From Methanothrix sp. (GTDB taxonomy: Archaea; Halobacteriota; Methanosarcinia; Methanotrichales; Methanotrichaceae), in the NCBI RefSeq assembly GCF_026419855.1, contig NZ_JAOAKP010000007.1:1-49916 (forward strand): 49,916 bases of DNA, read 5' to 3'. Shown here one piece after another: positions 1 through 49,916 of the stretch (within the stretch, counting starts at the first letter, position 1; every line of letters begins with the position of its first letter). The notes under the pieces are model-generated. The model saw only the letters and a program-made list of their open reading frames with translations. It had not been told where the DNA came from and did not search any database. The translations under genes and the position numbers were made by a program.

Positions 1-4
1 AGCG

Positions 5-195
5 TCACTTCATATAAGACAATTTAAAATATGCTGGATATGCCGCAATTCGAACATGATTTTATGTAATACGAATATTATATTAATTTATGCAGAATAC
101 TATAATTAAAAATCTGCTGGATACGTCACACTTCACACATAATTTTATGTAATATATAATATTATATTAACTTATGCGGAATGCTATAATCGGGA
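5..195 (+). repeat. AT-rich repeat, one full plus one partial tandem copy
   Basis: About 105 bases (5-110) are followed by a shorter second copy (about 110-195). Both contain the same order of words: gctggat, then a segment ending attttatgtaata, then aatattatattaa, then ttatgc-ggaat-ctataat. A third copy lies inverted at the other end of the window (49575-49688). No reading frame is apparent. The second copy ends just before the argH terminator. It may be a non-autonomous element or an intergenic repeat family; I do not recognise the family. Confidence 0.7.
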
Positions 196-204
196 CGCAG
201 CTGA

Positions 205-228
205 CAGAAAAACTTCATGTAGATGAAG
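205..228 (-). terminator. Intrinsic-type terminator of argH
   Basis: On the minus strand a perfect 6-bp stem (CTTCAT, loop ctac, ATGAAG; 213-228) is followed at once by TTTTT (208-212). The argH stop codon (215-217) lies inside the stem, so the hairpin begins within the last codons of the gene. Confidence 0.6.
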
Positions 229-1684
229 ACGCCACCGTGCGATCGACGAGCTCCATCAGGCGTTTTATGGCTGCTTCGACCCTTGAGCGTCTCTCCGCTA
301 TCCTGGAGAATGCTGATTCCATGTACTTTTTTCTGGCATCCAGCATCCTTGAGACCTCATCCGGCGCAGGACCGCCTGGTCTGGAGCGCATCGAGACGTT
401 TTTTTTCACATCTAGGGCCCTCTCGAGATCTTCAGCCGTGAATCCCATCTGGCTCAGCCGCAAATTTGCCACCTCCATGGCTATCCTGTCGAGATCCTCC
501 AGGCTGGGTTTCCCTGGAAGGCGCGCCAGCTTCCCTACAATCTGGTGAGCTGTTCTGAACGGGATGCCTGTAATTCTTACCATCGAATCAGCAAGCTCGG
601 TGGCTGTCGTGAATCCGTCGGTGGATGATCTCTCAAGCCTCTCAAAGTCAAACCTGAGCGTCGATATGCATCCCCTCATGACCCTGAGCGATGATCTCGC
701 AGCTGCAATCCCGCGCCATATGTGGGGCGTGAGCTCCTGGAGATCCCTGTTGTAGCTCATCGGAAGCGCCTTGGCTATGCTCAGTGCTCCTACAAGGGAG
801 CCGATGAGGGTCCCGCTCTTCGCCCTCACGAGCTCAGCAGTATCCGGATTCTTCTTCTGCGGCATTATCGAGCTCGTCGATGCAAAGAGATCGTTTACTT
901 CCAGGTATCCGAACTCAGAGGTCGACCAGAGTATGATCTCCTCCGCGATCCTGCTCAGGTTTATCATCATTATCGTTGTGTCTGATAGAACCTCCAGCGC
1001 GAAGTCTCTGCTGGACACAGCATCCATGCTGTTCTCCACAATCCCGGAGAATCCTAGAAGCTCGCATGTCATGTGTCTGTCTATGTCAAATCCGGTGGAT
1101 GCGAATGCCGCCGCGCCCAGCGGGCTGAGGTTGACTCTCTCGTAAGCATCCTCGAACCTCTCGAGATCTCGTATCAGAGCGTCTGCGTGTGCAAGGAGAT
1201 GATGCGCGAGAGTCGTGGGCTGAGCGTGCTGGAGGTGCGTGTACCCGGGAATTATGCGCTCCCGGGTCTCTTCTGCGATCCGCACTAGGACATCAATCAT
1301 ATGCAGAAGATCGACCATGAGGCCGAGCATCTGCTCCCTAAGAGCGATGCGGATGCATGTGGCCACCTCATCGTTTCTGGATCGCGCTGTGTGCATCCTG
1401 CCGCCGGCCGGTCCCACGCGCTCTATGATGTAAGCTTCAATCGCCTCGTGTATGTCCTCGCCCTCGCCGAGGACATCAAATCCCTCTGCGAGCAGCTCCT
1501 TCAGTGCCATGAGCATTTTAGCGCAGTCCTCTCGCTCTATTAACCCCCTCTCGCAAAGCATCAGAAGGTGCGCCATGTCCACAAGAACGTCAGCCTCTGC
1601 TATCCACAAATCCGCATCCCTGGAGGAGATGAAATCCAGCACCTCCCCTGAGATATCTCCCAGCCTCGATCCTCTCAGCAGCAT
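215..1684 (-). CDS. argH: Argininosuccinate lyase
   Basis: This enzyme splits argininosuccinate into arginine and fumarate, the last step of arginine synthesis, in the cytoplasm as a homotetramer. The 489-residue length is normal for ArgH. The fumarase/aspartase superfamily signature is clear (SSIMPQKKNPD, about residues 270-280), as are the upstream HTARSRNDEVAT segment and YTHLQHAQPTTLAHHLL with the usual active-site histidine region. It stands alone: the next gene upstream on the same strand ends at 1850, and the gap holds a small hairpin repeat (1799-1841) that may overlap the argH promoter. The stop codon is inside a terminator hairpin. Identity is secure; the ATG start at 1684 gives a normal N-terminus. 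Confidence 0.96.
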   Translation of the reverse strand: MLLRGSRLGDISGEVLDFISSRDADLWIAEADVLVDMAHLLMLCERGLIEREDCAKMLMALKELLAEGFDVLGEGEDIHEAIEAYIIERVGPAGGRMHTARSRNDEVATCIRIALREQMLGLMVDLLHMIDVLVRIAEETRERIIPGYTHLQHAQPTTLAHHLLAHADALIRDLERFEDAYERVNLSPLGAAAFASTGFDIDRHMTCELLGFSGIVENSMDAVSSRDFALEVLSDTTIMMINLSRIAEEIILWSTSEFGYLEVNDLFASTSSIMPQKKNPDTAELVRAKSGTLIGSLVGALSIAKALPMSYNRDLQELTPHIWRGIAAARSSLRVMRGCISTLRFDFERLERSSTDGFTTATELADSMVRITGIPFRTAHQIVGKLARLPGKPSLEDLDRIAMEVANLRLSQMGFTAEDLERALDVKKNVSMRSRPGGPAPDEVSRMLDARKKYMESAFSRIAERRSRVEAAIKRLMELVDRTVASSST

Positions 1685-1798
1685 GTCCCGTTTTCCTCAT
1701 CAGCTGTTGATGCTGCACTGTTCTGTTCGCACAACATCACAACATCAGCACTTACTACTCGCCCTGATCCCGATATCCTCTGCAGCACTGAAATGGGG

Positions 1799-1841
1799 TT
1801 GACCTCCTCTCCAGCCTGAAGACCGGAGCTTGCGCCCTGTT
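1799..1841. repeat. Hairpin repeat, copy 1 of 3
   Basis: The core at 1809-1828 reads CTCCAGCCTGAAGACCGGAG, an imperfect stem (CTCCAG/CCGGAG) with an 8-base loop, followed by a conserved tail (ctTGCGCCCTGtta). Close relatives occur at 10571-10613 and 42914-42958. All three are intergenic, and this copy lies upstream of argH. The function is unknown; the structure is like the hairpin ends of IS200/IS605-type elements, which is an inference only. Confidence 0.7.
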
Positions 1842-1849
1842 AAGCTCTG

Positions 1850-3022
1850 TCATCTGGTTGCCACAATTTTTATAACATCCCCGTCCTTCAGCTCGTATTT
1901 CTCACCAACACGGAGCTTCCTGCGCGCATCTATGGCGAAGAGAAAGCTCTCGCCCAGGTCTGTGTGCACTCTGTAAGCGAGATCACGCGCTGTGGATCCT
2001 CTCTTCATGAGGTAGGCATCCGGCAGGACCACTCCGTTTCTGTCGGTGAACTTGTTCTCGTCCTCAACAGGATAGACTGTTATGTAGCCGAGGAGATCGA
2101 AGACCGCGCGGTTGATGCACTCCTGCACCCCTGTGGAGCCGTACTCCTTCAGGAGAGCTCTTATCTTGTCCAGGCCGGCCTTCTGAGCCTTGCTCAGCTC
2201 GCCCACAACCTCAAAATCCGGATCTCCGGGGAGGTATTTTATGACTCCAGCCTTGTCAGCCATCCTCAGTGCGATCTCCGCAGCCCCGCTCACGGGCACC
2301 ACGATATCATCGAGCTCCATGAGCCTCCTGATGTTCTCCCTGGGCGCGAGATCTATCTTGTTGGCTGCTATGATCATGGGCTTGCTAGACTGCCTGAGAA
2401 GCTCTGCGAACCTCTTAAGATCATCCTTGCTCCAGCCCGCAGGATCAGAGTCCATGCGGGCGAGTGCCCAGCGGACATCCTTATCAGATACGCCTGCGCC
2501 GCCGAGCTGCTCGTATATGATCTGCTCCGGCTTAGCCTTTTCAGAGGTGTACTGGCGCATCAGCTTTGCCCAGTTCCTCTCCAGGATGCCGAAGAGCCAC
2601 ATGCTTATCTCGTGCTTGAGAAACTCCACATCCCTCAGGGGATCGTAGTTTCCGACGCCGACCGGATTCCCCTCAGCATCCGTCGAACCCGATGCATCCA
2701 GAACGTGTATCACGGCCTCAGCCAGTCGCAGGCTGTCCAGAAACTCATTCCCGAGGCCTCTCCCGAGGTGCGCATCTGGCACTAAACCTGCGACGTCTAT
2801 GAGCTCTACAGGCACAAATCTGCTGCCATTGATGCATCTGCCGCATCCGCCCTCGATGCCGAGATCGACGCAGGGACATTTCACTCTCACGTATGAGACG
2901 CCATGGTTGGCATCGATGGTTGTGAACGGATAGTTCGCTATCTCCACATCTGCAAGAGTGGCTGCCTTGAAGAACGTCGATTTACCCGCGTTCGGCTTTC
3001 CAGCAAGCCCTATTGATAGCAT
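1850..3022 (-). CDS. OBG-family GTPase with C-terminal TGS domain (YchF-like)
   Basis: This is a translation-factor-class GTPase of the OBG/YchF group. The P-loop G1 motif GLAGKPNAGKST is at residues 5-16, a DVAGLVPDAH G3 segment is near residue 75, and the G4 motif AANKIDLA is near residue 220. The last 80 or so residues form a TGS domain, ending in KYELKDGDVIKIVATR. A cysteine cluster (CPCVDLGIEGGCGRC, about residues 50-64) after G2 is typical of the archaeal subgroup. At 390 residues it matches archaeal homologues. Relatives bind ribosomes or nucleotides; the precise role in archaea is unsettled. It is transcribed alone towards argH. Confidence 0.88.
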   Translation of the reverse strand: MLSIGLAGKPNAGKSTFFKAATLADVEIANYPFTTIDANHGVSYVRVKCPCVDLGIEGGCGRCINGSRFVPVELIDVAGLVPDAHLGRGLGNEFLDSLRLAEAVIHVLDASGSTDAEGNPVGVGNYDPLRDVEFLKHEISMWLFGILERNWAKLMRQYTSEKAKPEQIIYEQLGGAGVSDKDVRWALARMDSDPAGWSKDDLKRFAELLRQSSKPMIIAANKIDLAPRENIRRLMELDDIVVPVSGAAEIALRMADKAGVIKYLPGDPDFEVVGELSKAQKAGLDKIRALLKEYGSTGVQECINRAVFDLLGYITVYPVEDENKFTDRNGVVLPDAYLMKRGSTARDLAYRVHTDLGESFLFAIDARRKLRVGEKYELKDGDVIKIVATR

Positions 3023-3067
3023 ACGTTCCCATCAACCCATGACTCTTTCGCGCATGCCAGTGCATTT

Positions 3068-4156
3068 TCATATCCTCTTTATATTCAGCTTGCATCTGGA
3101 TGCGTAATCCTCGAATCTCGAGATCTTCTCGGATGCGAGCCTCTTCATGAGAGCCATGCCTTTATCAGTCAGCGCCTTCTCCTCGATAACGCCTGCGGAG
3201 AGCGCGGATCTGCAGATGCTCTCGCCGGCGTCTGTTCTCACGAGCACCGTTGACCAGCCGCCTGGCGATCCTACGCTGCCCACAGACACATCTGCAAGCT
3301 CTGCAGTGAAGTCGAAGCACGGACCGCATCCGGCCCAGGTGAACTCATCTGTCTCCTGAAGGGGCACCTCCTTCACGCCCTCCTTCGAGATGACCCTGAA
3401 CATGCCTTTCTGTATCTCAAATCTCTCAATATCTGTTGGCTGCAGGTTCATCTTCTCCTTCACCAGGCCGGTCATGAGCCTCTGGTAATCGAAGTTCTCC
3501 ATGCAGAACAGCCCTACAAGCAGAGCGATCTTATCCTGGCCGAACTGGTATGGCTCCTCGAGCAGCTGGGCCTTGCGAAGCGCCTGTATCTGGCAGGGCG
3601 TTCCCGTGAATCCGATCTTCGTGAAGCCCTTGTCTATGGCCATCTGAACGCCAACGATGCTCGGTGTTATGGTGTACTTGGTGCCTGCAGCTGCAATAAT
3701 CTCATCAGGCGTGGTCGCGACCTTGGGTACCGTCTGCCACCTCGAGTTTCTGTCGGTCACAACAGCGCAGTCGATCATGCCGGTCTCGAGCGCGTGGACG
3801 AGAAGAGCAGTTACAACCCCACCATCCTGAACCCTGCCGCGAACCGGTGTCGCCCGTGCTGCCATAGAGCTCCGGTATATCCCCAGGACTTCATCAGAGC
3901 CTCTCGATCTTCCGAAGAGCTTCCTCTCAAAGAATGGCATGTCGAAGAAGCTTCTCGGGCAGTATGCGTAGCACAAACCACATAATGGGTCGTACTCCAT
4001 AAGTGTCGGCTTTCGATTCTGCTGCCCGATCCTGGGACAGAGGGCTATACAGGTGCCGCACAGACAGCAGATCCCCCGCTGGACTACATTGTAATCCAGA
4101 TCGGCGAACCCGCACTCCAGAAAGGTGGGCTCAGGGTACATCTCCTTAGCAGCCAT
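3068..4156 (-). CDS. F420-binding FrhB/FpoF-family iron-sulfur flavoprotein
   Basis: The family oxidises or reduces coenzyme F420 and passes electrons through FAD and iron-sulfur clusters. Two N-terminal ferredoxin-type cysteine motifs (CCLCGTCIALCP and CGLCYAYCP, about residues 30-70) are followed by the FrhB N-domain (GRVQDGGVVTALL) and C-domain (GFTGTPCQIQALRK, LFCMENFDY, CGPCFDFTAELADVSVG). The 362-residue length fits FpoF, FqoF and FrhB-like proteins. No other hydrogenase, fpo or sulfite reductase gene lies next to it. The divergent neighbour is an MfnF-like gene 69 bases away. It could be a detached FpoF-type input module or a paralogue using another partner; the sequence cannot decide this. 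Confidence 0.85.
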   Translation of the reverse strand: MAAKEMYPEPTFLECGFADLDYNVVQRGICCLCGTCIALCPRIGQQNRKPTLMEYDPLCGLCYAYCPRSFFDMPFFERKLFGRSRGSDEVLGIYRSSMAARATPVRGRVQDGGVVTALLVHALETGMIDCAVVTDRNSRWQTVPKVATTPDEIIAAAGTKYTITPSIVGVQMAIDKGFTKIGFTGTPCQIQALRKAQLLEEPYQFGQDKIALLVGLFCMENFDYQRLMTGLVKEKMNLQPTDIERFEIQKGMFRVISKEGVKEVPLQETDEFTWAGCGPCFDFTAELADVSVGSVGSPGGWSTVLVRTDAGESICRSALSAGVIEEKALTDKGMALMKRLASEKISRFEDYASRCKLNIKRI

Positions 4157-4225
4157 GATGAATCTCCGGAAATTCCATGGGCTTCATACCTAAAGCTTTT
4201 ATGGTAAGGATCTGCCTCCAGAACT

Positions 4226-5203
4226 GTGATTATAGGGATCGACATTGGTGGGGCGAACACAAAGGCGGCGAGCTCCGATGGGCGGTTCGCAGAGATCAGG
4301 TATCTCCCCCTCTGGAAGAGAGCTCCCCTGGGTGAGCATCTTAAAGAGCTGAACTCCAGGCTGGATCCTGATGGCGTGGGCGTGGTCATGACCGGCGAGC
4401 TGGCGGACTGCTTTGAAAGCAGGAGAGAGGGAGTGGTGTTCATAGCGGCCGCGGTCAAAGAGGCGTTCGATTGCCCGGTGCGCTTCTGGGGGCTGAGCGG
4501 ATTTCATGAGAGCGTTTCAGAAGATAACGCCCTGGATCTGGCTGCTGCAAACTGGTCAGCATCCGTCAGTCTCCTCCTAAGAGATATTGGGGAGTGCATC
4601 TTCGTCGATATGGGTTCGACAACCACCGATATCGTACCGGTGGTGGACCGGCAGCTTTCCGGCTTAACGGATTTGAAGAGGTTGATGCGCGGGGAGCTCT
4701 TGTACACAGGATTGCTGCGCACAAACCTCGCAGCGCTGCTACAGTGTGTCGAGCTATCCGGTGGGTCTGCGCCGCTCTCTTCCGAGCTCTTCTCGATAAC
4801 AGCAGATGCGTACCTCGCGCTGGGGGATATAGAACCGGATGAATATTCATGCGAGACGCCTGACGGCGGGCCGAAGAGTCGTGAGGGTGCTCTCAGAAGA
4901 CTCGCGAGGACGGTGTGCTCGGATCTGGATGAGCTCGGGGAGGATGGAGCGCTCTCGATCGCAGCTCAGGCGAGATCACGACAGATATCGGTAATATCCG
5001 ATGGCATATCCAGAATAGCCGAGAGGCACAAAATCCGGAGGGTTGTTGCAGCCGGTATTGGCGAGTTTATTGTGGAGGCTGCATGCGAGCGCGCAGCTCT
5101 GGAATGCACCCGGCTCTCGGAGATGTACACCGAGAGGCTGTCCGATGTGTTCCCCGCGTTTGCTGTGGCCCGCCTGCTCTCAGAGAGGTATCCCGTGAGC
5201 TAG
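4226..5203 (+). CDS. mfnF: Hydantoinase/oxoprolinase-fold H4MPT-linked protein, MfnF-like
   Basis: The protein is in the ASKHA (actin-like ATPase) fold and resembles the 'H4MPT-linked C1 transfer pathway' family, of which the characterised member MfnF joins tyramine-glutamate to the aminomethylfuran phosphate in methanofuran synthesis. Visible features are the phosphate-1 motif IIGIDIGGANTKAAS at residues 2-16, FVDMGSTTTDIVPV at about 130-143, and VVAAGIGEFIVEAA near 285. The 325-residue length is typical. The start is GTG at 4226. It overlaps the convergent protease gene by 24 bases. Family assignment is firm, and the exact step is by analogy. Confidence 0.78.
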   Translation: MIIGIDIGGANTKAASSDGRFAEIRYLPLWKRAPLGEHLKELNSRLDPDGVGVVMTGELADCFESRREGVVFIAAAVKEAFDCPVRFWGLSGFHESVSEDNALDLAAANWSASVSLLLRDIGECIFVDMGSTTTDIVPVVDRQLSGLTDLKRLMRGELLYTGLLRTNLAALLQCVELSGGSAPLSSELFSITADAYLALGDIEPDEYSCETPDGGPKSREGALRRLARTVCSDLDELGEDGALSIAAQARSRQISVISDGISRIAERHKIRRVVAAGIGEFIVEAACERAALECTRLSEMYTERLSDVFPAFAVARLLSERYPVS

Positions 5204-6733
5204 ATATGGCCCGAGAACTGTGAAGATCAGTGAGGATATCACGAGCCATGAGAGCGCGGCCACTATGCCTTTCGTGAACCGCTCGGCGCTCCTCTCGCTC
5301 ATCACCCTGTCGAGAAGCGTCCGTATCATATCGCGGGCTATGTGGCCTCCGTCGAGCGGTATCGTCGGCAGGCAGTTGAATAGACCGGCGTACATGTTGA
5401 TCCAGCCTATCCAGAGCAGGAGGTTGGCGATCCAGAATATCTTATCACCCAGCGGCTCCGCCCAGCCGGCTGGCTCGAAGAGGTAAAGCATCGCTCCGCT
5501 GAAGCCCTGGAAGCCCTCCGATGTGAACCCACCGATGCCTGTAAACGGCAGTCCCATGAGCGTGTTGAACCCCCTCAACCCGCTTGATGGGATCGATCTC
5601 ATGAGCGCGAGGAACCTCTCCGCCTGGAACTCCTGAAGGATAACACCATCGATTTGTAGAGCTGTGCCTGAGATCGCTATCCCTATCATGCCTGTTCCAT
5701 CGCCCTTGGGCGCAAGCTTTACGCTGTAAGATCCCTCTGTGGTGTTTATTCTCAAAACCTCTCCAGGGGATGTGGAGTTCATGTAATCCCGGAAGCTCTC
5801 GAGAGATTCGATTCTTGTCTCATTGATCTCCGTGATCACGAACCTCTCAGGCATTCCGGCATCCTCCGCCGGCGATCCTTCGAAGGTGTCGACTACTAGC
5901 ACCCCCAGGACCGGCTCTCCTGAGATCGCTGTTCTGTGGGTGTCATCGAAAAGCTCCAGGGACCTTCCCTCTGACGCGATACTGTAAAGCTCCTCAAGGC
6001 TGCTTGCGCCTGATGCAACCATTCCCGCGCGGACGTCGCCTGCAAGTCTGCTTTCCTCGACATCCACAACGATGACCCTGTCTACTGGCGATAACGCGCT
6101 TATTACAGGACCGAAGAATAGGGACAGCGCCAGTAAAGCAACCAAGAAGTTCGCGATGACCCCTGCGGACAGTATTCGCATCCTTGCATGCCGCGTCGCT
6201 TTGGGGGGGTTCTTCCCATCCCCAAAGAGCTCCGAATCATCGGGCTCAACGAATGCGCCTATCGGGAAGAGCAGAAATACCAGGCCCATCGATTTTACCC
6301 GTATCCCCTCGACCCTGCACAGGATTCCGTGTGAGAGCTCGTGGACCACTATCGTGACGCATAGAGCGATCCATCCCCAGATGAGCGGTATATACTGATT
6401 GACCCCTGGTATGAGCAGAACGTTCCGCGGAGAGCTGTAGCTCCCGGGCTCTGGTGGCGCCCTCCACATCACATACACCATCAGAAGCAGCAGGAGCAGA
6501 AAGTAGATCATTCCCGCAAGAACGAGAGGCATGCAGAGTGTCGTCGTTAAACGCCAGAGACTCCTGGCATCTGCAAGCCTGTCGAGCAGGCCCAGCCCCC
6601 GGGTCGTTCTCACAAAAATCACGGGCCCCCAGCTGGTGATCCCCCGCTCACCGCCAAGCGCTGTCCCGAGGAGAGAGAGCAGCCCCAGAGCCAGCACGAT
6701 AAGAATGATCCACTGCTCGCTGCTGAAATCCAT
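5180..6733 (-). CDS. Site-2-type membrane metalloprotease (M50) with PDZ domain
   Basis: This intramembrane zinc protease is predicted to have several transmembrane helices: residues 8-24, 60-85, 105-125 (before the catalytic helix), 190-210, and the C-terminal 390-515 region. The zinc-binding HELSHGIL motif (HExxH) is near residue 130, and the second metal motif (NCLPTIPLDGGHIARD, with LDG) is near residue 460. A PDZ-like domain lies between them (VLVVDTFEGSPAEDAGM onward). At 517 residues it fits archaeal S2P proteins. Its start codon abuts the stop of the KH-domain gene, so it is probably the distal gene of the eIF1A-RIO1-KH operon. The substrate is unknown. Confidence 0.9.
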   Translation of the reverse strand: MDFSSEQWIILIVLALGLLSLLGTALGGERGITSWGPVIFVRTTRGLGLLDRLADARSLWRLTTTLCMPLVLAGMIYFLLLLLLMVYVMWRAPPEPGSYSSPRNVLLIPGVNQYIPLIWGWIALCVTIVVHELSHGILCRVEGIRVKSMGLVFLLFPIGAFVEPDDSELFGDGKNPPKATRHARMRILSAGVIANFLVALLALSLFFGPVISALSPVDRVIVVDVEESRLAGDVRAGMVASGASSLEELYSIASEGRSLELFDDTHRTAISGEPVLGVLVVDTFEGSPAEDAGMPERFVITEINETRIESLESFRDYMNSTSPGEVLRINTTEGSYSVKLAPKGDGTGMIGIAISGTALQIDGVILQEFQAERFLALMRSIPSSGLRGFNTLMGLPFTGIGGFTSEGFQGFSGAMLYLFEPAGWAEPLGDKIFWIANLLLWIGWINMYAGLFNCLPTIPLDGGHIARDMIRTLLDRVMSERSAERFTKGIVAALSWLVISSLIFTVLGPYLAHGIPL

Positions 6734-7257
6734 TAGAGCTCCATCTCCAGGAGATCTCTCCGCTTCCTCTCAAGGAAGCTGTAAACGTTGCCATGGGGCG
6801 CGCCGTCAATCAGCATCTCAAGAGCCGAGCGCACGACCTTTATCTGCTCAGGATACCCGATGATGGAGACTGTCTTTCCGTAGACCGAGATCCTCGCCCC
6901 TGTCAGGCTCTCCATCAGCTCTCTGGTCTTGCCGTCCTTGCCTATGATCCTTCCCTTTATCCGGATCATGTCGTTCTTCGTCGCGGCTAGGCTCGAGAGA
7001 TCCATTACGTCGAGCATCAGCATGTCATCGTCCAGCAGCGCGAACGCCCGTTCCGGCGAGAATCCCCTTGCTATGGCCCTGAGAACATCCATGGCCTTCA
7101 TGGCATCCAGAGCATCTCCCTGAGATGTAACGGTGACAACACCGCTCTCGCTGTCTATGTCCAGCGATACCCTGCACCTCTCCTCCAGGTACCTCTTCGT
7201 CTCTCCGTTCGGGCCTATCACCGCGCCGATCCTGTCGCCGGGAATCTTGATATTCAT
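6733..7257 (-). CDS. Two-KH-domain RNA-binding protein, Dim2/Pno1-like
   Basis: This archaeal homologue of eukaryotic Pno1/Dim2 is expected to bind the 3' end of 16S rRNA during small-subunit maturation. KH domain 1 (residues 3-60) has the loop GPNG (RIGAVIGPNGETKRYL), and KH domain 2 (about 90-160) has GKDG (IKGRIIGKDGKTREL). The 174-residue length is standard. It follows RIO1 with no gap (7257/7258), and the Dim2-RIO1-eIF1A association is a conserved archaeal arrangement consistent with a shared role in 30S biogenesis and initiation. Confidence 0.92.
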   Translation of the reverse strand: MNIKIPGDRIGAVIGPNGETKRYLEERCRVSLDIDSESGVVTVTSQGDALDAMKAMDVLRAIARGFSPERAFALLDDDMLMLDVMDLSSLAATKNDMIRIKGRIIGKDGKTRELMESLTGARISVYGKTVSIIGYPEQIKVVRSALEMLIDGAPHGNVYSFLERKRRDLLEMEL

Positions 7258-8052
7258 CTAAGAACCTCTATCTATCCTTGCATCATCAACTGATTCTATC
7301 CTGCTCCAGATATCATCCTCAGATCCTATGCCATATCGTTCCCTGAAGAACCTGACCAGATTGGATATGTCTCTTTTTAGGAACTCCATCGCGTTCGGGT
7401 GGTCGAGCGTCACAGCCTGGCCCATGTCTATCAGCACCGGCTCCCCATCGTAGAGTATGTTGAACTCGCTCAGGTCCGCATGTACGAGCCCCGCGCGGTT
7501 GTGGAGAATAACAACATAATCAGCAATCTTTCTGTAAATATGTTCCGCCTCCTCTTTCTCAAGCTCAACCTCCTTGAGAAGCGGTGCGGCGACGCCATCA
7601 GTGCCGACGAGATCCATGACCAGGATGTTCTCCCTTACAGCGTAGGGGTGAGGGACACGCACGCCTGCTTCCTCTGCTCTGAGCAGGTTCCTGTACTCCT
7701 TCCTGGTCCAGGCGTTCACCAGGCTGCGCTTGTTGCCCTTCACGCTCCTGAACCTCGGATCCCCCAGGATGTAGTCCTGCATCGCCTTGAAGTCACTTGT
7801 CGCAACCCTGTAGATCTTCAGGGCGAGATGCCTGCCCCCCCGACCGAGCGCATGGAATATGTTTGCCTCCTTCCCACGGCTGATCGAGCCTCCAAGGGCC
7901 TCGACGTAGCCCTTCTTGGAAAGGTAGTAGAGGTTCATGAGGGTGCGCGTATCAAAAACGTCATCCCTTACCTTCAAATCGTCTGCATCCTTTATGCGCC
8001 TGCGGAAGAGATCGATACGCGCGTCGAGCTCCTCCTCGTCCCTTCGCTTCAT
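7258..8052 (-). CDS. rio1: RIO1-type atypical protein kinase
   Basis: This ATP-dependent kinase/ATPase acts in late 40S/30S maturation. Motifs seen are a nucleotide loop [12 protein letters not shown] (about residues 58-70), the lysine strand LALKIYRV, the hinge region, the catalytic loop [13 protein letters not shown] (about residue 195) and the metal-binding IDMGQAV (about 215). The 264-residue length matches archaeal RIO1, and there is no N-terminal winged helix, which separates it from RIO2. Its ATG overlaps the eIF1A stop by four bases (8049-8052), so translation is probably coupled. Confidence 0.95.
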
Positions 8053-8360
8053 GGTGTTGATTTGAGGTATCCCTTGCGCTCAAGCCAGTCGACCTGAGGG
8101 CCTGTGTATCTCCATATCACATCTGCCTTGTCGTCCTGGAATTCCCAGGGGACCACTATGACGACGTCTCCCTCACGGATCCATATCCGCTTCTTCATCT
8201 TCCCCGGTATCCTGGCGATCCTGGTCTGGCCGTCCATGCACCTTACCTTGATACGGTTGGAGCCCAGGAGGCTCTCCACGTACCCGAATACCTCCCTGTT
8301 CTGCTTACGAGGGACCCGTACCCTCGTTACAACCGCCTCATCCTCATTCTTCTGATGCAG
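8049..8360 (-). CDS. Translation initiation factor 1A (eIF1A), start probably CTG
   Basis: This OB-fold factor binds the A site of the small subunit. The recognisable core is [19 protein letters not shown] followed by [20 protein letters not shown] and the C-terminal [10 protein letters not shown]. The only in-frame standard start is GTG at 8279, which would remove the first strand and leave 76 residues. Homology runs further upstream ([16 protein letters not shown]) to an in-frame CTG at 8360, giving 103 residues, the usual length. GAGGTGAT lies 3 bases before that CTG. No ATG, GTG or TTG occurs between the in-frame TGA (8370-8372) and 8279. I therefore place the start at CTG; a sequence error is the alternative. 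Confidence 0.85.
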
Positions 8361-8369
8361 CCTATCACC

Positions 8370-8405
8370 TCAAACATGTTTTTTTAATTCGCTGAGCAGA
8401 TTCAT
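8370..8405 (-). CDS. Leader mini-ORF upstream of eIF1A (11 residues)
   Basis: ATG at 8405 opens MNLLSELKKHV and ends in TGA at 8370-8372. The TGA is part of the Shine-Dalgarno-like TGAGGTGAT of eIF1A, and the mini-ORF is in the same frame as eIF1A. The likely TATA box at 8441-8450 would start transcription near 8418, so the mini-ORF would be in the transcript. Whether it is translated is unknown. Confidence 0.35.
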   Translation of the reverse strand: MNLLSELKKHV

Positions 8406-8440
8406 ATCGTCCATCAGCCACATCATGTATCATGATATCC

Positions 8441-8450
8441 TATATAAATA
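8441..8450 (-). promoter_or_regulatory. TATA box of the eIF1A-RIO1-KH-protease operon
   Basis: On the minus strand TTTATATAGG sits about 80 bases before the proposed CTG start and predicts a transcript start near 8418, with a leader of about 55 bases containing the mini-ORF. Confidence 0.55.
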
Positions 8451-8703
8451 GTTTAGACGCGCCTGAACGACCGCCCGGCAATGCTCTACATGCGCTAAGT
8501 CTCAGCTCATCATGCAGGCCGGTGCTGGCATCACATATTCATTTGCAGGGAGCGCGCAGAAGGAGCAGCGCTTCTATGGGCATGTTATCAGATGGATCGA
8601 ACCGCTTTTGTGTTCTCACAATCGACTTCTTAGCGATGCCCTTCTTCTGAGACAGCATCTCAGCTCTTTCATCTCGATCTGCCTCTGCATGTACCGGTGC
8701 AGC
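8451..8703. other. Intergenic stretch behind phosphoglycerate mutase
   Basis: This stretch lies between the end of the mutase gene (8704) and the eIF1A promoter. I see no conserved open frame, RNA gene or repeat. Short overlapping open frames here have no recognisable protein features. Confidence 0.5.
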
Positions 8704-9882
8704 TCATCCCGCGATGAGCAGCCTGATGAGCTCCTTTCCCTCGACCCTTCCATAGTATCCCCTGGACGCTGAGATCTCGTCGAACGCATCGACAGAATCC
8801 GCATCTATTCCGGAGCCGGCTATCACAAACGGCACCGGGTCTGTGGAATGGGTTCTTATCTTTATGGGCGTGGGATGATCCGGGAGAAGAAGCACACGCC
8901 ACGCCTCTTCAGATCTCTTCAGACCGCTGATCATGGGGCCAACCACCCTCTCGTCGAAGAGCTCTATCGCTCTTATCTTCTGTTCCACATCCCCAGCGTG
9001 CGCAGCCTCGTCCGGCGCCTCTATATGAAGATATACGATGTCAACCGATTCAAGCGCCTTGAGCGCGGCCCCGACCTTGCCGGCGTAGTTGGTATCTATA
9101 GTGCCCGTTGCTCCCGGAACATCGATCACACGCCAGCCAGCGTATACGCCAAGCCCCTTCAGAAGATCGACAGCTGAGATCACAGCTCCATTCAGCCCGT
9201 AGATATCGTGAAACCGCGGCATCGACGGCGCCGGCCCCTGCCCCCAGAGCCAGATCATGTTTGCGGGCTTCAAACCCTTGCTAACACGCCTGCGATTGAC
9301 GGGATGGTTTTCGAGCAGGGGCCTTGCTCTCTCCATTATCTCCAGGAGGATGCGCGCATCATCCCCTCTCGGGAGATGATCTGATATGGGCCTGCCCATT
9401 ATATCGTGGGGCGGAGTGCAAACCGCATCCCTGCATGTTTTTAAAACGACGATGTTCCTGTAGCTCACCCCAGGATATATCCTGCCACCGGGTACAACAT
9501 CCCTCAGGGACCTGGCTATCTCAGCGCCCTCCTCAGATGTGATATGACCTGCGCTGTAGTCGTCCATGATGCCGTCAGTCACGGTGACGAAATTGCATCT
9601 GAATGCGATCTCGCCATCTCCAAGAGGTATCCGCATCGCAGCTGCCTCAAGGGGTGCCCTCCCTGTGTAGTACCTCGCCGGATCATAGCCCATTATTGAG
9701 AGGTTTGCAACATCGCTTCCAGGTGTCATGCCCTCAGGCACCGTCTGGGCGAGGCCGCAACGCCCGTTTCGAGCAATGAGATCCATGTTCGGCTTGCGTG
9801 CGACCTGCAGGGGCGTTCTCCCGCCCAGAGATTCAAGCGGCCAGTCGGCCATTCCATCTCCGAGAAGCACCACGTACTTCAA
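8704..9882 (-). CDS. apgM: Cofactor-independent phosphoglycerate mutase, archaeal type
   Basis: This enzyme interconverts 3- and 2-phosphoglycerate in glycolysis and gluconeogenesis. It is a metal-dependent member of the alkaline phosphatase superfamily. The first metal ligand is in LGDGMADWPLESLGG (residues 7-21), and the nucleophile serine is in TPGSDVANLSIMGYDP (about 53-68). A second metal cluster is in HIEAPDEAAHAGD (about 290), and LLPDHPTPIKIRTHS supplies late ligands. Length (392) fits the archaeal aPGAM family. It is seven bases downstream of McrC and probably co-transcribed with it. The same family includes phosphonopyruvate decarboxylase-labelled entries, but the mutase is the better assignment. 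Confidence 0.92.
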   Translation of the reverse strand: MKYVVLLGDGMADWPLESLGGRTPLQVARKPNMDLIARNGRCGLAQTVPEGMTPGSDVANLSIMGYDPARYYTGRAPLEAAAMRIPLGDGEIAFRCNFVTVTDGIMDDYSAGHITSEEGAEIARSLRDVVPGGRIYPGVSYRNIVVLKTCRDAVCTPPHDIMGRPISDHLPRGDDARILLEIMERARPLLENHPVNRRRVSKGLKPANMIWLWGQGPAPSMPRFHDIYGLNGAVISAVDLLKGLGVYAGWRVIDVPGATGTIDTNYAGKVGAALKALESVDIVYLHIEAPDEAAHAGDVEQKIRAIELFDERVVGPMISGLKRSEEAWRVLLLPDHPTPIKIRTHSTDPVPFVIAGSGIDADSVDAFDEISASRGYYGRVEGKELIRLLIAG

Positions 9883-9888
9883 GCAGGG

Positions 9889-10518
9889 TCACTCGGTTTT
9901 CTTTGATTCCATCTCAGCGAGATGCTTGTTCAGGACCTTTGCAAGCGTGTTGAGCTTGCTCCTGCCACATGTCGCGCCTCTCGTCACTCCGGTGACGATG
10001 TCCACAACAGTACCCCTCGTGACCTGCTTGCTCTTCGGTGGCATGACGACCCGCGTCTTCACACCCTCCTTTGCGAAGTCCTCGAAGTCCACAGGGCACT
10101 GCGATACGACGACAGCAGGAATATCCACAAACGCGAGTATATCTCGTGTCTTGTAGATTACATGCGACTTCACGTTGCCGAGATGTATCACGGCTATCTT
10201 GTGCCTCTGTATCTGCTCGATCTCCTTTGGGGTCAAACCGAATGTGGGGCCATAGCCCCTTGACGCCTGGGGAAACGACTCCGGAACGCCTGTCCCGGCC
10301 TCCAGGACCAGAACGCTCGTCTGTATGCCCTCCCTTCTCAGCCCGTAGGTTATCTCACAGACGGGCTTGGTTATGTGCCTCCTTCCGGGGGACATCGCAA
10401 TCGCTATGACATCCGGCCTTGCTGCCTCTGATAGGGTGCCCCTCTGCGCGAGCCCACCGCCCTTGGCTAGGCCCATGCTCTCTCTGCAGTCCACGACCTG
10501 GGTCTGCCTGCCGATCAT
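9889..10518 (-). CDS. mcrC: McrC, methyl-coenzyme M reductase activation protein
   Basis: The protein is a clear McrC family member: the N-terminus [19 protein letters not shown] is followed by the signature block [12 protein letters not shown] and [20 protein letters not shown]. McrC is known as a component of the ATP-dependent complex that reductively activates MCR. The 209-residue length is normal. No mcrA, B, D or G gene lies in the window, so this copy stands outside an mcr operon and is paired with phosphoglycerate mutase. A second mcrC may exist in the mcr operon elsewhere. Upstream lie a hairpin repeat and a cluster of mobile elements. Confidence 0.9.
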
Positions 10519-10570
10519 GCATCAGACTCTGAGCTCAATGCTGATATAGTCTTTGCCTTGTGGATCTCCT

Positions 10571-10613
10571 GTGATCTCCTCTCCGGCCTGAAGACCGGAG
10601 TTTGTGCGCTGCT
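10571..10613. repeat. Hairpin repeat, copy 2 of 3
   Basis: The core at 10581-10600 reads CTCCGGCCTGAAGACCGGAG, a perfect CTCCGG/CCGGAG stem with an 8-base loop. It is preceded by gtgatctc and followed by tttGTGCGCTGCTACT. It lies in the 5' region of mcrC, 53 bases before the gene. See copies at 1799 and 42914. Confidence 0.75.
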
Positions 10614-10689
10614 ACTATATCATGTTCGGCAGCCGGATTGCTGCAGAACTCGCAGGATGCATCTTTGATGCATCCCGCATTACATATCC

Positions 10690-10828
10690 CCTAAGCTCCC
10701 CATAATTTAGGCATATGGATCCGTGGCATACTGATTATTTGTGGGTAATGGCACAGTTATCTTCCAAGAAAAGCAGCATCATTCGCCACATTTCCGGCTC
10801 ACCTCACCTAAATGAGGAGGAGTTCAGG
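10690..10828 (+). mobile_element. MITE-like element M1, copy A
   Basis: This 139-bp element begins CCTAAGCTCC and ends so that its reverse complement reads CCTGAACTCC; the imperfect terminal inverted repeats are about 22 bp. It is flanked by a perfect 6-bp direct repeat ATATCC (10684-10689 and 10829-10834), which I read as the target-site duplication. There is no coding capacity. Copies B (19539) and C (48509) share the internal word GTGGGTAATGGCACAGTTAT. Confidence 0.9.
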
Positions 10829-10842
10829 ATATCCTGGTATCA

Positions 10843-11084
10843 GGTCGTGTACTTGAATCACCGAATGGAGATTCAGGAATCGGCATTTACAAGCACAACA
10901 GATCACAAATCATGTGCTGTGTTGGATAAGTCTTTAAAATACGCAAGCAGAAGACGATTCCAGGAATGCGTGGAGAGTAGATCAGAATCAATAGCTGGAG
11001 ACATTATCACAAAAGGTTATCCAACACAGCACAAATCATGCGATGCCACATGCTACTGGGTTCTATGATCTGAGTACACGAGCC
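10843..11084 (+). mobile_element. MITE-like element M2, copy 1, interrupted by M3
   Basis: The ends are GGTCGTGTAC and GTACACGAGCC (inverted), flanked by a 7-bp direct repeat GGTATCA (10836-10842 and 11085-11091). Removing the inserted M3 element and its 9-bp duplication leaves about 116 bp, the same size as copy 2 at 15385-15501. No protein is coded. A 117-codon open frame across the region is a by-product of the repeats. Confidence 0.85.
10915..11031 (+). mobile_element. MITE-like element M3, copy 1, nested in M2
   Basis: The 15-bp perfect terminal inverted repeats read TGCTGTGTTGGATAA, and the element is 117 bp long. It is flanked by CAAATCATG on both sides (10906-10914, 11032-11040), a 9-bp target duplication. 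The uninterrupted M2 copy at 15385-15501 shows the matching empty site with a single copy (ACAAATCCTG). A second M3 copy is at 35503-35618. Confidence 0.9.
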
Positions 11085-11179
11085 GGTATCAGCGAGCTTA
11101 ACAGAGGACACCGGCTTCTCATAAGCATGCAGAGCGGGCAGGCGGTGGATCCCACCAGGCGCAGTCGCGTGACGCTATC

Positions 11180-13153
11180 TTAGAGTGCCTTTGATCTCCG
11201 CTTGGCCTCGAGCCTCTCCTCCCTTAGCCTCTCGGCCCTGTACTCCTCGATGATGCTTCTCAGCCGTTCTGCCCTCTTCTCTGCCTCGTATGCCTTTCTC
11301 TGCTCCTCCCATCTCTCCTTAGCGGCCTTCAGCATCTCAGGATCCACGAATGAAATCCCGTCTATAGTCCTCACGGAGACATCATCTGCGCTGAGCACGG
11401 GAACGGATTTCTCCATGAAGTACTCCCTCATCCTCTGAGGCATCTCCTTCATGACGACCACAGCCTCAACCCCAAGATCAGCGATGAGATCTGCTGTGTT
11501 CGGGCCGCCACCCGACGGATCCTGGAGCAGGATGAGGTCCCCCTTGCCTATGGACCACCTGCTCCTAGCAGAGAGAATGGCCTCCTTTGAGAAGACTGGA
11601 ACAGGCTTCAGCTTTCTGTACCCTGCCATCTCCTCTATCCGCTCCGCCTTTCTGATTTTCTGAGCCTCTGATCTGAGCCTCCGCAGGCGTTTTCTCTCAG
11701 CTCTCAGCAGATTTCTGAGCCGCTCGATCTCCTTATCTCTTATCCGGATCTCATGGTCGCGCTTCATCTCCCTGTAGGCTCTGTCCTGCATCTTCTCCAG
11801 CTGCCTCTTCAGCTCTGAGATCTCTTTGTCCTTAGCCGAAATCTCAGACCTGAGGTCCTCCACATACTCCCTGAGATTTTTGACCTGCTCTGTAAGGAGC
11901 CTCAGCTCCTCAGGTCTGGGCTGCGGGATCTGCGGAGGCTCTCCAGATGTCTGCACAGGCGCCTCATCAGACTCAAGAAGCTCAGCCATTGCCTTCTCGA
12001 TGGAGTAACCCCTCACCACAAGCGCCTTCACCTCGTCCGGATTCACATCCCTCGAGATCTTCTTCTCAACCTGGCTGAACTTGTTTCTGTACTTTTTGAA
12101 TGCGCTCATGGCAGCAGCAAGCGCATCCCTCTCGTGGTCGTTCCTGTAGTTGAATGGCCTGGCGAGCAGGATCTTATCCTCAGCGGCCAGATCCTCGCCG
12201 GGAGAGAAGAGAACTGCATTGAACGCACGCTTGATCTTCTCCACAGCTCCTGGGGCCGGCGAGACGTCCGTGGCTACTATCAGGGGCCTACCGCGCGCTG
12301 CTATCCACTCGATGACATCCGAGGAAGACATGGTTCTGGCTGAGACGATATCGACGAGCTCGCCCTTGAGATTGAGGGCAGCGAGACCTGTCGTGGTCCC
12401 AGGATCTATGCCAACGATGATGTAGTCCCTGCGCTGCTGCAGTGGCACGAACTGCAAATGCTGCCGCGGGATCGGAGCTACACGTATCTGCACATCTCCC
12501 CTGGAGCTGGAGTGCACCGGCACCCTCTCCCTGGGCGCCTCGACCACGAACTCACATCTGATGTAACCGCCGAGCCCCTCCACAGCCTTCATCGTGAACT
12601 CGAGACCGCTCTCCTTGAGATGGTGCTCGATCTCTCTCGAGAGAAGCTTCACGTTTCCATGTATCTTTCTGGAGTACCTGTTCTGGCTCCATCCACCTCT
12701 TCCAGGGGAGCGCCTTCGGCTCACCTTTATCCATGTCCTGTCCTCGAATACGGAGACGGCACACCCGATGCCCTTTGCGGCAAGGCGTGCACACGCCTCA
12801 GCCTCGTGCATCGGATTCAATTTGTCGAAGATGATTCCGTGCCACCTCGCCACCTTGACGAGTGGCTCTGGATGATCACCTCCGGTCACCTGGACGATTC
12901 TGGTGCCTGGCGGGAAGAGCTTCATGAGTTCTGTCAGCTCATTCCTGTCCGCGGCGAGCTCGTAGATGTTATCCACAGCTATGATATCCGGTCTCTTCTC
13001 TCTTATAATCCGGATGAGCTTCTGCCTGCTCACCATCTCATAGCAGTAGCTGCTCTCCCCATCTATCACAAAAAGAGCGTAGCTCGGCTGGCTCCTGCTT
13101 CTGGGGGAGCCGCTGGCGATATCCACACCGAATATCCTGTTATCCATCCTCAA
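11180..13153 (-). CDS. DUF460 protein: RNase H-like domain with long coiled coil
   Basis: This 657-residue archaeal protein of the COG2433/DUF460 family has no established function. Residues 1-130 hold an actin/RNase H-like fold beginning FGVDIASGSPRSR. A second, pre-16S-processing or RuvC-like RNase H-type segment begins YIIVGIDPGTTTGLAALNL near residue 245 and continues to ATDVSPAPGAVEKIKRAF. Residues about 425-525 are a charged coiled coil (runs of E, K and R with heptad leucines). A C-terminal domain follows (GGGPNTADLIADLGVEAVVVM), then a basic tail. It overlaps the RIO2 gene by 14 bases, so it is probably co-expressed with ribosome maturation genes; nuclease or RNA-handling activity is an inference. 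Confidence 0.88.
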   Translation of the reverse strand: MRMDNRIFGVDIASGSPRSRSQPSYALFVIDGESSYCYEMVSRQKLIRIIREKRPDIIAVDNIYELAADRNELTELMKLFPPGTRIVQVTGGDHPEPLVKVARWHGIIFDKLNPMHEAEACARLAAKGIGCAVSVFEDRTWIKVSRRRSPGRGGWSQNRYSRKIHGNVKLLSREIEHHLKESGLEFTMKAVEGLGGYIRCEFVVEAPRERVPVHSSSRGDVQIRVAPIPRQHLQFVPLQQRRDYIIVGIDPGTTTGLAALNLKGELVDIVSARTMSSSDVIEWIAARGRPLIVATDVSPAPGAVEKIKRAFNAVLFSPGEDLAAEDKILLARPFNYRNDHERDALAAAMSAFKKYRNKFSQVEKKISRDVNPDEVKALVVRGYSIEKAMAELLESDEAPVQTSGEPPQIPQPRPEELRLLTEQVKNLREYVEDLRSEISAKDKEISELKRQLEKMQDRAYREMKRDHEIRIRDKEIERLRNLLRAERKRLRRLRSEAQKIRKAERIEEMAGYRKLKPVPVFSKEAILSARSRWSIGKGDLILLQDPSGGGPNTADLIADLGVEAVVVMKEMPQRMREYFMEKSVPVLSADDVSVRTIDGISFVDPEMLKAAKERWEEQRKAYEAEKRAERLRSIIEEYRAERLREERLEAKRRSKAL

Positions 13154-14003
13154 CCTTTATCTTTCGGAGAACATCTCCGGGATTCAGATTTATTTTATAT
13201 TTGCGCTTAAAGTATTTCAGTATGTTGGAGAGATCCCTCGAGAGAAGCTCTTCCGCGCTCTCGTGATCCTTTCCAACAGCCTGAGGCCAGTCGATGATGG
13301 TTATGTCATCCCCAACTATGACGTTGTACTCGCTCAGGTCTGCGTGTATCACTCCGAGCCTGTAGGCCTTACCGATCTCCTCAAGGATCCTGTTGAGATA
13401 GAATGCAGGATCATCAAGCTCCGTCTTTGTGAGAAGCACCCCGGGGACCCTCTCCATGGCCACAGCATGCCTGCTTCGGGCAACAGGCTTTGGAACTGAG
13501 ACAGAGGGGTAAAGCCTTCTCATCACCTCAAACTCAGTTCTGGCCGCAAGGGCCGCGGCGTATATCCATGCAACCTTCGGCCTGTCCCTGAGATAGTCCC
13601 GGACTCTTCTAACCCTTGAGAAGCTCGTCCTACCCTCCCTGTGGAACTTTATGACCATCGGAATATCATCGAGCGCTTCGTAGACGACAGACTCCTTGCC
13701 AACGCCCAGCCTGTCGCCAAGCGATGCCACGAAGCCCTTTCTGACGAGATCATGAAGGGCGAGAAGGTCGTATGCAGCAAACTCGATCTGGTACCCCTCG
13801 TACGGCACACTTGTGTATGCAACGAGCTTTCTTCCAGAAAGCAGCCTGAGGTAGTACTCAGCCTTCGAGGCCGGAATGCCGGAGATGGCCGAGATCTCCT
13901 CGAGGGGCACCCACTCCCTCCGGCGCATTCCGGCCTCGATTGCTCTAAGCAGGATCACATCCTCAGATCTGAGGCTGAGAAAACGCTCTGCGAGCTGTAT
14001 CAC
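13140..14003 (-). CDS. rio2: RIO2-type atypical protein kinase
   Basis: RIO2 is a kinase/ATPase of 30S precursor maturation. Residues 1-90 are the RIO2-specific winged helix (LSLRSEDVILLRAIEAGMRR to AYDLLALHDLVRKG). The kinase part has LGVGKESVVYEAL, the lysine strand MVIKFHREGRTSFSRVRRVR, the catalytic HADLSEYNVIVGDD (about residue 220) and IIDWPQAV. The length of 287 is typical. It is 24 bases downstream of the isocitrate dehydrogenase stop and overlaps the DUF460 gene. With RIO1 at 7258 the window holds both archaeal RIO kinases. Confidence 0.95.
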   Translation of the reverse strand: MIQLAERFLSLRSEDVILLRAIEAGMRRREWVPLEEISAISGIPASKAEYYLRLLSGRKLVAYTSVPYEGYQIEFAAYDLLALHDLVRKGFVASLGDRLGVGKESVVYEALDDIPMVIKFHREGRTSFSRVRRVRDYLRDRPKVAWIYAAALAARTEFEVMRRLYPSVSVPKPVARSRHAVAMERVPGVLLTKTELDDPAFYLNRILEEIGKAYRLGVIHADLSEYNVIVGDDITIIDWPQAVGKDHESAEELLSRDLSNILKYFKRKYKINLNPGDVLRKIKVEDG

Positions 14004-14026
14004 GCTGGTAAGCTAGTTCTCTCAGG

Positions 14027-15235
14027 CTAAATCCCTTTGCCTGTGTACGAGAGCCATCTGCTCTCGAGATCATCAGAGTTCATCGTCTCTATAACATAAT
14101 CAGCGAACTCCCTGCCGGTTGCACCTCCAGGCCTGCCGGTCATCACCAGCTTCCTCTCGAACTGGCTGCAGATATCAAGAGCCATCTCGAGCTTCCTAGC
14201 CTTGTCAATCATCCCGACATGGCGGAGCAGCATTGTCGAGGCGCGCATGATGCTCGATGGATCCGCGTACTGCGCCCTCCCCTCCTGGACCATCCTTGGT
14301 GCTGAGCCGTGTATCGCCTCGAACATGGCATACCTTTTGCCTATGTTTGCGCTTCCCGCTGTCCCCACGCCTCCCTGGAACTCCGCGGCCTCATCAGTGA
14401 GTATGTCTCCGTAGAGGTTCGGAAGCACTATAACCCTGAAGTCCCGCCTCCTCTTTGTATCCACGAGCTTCGCCGCCATTATGTCGACGAACCAGTCGTC
14501 GAAGGTTATCTCAGGGTACTCTTTGGCGATGGACCTCGCGATCTCGAGGAACTTCCCGTCTGTTGTTTTCACGACATTTGCCTTTGTCACAACAGATACT
14601 CTGTTGATGTTGTTTCTCCTCGCATAATCGAAGGCGAGGCGTATTATCCGCTCAGAGCCCTGTGTGGTTATAACCTTGAAGTCGACCGCGAGATCGTCGG
14701 TGACGTTGAGGCCCTTGCTTCCGAGGACGTACTCGCCCTCGGTGTTCTCCCTGAAGAAGACCCAGTCTATGCCTTCTGAGGGTATGGAGACAGGCCGCAC
14801 GTTTGCGAAGAGATCAAGCTCGCGGCGCATCGCCACGTTTGCGCTCTCCAGGTTCGGCCAGGGGTCGCCTTTCTTCGGCGTTGTGAGCGGCCCCTTGAGG
14901 ATCACGTGGCACTTCTTCAGGGCCTCAAGAGCATCATCAGGAAGTGCCTTCATTGCCCTTGCCCTCTCCTCTATGCTGAGCCCCTCAATCTTTCTGAACT
15001 CCACATCTCCTCTCTCGATCTCATCCCTCAGGAGGCTCTGGAGGACCCTTATGGCCTCGCCTGTTATGTAAGGGCCTATTCCATCGCCATCGACGTATCC
15101 TACTATCAGTGGCTTCAGGCTGCTGTAGTCTATCCACTCGCCGGCAGCCTTCATCTGCTCAACCCTCGCAAGCTGCTCTTCCAGAAGCCTGCCGAAATGC
15201 TCCTTCGCCCTCTCTATAGCCTCTTTATGGTTCAT
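14027..15235 (-). CDS. icd: Isocitrate dehydrogenase (NADP type likely)
   Basis: This enzyme oxidatively decarboxylates isocitrate to 2-oxoglutarate for glutamate synthesis. It belongs to the isocitrate/isopropylmalate dehydrogenase family. The substrate loop ESANVAMRRELDLFANVRPV has the serine and asparagine in the positions that distinguish isocitrate from isopropylmalate enzymes. FRENTEGEYVLG, VTKANVVKTTDG and the NAD(P) region LPNLYGDILTDEAAEFQGGVG followed by EAIHGSAPR are all present. The 402-residue length fits. The nucleotide preference is not decided from the sequence alone. The gene precedes RIO2 on the same strand. Confidence 0.87.
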   Translation of the reverse strand: MNHKEAIERAKEHFGRLLEEQLARVEQMKAAGEWIDYSSLKPLIVGYVDGDGIGPYITGEAIRVLQSLLRDEIERGDVEFRKIEGLSIEERARAMKALPDDALEALKKCHVILKGPLTTPKKGDPWPNLESANVAMRRELDLFANVRPVSIPSEGIDWVFFRENTEGEYVLGSKGLNVTDDLAVDFKVITTQGSERIIRLAFDYARRNNINRVSVVTKANVVKTTDGKFLEIARSIAKEYPEITFDDWFVDIMAAKLVDTKRRRDFRVIVLPNLYGDILTDEAAEFQGGVGTAGSANIGKRYAMFEAIHGSAPRMVQEGRAQYADPSSIMRASTMLLRHVGMIDKARKLEMALDICSQFERKLVMTGRPGGATGREFADYVIETMNSDDLESRWLSYTGKGI

Positions 15236-15384
15236 GTCAAAACACTACTATGCGATATCAGATCAAGCTTTTCGTCGTGACCTTCAGCAGGTCAGTATGC
15301 TATCGTTGAGCTGGTCACCGAGGGACCTGCTTCTCTAAAATATGTTCAGGCTTATTTTTGTGATCCGGCGGATCGATAACATTG

Positions 15385-15501
15385 GGTCGTGTGCTCGTCT
15401 CACTGAAGGGATTTTTCAGGAATCAGCATGCTTCGAAACAACCGATCACAAATCCTGCGATGCCACCTGCTGCCGGGTGCAATGATCTGAGTACACGATC
15501 C
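15385..15501 (+). mobile_element. MITE-like element M2, copy 2 (uninterrupted)
   Basis: This 117-bp element has ends GGTCGTGTGCTC and GAGTACACGATCC (inverted). The flanks are AACATTG (15378-15384) and AACATCG (15502-15508), a 7-bp duplication with one mismatch. The interior holds the empty target site used by M3 in copy 1. It lies in the 590-bp gap between isocitrate dehydrogenase and the pur genes. Confidence 0.85.
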
Positions 15502-15508
15502 AACATCG

Positions 15509-15825
15509 CAGAAAGATGTGGAGTCGAATGCCGCCTGTCGGGTTATCGGAGCTCGCCTCTCCGACGGTTCGACCACATGAGCCAACCATTGGTCACCGGT
15601 TAAGGAATCGCATGCAACATAATACGATGTGTATTTAACAATTTGCAACTACAAGTATCGTGCTGCTTGATGATATCGATAGCAATAATATCAACGATTA
15701 ACTTCAAGATAACATCAATGTAAAAATTGTTGAGTGATTCTTTCACCTAACGGCCTTAACCGATGACGGATGTGAGCCAACAAATAAAAAGATCAAAATG
15801 AATTCCGGTACGGCCGGACCTGAAA
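15509..15825. other. Intergenic stretch downstream of the pur operon
   Basis: This is the remainder of the gap between the pur genes and isocitrate dehydrogenase. The part near 15640-15800 is AT-rich. I see no RNA gene, open frame with protein features or clear terminator. Confidence 0.45.
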
Positions 15826-16302
15826 TCAATTCAATTTAATAATTTCATATCTATCTTTGTTTGGGTTGACCAGAAGCTCCTCTGCGATCCTTCTGGCCAC
15901 GGACTCCGGATCATCTCCATCTATGTAGAGCTTCCAGATGTTTGCCCGCTGTACGGCTCGTATCATCTTCAGCCCCAGTCTCTTCACCAGACGATCTCTT
16001 ATCGATACGGCCTCGCCGTCCTCGATCCAGAGGCTCACCTTCACAGGAACAAAGCCGTTGCTCAGATCCAGGGAATTCACAGAGACCGCGAAGCTCTCCT
16101 TGTTCTCATTGACGAGCTCTCTGGTGAGCTGTTTTATCAGGGAGTCGGGGTCGCTCACGTCATCGGCCTCTATACTAAGAAGCCTCTCGCGCTTGACATC
16201 CCTGACGATGCCCTGGTAACCCATGCGCCTCAGGAGCGTGTTCTTCACGGTGGCAGCCTCGGCATCGGGTATCTTGAGCCACACTCTAAGATTGATGATC
16301 AT
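15826..16302 (-). CDS. purS: Tandem-duplicated PurS (FGAM synthase small subunit)
   Basis: PurS bridges PurL and PurQ in formylglycinamidine ribonucleotide synthase, the fourth step of purine synthesis. A normal PurS has about 80 residues and works as a dimer. This chain has 158 residues and two PurS-like units: residues 1-74 (LRVWLKIPDAEAATVKNTLL, ending NKESFAVSV) and residues 84-158 (VKVSLWIEDGEAVSIRDRLV, ending NKDRYEIIKL), each beta-alpha-beta-beta-alpha-beta. Its start overlaps the purQ stop by four bases, so it is the last gene of purL-purQ-purS. A covalent dimer is the simplest reading. Confidence 0.85.
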   Translation of the reverse strand: MIINLRVWLKIPDAEAATVKNTLLRRMGYQGIVRDVKRERLLSIEADDVSDPDSLIKQLTRELVNENKESFAVSVNSLDLSNGFVPVKVSLWIEDGEAVSIRDRLVKRLGLKMIRAVQRANIWKLYIDGDDPESVARRIAEELLVNPNKDRYEIIKLN

Positions 16303-17087
16303 GATCGCCTCTCCTCTATGTATCTCTTCATCGATTCAAAGATCAGCCTCCCCGGCCCGTATCCCTGAACCCTGGGATGCTTCCGCGGGAGCTGCCATGC
16401 AAAGAACGCCCTCTCCGGATGAGGCATCATCCCAAGGACATTGCCCTCTGGGTTGCATATGCCGGCGATGTTCTCTGTGGACCCGTTCACATTCACAGGA
16501 AACTCGTTGATTATTTCCCCTCGCTCGCTGCAGTACCTGAAAACGATCTGACCGTCATCGATGAGCCTCTCGATCACTTTTCTATCAGATGCAACAAGGT
16601 TTCCCTCAGCATGCGCGATCGGTATGCTCAGGATGTCACCTCTCCTCAGAATGTATGAGCCGCTGCATCTCTTCTCCTCAGCATCATGCCTGAGCATCGT
16701 CCAGGCGCAGTAGTACCCGCGGCGCACGATCTCTCCACCTCTGATCATGACGTTCTGCGCTAGCGCCAGCCTAACTCCATCCCCGAATGGGAGAATCCCT
16801 GACTCCACGAGTACCTGAAATCCATTGCAGATCCCCACGATGGGCTTTCCCCTCTCAGCTTCTTCCCTCAGCGTGGCCATTACAGGCTCCTTGGATGCTA
16901 TAACACCGGCGCGCACCCTGTCCTGGTACGAGAAGCCGCCTGGTATCACATATCCATCGAACTCGCAGAGCTCCTGCTCAGGACGGTTCCATCTGAAGAT
17001 CTCCCCATCCATGCCACACTCTTTTACAGCCACAAGCGTCTCGTGCTCGCAGTTCGTGCCCGGGAACTGTACCACAGCGATCCTCAT
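16299..17087 (-). CDS. purQ: FGAM synthase glutaminase subunit PurQ
   Basis: PurQ is a class I glutamine amidotransferase that supplies ammonia to PurL. The N-terminus RIAVVQFPGTNCEHETLVA is characteristic. The nucleophile cysteine is in VGICNGFQVLVESGILP (about residue 96), and the histidine/glutamate pair is in GMMPHPERAFF near residue 220. The length of 262 is normal for archaeal PurQ. It overlaps both neighbours by four bases (ATGA type), giving a tightly coupled purL-purQ-purS operon. Confidence 0.96.
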   Translation of the reverse strand: MRIAVVQFPGTNCEHETLVAVKECGMDGEIFRWNRPEQELCEFDGYVIPGGFSYQDRVRAGVIASKEPVMATLREEAERGKPIVGICNGFQVLVESGILPFGDGVRLALAQNVMIRGGEIVRRGYYCAWTMLRHDAEEKRCSGSYILRRGDILSIPIAHAEGNLVASDRKVIERLIDDGQIVFRYCSERGEIINEFPVNVNGSTENIAGICNPEGNVLGMMPHPERAFFAWQLPRKHPRVQGYGPGRLIFESMKRYIEERRS

Positions 17088-19390
17088 CTCATCGCCTCCC
17101 GCAGCCCGGAGCTCCAGGCATCCCTTGCATCCTCCGGATCGAGCCTCACAAGCACCTTTCCATCTCTCACAATCTCAATGCTGCCGGTCGATACTCTGCC
17201 TAGCCTCACGGGATTCAGATTGTAGCTACTGGCAATACTCACAAACTCCTGCTCCGCTCCATCCACAACCTCCACTATGAATCCAGAGGACTCTGAGAAG
17301 AGGAGCCTGTCGGATCGCATATCACCCACACCGGATATGTCGATGGAGATCCCATGATCTGAGAGCATGCACATCTCAGCTGCTGTTACTGCCATCCCTC
17401 CGTTCGATATGTCGTGAGCTGCCCGCAGAATCTCGCGATCCACAGCATCTATGACCGTGTATATCATGGACCTCTCCAGCGGGAACCTTACAACAGGCAC
17501 GTTCGCCCCTGTGACTCCCCAGATTACACGGTAGTACTCTGAGCCGCCGAGCTCATCGAACCTGGGTCCGAGAAGGTACAGCACATCACCACATTCCTTC
17601 AAGGGCATCGTGATCGCCTTGTTTATGTCTTTCATTACACCAACACATGCTATGACAGGCGATGGATCGACGGCCCCCTCCGGGGACTCGTTGTAGAAGC
17701 TCACATTTCCCGAGACTATGGGTACTGGCTGTCCTGGATACCCCTTGAGCCAGAGGTTCCTGGCAGCATCAGCCAGACCCCGAACCGATTCCCTGAACTC
17801 CCAGAAGGCCTCTGGCTTCTCCGGGTTGCCGAAGTTCAGGCAGTCTGTGAGCGTCGATGGGGTCGCGCCTATGGCTGCAACGTTCCTCATCGCCTCAGCG
17901 ACCGCCGTGGCCCCTCCCCAGTAAGGGCTGATCCTTCCATAAAACGGGTTTGAATCCACGGACAGCGCAATCCCAAAGTCCTTTCCCCTGATCGGAGCGA
18001 TGAGGCCTGCATCAGCCTCCCCAGGCCGAATCACGGTGTTCCCCTGGACCTCTGTGTCGTAGTACCTGTAGATGTGCTCCCTTGAGGCTATATTCGGGGA
18101 GGAGAGCAGATCTAGCATCACACTGTTGAGATCCTCAGGCATTTTCACATCAGGCTCAAGGAGGTTTCTGATCCTTGGTCGCCACGCCCTCTCGTATCTT
18201 ATCCCACCTGTCAGATGCTTTATGGGGACATTAACAACCTCCTCACCTCTGTGACGGACTATGTATCTGTCGTGAGTTGTCATCCTGCCTATAACGCTCG
18301 CCCTAGCGCCCTCGTAGACGTTCGGCAGATCCCAGTCCACGTTATATATCCTGAGAATCCTCTCGCTAAGCTCCCTGGGAGCTATTATCAGGAACCTCTC
18401 CTGTGTCTCGGCTATGCACAGAACCTCAGGCGGGAATTCGCCCGCAACATGGAGCCTGTCAAGGTCGATCTCCATTCCGTAGCCTCCAGCCGCTCCCATC
18501 TCTGATGATGCGCAGGTGAGCCCCCCACCCCCCAGATCCTTGAATCCTATCTCGACGCCCTCCTCGCGCACGAGCCTGAAGAGATCCTCGTTGGCCTTGA
18601 AGAGAACGTTCTTGAGGAACGGATCCGGGATCTGTACAGCTCCGCGGTTTGTCTCCTCCTCTTCCTCCCTGAGCGTGTCTGATGCGAATACCACTCCACC
18701 AAAACCTGAGGAGTCTGTCGGCTTTCCGACAAGAATTACATCATAGCCCTTCTCGCCAGAACCTGGAGGCGCGCGCGATCTTATGATCTCATCTCTTCTA
18801 ACAACACCAATCGCAACCACGTTGACGAGACAGTTGTAGTCGAAGCATCTGCTGAAAACGACATCTCCTGCGATGACCGGCACACCCAGCGCATTGCCGT
18901 ACTGCCAGATCCCGTCGACAACGCCCTCTGCAACCCAGCGCACCCTGCTCGACTCCCGTCCATACGGATCTCCAAAGCGGAGGGGATCTGCGGTCGCGAC
19001 GACCCTAGCGCCCATGCAGTTCACATCGCGCACGATTCCGCCAATGCCGGTTGCCGCCCCTTCATTCGGAAGTATCTGGCTCGGATGGTTGTGGCTCTCG
19101 TGGGATATCACCACGCACCATTCGTCATCTATGCTCACAATCCCGGAATCCTCGACAGGGCCGAGAACAACGTTCGGACCTTCCGTCGGCAGGAACTCTC
19201 TCAGCACGGCCCTGCTGCTCTTGTACGAGCAGTGCTCAGACCACATGGCATCGTAGCAGAAAAGCTCGGCCAGCGTCGGATCCCTTCCCAGGATCGAGGC
19301 TATGGAACGCGCCTCTGATACAGACATGCCGATTCCTGCCTTCCGTAAACTCGATTCGAGCTCGCTATCGGCAAGACCGATTACCTTCAA
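17084..19390 (-). CDS. purL: FGAM synthase large subunit PurL (short form)
   Basis: PurL catalyses the ATP-dependent amidation of FGAR in purine synthesis with PurQ and PurS. Its 768 residues match the short archaeal/Gram-positive form. Motifs are DAMWSEHCSYKSSRAVLREF (about 48-67), ISHESHNHPSQILPNEGAATG with the catalytic histidine, DLGGGGLTCASSEMG, and the second half LTDCLNFGNPEKPE and HDISNGGMAVTAAEM. The start is TTG at 19388-19390, preceded by GAGGTG at suitable spacing. It is first in the operon, and an M1 mobile element copy sits 149 bases upstream. Confidence 0.96.
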   Translation of the reverse strand: MKVIGLADSELESSLRKAGIGMSVSEARSIASILGRDPTLAELFCYDAMWSEHCSYKSSRAVLREFLPTEGPNVVLGPVEDSGIVSIDDEWCVVISHESHNHPSQILPNEGAATGIGGIVRDVNCMGARVVATADPLRFGDPYGRESSRVRWVAEGVVDGIWQYGNALGVPVIAGDVVFSRCFDYNCLVNVVAIGVVRRDEIIRSRAPPGSGEKGYDVILVGKPTDSSGFGGVVFASDTLREEEEETNRGAVQIPDPFLKNVLFKANEDLFRLVREEGVEIGFKDLGGGGLTCASSEMGAAGGYGMEIDLDRLHVAGEFPPEVLCIAETQERFLIIAPRELSERILRIYNVDWDLPNVYEGARASVIGRMTTHDRYIVRHRGEEVVNVPIKHLTGGIRYERAWRPRIRNLLEPDVKMPEDLNSVMLDLLSSPNIASREHIYRYYDTEVQGNTVIRPGEADAGLIAPIRGKDFGIALSVDSNPFYGRISPYWGGATAVAEAMRNVAAIGATPSTLTDCLNFGNPEKPEAFWEFRESVRGLADAARNLWLKGYPGQPVPIVSGNVSFYNESPEGAVDPSPVIACVGVMKDINKAITMPLKECGDVLYLLGPRFDELGGSEYYRVIWGVTGANVPVVRFPLERSMIYTVIDAVDREILRAAHDISNGGMAVTAAEMCMLSDHGISIDISGVGDMRSDRLLFSESSGFIVEVVDGAEQEFVSIASSYNLNPVRLGRVSTGSIEIVRDGKVLVRLDPEDARDAWSSGLREAMR

Positions 19391-19538
19391 TGGACCACAC
19401 CTCGGATGTGAGCTCTCGGGTCAGGGCCGCTTATGAAGATATCGATGGATTATGACCTCATGGACCAGGAATGGTAAGGGTTTGCATGAGCGGTTATGCC
19501 TGTAGACTGGAGTCTGCAATTCCCTATCTGAGATGCAA

Positions 19539-19678
19539 CCTGAGTTCCTCCTCGTTTAGGCGAGGTGAGACGGAAATGTGGCGAATGATGCTGCTTTTCC
19601 TAGAAGATAACTGTGCCATTACCCACAAATAAATCAGTATGCTGCGGATCCATATGCCTAAATTACGGGGAGCTTAGG
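19539..19678 (-). mobile_element. MITE-like element M1, copy B
   Basis: This 140-bp element is inverted relative to copies A and C. Its plus-strand ends are CCTGAGTTCC and GGAGCTTAGG. It is flanked by a perfect 6-bp direct repeat ATGCAA (19533-19538 and 19679-19684). It lies upstream of purL, where it could affect that promoter. Confidence 0.9.
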
Positions 19679-19816
19679 ATGCAAGCACAAGATCCACCTT
19701 TAAAACCGCTGGCGCTTCGGAGCGTGCCTTACACAGAGACCGCGGTCCAGGGGCTACGATGCGTCAAAATATGAAAAGTTAGCCCGCAAGCTATGCATGG
19801 CTGCAGAGCCGATCGG

Positions 19817-19846
19817 TATTAAAATTATGCCGCATGGGAGTGCGGC
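19817..19846 (-). terminator. Terminator of the 36-residue-repeat protein gene
   Basis: Directly after the stop codon the minus strand forms a GCCGCA/TGCGGC stem with a 6-base loop (19829-19846), followed by ATAATTTTAAT. This is a plausible intrinsic-type terminator. Confidence 0.5.
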
Positions 19847-19848
19847 CT

Positions 19849-20262
19849 TCAGTTCATCTGATGGAGCTTGTAGAGCCCGGTCTGGACGATCGGGACCGGA
19901 TCCTTTGGTGTCCAGTCCTCTCTGAGGAAGTCGTAGATAGCGTATCCAGCGGCGAGAAGCTGCTTGTCCTTGTTCTGCCAGACTGCGTAGTCCACCGGAG
20001 CCTCGAACGTGCTTGGTGTCCAGTTGTCCTTCAGAACACTGTATATGTTGGCTGTGCTGTTTGCGATTGTCCTGTTCTTATCCGGCCATACTGCTGTATC
20101 ATTTATGGGCATGAATGTGCTTGGAGCCCAGCTGTCATTGAGAAATGCTGCCATCGATTCTGTGGTCAAGATCTCTGACTCTGGGGATAGATAGCTCACA
20201 TCAACCCCCATAACCGGGATCAGCATAAACAAAGCAACTGTGAGTGCTATGATCTCTCTCAT
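19849..20262 (-). CDS. Secreted protein with 36-residue tandem repeats
   Basis: I do not recognise this 137-residue protein. Residues 1-19 are a signal peptide (MREIIALTVALFMLIPVMG). The rest is a repeat: W45, W81 and W117 sit in DSWAPSTF, DNWTPSTF and EDWTPKDP exactly 36 residues apart, and W59/W95 (AVWPDK, AVWQNK) keep the same period. The predicted product is therefore extracytoplasmic with about two and a half repeat units. It has its own terminator, and 240 bases separate it from the GDPD gene. No partner is evident. Confidence 0.7.
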   Translation of the reverse strand: MREIIALTVALFMLIPVMGVDVSYLSPESEILTTESMAAFLNDSWAPSTFMPINDTAVWPDKNRTIANSTANIYSVLKDNWTPSTFEAPVDYAVWQNKDKQLLAAGYAIYDFLREDWTPKDPVPIVQTGLYKLHQMN

Positions 20263-20503
20263 GATTCCCGCGATACTACGGTAATGCGGATAAAGCTTTC
20301 TGTCGTCGACCGCCGAAGTGTGCAGGGCGCCATCTCAGGGCGCATGAGCACACCGAATGGCTCATCTCCCGATAGGCTCGTGTACTCGCGTCCCTGGAAC
20401 CCGCGGTGCTCAATCCTTCCAGACACATGATATATCCTCAAGGGCAGCCGATTCAGAACTCCCGCTATTCAGGCCCATGATCGGCTGTTAGATCTTCAGC
20501 ACA

Positions 20504-21493
20504 TCAACTGATCCTTTCGCCAGCATGCTCCGCTCTGCGGAAGCATGCCCTTCCGGTGGTCCCCAGAAAGCTCTTCAGCTCCTCGGTTCCAGCATCAGGG
20601 TTCTCCTCGAGATACCTGGCAACCTCTGGTATGTGAACCAGGACACAATCGATGCACGACCAGAACCTCTTGCCTCTTTTTGTTCTCACGAATCTTCCAA
20701 GCTCTGGGTCCTTGCATGGGTAGAGCGGACAGAAGCAGTGGATGCAGTCCTGCCCCTCGAAGTGGTGGCACGGATAGTACCTGCAGTTCTCCCGGCCGGT
20801 GTTTATCGGAGCTGCTTTCAGCACATCTCTTATCGCGCACGGGTCATCGGTGACAAGACCATCAGCCCCAAGCCTGAGCATCCATGCTGCCCGCTCAGGG
20901 GTGTTGACCGTCCAGGGGTAAACCCGTATGCCCCTTTTGTGTGCGATCTTGAAGATGTTCGGGCTCACCCTCTTTGGAAATATCGCATCCGCATGCGCAT
21001 CCAGAGCTAAATCCACAGGGTTAACAGGCAATGAAGATATTATGATGCCGGTTTTTATCCCATCCGCGCCCTTCCTGTCCCTGAGAAGCTCGTGGAACTC
21101 AAGCACGCTTCTGTGGTAAAACGAAGTTACTATGGCCTTATATCCAAGGAGCTCCTCGAGAACAAGCTCCTCCAAGCCCTCCTCCTTCATCTCAACGACC
21201 GGCTGGATTCCTAAAGACCTCGCGAGCCTCAGCGCCTCCCGCAGTGTCGGCACAGGCTCTCCGCCTGCATCCAGGCACCTGAGCTCCCGGATGCTCAGAT
21301 CCTCGACCCTGCCTGAGCCATTCGTTGTCCTGTCGACGCTCTCATCGTGCATAAGGACCAGAACGCCGTCCGAGGAGAGACGCACGTCCATCTCGACCAT
21401 CTCGGCCCCGCATGAATGCGCCTTTCTTATTCCCTGCAGCGTGTTCTCTGGGGCGAGAGCAGAAGCACCACGATGCCCTATAAGCGCGGCCAT
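20504..21493 (-). CDS. Glycerophosphodiester phosphodiesterase fused to a Cys-rich domain
   Basis: The GDPD TIM-barrel occupies residues 1-235: IGHRGASALAPENT supplies the first catalytic histidine and arginine, VEMDVRLSSDG the metal-binding Glu/Asp, and MHDESVDRTTNG the second histidine. GDPDs release glycerol phosphate from lipid headgroups. Residues about 240-310 are a cysteine-rich segment (CRYYPCHHF, CIHCFCPLYPC, WSCIDC) resembling the small Cys-rich putative metal-binding domain found in archaea. I chose the ATG at 21493; an upstream extension to 21628 is unlike the family. The gene is divergent from SepCysS. Confidence 0.85.
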   Translation of the reverse strand: MAALIGHRGASALAPENTLQGIRKAHSCGAEMVEMDVRLSSDGVLVLMHDESVDRTTNGSGRVEDLSIRELRCLDAGGEPVPTLREALRLARSLGIQPVVEMKEEGLEELVLEELLGYKAIVTSFYHRSVLEFHELLRDRKGADGIKTGIIISSLPVNPVDLALDAHADAIFPKRVSPNIFKIAHKRGIRVYPWTVNTPERAAWMLRLGADGLVTDDPCAIRDVLKAAPINTGRENCRYYPCHHFEGQDCIHCFCPLYPCKDPELGRFVRTKRGKRFWSCIDCVLVHIPEVARYLEENPDAGTEELKSFLGTTGRACFRRAEHAGERIS

Positions 21494-21597
21494 CGATCGA
21501 GTATGGTGGAGACATGTATATTCCATTTTTGGATAGGAGAACTCTTCCTTAATGGAGAGATGGTTCCATCCGGAGGATATGGAAAAAGTTATCATGA

Positions 21598-22785
<1,188 letters not shown>

Positions 22786-22804
22786 ACAGGGCAGCAATGC
22801 TTCT

Positions 22805-23071
22805 TCATGCACACCTCTCCCTGATCTCGGCGAGCTCGATGAGCGGTTCCAGCACCTCTCCCGGTATGAATATGCTCCCACCGATCCTGTTCATGGCGAT
22901 CCATGTGTTGAGAGATGTGCATATCATAAGAACAGATCTCTCATCAGAGATCCTGGAGGCTATCTCTGAAACTATCTCGCTCTTGTTTGTGATCGTCAAA
23001 TCATGAGCGCACTCGATCGCTCTCAGGTGCATCAGCGCCCTTTCGGCGATTCTGGACCCGGAATCGCTCAT
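22805..23071 (-). CDS. Small protein of unknown function
   Basis: I do not recognise this 88-residue protein. It is mostly helical with one hydrophobic stretch (SVLMICTSLNTWIAMNRIGG) and a charged C-terminus. Support for its being real is a GGTGA sequence five bases before the ATG, ordinary codon use, and filling of the gap between convergent SepCysS and the divergent cfb operon. A soluble regulatory or subunit role cannot be inferred. Confidence 0.5.
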   Translation of the reverse strand: MSDSGSRIAERALMHLRAIECAHDLTITNKSEIVSEIASRISDERSVLMICTSLNTWIAMNRIGGSIFIPGEVLEPLIELAEIRERCA

Positions 23072-23204
23072 ATGTCACCCAACCCCGGATTGACATGACA
23101 GACCATAATTTTTTCGGTAGAATTTCATGGGGTAGATTTATTACACATGAGGTCGAGCTGCATTAACACTGAAATAGATAAAAGTAGCAAATGGAGCTTT
23201 GAGG

Positions 23205-23594
23205 ATGGAGGACATAGGACTTCTTGTGCTCGGGCATGGCAGCACGCTGCCCTACAACAAGGCGCTGGTGGAGGAGCTGGCAGGGATGATAAAAAGAAAG
23301 CATCCTGGTCCGGTTAGAACAGCATATCTCAATGCCAATGATCCGAAGATATCTGAGGGTCTCATGAGCTTCACTGGCACAAACGTGAGGAAGATCGTGG
23401 CCATCCCGCTGTTCCTTGCAGCAGGGGTGCACACCCTCGAGGACATCCCCAGGGAGCTGGGGATCCCGAAGGGCAAGCGTGCTGGCGTCGTCAAAATAGA
23501 TGGCAGGGATGTGGAGGTGACATGCGCCGAGCCGCTCGGCGTCGATGAATGCATTGCGGATCTCGCCTATCGGAGGGCCCGGGAGAGCTTCTAG
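23205..23594 (+). CDS. cfbA: Sirohydrochlorin nickelochelatase CfbA (CbiX-small type)
   Basis: CfbA inserts nickel into sirohydrochlorin, the first dedicated step to coenzyme F430; the family also inserts cobalt. The short one-domain form (129 residues) starts MEDIGLLVLGHGSTLP, with the metal-binding histidine in GHGS, and a second histidine is in GVHTLEDIP. The ATG at 23205 has GGAG eight bases upstream and is preferred to the TTG at 23199. It is the first gene of cfbA-cfbE-cfbD. Confidence 0.92.
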   Translation: MEDIGLLVLGHGSTLPYNKALVEELAGMIKRKHPGPVRTAYLNANDPKISEGLMSFTGTNVRKIVAIPLFLAAGVHTLEDIPRELGIPKGKRAGVVKIDGRDVEVTCAEPLGVDECIADLAYRRARESF

Positions 23595-23599
23595 GGCCG

Positions 23600-24805
23600 G
23601 TGGCCGTCCTCGACTCGATACACGGCGCAGGGATCATAGCATCCAGGCTCAGAGATCTAGGCATTGATGCAGAGGCGCTCGAGGTCTACCACAGCAGCCA
23701 TGATATGGAGAGGTTCTCGCTGGTTGTGGCCCCAGTGCACCTCTCCCCCCAGAACAGATCACTTTCAGATGCCAGGCGGCTCGGAAAAAGGGTTATCTCC
23801 CATCACAGGGCCGTGGGGATGATCCTGGGTGAGAGGGAGTTCAGGGCTGTCGAGATCACAGGGACGAGAGGGAAGACAACCACAGCCCTCCTGCTGGCGC
23901 TGATACTCTCTCATGATATGCGTGTGGTCTCACACACAACCAGCGGCATCGAGCTCTGGAGCCGCGGGAAGAGATCGCTCATCACATCCGGCCTGAGCAT
24001 CACGCCTGGGAATCTCATAGCTGCTCATCAGGTTGCATCACGTGAGAGGGCTGATGCTCTTGTATCAGAGGTCTCGCTCGGCGGCACCGGAGCGTTTGAT
24101 GTGGGCGTGATAACGAGCCTTTCAGGCGATTATCTCATAGCAGGCGGGTCCATGTGGGCGAGCACTGCCAAGCTCCAGATGCTATCTCTCTCAAGCACGA
24201 ATGCCAGGATAGTGACGAACACGGATGCGAAGCTCTCCGCTGATGTCTCTTTCGGCGATGGCGGTGATGTGAAGCTCTCACGGAGATCTGTTGATATTGG
24301 GGAAGAATCGTTCCCGATCTCGCTGGACGAGGCGCTGGATCCTACGTATTTCGATGGGATCGCAGGTGCGCTGGCAGCCGCCATCTCGATGGGTGTTGAT
24401 GTGCAGGATGCTGTGGAGGCTCTCGATGGCTTCGGCGGCTTCAAGGGCAGGATGTCGCGGTATCAGCTTGATGGTGTGAATGTCATCGACAACTCGAACT
24501 CAGGGCTGAAGGTCTCTGGCATCGAGAGAGCGCTTGATCTCGCCTCTGGTGGTCGCATATGTCTCGTTGCGGGAGAGGACTCGGAGAGCGTCTGCGAGGG
24601 GCTTGATATCGATGCACTAGTGAAGATGATCGAGTCGAGGAGGGAGGATATAGACGAGCTCGTGCTGGTTGGGAGGAGACTTGAGCCGCATGCGCCGCGG
24701 CTGAGAGGACGCACGGCCCGCAACTTCCAGGAGGGGCTCGATGTGGCCCGCAGGCACACCTTCGCAGGAGATTGTTTGGTTTTATGTGTTAAATGCTTCA
24801 GGTGA
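23600..24805 (+). CDS. cfbE: Mur-ligase-like CfbE, F430 biosynthesis
   Basis: CfbE is an ATP-dependent Mur-type ligase that closes the last ring of F430 by activating a carboxylate. The P-loop [19 protein letters not shown] is near residue 85. A central ligase domain ([11 protein letters not shown]) follows, then a C-domain with [20 protein letters not shown]. The start is probably GTG at 23600, giving [11 protein letters not shown] as in relatives, five bases after cfbA ends; an upstream ATG at 23549 would overlap cfbA. Its 401 residues are typical. Translation of cfbD starts five bases after this gene. Confidence 0.9.
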
Positions 24806-24810
24806 TATCG

Positions 24811-25920
24811 ATGGGTACAGAAGTTCAGGTTATTCACCCACGCCCCAGCTCAATAGTGGCTGCCCTTTACACCCTGCGGGATCTCGGCGTGGATGTGATC
24901 ATACTCCACGGCCCCAGCGGATGCTGCTTCAAGCACGCGAGGCTTCTGGAGGAGGATGGCGTCAGGGTTCTGACCACAGCGCTCGATGAGAAGGGGTTCG
25001 TCTTCGGAGGTCAGGAGCAGCTCGTGAGGCTCCTGAGAAGAGCTGTGGAACTCTTCAATCCGAGGATCATAGCTGTCACTGGAACGTGCAGCAGCATGAT
25101 CATAGGAGAGGATCTGCACAAGGCTGTGGTGGACGCGGATATCGATGTCCCTGTCATTGAGGCTGAGGTCCATGCCGGGTACAGGGACAACACAAAGGGT
25201 GTGATCATAACGCTCGAGGCAGCGAGGGATGCCGGTATAATAGACGATCAGGAGCTGGATCGACAGAAGAGGCTCCTGGAAAAGGCGACCGAGATCGAGC
25301 GGCTATACGGCGCCGCGAGCAGCGAATACCTGCCGCCGGAGAGGGGTGACGTCAAATTTGTCGTTGCCTCAAGGCTCCTGGAGCTTCTCATGGACGGCAA
25401 ACGGGGACTCAACATACTCAACGCAAAGAAGGAGACCGCGTACATGTTCGCAGATATAAATCTCTCTCTCATAGAGGTTGCCAGGGCGCTGGGTTGTGAG
25501 GAGAACATAAGAACGCTTGCGAATCTCAACCCCGATGTGGGACTGCCAAAGGTGAGAGGGGATGCGAGGAACATAGCAGATGCTCTTAAAGAGAGAGGCG
25601 TGAAGTTCGAGCCCACGGGAGGTCTTGACGAGTATCCAGTTGCGGGAGAGCGCATCGCAGATATGATTGAGGGGGAGGAGTACAACTTCGCCTTGATCTC
25701 CGGCGTTCCACATGCGATACCGATCGATGCGCTGAATGGAATGGAGCTCTTCTCGGTAACCAACGGCCCAAGACAGGTCAGGCCCCTGCGAGATATGGGT
25801 CATCACCATGTTGTTGTGGAGATAGATCTCCACCCCAAAACAATGGGCGTCAGCACCATAGTCGAGTCAGAGTTCGGCGCCACGCTGCGGGAGATCGCAA
25901 AGAGGAGAAACATTCTGTAA
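24811..25920 (+). CDS. cfbD: Nitrogenase-like CfbD, F430 biosynthesis
   Basis: CfbD is the NifD-like catalytic component that, with the NifH-like CfbC, reduces Ni-sirohydrochlorin a,c-diamide by six electrons on the way to F430. The N-terminal cluster-ligand region [13 protein letters not shown] and [12 protein letters not shown] provide the cysteines. The length of 369 is typical. I chose the ATG at 24811 with GGTGAT four bases upstream; an earlier in-frame ATG at 24793 overlaps cfbE. CfbB and CfbC are not in the window. Confidence 0.92.
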
Positions 25921-26100
25921 AAGCAGAGCTGGATCTGGAGGGGCAAGAGCGGTCATGAATGCATCCTGAGGGACTTACACCATCAGGCCATACTGCTTCG
26001 ATACGCTCAGAGGATTCAGCGTGGGTGTGCAGAATTCCGCCCTTCTGGGACCAGGTCGTGAGTGCGCTGTTCAGCGCGTTCTGAAGACAAACAAAATGCG

Positions 26101-26400
26101 CTAAAGAAGCTCGAGCGCATCGCGTCCGGACATCCCCTCTTTTATGCCGAGCTTTCTGGCCGCGCTGTTCGCCTCGAATACCTCCCCCCTCAGAAGATCA
26201 TCCACGGTTGTTATCATCCCGCCGGTACTTGATCTCACCCTCGCCGCAGGGTATCCATGCCGATCAAGGGCGCTGACATCATATGCGCCGCATCCCACCA
26301 TTCCACGGTCAGTGACCGCGCAAACCAGCTTGAGATATCCAAGACTTATCACGTAGCCATCCGCGACCTTTCTGCTCAGCTGTATTATCTCATGAATCAA
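26101..26400 (-). CDS. DUF1805 protein
   Basis: This 99-residue DUF1805 (YunC-like) protein has the recognisable order GYVISLGYLKLVCAVTDRG, then MVGCGAYDVSALD, then RSSTGGMITTVDDLLRG and ANSAARKLGIKEGMSGRDALELL. The start is TTG at 26400 with GGAGG about nine bases upstream. The function of the family is unknown. It is the last gene before the gap to cfbD (convergent) and is preceded by a radical SAM gene on the same strand. Confidence 0.85.
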   Translation of the reverse strand: MIHEIIQLSRKVADGYVISLGYLKLVCAVTDRGMVGCGAYDVSALDRHGYPAARVRSSTGGMITTVDDLLRGEVFEANSAARKLGIKEGMSGRDALELL

Positions 26401-26562
26401 TCGACTCTGCCTCCTTCATTTTCCATCATGACGTTGAGCATCACGCACCAATCGTTGAGATCAACCGCATTCGACCTCAGACATGGGGGTTTGTGCCAGT
26501 TGATATGCCAGTTGATGCTGATTCCCGACATCACATAGGTGATTTGAGCGCATGACCTATCT

Positions 26563-27450
26563 CTAACATTTCTGAAAGTATATCTTCCCATCGCGGACGC
26601 TGCGTGCAATTCTGCCGGCATCCTCGAGTATCTTAAGGTACTTCACCACATCCTCATAGATCAGGCCTGATTCTCTCTGGAGATCCTCCAGTGTCATGGG
26701 CTCGCGGAGGAGCTCTGCGATCCTCTCCTCTGCATCATCCGGAACCCTCCAGTCCCAGTCCGGTATCAGCTCAGCGCCCTTGAAGATCCGGAGCATCCTG
26801 AGCATCCCCTCCCTGCTCAGCGGCAGCACAGGCTCTGCTGGCGGCCTGACCACGGTGTTGAGCTGTATCCTGTCTGGCTCGATCTCCTCCGCAGCCCTGG
26901 CGATCATCGGAGCATCAACCTCGTTTATGCCCTGGACGAGCATCACCTCGAGCCATATCTCTCCGCCGAACTCGGATCTGAAGGCCCGCAGCCCCTCGAT
27001 GATATCATCTATTTTCAACCCCGCAGCTGGCCTGTTTATCCTCTCGAATGTATCCTGTGTTGCAGCATCCAGAGAGGGGAGAACAAGATCTGCCTGAGCC
27101 ACCTCCTCCCTGACATGCTTGTCGATGAGCAGGCTGCTGTTCGTGATGACCGCAATCGGCCTGTCGATGTGTTTCCTCGCAGCCCGTATGATCTCCCCAA
27201 GGCCTGAGTGGAGCGTCGGCTCTCCAGATCCTGCAAACGTCAGGTAGTCAAAATCGATATCAGATACCCTGGAGATCTCCCTGATAACAGCCTCCACTGG
27301 GACGTAGCGATCCCTTCTCATAGTCAGACACGTTGTGGCGCCTATCTCGCAGTAGCAGCAGTCCATGCTGCACGTCTTGAGTGGCAGTAGATCTACGCCC
27401 ATTGATAGGCCGAGCCTCCTTGAGAGAACAGGCCCGAAGATGTAACGCAT
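26563..27450 (-). CDS. Radical SAM protein of the archaeal MoaA/NifB-like class
   Basis: The cluster motif CSMDCCYC (CxxxCxxC) lies about 20 residues in, followed by the SAM-binding GSGEPTLHSGLGE. The C-terminal 70 residues look like a winged helix (EPMTLEDLQRESGLIYEDVVKYLKILEDAGRIARSV), an uncommon addition. The substrate is unknown. I chose the ATG at 27450 (295 residues) because a TATA box lies 25 bases upstream, consistent with a leaderless transcript; an upstream ATG at 27474 lies within that TATA box. It is close to DUF1805, and they may be co-transcribed. Confidence 0.85.
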   Translation of the reverse strand: MRYIFGPVLSRRLGLSMGVDLLPLKTCSMDCCYCEIGATTCLTMRRDRYVPVEAVIREISRVSDIDFDYLTFAGSGEPTLHSGLGEIIRAARKHIDRPIAVITNSSLLIDKHVREEVAQADLVLPSLDAATQDTFERINRPAAGLKIDDIIEGLRAFRSEFGGEIWLEVMLVQGINEVDAPMIARAAEEIEPDRIQLNTVVRPPAEPVLPLSREGMLRMLRIFKGAELIPDWDWRVPDDAEERIAELLREPMTLEDLQRESGLIYEDVVKYLKILEDAGRIARSVRDGKIYFQKC

Positions 27451-27470
27451 TCCGTAACAAGATGCGGATC

Positions 27471-27478
27471 GCATTTAT
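27471..27478 (-). promoter_or_regulatory. TATA box of the radical SAM gene
   Basis: TATAAA-type sequence on the minus strand (gatATAAATG) is centred about 25 bases before the ATG at 27450, which supports that start and a leaderless mRNA. Confidence 0.5.
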
Positions 27479-27669
27479 ATCTAAGTTTTGAGAGGATCGC
27501 CTGCTTCACACGCCTTCCACACTGCGGCTCTGCTCACAGCATCTCAGCGGGTCCATCCATAGATCCGTCCGCTCTTATCCATTTGATGACTTGCCTGGAG
27601 AGGCACTGTTCCCGCTATGTGCTCCTGGCGAATGGATGATTGCGTCCAGCAACCAGTATGCGTGCCCTC

Positions 27670-27693
27670 TAAGTTGCTGAACACACAAGAGCG
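27670..27693 (+). repeat. 24-bp repeat, copy 1 of 2
   Basis: The sequence from taagttgctgaacacacaag through agcg matches 49699-49722 at 23 of 24 bases. It lies in the gap between the radical SAM gene and the branched-chain amino acid operon. No further structure is visible around it. Confidence 0.6.
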
Positions 27694-27789
27694 GATCCGT
27701 CTTGGACTGCATATCCCAGACCACCTAAACCGTCAGATTTATCAATGTGCATCATCAACGTACCTGAACCGCATTTGAGGGTGAAAGAG

Positions 27790-27819
27790 ATGAACGCGTG
27801 GGATCGCTTTATCGGGTGA
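27790..27819 (+). CDS. Leader mini-ORF upstream of the citramalate/isopropylmalate synthase gene
   Basis: MNAWDRFIG ends in TGA at 27817-27819. The mini-ORF has its own Shine-Dalgarno-like GAGGGTGA five bases before the ATG. Its stop codon is embedded in GGTGAGGT, the only ribosome-binding sequence in front of the following gene, which has no ATG, GTG or TTG start. It may be a regulatory leader, or the start of the main protein joined by a +1 shift at GGG TGA. Confidence 0.45.
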   Translation: MNAWDRFIG

Positions 27820-27829
27820 GGTAAGATTT

Positions 27830-29293
27830 CTGGATACCACACTGCGGGATGGCGAACAGACACCAGGGGTCTCCCTGAGCGCAGATGACAAGCTTCACAT
27901 CGCGCAGCTTCTCGATGAACTGGGCGTTGATGTGATCGAGGCCGGTTCTGCAATAACATCTGATGGGGAGCGCGAATCGATCCGTGCCATCGCGTCTGCG
28001 GGGCTGAAAGCTGAGATCTGCTCTTTTGCGCGTGCCAACCAAAAGGATATAGATGCTGCGCTTGATTGCGATGTCGATTCCCTGCACCTTGTCATTCCGG
28101 TCTCAGATCTTCACATCGAGAGAAAGCTGAGATCCAATAGGGAAGCAGTGCTCAGAAAGGCTGTTGAGGCCACCGAGTACGCGAAGGCGCACGGGCTGAT
28201 CGTCGAGCTTAGCGGAGAGGATGCGAGCAGAGCCGACCTTGATTATCTAGAATCAGTTTACAGAGCCACAATCGAGGCAGGCGCAGACAGGCTATGCTTC
28301 TGCGACACGGTGGGCGTTCTTCTTCCAGAGAGGACTGCGGAGATCTTTCAGCGCCTTAAGTCTCTGGGCAAACCCATAAGCATCCACTGCCATGACGACT
28401 TCGGGATGGCCACCGCGAACACTGTGGCAGCCCTCAGGAACGGCGCTGCGCAGGCGCATGTCACCATCAACGGCATCGGCGAGCGCGCGGGCAACACAAG
28501 CCTGGAGGAGGTCGTGATGTGCCTGGAGAACCTTTATGGTGTAAGGACAGGCATAAAGTGCAATCTTTTATATCAGATCTCCAGAGTTGTCTCGAAGAAG
28601 ACCGGCATACCTGTGGCGCCGAACAAGGCGATCGTAGGGGAGAACGCATTCACGCATGAGGCAGGCATACACGTCCACGGCCTGATCGCGGACACATCCA
28701 CATACGAGCCGATGCGCCCGGAGCAGGTCGGCAGGAAGAGGCGGATCGTGCTCGGGAAGATGTCGGGGAGAGCTGCGGTTGAGCTTGCCCTCAGGGAGTT
28801 CGGAATCACAGTAAACGAGGAGCAGCTGAACGAGATAGTGAGCAGAGTCAAGGAGCTTGGCGATAAGGGCAAGCGGGTCTCTGATGCAGACCTCCAGTCG
28901 ATAGCCGACACGGTGCTATCAAGGGAGCTGAAGCCAAGGGTGCTCCTGGAGGAGCTGACAGTGGTCAGCGGGAACAGGGTGACGCCCACAGCGAGCGTGA
29001 AGCTGATCCTGGATGGAAGAGAGACGCTGGAGGCTGGCGCAGGAGTCGGGCCTGTTGACGCTGCTGTGAATGCCGTCAGAAGGGCTATATCGGGCGTAAC
29101 AGATATTCGCCTTGAGGAGTACCATGTGGATGCCATTACGGGTGGAACAAATGCCCTGGTCGAGGTATGGGTGACAATGGCTATAGGAGATAGAAGCATA
29201 ACAGCCAGGGGCGCAGGGGCTGATATCATAATGGCCTCCGTCGAGGCTGTTCTGGAAGGTATAAACAGGCTGATGCTTTTGGAGGATAGATGA
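27830..29293 (+). CDS. cimA: Citramalate/2-isopropylmalate synthase, start probably CTG
   Basis: This enzyme of the LeuA/CimA family condenses acetyl-CoA with pyruvate (isoleucine route) or 2-oxoisovalerate (leucine route). The metal/substrate motif [12 protein letters not shown] begins at the N-terminus, followed by [17 protein letters not shown] and [16 protein letters not shown]-terminal LeuA-type regulatory domain is present ([18 protein letters not shown]). Position before ilvBNC and similarity to the methanosarcinal arrangement favour CimA. No ATG, GTG or TTG exists in frame before 27932. The frame is open from 27794, and CTG at 27830 lies seven bases after GAGGT. A +1 frameshift from the mini-ORF would add VRFL, as in relatives. 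Confidence 0.88.
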
Positions 29294-30963
29294 TGGTCAG
29301 GATGACAGGAGCAGAGGCGATCATAGAGTGTCTCAGGCGGGAGGGCGTAGAGGTGATATTCGGCCTTCCCGGCGGAGTTCTGCTTCCGCTGTACGATGCG
29401 CTGTACAGCTCCGATCTGAGGCACATACTGGTCAGGCATGAGCAGGCGGCTGCGCATGCAGCAGATGGATACGCTAGGGCTACTGGCAGGGTAGGCGTAT
29501 GCCTGGCCACCTCTGGTCCTGGCGCGACCAACCTTGTCACAGGCATAGCCACAGCCTACATGGACTCGGTGCCGATCGTCGCAATGACCGGCCAGGTAAA
29601 CACAGGCCTCATCGGAAAGGACGCGTTCCAGGAGGCGGATATCACCGGCATAACCATGCCGATAACAAAGCACAACTACCTGATAAAGCGCTCCAAGGAT
29701 ATACCCCGGGTCTTCAGGGAGGCATTCTACATAGCGAGGACCGGCAGGCCAGGGCCAGTCCTGATAGATCTGCCAAGAGACGTAACAGTGGACGAGCTGG
29801 AGTTCGATTATCCGGAGATAAACCTTCCAGGCTACAATCCAACAACGAAAGTCCACCAGCTCCAGATAAGAAGGGCTGCAGAGGCGCTGATGGCTGCGGA
29901 GCGGCCTGTGATATATGCCGGAGGGGGCGTGAGGTATGCGAACGCGCACGAGGAGCTCTTCCAGCTCGCCACGCGCCTGAACGCTCCTGTGACAACAACA
30001 CTCATGGGCTTGGGCTGCTTCCCGACAGACCATCCGCTATCCCTCGGAATGCTCGGGATGCACGGGACCAAGTACGCGAATCTCGCAGTCCAGGAGGCTG
30101 ACGTCCTTCTGGCGGTCGGAGCACGGTTCGATGATCGCGTCACAGGGAAGATCGCTAGCTTCGCACCAAAGGCCAGGATAATACATATCGATGTGGATCC
30201 AGCTGAGATCGGCAAGAACGTGAGGGTTGATATTCCAGTCGTCGGCGATGCCAAGATCGCTCTAACAGAGCTGCTGAAGCATGTTCAGCAGAAACCCTGG
30301 GGGGAATGGAACGAGAAGATACTCATGTGGAAGAAAGAGTACCCGCTGCGGTACACCAGAGACGAGAACGTGATAAAGCCGCAGTTTGTAGTCGAGAAGA
30401 TATGCGAGCTGTGCCCGGATGCGATAATAGTTACAGAGGTTGGACAGAACCAGATGTGGGCGGCGCAGTTCTTCAAGCACAGGGATCCCAGGAAGTTCAT
30501 AACCTCAGGTGGTCTTGGAACTATGGGCTACGGATTCCCGGCTGCGATCGGCGCGAAGATAGGGAGGCCAGAGTGCGAGGTTATCGACATCGCTGGAGAC
30601 GGAAGCTTCCAGATGAACATACAGGAGCTCGCGACCGCGGTTGTCAATGATATACCTGTGAAGATCGCGATACTGAACAACGGGGTGCTGGGCATGGTCA
30701 GGCAGTGGCAGACCCTCTTCTTCGGAAAGAGGTACTCTCACACAACGCTCGGTGACGTGCCTGATTTCGTCAAGGTCGCTGAGGCATATGGCGCCTTAGG
30801 CCTCAGAGCCACGAAGCCATCGGAGGTCGAGGATGTGCTTAAAGAGGGGCTTGCATCAGACAAGCCCACAGTTATGGACTTCATAGTCCACAGGGACGAG
30901 AAGGTATCGCCGATGGTGCCGGCGGGAGCATCACTTAGCGAAATACTGGAGCTGGATTCATGA
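29290..30963 (+). CDS. ilvB: Acetolactate synthase large (catalytic) subunit
   Basis: This thiamine-diphosphate and FAD enzyme condenses two pyruvates, or pyruvate with 2-oxobutyrate, in valine and isoleucine synthesis. The catalytic glutamate is in [17 protein letters not shown] near residue 50, and the TPP motif runs [16 protein letters not shown] to LNN near residue 445. The length of 557 is typical. The start overlaps the preceding stop (ATGA) and has GGAGG five bases upstream. It is second in the cimA-ilvB-ilvN-ilvC operon. Confidence 0.97.
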
Positions 30964-31457
30964 AGCACACCATCGCAGTCATAGTTGAGAACAAGCCCGG
31001 TGTCCTGACAAGAATCTCCGGGCTGTTCAGCAGGAGGGGCTTCAATATAGAGAGCCTCTCAGTTGGTGCCACTGACAATCCCGCCTACTCCAGGATGACT
31101 ATCTCCGTCGAGGGCGATGATGTCGTTCTGGAGCAGGTCGTGAAGCAACTCAGCAAGCTGATCAATGTCATAAGGGTTAGCAGGCTCGATCCTGAGGAGT
31201 CGGTGGAGCGCGAGCTTGCGATCATAAAGGTCAGCGCGAACAAGGATACACGATCCGAGATAATGCAGATCGTCTCTGTATTCAGAGCCAGAATAATCGA
31301 CGTCTCCCCGAGATCTCTCATCATAGAGGTCACTGGGGATGAGAAGAAGGTCGATGCGCTGCAGCAGATGCTCCGCCAGTTCGGGATCAAGGAGATGGCC
31401 AGAACAGGCAAGGTCTCCATGGTCAGAGGAAGCAAGGTGGTCCAGGCTGGACCGTGA
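30960..31457 (+). CDS. ilvN: Acetolactate synthase small (regulatory) subunit
   Basis: This ACT-domain regulatory subunit binds valine and activates IlvB. The N-terminal ACT domain reads [19 protein letters not shown] with NIESLSVG. A second, IlvN-type C-terminal domain contains [18 protein letters not shown]. Length is 165. The start overlaps the ilvB stop by four bases. Confidence 0.96.
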
Positions 31458-31469
31458 GGAGGAATCGTT

Positions 31470-32468
31470 TTGGCAACAATCTATCGTGATAAGGATGCGG
31501 ATCTCAGGGTGTTGAAGGATAAGACGATAGCCATAATAGGCTACGGCAATCAGGGGCATGCGCAGGGAGCAAATCTCAAGGATTCGGGGCTTGATGTCAT
31601 AGCTGCGGATCTGAAGGACTCGCCTGCGTGGAAGAGGGCTGAGAAAGATGGCATCAGGGTCATGACCGTGCCAGAGGCAGCGAAGGAGGCGGATTTCATA
31701 CAGATACTGCTCCCGGACGAGCTGCAGCCGAAGATCTACAGGGAGCAGATAGCGCCATATCTTGAGGAGGGAAACATACTGGGATTCTCGCACGGGTTCA
31801 ACATACACTTCAACCAGATCATACCCCCTGAGTATGTGGATGTCGTGATGGTCGCGCCGAAAGGCCCAGGAGATCTCGTGCGCCGCCAGTTCCTGGAGGG
31901 CAAGGGTGTTCCGTGCCTCATCGCGGTGAAGCAGGATTACTCCAAGAGCGCGAAGAGGATCGCGCTGGCGTATGCAAAGGGAATCGGCGGAACACGCGCC
32001 GGAGTATTAGAGACCACATTCGCAGAGGAGACCGAGACGGATCTCTTCGGGGAGCAGGTCGATCTCTGCGGCGGAGTCACAGCGATGATAAAGGCAGCCT
32101 TCGAGATCATGGTGCAGGCTGGGTACCAGCCGGAGATCGCATACTTCGAGGCATGCCACGAGCTAAAGCTGATAACGGATCTAATCCATGAGGGCGGTCT
32201 CATGAAGATGTGGAACTCGGTATCGAACACAGCAGAGTACGGTGGTCTAACCAGGGGAGACAGGATAATCAACGAGCAGTCCAGGGAGGCGATGTGGGAG
32301 ATACTCGAGGAGATTCGATCTGGAGAGTTTGCCAGGGAGTGGATACTCGAGTCTCAGGCCGGGCTGCCTGTGAAGAAGGCTCTGGAGCAGCAGGAGTCGG
32401 AGCATCTGATCGAGAAGGTCGGAGCAGAGCTCAGAGCGATGATGCCCTGGCTGGGCGAGAAGAAATAG
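31470..32468 (+). CDS. ilvC: Ketol-acid reductoisomerase
   Basis: This enzyme converts acetolactate or acetohydroxybutyrate to the dihydroxy acid with Mg and NAD(P)H. The Rossmann loop [17 protein letters not shown] is near residue 25, and the catalytic [13 protein letters not shown] and [16 protein letters not shown] regions follow. The 332-residue class I form is complete. The start is TTG with GGAGG eight bases upstream. The gene ends 9 bases before a strong terminator hairpin. Confidence 0.97.
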
Positions 32469-32476
32469 ACACACTG

Positions 32477-32500
32477 ATCCCTCGCCAGGGATTTTATTTT
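32477..32500 (+). terminator. Terminator of the ilv operon
   Basis: ATCCCT, loop cgcc, AGGGAT (32477-32492) is followed by TTTATTTT. It begins nine bases after the ilvC stop and ends the operon. Confidence 0.7.
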
Positions 32501-32684
32501 GGCTCATCCCAGTGATTCGGCGGATATGTACGCTCACAGAGAAATACTGATTCTATTGCTGCGGATTTGGGTTACTAGAGCCACCTCTCCAACGAGTCGA
32601 TTGCATACGTCTCTATTTTTAAAAAATCTGCACCAGCAGTTTAGGCTGAAATAACTGCTGGCTCAAGCTGAGGGATCTCAAACA
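32501..32684. other. Gap between convergent ilv and cbi operons
   Basis: AT-rich stretch with no recognisable gene. It contains a phrase (gtgattcggcggat) loosely like one near 15362, which I judge too short to call a repeat. Confidence 0.4.
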
Positions 32685-33014
32685 TCAATCAGATCTTCCA
32701 GCAGTGAGCTTTTTGCCGATCATGTAGAGCAGCCCTGCGCATATCACAACGCCTATTATCGCGGATGCGATGTAAGCCAGAGCGGATTCCGCGAACGTCT
32801 CAGCGCCTGGGAATGAGTAGTCAGGTATTGGTGCAGACCAGATGGAGCCCAGAGACTCGATGCCACGCGGGACATAGCCGAGCTTCTCCCTGACCTCCTC
32901 CGCGCCCCACTCGCCGAAGGTCTCCCCGGTGGCAAGCAGCCCCAGCGGCACCAGTACTGTGAGAACCGCAAGCGCTGCAATCATCTTTTTTATGGTCTTG
33001 TCCATGATCATCAC
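32685..33014 (-). CDS. CbiN/NikN-like component of a metal ECF transporter (PDGLE domain)
   Basis: This 109-residue membrane protein has a helix near residues 9-28 and a C-terminal helix 80-102 around an extracellular loop with the PDYSFPG segment typical of PDGLE/CbiN-like proteins. It supports the CbiM/NikM substrate-binding component in cobalt or nickel uptake. The gene lies three bases after cbiM, in the same operon. No CbiQ or CbiO gene follows, since the next gene is the convergent ilvC. Confidence 0.8.
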   Translation of the reverse strand: MMIMDKTIKKMIAALAVLTVLVPLGLLATGETFGEWGAEEVREKLGYVPRGIESLGSIWSAPIPDYSFPGAETFAESALAYIASAIIGVVICAGLLYMIGKKLTAGRSD

Positions 33015-33017
33015 CTC

Positions 33018-33707
33018 CTATGCTCTCGAAGGCCTGCCATGAGATAGCAGGGATGGGTCTGCCTTCTGCACGTAAGCAAATATCAGTGCAGTCACGATCG
33101 CCTCGAGGAAGCTGAAACCGAAAACGTGCTCTATTATCATTGCAGGAAGCGCCACGTTGAGACCGTATGGCATGTAGAGCGGATAGCCTGCGGCATCTTT
33201 ATGCAGAAGCGGCTGTATACCAAACATGAATCCGGTCATCGCAGCTGCCAGCGTCAGCGAGACGTATCCCGCGATTGCCGCGGCGATCGTCCTTCTCCCG
33301 GATGTCACTTCAGAGTTGCCACTGACTATCTTATAAACATAGTACGCCGAGAAGGGCATCAGTACAGCCATGTTGAAGCAGTTCGCTGCTATCGCTGTTA
33401 TCCCACCATCCCCGAACATCAGCGCCTGAAGCACAAGTGCAACAGATATCGATATCACAGCAGCCCACGGGCCGAGGACTATACCGATTATCGCACCGCC
33501 AACAGCATGTCCGGTGCTGCCTCCGGGTATGGGAACATTGAACATCATTATAACAAATGAGAATGCAGCGGAGAGCGCAAGCAACGGGACCTGTCTGGAT
33601 CTCAGCTCCCTGCCAAGCCGCCTTGCAGAGTAGACCCAGATGGGGATCATTATGAGCCATGTGGCCACGATCGTGTATGGCCCGAGATATCCATCCGGTA
33701 TGTGCAT
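33018..33707 (-). CDS. cbiM: CbiM/NikM-type substrate-binding membrane protein
   Basis: This S component of an energy-coupling-factor transporter imports Co(II) or Ni(II). The N-terminus MHIPDGYLGPYTIVA carries the conserved Met-His amino-terminal metal site of the family. Seven or so hydrophobic helices and GGSTGHAVGGAIIGIVLGPW follow. The length of 229 is typical. Nickel use would fit F430 and hydrogenase synthesis, and cobalt use would fit corrinoids; the sequence does not decide. It is preceded by an AT-rich promoter with repeated ACTAATAT boxes. Confidence 0.92.
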   Translation of the reverse strand: MHIPDGYLGPYTIVATWLIMIPIWVYSARRLGRELRSRQVPLLALSAAFSFVIMMFNVPIPGGSTGHAVGGAIIGIVLGPWAAVISISVALVLQALMFGDGGITAIAANCFNMAVLMPFSAYYVYKIVSGNSEVTSGRRTIAAAIAGYVSLTLAAAMTGFMFGIQPLLHKDAAGYPLYMPYGLNVALPAMIIEHVFGFSFLEAIVTALIFAYVQKADPSLLSHGRPSRA

Positions 33708-33719
33708 GTAATCACCAGA

Positions 33720-33774
33720 AACTAATATCGCCTTTAGTTATAAATTGATTTCGCATAGATATACTAACTAATAT
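33720..33774 (-). promoter_or_regulatory. cbiM promoter with direct repeats, possible operator
   Basis: The sequence AACTAATAT occurs at 33720-33728 and again at 33766-33774. Between them on the minus strand lies TTTATAA (about 33737-33744), a TATA-like box about 30-37 bases before the cbiM start. The two copies flank the core promoter, as a repressor site would. The gene for a winged-helix protein ends 42 bases upstream. Regulation by that protein is an inference. Confidence 0.4.
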
Positions 33775-33815
33775 GAAAATATTTTATATTATTACTAAAA
33801 TCTCATGCTGCACCC

Positions 33816-34274
33816 TTACCTGGAGAGAATCCTGCGTATCCTCGATTCCAGGAGATCGATTTCAGCTGTAGATGACCTTGACCTGAGCAAAGCGAGATCG
33901 CGGCGCAGCGGTCCAACAAGGAGCGCCCTGTCGCCTTGAGCTCTTTCAGCTTCATCTATGAGCTCTTGTATCCTTTTGATGCGTTTCTTCACATCTGAAG
34001 CATCCTCTATCGCCTCTCTGAGCATCCGGAGCGCCTCAGCGGCCCTTCTTCCAGGGTCGGTCAGCTCCACGTACCTCACCCTGCCTTCCGTCCGGGTGGA
34101 GACAAGCCCCGCCTGCTCGAGCTGCGAGAGTATCCGCAGCGTGTGGGCGAACGTCGAGTCGATTTTTTTTGAGATAAGAGATGCATATGCACGATCGAGC
34201 TCGAGGATCGCGAGGAGAGTGTGGCAGGGCTTCTCCTTGAGGAGAAGCCTCTCGGTCTCATCCATTCGAGACAC
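33816..34274 (-). CDS. Winged-helix transcription regulator-like protein
   Basis: Residues 13-75 form a winged helix (LLAILELDRAYASLISKKIDSTFAHTLRILSQLEQAGLVSTRTEGRVRYVELTDPG), MarR/ArsR-like. The C-terminal half is helical, charged and likely a coiled coil for dimerisation (DASDVKKRIKRIQELIDEAERA). There are no obvious metal-binding cysteines or histidine clusters. The gene overlaps the upstream lipoprotein gene by 17 bases and sits just upstream of cbiM, so it is a candidate regulator of the metal transporter or of the lipoprotein. Confidence 0.75.
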   Translation of the reverse strand: MSRMDETERLLLKEKPCHTLLAILELDRAYASLISKKIDSTFAHTLRILSQLEQAGLVSTRTEGRVRYVELTDPGRRAAEALRMLREAIEDASDVKKRIKRIQELIDEAERAQGDRALLVGPLRRDLALLRSRSSTAEIDLLESRIRRILSR

Positions 34275-35187
34275 CGGAGATGTTAACCACAGGTATCAGC
34301 ATCACCGCGCTCCTCGCCTCATCAGGAAGCTCTATCTCAATAGGTCTGTCATAATCGAAGAACCTCATGCTCTCCTCCACATCGACGTTTATCACGAACC
34401 TGACACCTGGAGACGATATGCCCAGCACCTCAGGGGTGATGCTGACCCCAACATTGCCCTCTTTTTTAACAAGATGTTTGTCATCCTTCGAGACCCATGC
34501 GGTCCAGTCCATGCTGCTGTTTCTCTCCAGCTCGGTTGTGTTGAACATCGCCAGGAGGATCTGCGCAGGTAGCCCCAGGACCTCGCTGACCTCAAGAGCG
34601 ATCACAGCAGCACGTATCGTGCTGTTCTCAGGCGATACCTTCAGCTTCCAGCAGTCCGTGCCGTCTACAACCTCCGAGCCAATCACCTCTGCACGTGATC
34701 TGTTTAGGATGTCCAGCTGTAGATAGAGCCTGTTCTCCCGCAGAAGCTCATACTCCGGGTACGGCATGAACAGTCGCGTCCAGTTGCCATTGGTCTTCTC
34801 ATATCTCGTGTTGTTTATTATGTAATACTCTCTCGATGCGGACATGCTCAGGTTTCTGTACTTCTCAGAGCTCATCGTGCTCTCCTGCGCTACTCTCAGC
34901 ATGCTCTGTGAGGTGTTCTTCGAGATCGATATCTCACCACTTTCTTTCAGCTGATACGAGAGCCTGTCCTCCAGAACCCGTCCCTCTGTCAGGTTCAGAA
35001 ACTCCGCGGTGGTCATCTTGGACGACTCAAACCTGTACGAGGTGATGTTTCCAGATGCCTTAAGAAGATCTTCCATCAGTGCGGTCGAGTTCGGAGCTGC
35101 TCCAGGCCCGCCAGATGGGCCAATGCAGCCTGAAAGAGTCACAAGCGTGAAAGCCAGAAGTATCTTGGTTGTGATCTTCATGCGCAC
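34258..35187 (-). CDS. Lipoprotein with LolA-like/outer-surface fold
   Basis: A predicted lipoprotein: residues 4-20 are hydrophobic and end in the lipobox LSGC at 18-21, followed by a glycine/serine/proline linker. The rest is a beta-rich domain with repeated Tyr, Asn and Thr strands, consistent with LolA/LppX-like surface proteins that bind hydrophobic ligands. The residues DGTDCWKLKV at about 195 occur in that class. The 309-residue length is unremarkable. The function is unknown; it is likely anchored on the outer face. Confidence 0.75.
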   Translation of the reverse strand: MRMKITTKILLAFTLVTLSGCIGPSGGPGAAPNSTALMEDLLKASGNITSYRFESSKMTTAEFLNLTEGRVLEDRLSYQLKESGEISISKNTSQSMLRVAQESTMSSEKYRNLSMSASREYYIINNTRYEKTNGNWTRLFMPYPEYELLRENRLYLQLDILNRSRAEVIGSEVVDGTDCWKLKVSPENSTIRAAVIALEVSEVLGLPAQILLAMFNTTELERNSSMDWTAWVSKDDKHLVKKEGNVGVSITPEVLGISSPGVRFVINVDVEESMRFFDYDRPIEIELPDEARSAVMLIPVVNISGVSNG

Positions 35188-35442
35188 ACCTTTTTATTTT
35201 AACAGTGCAGGCACGTGTGCCGGAGATCGATGGCACGCTTGCATGCTCTGCAACGCCATCGCTCTTCAGCGCTTTATCACACGACCTTTGCTGCTGAAGC
35301 CAGTCTGAAACGTATGAAGATAAACAGATTGTGATCGAAGCACTGGGATCTGACCTCCGACCTGAGTGCTAGATCTGCTGATGCTCGCTCTCGAATATTT
35401 TGCAGCTCAGCGCCATGCAAGCAGGTTGTAAGCAGTGTGTCG

Positions 35443-35633
35443 AATTTGCTGTAAATTTCTCTCAAACTGCTGTGATGCATACCGATCTGTTTTGAATTTG
35501 CATGCTGCGTTGGATAAGTCTTTAAAATCCACAAGCAGAAGATGATTTCAGGAATGCGTGAGAGTAGATAGGAATCGATAGCTAGAGACGTTATCACAAA
35601 AAGTTATCCAACACAGCAAATTTACAGCAAATT
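35443..35633. repeat. 16-bp inverted repeat enclosing an M3 element
   Basis: AATTTGCTGTAAATTT (35443-35458) is matched by its exact reverse complement at 35618-35633. The right arm abuts the right end of the M3 element, so the M3 element appears inserted in or beside an older inverted-repeat structure. The identity of the outer structure is unknown. Confidence 0.6.
35503..35618 (+). mobile_element. MITE-like element M3, copy 2
   Basis: This 116-bp element ends TGCTGCGTTGGATAA and TTATCCAACACAGCA. The flanks GAATTTGCA and AATTTACA form an imperfect 8-9 bp direct repeat. It shares the internal word AAGTCTTTAAAAT with copy 1 at 10915-11031. It lies in the gap upstream of rubredoxin. Confidence 0.85.
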
Positions 35634-35758
35634 TATGCACTATCCCGGCACCCATCTGCGGGCAGGTTGTCTGATAGAGGGGATGATTCCAGGTCTAATT
35701 CATCGCTGCCGGAAACCACAAATAGTTTGCATGCGTTAAAATTCGTGGAGGTATTGTT

Positions 35759-35917
35759 TTGGATAGATACAAATGCACGATCTGCGGTTACATCTATGAT
35801 CCTGAGAAGGGGGATCCAGATAACGGTGTGGAGCCTGGAACGCCATTTGAGAAGCTACCTGATGACTGGGTCTGCCCGGAGTGCGGTGCTACGAAGGATG
35901 CATTTGAGAGGGTGTGA
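35759..35917 (+). CDS. Rubredoxin
   Basis: This small electron carrier of 52 residues reads [18 protein letters not shown] at the N-terminus and [19 protein letters not shown] at the C-terminus. The four CxxC cysteines bind one iron. The start is TTG at 35759, with GGAGGT seven bases upstream. Its last codons overlap the upstream region of ferritin, whose ATG is two bases after the stop (35917/35920). The pairing with ferritin suggests a role in iron or oxygen stress, which is an inference from context. Confidence 0.95.
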
Positions 35918-35919
35918 TC

Positions 35920-36438
35920 ATGATAAACGAGAGGCTGCTCGATGCGCTCAATAAACAGATCAACTGGGAGCTGTACTCATCGTACTTCTACCTCTCGATG
36001 TCGGGATACTTCGAGTCCACAGGGTTGAAGGGTTTTGCGAACTGGATGAGAGCACAGGCCCAGGAGGAGCTATTCCATGCGATGAAGTTCTACGACTACA
36101 TAATCAGCAGGGGCGGCAGGGTGAAGCTTATGAAGATAGATGAGCCGCCGAGCGAGTGGGAGTCACCGCTGGATGTCTTTGAGGAGGTCCATGCTCATGA
36201 GCAGAAGGTCACAGGTCTCATCCATGCGCTTCTGGACCTAGCGATCGAGGTGAAGGATTATCCGACGCAGAGCATGCTGCAGTGGTTCGTGAACGAGCAG
36301 GTCGAGGAGGAGGCAAACGCGGAGGAGATCGTCCAGAAGCTCAGGCTCATCCAGGGCGAGAGGGGCGTTGGGCTGCTTTACATGCTCGACAAGGAGCTGG
36401 GGCAGAGGGTCTTCACACCACCTGTCGAGAAGGAGTGA
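35920..36438 (+). CDS. Ferritin (iron storage, ferroxidase type)
   Basis: This 172-residue protein folds as a four-helix bundle that stores iron. The ferroxidase residues are in their usual positions: Glu17 (NWELYSSYF), Glu50 and His53 ([11 protein letters not shown]), Glu94 and Gln127. I prefer the ATG at 35920 to the GTG at 35914. It ends before a GNRA-loop terminator. It follows rubredoxin by two bases. Confidence 0.96.
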
Positions 36439-36506
36439 TGCTGCGCTCACTCAGAAGCGGCAAACCTCCCCTTCATGTATTTTTGCGTTGCAGGTACAGA
36501 AAAAGC

Positions 36507-36545
36507 CGTGACCCCGCGAAAGCGGGATCTTTTAGGGTCTTTTTA
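36507..36545. terminator. Bidirectional terminator between ferritin and a secreted protein
   Basis: The stem CCCGC/GCGGG (36513-36526) has a GAAA loop. It is followed by ATCTTTT on the plus strand, and on the minus strand by GGCTTTTT after a further GACCC/GGGTC stem. The tail-to-tail arrangement of the neighbours suits termination in both directions. Confidence 0.6.
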
Positions 36546-37289
36546 GATGCACGGCAGCCAGTCGACGCTTATCGCACCGCATGTCGAGTTGCCCCAGAGC
36601 TGGATGAACTTCTCTATCGAGAAGACTCCTGTTAGATCCTCAATGCTCCGTCCGTACTCGACGTGCCTGCCCTTGACTATGTCCTGTGCCTCTGGCTCTC
36701 TTGACATCCATCCGATGTGGGCGACACCGATCACGTTGCTGTTGATGTTGGCCTCAAGCACTCCCGTGCAGCAGTTGTTTACATTATCAGCGTAGCCGTT
36801 CGCGAATCCGTATGCTCTAGTCTTGATCTCTGTGCTCTTCTGCAGATGCTCAGCGTGAGTGTACATCTCTGTCACAACAGCGCCGATCCTGTAGTTCTGG
36901 ACGCACAGCTTGTCTATCCATTTCTGATCGTATGTGCCAGTCTGATAGCTCACCGGCATGTACTCGAGATCCTGCTCTGATGTGAAGTTGATGTAGTCCA
37001 TCGGATAATCGCTGCCGGTCGGGTAGTCACAGGAGGTGTATAGCGGATCGTAGCTCCTGCTCAGCTGCCTCTCTGCCTCGAGCTCTATTCTCGAGTTTAC
37101 GTTGCCGCTTCCCGACTGCTTCTCGACGAGCTTTGCTCCGCTGTAGCCGTACTGCGTGGATATCACGATCTCCAGGTTCCTGTATCCCACGCCCTTCACC
37201 ACTGACTTCTCATACATGTAGTTTGCAGCACTGCAGAATCCGGTGAGAAGCACGAGGAGCAGCAACAGGGATACCAGCTTTTTTCTCAT
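36543..37289 (-). CDS. Secreted protein of unknown function
   Basis: I do not recognise the family. The ATG at 37289 begins a signal peptide (MRKKLVSLLLLLVLLTGFCSA); a longer frame to 37325 has no typical signal. The mature part of about 228 residues has several Cys (CDYPTG, CVQNY, NNCCTG, STCGA, LPC), many Asn and Tyr, and a segment KQSGSGNVNSRIELEAERQ that resembles the SGSGYY modules of the large surface protein at 38044. It is probably an extracytoplasmic envelope protein. Confidence 0.65.
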   Translation of the reverse strand: MRKKLVSLLLLLVLLTGFCSAANYMYEKSVVKGVGYRNLEIVISTQYGYSGAKLVEKQSGSGNVNSRIELEAERQLSRSYDPLYTSCDYPTGSDYPMDYINFTSEQDLEYMPVSYQTGTYDQKWIDKLCVQNYRIGAVVTEMYTHAEHLQKSTEIKTRAYGFANGYADNVNNCCTGVLEANINSNVIGVAHIGWMSREPEAQDIVKGRHVEYGRSIEDLTGVFSIEKFIQLWGNSTCGAISVDWLPCI

Positions 37290-37856
37290 CTCTATACCGA
37301 TCCTTTCGCTTTTAGGCCTGATCACACGACCTCCTACATCCTGAATCTCCCCGCAGGCCAGGCCAAGCCATCCTTTCCCCCATCATCCACGATGCCTGGT
37401 AGAACCGATCCGTATTTTAAGCTTGTGCCCGGCACCTTATAATGTCATTTACCGAATCATCGGTCTACCTGTTCACATCCTGCAGGCTTCAGGAGGTGGT
37501 CGTGGGTATCGTGTGCTCATATCCGTGAGCTCTTCATTGCCCCGTCCACATTCATGGAGTCACTCGTCTGGGGCTGTCAATTTCAGCAGGATCATTCGGT
37601 GATGAGCGCACACGACCTGTTATGCGTAATCCTTTTATTCTTTGATCGTGAGTCAACTTCGCTGTCAGGCAGGGAGGCATCCCTACACGCTCTCTGTGGA
37701 CCGCCACTGCTCATGTGAAGCATGTATCGGAGAGGTCTGTATCGCTTTCAGATGATGTAGAAACCACAGAACGGGCGGTGCACCGAGGGTTGGTGATGCC
37801 TGACTGCGAGGCCGCGCTTCATGTGCGGGATGTGCTTGCATACAGAATGTTGTGAT
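37290..37856. other. Long gap upstream of tRNA-Leu
   Basis: There are 567 bases without a convincing gene. There is a TATA-like region near 37630 and a palindrome near 37425-37436 (GTGCCCGGCAC). A weak box C/D-like candidate near 37751 was examined and not accepted. Confidence 0.4.
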
Positions 37857-37941
37857 GCGGGGGTTGCCAAGTCAGGTCAAAGGCGCTGGATTCAGGGTCC
37901 AGTCTCGCAGGAGTTCGTGGGTTCGAATCCCATCCCCCGCA
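37857..37941 (+). tRNA. tRNA-Leu(CAG)
   Basis: The acceptor stem GCGGGGG pairs with CCCCCGC, and the terminal A at 37941 leaves the CCA end to be added. The anticodon stem CTGGA/TCCAG has loop TTCAGGG, so the anticodon is CAG (leucine, codon CUG). The long variable arm (TCTCGCAGGAGTTC) is typical of type II tRNA-Leu. The T arm reads GTGGG-TTCGAAT-CCCAT. There is no intron. Confidence 0.95.
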
Positions 37942-38043
37942 TTCTCGTCTCGCTATTCGCTTCATGTTTTTTATCTAATAGATGCGCTGGTCGCCATTCT
38001 GTCATGTGGTTTCCAGAATAGGTTGACTCAAATTCGTGCCTCC

Positions 38044-41000
38044 TCATATGCACCCCTTTGTGCAGTCGTCCCTCTTATCCATCTCATCGTATATCTCATC
38101 GATCGCGCCCTCGCAGTCCTCGAAGCTCCTGTTTATGCCGATGCAGCTGTACGATTCCGGGAGCACAAGTGTAAGGTTCTCCGCCGTGAGATTTTCTGCA
38201 GTGCCATCAATACAGCACGAGAGCCACTCCCTGTCGAACCTGACCGAAGCCTCAGCTGATACATCAACCCTCTCGGCCCTTGCTGTCACGTTGACGTGAT
38301 TCTCGAAGACCTCCATCTCCGGATCCATACTTGCGAAGAGCCTTATCTCCATCCTCCTGCTGATCTCCAGGAGCGGTATGCTCCAGTTGATGCATCTTCC
38401 CTCTATCAAGGGCCTGAGAGTGGAGTTGATCATCTCCAGCCCCTTGGGAAGCATATCTCTGACAATCACATCCCTAAGCGGCTCGTTCCCATCGTTTGTC
38501 ACATTTATTATGAAAAGCACATTGTTCTCATCGACAGGTACCACCACCTTCGTGATGTTGATGTGTGGATATAGATGCTTTGGCACCGCGTAAACGCTCA
38601 CCGCGAGATCCATCGTGTACCTGCCGGCGAGATCCTGCTCAACCCGAAGCGTCTCAGGCCTGCCCATCGTGGCTCTGATCTCTCCTCTTCCCTCGAACTC
38701 GCCCAGCATTGATAGGGACGACCTGCTGAGCTCGGACTCCATCCTGATGTACGGCGCATGACCGATGCGCTCCATAATCGCGAGATCCCTCGATCTGTCC
38801 TCTGTCAGTGATGATTCATGCCAGAGGTTGCTGAACCTAATCTCTCTTCCATCCAGCGTCATGTTCACCTCTGAGTTCGATGCCTCGAGATCTCTTTTCA
38901 TGATCTCAGTCTGGCGTATAAGGTCTGAGCGGTAGTAACCGCTGCCGCTCTCCCTGGATTCCATCGATCCTGCGCGAAGTTCAGAACCGACGAAACCCTT
39001 TCCAGATGATGCTCTCATGTATACAAGACCACTGCCGTATGAGTCGATCGATGATTCGGACCTGAAACTTCCCGCGTGCGTCTCATCTATGAGCGATGAT
39101 GTCTCTCTGGAGACGTATCTTATGCGCCTGATGCCCTGCTCGACCTCCGAGACCTCCCTGAAGGTGGTCTGGTTCGGGTCGGCCTGATATCTGCTGCTCA
39201 GATCCAGGGAGCTGGCGTACATGTAGCTGCCCTCGATCGATTCGCCCCTGTTACGGTTTCTGGATTCGGTGCTCTCGAACCACGATGATCTGAATTCGAC
39301 CTTTCTCCGGGGTAGCGAGAAGCGTGTGGGCCTATGCTCCGCGAAGATATCCTTCTCAACAGAGATGTTTCTGCTCGAGAGGTTGAGGTTCGCCAGGAGC
39401 TCCTCCTCGTAGTATCCGCTCCCGTGCTCTCTTGTCCTTATCTCAGATCCCGGATCTCCAGCGACCGTTATGCTCTTCGAGGTCGAGGCGTTGTGATACA
39501 CCTTTCTCCCATCGTCGCTGTAGTACCCGGTGATGTACGCCCTGTTTGTGTGCGACCTGGCCTCGATAGCTGTCGAGTAGCTCTTTCGGAGCCTCACAAA
39601 CCCCTTGCCCGAGACGCTCGAGCTCTCGTTGTAAATGAGGTTCGACCGCTCCGGCACCCTCATTATTATCACCACCGTCCCATTCTCGCCGCTCCTCAGA
39701 TTGCCGATGTTCCACACGAGCGTTCTGCCCCGCGCAGAGGGGTTGCCAGAGACGCTGACAAGCTCCAGATCAGGGAGCACATCTGTCACATTGACATCAT
39801 GCGCATCGTAATTTCCTTTGTTGCCGAATCTCACCGTGAACACGACCTCCTCCCCTGGCGCGTACACGTCCTTGTCAGAGCTCTTGTTTATCCACAGGCT
39901 CTGGATGACGCCTGTGATGAGAGTGCTGTTAACCCCAGTGAATCTGTCTGAATCTATGCGGTATGTGTTGACGATGAAATCCCTCTCAGTGCTTCCGACC
40001 ATCACCTCAATCTCGATCTCGCCGCCAGCGCCGGGTGCGAGCTCCGGGATGCTCCAGGTGCAGGTGCTACCAGAAGTGTGGGATGGTGCCGGAGAAGCGC
40101 TCAGATACCTCACTGCCGGATCCAGAAAGTCTGTGATGCGGACGTTTTTATGCATGTACAGTCCGTCATTGCTGTACGTTATCCTGTATCTCAATCTCGA
40201 TCCAGGCACCACGAGACCTGATGACGCGCTCTTGCTTATGTTGAGGCCTGTGCTGACGACTGTGGTGTTCAGAAGATGCGCATCACGAGATCCCTCAGCG
40301 CTCCGGATCTCGACCATGTTCGTTATGGTATTGGCGCTCTCCGATACCCGTCCCAGGATGCGTATGGTGCCTGACTCCCCAGCCCTCAGATCCCCTATAT
40401 GCCACATGTTCGTGCCGGAGTCGGGCGGTGGATCTGAGGATATGAAGCTGAAGTTTCCATCGTAGTGCTCTGTTATAACAACATCATGCGCATCCTCAGA
40501 TCCAGCGTTCTCGTACATTATTGTGTAGTTCAGCAGGGCTCCACGGGATGCGATCTCAGGATCTGAGCTCTTGTGGACCCTGAGCGTGGGCAGAGTCCTG
40601 TGAACATCAAGCGTGAAGGTGTCGATCGCAGATACCAGAAGACCGCTGGCATCTCTGGCCGTGACTGTAGCGATGTTCGTGAGCATGACCCTCTCCTCGT
40701 AAACTCTGTATCCAGGAGTCCTGCGGTACTCCTTGCTCACGATGTTTCCGAACAGATCCTGGATCGCTATGAGTGTATCTCCTGTGGTGTAATCTGTTAT
40801 CGTGTACGTTATGTACCCTGGAGATGGCGTATCGTACTCGATTCTTATGTACTCTCTAGTTAGCTCGAAGAGGCACTCCTCAGAGGATACGCGACCGTCG
40901 CGCCTGTACTCAGTTCTGAGTATCGCGCGCGATATCGGGTCGTGGTACTCTTTGGAGAGCAGAACACCGCTCGCATCGAACGACTCCAGGAGAACCTCCC

Positions 41001-41757
41001 TGGTGATGTTGTTTGTATGGTTCTCGAACCTGAGCCCCTGTCTGGTGTAGGAGATGGTCTGTGCTCTGGAGAAGTCAAAGCCCCTCTGTCTATCCCTGAT
41101 GATGGATAGCTTCGTCTCCAGCCGCTGCTTTCTCTTCAGCAGAGACCTGACGATCTCGCCTGTATCCGGTGCTGCCATTACGCTTAGAACCGCATCGCCT
41201 GCTGCGCCGTACTTCCTGGGATCAGGGAGCGTGAACCTCGCCTCGTAATGCCATATCTCGCCAGGGCTGAGAACGCCATCCCCATCATCCCCGGTGATGT
41301 AAACAGGCTCACATCCCGGACCCCAGCTGTGGGAATCGGTGAGATTGACATCGAAGAGATCGCTCCCCCCGGGATTAGAGATGTTGTAAGTATAGAGAAC
41401 AGAATCGCCGACGTGCGCAGGTTTTGTGTATGTGCAATCCTTATCAAGATGTATCTCTGATCTGCCGAGCTGCCCCGTCACGACCTCTATCGAGGAGATG
41501 TTGACGCATCCGCCTTCGATGGATTTAACAAGAAGCGTGACCTTCACCCTCTTCCCTGGCGTATCGGGGAGCTGGAACGTGAAGATCCGCTCATCACCCT
41601 GGGCGATAACCTGGCCATCCACCTGTGCAATCCAGTGGTAGATATAATCTCCCACAGGGCCGGTGAGAGTGATGCTTTTTCCATCATCCGCGGAGCACGC
41701 TGCTACTAGAAGCACCAGCATCGCTAATCCTAGGATCTTGGATGATATATGCATCAC
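38044..41757 (-). CDS. Large surface protein with DUF11 repeats and SGSGYY modules
   Basis: This 1237-residue protein has a signal peptide at residues 1-23 with a possible lipobox (VAAC). After an Ig-like segment (residues 25-110) there are at least four DUF11-type adhesion/envelope domains: YTYNISNPGG, LNYTIMYENAGSEDAHDVVITE, LRYRITYSNDG and VVFTVRFGNKGNYDAHDVNVTD, and another near residues 1070-1180 (NVLFIINVTNDGNEPLRDVIVRD). Residues about 790-1040 are a Ser/Arg/Glu-rich region with SGSGYY modules. There is no transmembrane helix near the C-terminus, which ends DDCTKGCI. The start overlaps the preceding stop, so it is in an operon with the PKD protein. Confidence 0.88.
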   Translation of the reverse strand: MMHISSKILGLAMLVLLVAACSADDGKSITLTGPVGDYIYHWIAQVDGQVIAQGDERIFTFQLPDTPGKRVKVTLLVKSIEGGCVNISSIEVVTGQLGRSEIHLDKDCTYTKPAHVGDSVLYTYNISNPGGSDLFDVNLTDSHSWGPGCEPVYITGDDGDGVLSPGEIWHYEARFTLPDPRKYGAAGDAVLSVMAAPDTGEIVRSLLKRKQRLETKLSIIRDRQRGFDFSRAQTISYTRQGLRFENHTNNITREVLLESFDASGVLLSKEYHDPISRAILRTEYRRDGRVSSEECLFELTREYIRIEYDTPSPGYITYTITDYTTGDTLIAIQDLFGNIVSKEYRRTPGYRVYEERVMLTNIATVTARDASGLLVSAIDTFTLDVHRTLPTLRVHKSSDPEIASRGALLNYTIMYENAGSEDAHDVVITEHYDGNFSFISSDPPPDSGTNMWHIGDLRAGESGTIRILGRVSESANTITNMVEIRSAEGSRDAHLLNTTVVSTGLNISKSASSGLVVPGSRLRYRITYSNDGLYMHKNVRITDFLDPAVRYLSASPAPSHTSGSTCTWSIPELAPGAGGEIEIEVMVGSTERDFIVNTYRIDSDRFTGVNSTLITGVIQSLWINKSSDKDVYAPGEEVVFTVRFGNKGNYDAHDVNVTDVLPDLELVSVSGNPSARGRTLVWNIGNLRSGENGTVVIIMRVPERSNLIYNESSSVSGKGFVRLRKSYSTAIEARSHTNRAYITGYYSDDGRKVYHNASTSKSITVAGDPGSEIRTREHGSGYYEEELLANLNLSSRNISVEKDIFAEHRPTRFSLPRRKVEFRSSWFESTESRNRNRGESIEGSYMYASSLDLSSRYQADPNQTTFREVSEVEQGIRRIRYVSRETSSLIDETHAGSFRSESSIDSYGSGLVYMRASSGKGFVGSELRAGSMESRESGSGYYRSDLIRQTEIMKRDLEASNSEVNMTLDGREIRFSNLWHESSLTEDRSRDLAIMERIGHAPYIRMESELSRSSLSMLGEFEGRGEIRATMGRPETLRVEQDLAGRYTMDLAVSVYAVPKHLYPHINITKVVVPVDENNVLFIINVTNDGNEPLRDVIVRDMLPKGLEMINSTLRPLIEGRCINWSIPLLEISRRMEIRLFASMDPEMEVFENHVNVTARAERVDVSAEASVRFDREWLSCCIDGTAENLTAENLTLVLPESYSCIGINRSFEDCEGAIDEIYDEMDKRDDCTKGCI

Positions 41758-42737
41758 TCCTCCACAAATGATATGAATACCTCCGGCTTTGGTACGACTC
41801 TTATCTCTTTAACACACGAAATGTTACCTGCGATCAGCCTGAGCTCGTGGATTCCAGCGCCGAATTCCGACCATACGATCTCCACGCTTTCCCCGTATCC
41901 GATCTCCCGGCCATCAAGCATCCATACATATTCTCTGCCGGTGGCGTTTGCTGTGTATCTCTGAACAGATTCCTCGCATGCCATTTCAGGACCGTCGATC
42001 TCGCAGAAGCAGCCCTCGATCGTTATAATAGAGGTGCTCCTAGATGTTCTGCCCTTTGAGTCGGTTACGTTCTGCGTTATCAGATATCTCCCAGGGCGAG
42101 AGTATGTATGCGCAGGGTTTGCCGCAGAGCTTCTCCCACCATCTCCCAGATTCCAATCATAGGTGTAGGGAGCCGCCCCACCCCTCGTCAGATCCCTGAG
42201 ATAGACCTGGCGACATACTGCCTGATACCCGAAACCTCCTGAGAGGGGGATGTCAACGCTCAGTCCCGGATGCGCCTGGCACTGCGTCGTCCTTTCGCCG
42301 CATTTCATCTTCGATATATCGCAAGCTTTCACTCCTGACGTCTCCCAGCTGAGTATCAGGTTTTTAAGTTGAATCTCCTCACCACATCTCCATTCGATCC
42401 CATGGATGGGAAACGACCTGGTCGATTTGCCCTGCAAAACATCGAGCACGCACATCTCTATTTTTTCCAGATTGCTGTTAACAACAAGATCTGCAAGCAG
42501 AACCAGGTTGTACCTCGGAGCACTCGCCCTGTTGGTTATGGTGATCCATATGTACGCCCTCGAGGAAGCGCCCTGCGAGCAGGGCTGGAGGGGTTTGCCT
42601 GATGCGTCTCCAAGATACACATTCTCAACCATCACATCCTTCGCAGTGCACTGGAACTTGCAGTCAGGCCAATCTGCAGCTGCAGGAAAGATGAGAAGCA
42701 TGATGAACGTCGTAAATACCGCCGATCTGCAATTCAT
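41754..42737 (-). CDS. Secreted PKD-domain protein
   Basis: This 327-residue protein has an N-terminal signal segment (FTTFIMLLIFPAAA) and many cysteines. A PKD domain is clear near residues 195-245 (YDWNLGDGGRS, then HTYSRPGRYLITQNVTDSKGR). A second Ig-like segment follows (YTANATGREYVWMLDGREIGYGESVEI). Its stop codon overlaps the start of the DUF11 protein (ATGA), so the two are translated together. Both are probably cell-surface proteins. Confidence 0.85.
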   Translation of the reverse strand: MNCRSAVFTTFIMLLIFPAAADWPDCKFQCTAKDVMVENVYLGDASGKPLQPCSQGASSRAYIWITITNRASAPRYNLVLLADLVVNSNLEKIEMCVLDVLQGKSTRSFPIHGIEWRCGEEIQLKNLILSWETSGVKACDISKMKCGERTTQCQAHPGLSVDIPLSGGFGYQAVCRQVYLRDLTRGGAAPYTYDWNLGDGGRSSAANPAHTYSRPGRYLITQNVTDSKGRTSRSTSIITIEGCFCEIDGPEMACEESVQRYTANATGREYVWMLDGREIGYGESVEIVWSEFGAGIHELRLIAGNISCVKEIRVVPKPEVFISFVEE

Positions 42738-42913
42738 GTCAATTCACCATAATGCCTGAGAGATGAGATGGTATCGGAGATGAGCACAGTGTAACACTTA
42801 TTTCGATTCATATTTATCCGACATCAATCACAATTACGTTGCATCTGGACCTGATCAATCTTCCGTATGGTACCTCCTCCCGATGATCCATCTCTCGGTT
42901 GAGACTCTGTGAG

Positions 42914-42958
42914 GTGACCTTCTCTCCGGCCTGGAGACCGGAGTCTGCGCCCTGCTAC
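42914..42958. repeat. Hairpin repeat, copy 3 of 3
   Basis: The core at 42924-42943 reads CTCCGGCCTGGAGACCGGAG, a perfect 6-bp stem, followed by TCTGCGCCCTGCTACT. It lies upstream of eIF5A. See copies at 1799 and 10571. Confidence 0.75.
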
Positions 42959-43029
42959 TCTCCATCACCGAGCGTGCACGGATGGCAATCCAGATTTACA
43001 GTGACGCAGAACAGAGAATCTTCCTCACC

Positions 43030-43040
43030 TTTAAATATAG
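43030..43040 (+). promoter_or_regulatory. TATA box of eIF5A
   Basis: TTTAAATATAG lies 46-56 bases before the ATG, predicting a short leader of about 25 bases. No strong Shine-Dalgarno sequence precedes the ATG. Confidence 0.5.
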
Positions 43041-43085
43041 GATCCGATCATTCACCGGAAGACGAAAGACCAGGATTGATCTCAA

Positions 43086-43469
43086 ATGAAGGAGCAAGTA
43101 GAGATAAGGACTCTCAAGGAAGGAAGGTACATAATAATCGATGATGAGCCCTGTATAATCAAGAGCATAGCGCATTCGAAGCCTGGCAAGCATGGTGCTG
43201 CCAAGGCGAGGATAGACGCTATAGGCATATTCGACAATCAGAAGCGGTCCATCGTCGCGCCGGTCACCACAAAGGTCTACGCGCCGATAGTCGAGCGCAA
43301 GACCGGACAGGTGCTCTCAGTTGGTGAGACCAGTGTTCAGCTCATGGATCTCAAGGACTACACAACCATAGATGTGCCGATAACAGAGGACATGAAGTCG
43401 AAGCTCGAGCCCGGAAAGGAGGTGGCCTACCTCTCCTCGATGGGAAAGGTCAAGATGGACATAAGGTGA
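43086..43469 (+). CDS. Translation factor eIF5A (hypusine-containing)
   Basis: This factor promotes elongation through poorly reacting peptides. The modified lysine lies in the loop SKPGKHGAAKA near residue 37, in the expected place for deoxyhypusine formation. The SH3-like N domain and OB-fold C domain are complete in 127 residues. It converges with the HPr-kinase-like gene 16 bases away. Identity is secure. Confidence 0.96.
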   Translation: MKEQVEIRTLKEGRYIIIDDEPCIIKSIAHSKPGKHGAAKARIDAIGIFDNQKRSIVAPVTTKVYAPIVERKTGQVLSVGETSVQLMDLKDYTTIDVPITEDMKSKLEPGKEVAYLSSMGKVKMDIR

Positions 43470-43485
43470 TCATCACAGGCGCGGG

Positions 43486-44421
43486 CTAAATGCCAATCGC
43501 CTCTCTTATCATGGACTGGGTCTCATCAGGCGTTCCTGTGGTGTTGACCTCCCACACAGATGCGCTGGAGAGCATCGCCCTGAAGAACCCGCTCCGGATC
43601 CTTCTCTTGAGATCCCCATCGACGAGCAGATGGGGGTTGAAGTAACCGTTTTTTTCAACTCTTTCCAGGGCCTCCTCAGGAGAGAGGCGCACGATCAGGC
43701 TATCGGAAGAATCTCGTTTGAGGATGAACACGTGTCGTATGGTGGTGAGAGGCAGTATTCTGCCCTTGCCTATGGCCCATCTCAGGTCCACGACTCCCCT
43801 TCCCATTGAATCGAGCTCGGCCCTCTCCACAAGCCAGGAGAACTCCTTCCAGATGGTGGAAAGCTCAGATCTTATGTAGAAGTTCTTCTCAGATCCGTAG
43901 CCCAGGACGTCTTTGCCGTAGATCCTCCCGAAGAACCAGTCGTCCGAGACAACCCTCACCCTGGGATCCCTGAGAAGGCCATAGGTGTGGGTCGTCTTTC
44001 CTGTGCCGGAGCCTCCGATGATGCAAATGCCCTTGCCATCGAGGTCGAGGCATGCGCCGTGCACCGAGTGGATCCCGTGCTCATCCTCCAGGATGTCTCC
44101 GGCCAGTGATAAAGCAAGCGACTTTATCCATCCATAGTAATCGAAATTCACAAGGAACGCGGTCTTTGAGTGAGAATCGTACAGAACGCGGTTATCCCCT
44201 CCAGCATCATTCACGACATACATCCGCCCGTGAGATCGGATGCTCTGAGACATGAAGTAGAAGCTCTCCTCCCATCTGCTCCTCACATCACGCATGCCTG
44301 TGAGGAGCTTTATGCAGCATCCGTATATCTCTGATTTGACCTCATACAGAACCTGATCCGCATACTTCTCGGCAAGCTCGATCTTTCTCTCCGGAGATAT
44401 CAACTCCAAAGAGTATCTCAC
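43486..44421 (-). CDS. HPr-kinase/PEPCK-like P-loop protein
   Basis: A P-loop (IIGGSGTGKTTHTYGLL, about residues 128-145) and the following VSDDWFFG are typical of HPr kinase-like and ATP-PEPCK-like proteins. Residues 1-120 are an unidentified N-terminal domain. The length is 311. Such orphan kinases occur in archaea without HPr; the substrate is unknown. The start is GTG at 44421 with GGAGG eight bases upstream. It follows the Tes-like gene by 150 bases on the same strand. Confidence 0.75.
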   Translation of the reverse strand: MRYSLELISPERKIELAEKYADQVLYEVKSEIYGCCIKLLTGMRDVRSRWEESFYFMSQSIRSHGRMYVVNDAGGDNRVLYDSHSKTAFLVNFDYYGWIKSLALSLAGDILEDEHGIHSVHGACLDLDGKGICIIGGSGTGKTTHTYGLLRDPRVRVVSDDWFFGRIYGKDVLGYGSEKNFYIRSELSTIWKEFSWLVERAELDSMGRGVVDLRWAIGKGRILPLTTIRHVFILKRDSSDSLIVRLSPEEALERVEKNGYFNPHLLVDGDLKRRIRSGFFRAMLSSASVWEVNTTGTPDETQSMIREAIGI

Positions 44422-44571
44422 GCTGCAATCCTCCTTTCATGAGATAATCTTCATCGGCATGTGTCCTGACGAATCGGAGCTGCAAGGGTGTGGCCTGCAT
44501 CTTTGCTTCGCAGAAATGTGAAGCGGCTGTACGATCTGCGGGCCGGATTTGCATGAGACGGTGGGGAACAG

Positions 44572-46095
44572 CTATGTGGCTGGAGATACTCCCACACGCT
44601 GTGCCGGTACGCACGCCTCCGCGATGGAGTACCGGTCCTCCACCTCGCTCCTGTGGATCGTGTTGTAAGTGCAGAACGGTATAATCCTGCCATCTGGAGT
44701 GGCGTAATGTATACCGCATCTGCTCACCCTTTCGAGATCGAGGTTGTAGAGATCCTGGAAGTGCATGATACCTATGAACAGATTCCTTGAGTGGAACTCC
44801 CTCAGGGAATCGAAGGTGCCTGTTCTCAGCACGTTCATCAGGAGCTTTGTGATGTGAAGATCCTTTGGGGCTCTGCTCTCATCTATGAACCCGGGCAGGT
44901 CCTTCAGGAGGGACCCCTGAACCTTGAGCCTGGATATCTTCGATCCATTGTAATCCTGGATGATCTCCGTGAGCCTCTCCATTAGGCCCTCCACATCCAC
45001 AAACCTCGTTATGGGTATGAGCTGCTCGTCCTCGCAGTAGACGTAGGTGGCTGCACCGCAGCAGGGATGGACTGTGAAGACCAGCCGGGGCCTATCGGTC
45101 AGCACCTCCACGATCCTCGAGACCGGGGCGACGAAGGGGACTGGATAGAAGTCATCCCTGGAGATCTCTCCTTCAGTCTGCTCCTCGATGGAGAGTATCA
45201 GGTCAGGTATGGTGATCCTGTTTGATTTTCGCTCCGCCTCCTCGACCCTTCCTGCAAAGGATATGGGCTGCATGTTGACCCCGCGGATGACATCCACATT
45301 GCGGCTCGCGAATCTTATGATATCGCCTAGCTGGCTGTCGTTAACGCCTCTGGCAACGGTGGGGACGAGAACCACGCTCCTCAGCCCTCCTATCCTGCAG
45401 GACTCTATCGCGCGGAGCTTCATGTCGAGGAGATCCCTGCCCCGCATTTTGATATACGGCCCTGCATCCACACCATCGAACTGCAGATAGACCGTGCTCA
45501 GTCCCGCCTCGCTGAGCCTCCTCGCCAGTTCTGGAGATGATGCAAGCCTCAGGCCGTTTGTGGCGATCTGGATCTGCGTGAAGCCCATGGTCCTGGCTAG
45601 AGCCACCATCTCAGGAAGATCATCACGCACGGTCGGCTCTCCACCCGAAAACTGGACAGCATAGCATGGGACAGGCCGCTCCTCCCGCAGGATCCTCAGC
45701 ATGCGCTCGACCTGCTCCATTGTGGGCTCGTAGACTCTCTTGGGAGATGCATCTGCAAAGCATATCGGGCATGCGAGGTTGCATCTCGTCGTAACATCTA
45801 TGTTTGCGAGAAGCGTTGAGGTTTTATGGTTATCACAGAGACCGCAGCTGAACGGGCAGTCCCCCTTTGTGACGAAGTTCTCTATACCTCTTCCTGTCTC
45901 AACATACCTCATAAACCTTCTGTAAAGCTCGGCATCGGACCAATAGACATCCTCGAATTCTCCATGCTCCGGACAGGACTTCCGGATCATGACCGCCTGA
46001 TCCCGCTGGAATATGTGAGCACTTACAGTCCTAAGACACACCGGACAGACGGAAGCCACATCCCTGTCTATTGTATTTAATGCCATAACGACCAT
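44572..46095 (-). CDS. tes: Radical SAM protein of the tetraether synthase (Tes) family
   Basis: The 507-residue chain matches the Tes/MJ0619 type: an N-terminal CPVC pair with CPEHGEFEDVYW, then CPFSCGLCDNH, the radical SAM motif TTRCNLACPICFA (CxxxCxxC, near residue 108), FSGGEPTVRDDLPEM, and C-terminal cluster motifs around CCGAATYVYC and CGIHYATPDGRIIPFC. The characterised enzyme couples archaeal lipid chains into tetraethers; an earlier proposal gave the same family a pterin methylation role. The start at 46095 or ATG 46086 fits the TATA box 24-33 bases upstream. It is divergent from a TrmB-type regulator. Confidence 0.85.
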   Translation of the reverse strand: MVVMALNTIDRDVASVCPVCLRTVSAHIFQRDQAVMIRKSCPEHGEFEDVYWSDAELYRRFMRYVETGRGIENFVTKGDCPFSCGLCDNHKTSTLLANIDVTTRCNLACPICFADASPKRVYEPTMEQVERMLRILREERPVPCYAVQFSGGEPTVRDDLPEMVALARTMGFTQIQIATNGLRLASSPELARRLSEAGLSTVYLQFDGVDAGPYIKMRGRDLLDMKLRAIESCRIGGLRSVVLVPTVARGVNDSQLGDIIRFASRNVDVIRGVNMQPISFAGRVEEAERKSNRITIPDLILSIEEQTEGEISRDDFYPVPFVAPVSRIVEVLTDRPRLVFTVHPCCGAATYVYCEDEQLIPITRFVDVEGLMERLTEIIQDYNGSKISRLKVQGSLLKDLPGFIDESRAPKDLHITKLLMNVLRTGTFDSLREFHSRNLFIGIMHFQDLYNLDLERVSRCGIHYATPDGRIIPFCTYNTIHRSEVEDRYSIAEACVPAQRVGVSPAT

Positions 46096-46115
46096 ACTGT
46101 TACTTTACAGAAAGA

Positions 46116-46124
46116 CATATAAAA
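46116..46124. promoter_or_regulatory. Shared TATA region between tes and trmB-like genes
   Basis: CATATAAAA lies in the 44-base gap. On the plus strand it suits a start near the regulator's ATG at 46140 or 46149. On the minus strand the reverse complement TTTTATATG lies about 24 bases before the Tes-like start. Both transcripts could be leaderless from one region. Confidence 0.5.
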
Positions 46125-46139
46125 CCTTCTATCAGAGAT

Positions 46140-46952
46140 ATGAGTAGGATGTCAGAGAAAAATGCCATCAAAGCTCTGCGCGACCTCGGGCTCACTGAAT
46201 ATGAGGCCAGGGTTTACACAGCATTGACCCGACTCAAGGCGGGGATAGCCTCTGAGATCCACCAGATATCCGGAATACCCAGGCCTGCGGTCTATGGCGC
46301 TCTGAAGAAGCTCGTGATGAGGGGCATAGTGGAGGTCCAGCCCTCAAAGCCCATGAGGTACAGGGTCGCGGATCCAGCTGCTGCGCTTGAGCGTCTTAAG
46401 AGCAGCTTCATGACCGATGCAGAGGCTGCGCTGCACGCACTGGAAGAGGTGTACGCTGCAGATGGCTCCGGGCGCGAGGAGGAGATCGGCATCTGGGTGC
46501 ATCACGGTGCTGGCAGGGTGTATGAGAAGGTCATGGAGGTGCTCTCGAGAGCTGAGAGGGATATTCTCATAATCAATCCGGCCCTGCTTGAGAGCCTGGG
46601 GCATCTGTACAACATATTCCTGCACGTGAATGAGGCCATCAGAAGCATGACCGGTCGTGGAATATCGATCCGTGCTGTATCTCCTGCAGATACATCTGAT
46701 TGGAACATCCCCGGAGCCAAGCGGAGAATCCATCACTGGAGGGAGAAGGGGATCTGCGCAATGATACCGGACATCGGAGATGTGCTTGTGGTCGTCTCAG
46801 TTGAGCATGGGGTAATGGCAATAACAGCTGGAGATGCTCTCGCCCGAATGTGCAGGGACCTCGGAGAGGCATTATGGAGAGCGTCTGTTGATACAGAGGT
46901 CAATGCGCCCCGAACGGATCAGACTGCGGATGGCTTCAAATCTAAATACTAG
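46140..46952 (+). CDS. TrmB-family transcriptional regulator
   Basis: An N-terminal TrmB winged helix is clear (LGLTEYEARVYTALTRLKAGIASEIHQISGIPRPAVYGALKKLVMRGIVEVQ, residues 15-66), followed by a coiled linker and a C-terminal effector domain of about 160 residues. The family binds sugars in some cases, but the ligand here is unknown. The start may be ATG 46140 or 46149. It is divergent from the Tes-like gene and may control it or itself. Confidence 0.85.
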   Translation: MSRMSEKNAIKALRDLGLTEYEARVYTALTRLKAGIASEIHQISGIPRPAVYGALKKLVMRGIVEVQPSKPMRYRVADPAAALERLKSSFMTDAEAALHALEEVYAADGSGREEEIGIWVHHGAGRVYEKVMEVLSRAERDILIINPALLESLGHLYNIFLHVNEAIRSMTGRGISIRAVSPADTSDWNIPGAKRRIHHWREKGICAMIPDIGDVLVVVSVEHGVMAITAGDALARMCRDLGEALWRASVDTEVNAPRTDQTADGFKSKY

Positions 46953-47192
46953 AAATGCATCCATCAAGCCAGATGTCACATGTCTCCAGATTTCTTTTGC
47001 GCACGTATGGTCACATGTCAGATCAAATCACTGGCTCGAAGAAGCCATCTGAAGCCCGCTCTGTGGAGGTGTCTCTCCGGAATGCATGGGATCAAGAAAC
47101 GGCAGGCAGCCCTCCATGCATCCGCGGTTTGCAAAGCACTGCCAGATTTCAGCCAGCAGATTCACTGAGATGGACTGAGGAGCATACCGGCC

Positions 47193-48395
47193 ATGAATGC
47201 CAATCCTGAAGATCATTTTAAGGACCTTTGGGTGATATCCTTTGTGGGCAGGGACCGGCCCGGCCTCATACGTGATATTCTCCAGCTCCCGGCAGAGCGT
47301 AACGTGAACATAGTGGATATGGACCAGAGGGTTCTCCAGGGGCTGTTCGTCATGTCTGTGGTCGCGGATTTCAGCAGAGCTGAGATCACACCAAAAGAGC
47401 TCGAGAAGGAGATGCAGAGACGCTCCGGTTCCCTTGACGTGCAGTGCATGTTCCTGCCGCTGGAGAGGTACCGTGGGATAAGAAGGAGCAGGAAGAACCT
47501 CTACGTCGTCACGATTCTCGCGCGGGACAGGGTCGGCATAATAAGAGATGTCGCATCTGTTGCGTCCGCCAGAGAGATAAATATCGAGAGGGCCGCGGTG
47601 ACCGCTCGCGGCGATCTGATATCGATAGAGTTTGTGATGGACTTCGGGGAATCCGATCCGGATGAGTGCAGGGAGTGGATCAGATCAGAGTGCGAGCGCC
47701 TGGGTCTTGATGTTGTGGTCCAGAGACTGGATAAGGCCCAGAAGGAGAAGCGCCTGATCGTCTTCGACATGGATATGACGATTGTGGACTTCGAGATAAT
47801 AAACAGGCTTGCAAGCTTCGCTGGTGTCGATGATGAGGTCAGGCGGATAACAGACAAGGCTATGAACGGCGAGATCGATTTCGAGGAGTCGCTCAGACGT
47901 CGTGTGAGGCTTCTGAAGGGCATGCCTGTCTCGGCACTGAAGGAGATCGCAGATCAGCTCTCACTGACTCCCGGCTCGGAGGAGCTCATACACCACCTGA
48001 AGCAGATGGGTTACAAGATAGCGCTGATAAGCGGAGGATTCACGTACTTCACAGATGTCCTGAAGGAGCGCCTCGGTTTCGACTACACATTCGCCAATGA
48101 GCTCGAGATAAAGGATGGCCGTCTGACAGGAGAGATAAAAGGAGATATCATCGATGCAGAGGCGAAGGGGGAGATAGTCAAGCGGCTCGCTGAGATGGAG
48201 GGGATAAGCCCCGACAACGTAGTCGCAGTCGGAGATGGAGCGAATGACTGTATCATGATACAGAACGCAGGCCTCGGAGTGGCATTCAATGCGAAGGACG
48301 TGCTGAAGAAGGTCTCCGACGGATCGATATCCAGGGAAAATCTGCTCGGGTTGCTGAATATTCTGGGGCTTGCTGACAGAAAAAGCCTGCTCTGA
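47193..48395 (+). CDS. serB: Phosphoserine phosphatase with two N-terminal ACT domains
   Basis: This enzyme converts phosphoserine to serine. Residues 13-85 and about 100-175 are ACT-like domains (VSFVGRDRPGLIRDI and VTILARDRVGIIRDVASVASAREIN). Residues 188-400 form a HAD phosphatase with the nucleophile motif DMDMTIVDF, ALISGGFTYFTD (motif II) and VGDGANDCIMIQNAG (motif IV). The 400-residue length shows a complete double-ACT SerB, longer than the roughly 210-residue single-domain forms. It precedes an M1 element. Confidence 0.94.
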   Translation: MNANPEDHFKDLWVISFVGRDRPGLIRDILQLPAERNVNIVDMDQRVLQGLFVMSVVADFSRAEITPKELEKEMQRRSGSLDVQCMFLPLERYRGIRRSRKNLYVVTILARDRVGIIRDVASVASAREINIERAAVTARGDLISIEFVMDFGESDPDECREWIRSECERLGLDVVVQRLDKAQKEKRLIVFDMDMTIVDFEIINRLASFAGVDDEVRRITDKAMNGEIDFEESLRRRVRLLKGMPVSALKEIADQLSLTPGSEELIHHLKQMGYKIALISGGFTYFTDVLKERLGFDYTFANELEIKDGRLTGEIKGDIIDAEAKGEIVKRLAEMEGISPDNVVAVGDGANDCIMIQNAGLGVAFNAKDVLKKVSDGSISRENLLGLLNILGLADRKSLL

Positions 48396-48508
48396 ATGGC
48401 TTTGTTGTGGAAGTTCGCTCGATTTTCAGCCAAATTTGGACAATCAAGGAGATTCCCGATCCGAAGTGCCTCTTTGTGGTGCAGACCTTCGATTGTCCAG
48501 GCATAAAA

Positions 48509-48646
48509 CCTAAGCTCCCCATAATTTAGGCATATGGACCGCAGAATACTGAATATTTGTGGGTAATGGCACAGTTATCTTCTAAGAAAAGCAGCATCAT
48601 TCGCCACAGTTCCGTCTCACCTCGCCTAAATGATGAGGAGCTCAGG
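48509..48646 (+). mobile_element. MITE-like element M1, copy C
   Basis: This 138-bp element begins CCTAAGCTCC and ends so that its reverse complement reads CCTGAGCTCC. It is flanked by a perfect 6-bp direct repeat ATAAAA (48503-48508 and 48647-48652). It lies between the convergent serB and the metal-binding protein gene, with no protein coded. Confidence 0.9.
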
Positions 48647-48682
48647 ATAAAAAGTATGGAGTGCTCCTCCGCGGGGTGAAGA

Positions 48683-49480
48683 TCAAGTGGCTGCGGCAAC
48701 CGCTGCAAGCAGCGACTCTCCGTTGTGGAGAATCATCTTATCGAGCGTCTCCGTTCCCTCGACCGCCCCCGGGAAGTTGGTGAGGACAACATGCGTGGCG
48801 TTTATCTCGCCGGCGATCTGCTCGCCAACCTTCACACCGCTCTGGAGATTGTCCACGACTATGGATGCGTTGTTACTCCTGCCCACTTCTATCAAATCGT
48901 TAACGTCCTTCAGCGAGAGCTTCTCCTCGGAGGCGTATGTCTTCACTATATCAAATCCCATCCATGAGACGAAGCCGGACTGCCATTCCATGCACAGGAC
49001 CTTCACGTTCTCCGTACCAGCCTCCTTGGCCCTCTCGCTCAGGGTCCTGGAGACGTTCTGGAAGCGCTCGACCAGCATTTCCGCTCTCCTATCGTACTCC
49101 TCTGCATGCTCCGGATCGGCCTCCTTGAGAGCAGCCGCGATCTGCATGGTCTTATTTATCGCCATCTGAGGCGTGTTCCATGGACCGGAGAGCACTATCA
49201 CCTTCTGATCAGGTCTTGTGACGTTCTTCAGCCATCCCTCCATTCCATGCTGGAATATTATGCTCGCCTCGTTCAGAGCGGCGACCTGCGATGGCTTAAG
49301 ATCCCAGTGGTCTGGACATACGCCTGAGGATACTATGTAGGTGACATCGACATTATCCCCGCCCACGCTCTTTATGAGATCCTCAAGCGTGGAGGTCGTG
49401 GCAACTATCTTGATCGGCTCAGCAGATGCTGAGTATGTAACAATTAGCGATAAAATCAAAAGCAATATTGCTTTCTTCAT
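48683..49480 (-). CDS. Metal ABC transporter substrate-binding protein (ZnuA/TroA-like)
   Basis: This cluster A-I type binding protein captures Zn(II), Mn(II) or a related metal. The signal peptide MKKAILLLILSLIVTYSASA starts at the ATG 49480, a better start than GTG 49489. A metal region appears in GVCPDHWDLKPSQVAAL. A long helix linker and NNASIVVDNLQSGVKVGEQIAGEINATHVVLTNFPG follow. The length of 265 is typical of the group. No permease or ATPase gene is next to it. An M1 element sits downstream. The metal is not decided by sequence. Confidence 0.85.
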   Translation of the reverse strand: MKKAILLLILSLIVTYSASAEPIKIVATTSTLEDLIKSVGGDNVDVTYIVSSGVCPDHWDLKPSQVAALNEASIIFQHGMEGWLKNVTRPDQKVIVLSGPWNTPQMAINKTMQIAAALKEADPEHAEEYDRRAEMLVERFQNVSRTLSERAKEAGTENVKVLCMEWQSGFVSWMGFDIVKTYASEEKLSLKDVNDLIEVGRSNNASIVVDNLQSGVKVGEQIAGEINATHVVLTNFPGAVEGTETLDKMILHNGESLLAAVAAAT

Positions 49481-49574
49481 ACTAATCACAAATTATTGTT
49501 TATTAAGTTCTATATTTAAATTTTATGGTAATAAGATGGCCAAACCTTTATCAAATCGGGCTTGAAATTCTATG

Positions 49575-49688
49575 AGCATGCGGATTATAGTATTCCGCAT
49601 AAGTTGATATAATATTGCATACTACATAAAATCGTGTATGAAGTGCGACATGTCCAGCAAATTTTAAATTAGCTTATATGAAGTGATG
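49575..49688 (-). repeat. AT-rich repeat, inverted copy of 5-195
   Basis: The reverse complement runs parallel to the repeat at the start of the window: cacttcatataag, then ctaatttaaaat, gctgga, ttttatgtagtatg, aatattatatcaa, cttatgcggaatactataat. It lies in the upstream region of the metal-binding protein gene. No protein is coded. Confidence 0.75.
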
Positions 49689-49698
49689 CAAAGGACTA

Positions 49699-49722
49699 TA
49701 AGTTGCTAAACACACAAGAGCG
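49699..49722 (+). repeat. 24-bp repeat, copy 2 of 2
   Basis: This matches 27670-27693 at 23 of 24 bases (gctaaacacacaagagcg against gctgaacacacaagagcg). It lies 10 bases past the AT-rich repeat. The function is unknown. Confidence 0.6.
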
Positions 49723-49799
49723 TTATGATAAACAACTGAAGTTGTAATTATGTATAAGTCGATATGTCAACAAGAGTGTATCAATTTTCAGCCGCTACT

Positions 49800-49916
49800 C
49801 TCCCCGGGTATCCCCCGACACCCTATACAAATTGCGAGCCCCGCCGGTTCTGTGGAGACGGGGCTCTCCGGAGAATCAGCAGAACAGGCTTCTCACTACC
49901 TCTGTCAGTATTGGCC
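49800..49916. other. Window edge: GC-rich hairpins, possible gene end
   Basis: GAGCCCCG (about 49838) and CGGGGCTC form an 8-bp stem with a loop near ccggttctgtggaga. A further stem GGGTATC/GACACCC lies beside it. On the minus strand about 30 codons are open from the edge to a TAG near 49825. This could be the end of a gene, perhaps from a TnpB-type element, or an RNA structure; the window ends too soon. Confidence 0.3.

Follow-up and report, generated by a model that had tools for sequence, protein, structure and literature searches.

The small subunit of the purine-biosynthetic enzyme FGAM synthetase, PurS, is normally a protein of about 80 residues that forms a homodimer. It is found in archaea and Gram-positive bacteria (Pfam PF02700; solved structures 1gtd, 1twj, 1vq3, 2yx5 and 3d54, the last comprising PurL, PurQ and PurS of Thermotoga). 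In the one-chain enzyme, the large PurL or lgPurL, the N-terminal domain (1t3t of Salmonella; 9nb3 of human) holds two PurS-like units. The PurS homodimer has been treated as the equivalent of this domain, and a synthetic "PurSS" sequence was built for alignment (PMC3815217). A further arrangement is the mdPurL of some archaea, in which PurL is extended at its N-terminus by about 200 residues. Brown et al. (2011; PMC3261824) suspected a PurS-like role for this extension; the same paper presents the physiological form of the PurS dimer as disputed. Profile comparisons bear out the suspicion—the N-terminus of mdPurL aligns as two PurS units, with scores of 72 and 65 against single PurS. Among the genomes that we surveyed, such PurLs of about 975-1028 residues occur in families f5, f15 and f30 (loci L056-L059 and L160-L168), each of their two N-terminal PurS units being close to single PurS.

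The tandem PurS module is thus no novelty in itself, since it opens lgPurL and occurs in mdPurL; what is apparently new in the locus described here is that the module stands alone as a protein. Our literature search recovered no description of such a freestanding tandem, though a figure of PMC3261824 may already mark the PurS of Methanosaeta thermophila. The initial annotation had been aware of no study of such a fused form.

The purSS gene and its operon

The window, that is, the whole stretch of 49,916 nucleotides of Methanothrix sp. DNA analyzed here, contains a tandem purS gene (purSS) on the minus strand at 15826..16302, which begins with ATG, encodes 158 residues and is present exactly as first annotated. 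It is the third and last gene of an operon with the order purL-purQ-purSS. The first gene specifies the synthetase subunit smPurL (17084..19390, minus strand; 768 residues; TTG start according to the ORF tool), which scores 735 bits against TIGR01736 of NCBIfam; the second specifies the glutaminase subunit PurQ (16299..17087, minus strand; 262 residues), which scores 233 bits against TIGR01737 of NCBIfam and contains the motifs GICNGFQ and MMPHPE. From the coordinates, purL overlaps purQ and purQ overlaps purSS by 4 nucleotides each, confirming the placement of the gene within a translationally overlapping purL-purQ-purS operon. A search of the source genome (1.9 Mb in 147 contigs) found no other PurS, leaving 15826-16302 as the sole locus; a second, normal PurS elsewhere in this genome was accordingly rejected.

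The PurL of the Methanotrichaceae (in the window, 17084-19390, minus strand) is itself divergent, with TIGR01736 scores of about 708-741 bits versus about 860-990 in the other full-length smPurL scanned, and it stands apart from the PurL of the Methanosarcinaceae in FastTree trees. The entire purLQS set may have been replaced or transferred in this family. Elsewhere in the window, a LeuA-like synthase (HMGL-like and LeuA_dimer domains) and the large and small subunits of acetolactate synthase are encoded with overlaps of a few bases at 27932-31457 (plus strand), constituting an ordinary branched-chain amino acid cluster. At 38044-42737 (minus strand), a 1237-residue protein with four DUF11 stretches adjoins a 327-residue PKD-domain protein, both probably surface proteins, and a 374-residue frame at 20504-21628 (minus strand) combines a glycerophosphodiester phosphodiesterase domain with a small cysteine-rich zf-like domain (PF04071).

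Two PurS units in one chain and their predicted fold

The Pfam PurS model (PF02700) recovers the whole 158-residue chain with 40.8 bits in two stretches, above its cut-off of 22.2, and this PurS family member is encoded with purL and purQ both in the window and in all 39 loci examined. When the halves are searched separately, Pfam PurS recognizes the second (24.6 bits) but not the first; hence, other evidence was needed for the latter. Aligned to each other, the two halves score 96, whereas 5000 shuffles reach 55 at most, with a mean of 26 and an sd of 4.9. When a profile built from 39 relatives is compared with one of 60 single PurS proteins, two alignments result, through residues 95-156 (E 3e-9) and 3-63 (E 2e-6). 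In comparisons of separate profiles, those of the first and second halves (tanN and tanC) match each other with E 2e-15 and an hhalign score of 77, and tanN matches single PurS with E 2e-7 and a score of 40, the score of tanC against single PurS being 54. The product nevertheless misses the equivalog cut-offs that NCBIfam sets for PurS (39.7 versus 122 for PRK06423; 24.8 versus 39 for TIGR00302). In sequence searches of the PDB, phmmer with the single protein as query found no entry, and the only PurS matched by profile was 2yx5, via the second half; a comparison of folds was therefore required.

An AlphaFold2 model of the PurSS chain alone, built on the 39 relatives, has a pLDDT of 94.7 and a pTM of 0.88 and shows two repeats with the chain folded as a pseudo-dimer. 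The first repeat comprises strand 2-9, helix 14-26, strand 33-46, helix 52-63 and strand 69-75, and the second comprises strand 85-91, helix 96-108, strand 114-127, helix 132-144 and strand 150-154. These elements, spanning residues 2-75 and 85-154, agree with the two PurS-like units that had been proposed at 1-74 and 84-158. The model, profiles and superposition together delimit an N-terminal PurS unit with a beta-alpha-beta-alpha-beta arrangement (residues 1-75; 16078..16302, minus strand) and a C-terminal one, also delimited by PF02700 (residues 85-158 and the stop codon; 15826..16050, minus strand); the short linker between them (residues 76-84; 16051..16077, minus strand) is placed by predicted secondary structure and alignment.

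In a VIA-align search of the PDB, the top 19 structures are all N-terminal domains of the one-chain FGAM synthetase from Salmonella and human, whose residues 1-142 or 3-156 superpose on residues 1-155 of the model with 138-147 residues aligned, an rmsd of 2.7-2.9 and Z of 10.8-13.8. The lgPurL-type tandem pseudo-dimer fold is thereby predicted over both units, in the same order and packing. Solved PurS structures rank next, covering one half each over 74-75 residues (Z 5.4-6.4, rmsd 1.7-2.2): 1twj, 2yx5, 1gtd and 3d54_B superpose on the first half and 1vq3, 2cuw and 2zw2 on the second, giving each unit a PurS fold. Foldseek agrees with this ranking. Both halves are hence PurS-like by profile and by fold, contrary to the refuting case of a second half unlike PurS that the initial annotation had named. 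We consider it confirmed that the 158-residue frame holds two PurS units, and the model lends support to the original description of a "covalent dimer." PurSS shares with ordinary PurS the fold of each half, the D-x-E, L, G and N residues, the operon with purL and purQ and the expected role. It departs from it in having two diverged units in one chain of 155-168 residues rather than a single homodimerizing domain of about 80, and we file it as a tandem variant of PurS. Unlike the lgPurL domain, it is a separate protein, its gene lying downstream of purQ and accompanied by separate genes for PurL and PurQ, with no fusion to the synthetase domain. Its identity to that domain is 12-15%, and in sequence the two PurSS halves are closer to each other and to single PurS. 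From its fold, PurSS is predicted to be a freestanding counterpart of the pseudo-dimer with which the large enzyme begins.

Distribution and origin of the tandem

With the protein as query, a full-length tandem lacking internal stops was found in 24 of 25 genomes of the Methanotrichaceae, a family of methane-producing archaea, the source genome included, the relatives being 58-96% identical; the remaining genome (G024) gave no match in this search. No second PurS match was seen in the sampled Methanotrichaceae genomes, and the protein search had zero matches in genomes outside the family. Named records provided 39 loci, some of them from the same genomes as the 25, all assigned to Methanothrix, Methanosaeta, Methanotrichaceae or uncultured Methanosarcinales/Euryarchaeota, and all with the order purL-purQ-purSS. 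The initial annotation had itself raised the alternative of two genes joined only by a missed stop; an assembly error would have the same effect. Nothing was found in favor of either. The frame runs without interruption in the 24 genomes of the family and in the 39 contigs of the named records (overlapping sets that include single-contig genomes), and in no relative are the halves encoded separately or divided by a stop. We accordingly reject this explanation, whose probability is negligible given dozens of concordant assemblies, and regard the tandem PurS of the Methanotrichaceae as confirmed to be real, family-wide and conserved.

Across 296 genomes of the phylum, both halves were matched only in the Methanotrichaceae, all other matches covering residues of about 70-156, that is, the second half. 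In a Pfam PurS survey of 147 genomes, the remaining matches were single PurS proteins or PurS inside a PurL of about 990-1016 residues (families f15 and f30), and the survey of the class placed PurS inside a PurL of about 975-1028 residues in family f5. No relatives of PurSS were found in viral contigs. Family f10 (L130-L132, L136, L137 and L139), although it belongs to another class, supplies some of the best matches between a single PurS and the second half of the tandem; among those listed, none of the f3 genomes of that class had a match at E 0.01. In family f11, a PurS match in two pieces (profile positions 2-50 and 47-76) lies in one 213-residue frame (G250 contig 1, 546676-546948, minus strand) and appears to be one PurS carrying an insertion rather than a tandem.

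The archaeal mdPurL resembles PurSS in that a tandem PurS stands in for the separate single PurS, and differs from it in that the tandem is fused to PurL. The freestanding protein could have arisen by gene fission, having broken away from the N-terminus of an ancestral mdPurL or lgPurL, rather than by duplication of a purS. An mdPurL with a tandem PurS N-terminus indeed occurs in f5, of the same class, as well as in f15 and f30, and the predicted PurSS fold matches the lgPurL N-terminal domain across both halves. However, the halves are closest to each other by profile and have no convincing match to the halves of the f5 mdPurL (hhalign probability of at most 27% for tanN and tanC), and the whole tandem matches the mdPurL N-terminal profile with only 13% probability. 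A tree of the halves, which has 84 columns and long branches and omits lgPurL and bacterial PurS, joins tanN and tanC, each monophyletic, in one clade at 100/99 and apart from both mdPurL halves. Furthermore, the Methanotrichaceae PurL falls outside the mdPurL clade in the PurL tree, and purSS follows purQ instead of preceding purL. None of these comparisons points to common descent with the mdPurL tandem, and we consider fission unlikely. As the halves are mutually closest by profile and form one clade in their tree, a single internal duplication in the ancestor of the Methanotrichaceae, independent of that in mdPurL, best fits the sequence data.

Divergence of the halves and a proposed role for PurSS

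Both halves retain the D-x-E, L, G and N residues of single PurS in the alignment. They have diverged, as had been noted at the outset, each retaining a partly different set of the other canonical residues. The first preserves D13-x-E15, T18-x-K20 in helix 1 and N65 and lacks the P and Y of the canonical NPxxxxY (N65-E66-N67-K68-E69), E66 replacing the P and no Y being fixed. The second preserves D95-x-E97, L143-L144-x-N146-P147 and Y152; in its helix 1 the T is replaced by S100 and the K by a variable residue. Common to both are two changes not seen in single PurS: NK[E/D] in place of IH, and the loss of K-x-G, which is invariant among the single PurS proteins compared. As K-x-G is gone from both halves, the docking surface may differ from that of single PurS.

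The losses in the first half, together with the fact that only the second is found by Pfam on its own and by the PurS of other Halobacteriota, might suggest that the first half is degenerate, with the second alone working and the chain dimerizing via it like ordinary PurS. Against this, dN/dS in six congeneric genomes is 0.070 for the N-terminal and 0.066 for the C-terminal half, such that the same purifying selection acts on both; the first half also has stretches that are strictly invariant among the relatives (IPDAEA, TVKNTL and LVNENKE), and the model packs both halves into what is predicted to be an lgPurL-like pseudo-dimer. Degeneration of the first half is thus highly improbable. The partly different canonical residues of the halves are consistent with specialization for separate positions, as the initial annotation had suggested, without constituting proof of it.

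Taken together, we think it very probable that purSS is a tandem-duplicated purS whose product is a single-chain pseudo-dimer that stands in for the PurS homodimer. Like that homodimer and the N-terminal domain of the one-chain enzyme, PurSS would be non-catalytic and would dock between smPurL and PurQ, holding glutaminase and synthetase together so that ammonia can be transferred in the reaction FGAR + Gln + ATP -> FGAM. Since both PurS sites are in one chain, we infer that one PurSS would dock per PurL-PurQ pair, giving a PurL:PurQ:PurSS complex of 1:1:1 as opposed to 1:1:2, with each half always in its own position. More tentatively, and as one reasonable possibility, we suggest that the Methanotrichaceae have independently broken the symmetry of the PurS dimer in a freestanding protein. 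One internal duplication would have been followed by specialization of each half for its position relative to PurL and PurQ, the first through IPDAEA-TVKNTL of helix 1 and the second through LLxNPxKDxYE, resulting in an obligate 1:1:1 complex with an architecture between the three-gene PurLQS and the one-chain FGAM synthetase.

The kind of tandem that was synthetic in PMC3815217 exists as a natural gene in the Methanotrichaceae. It represents a further tandem duplication of this subunit, separate from that of mdPurL, in a single archaeal phylum. The PurS dimer consists of two identical chains, yet its contacts with PurL and PurQ would need to be asymmetric. A PurS with distinguishable halves would allow each position to be mutated separately, which is impossible in the homodimer. 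PurSS also illustrates what the N-terminus of the human enzyme may have looked like before its fusion to PurL.
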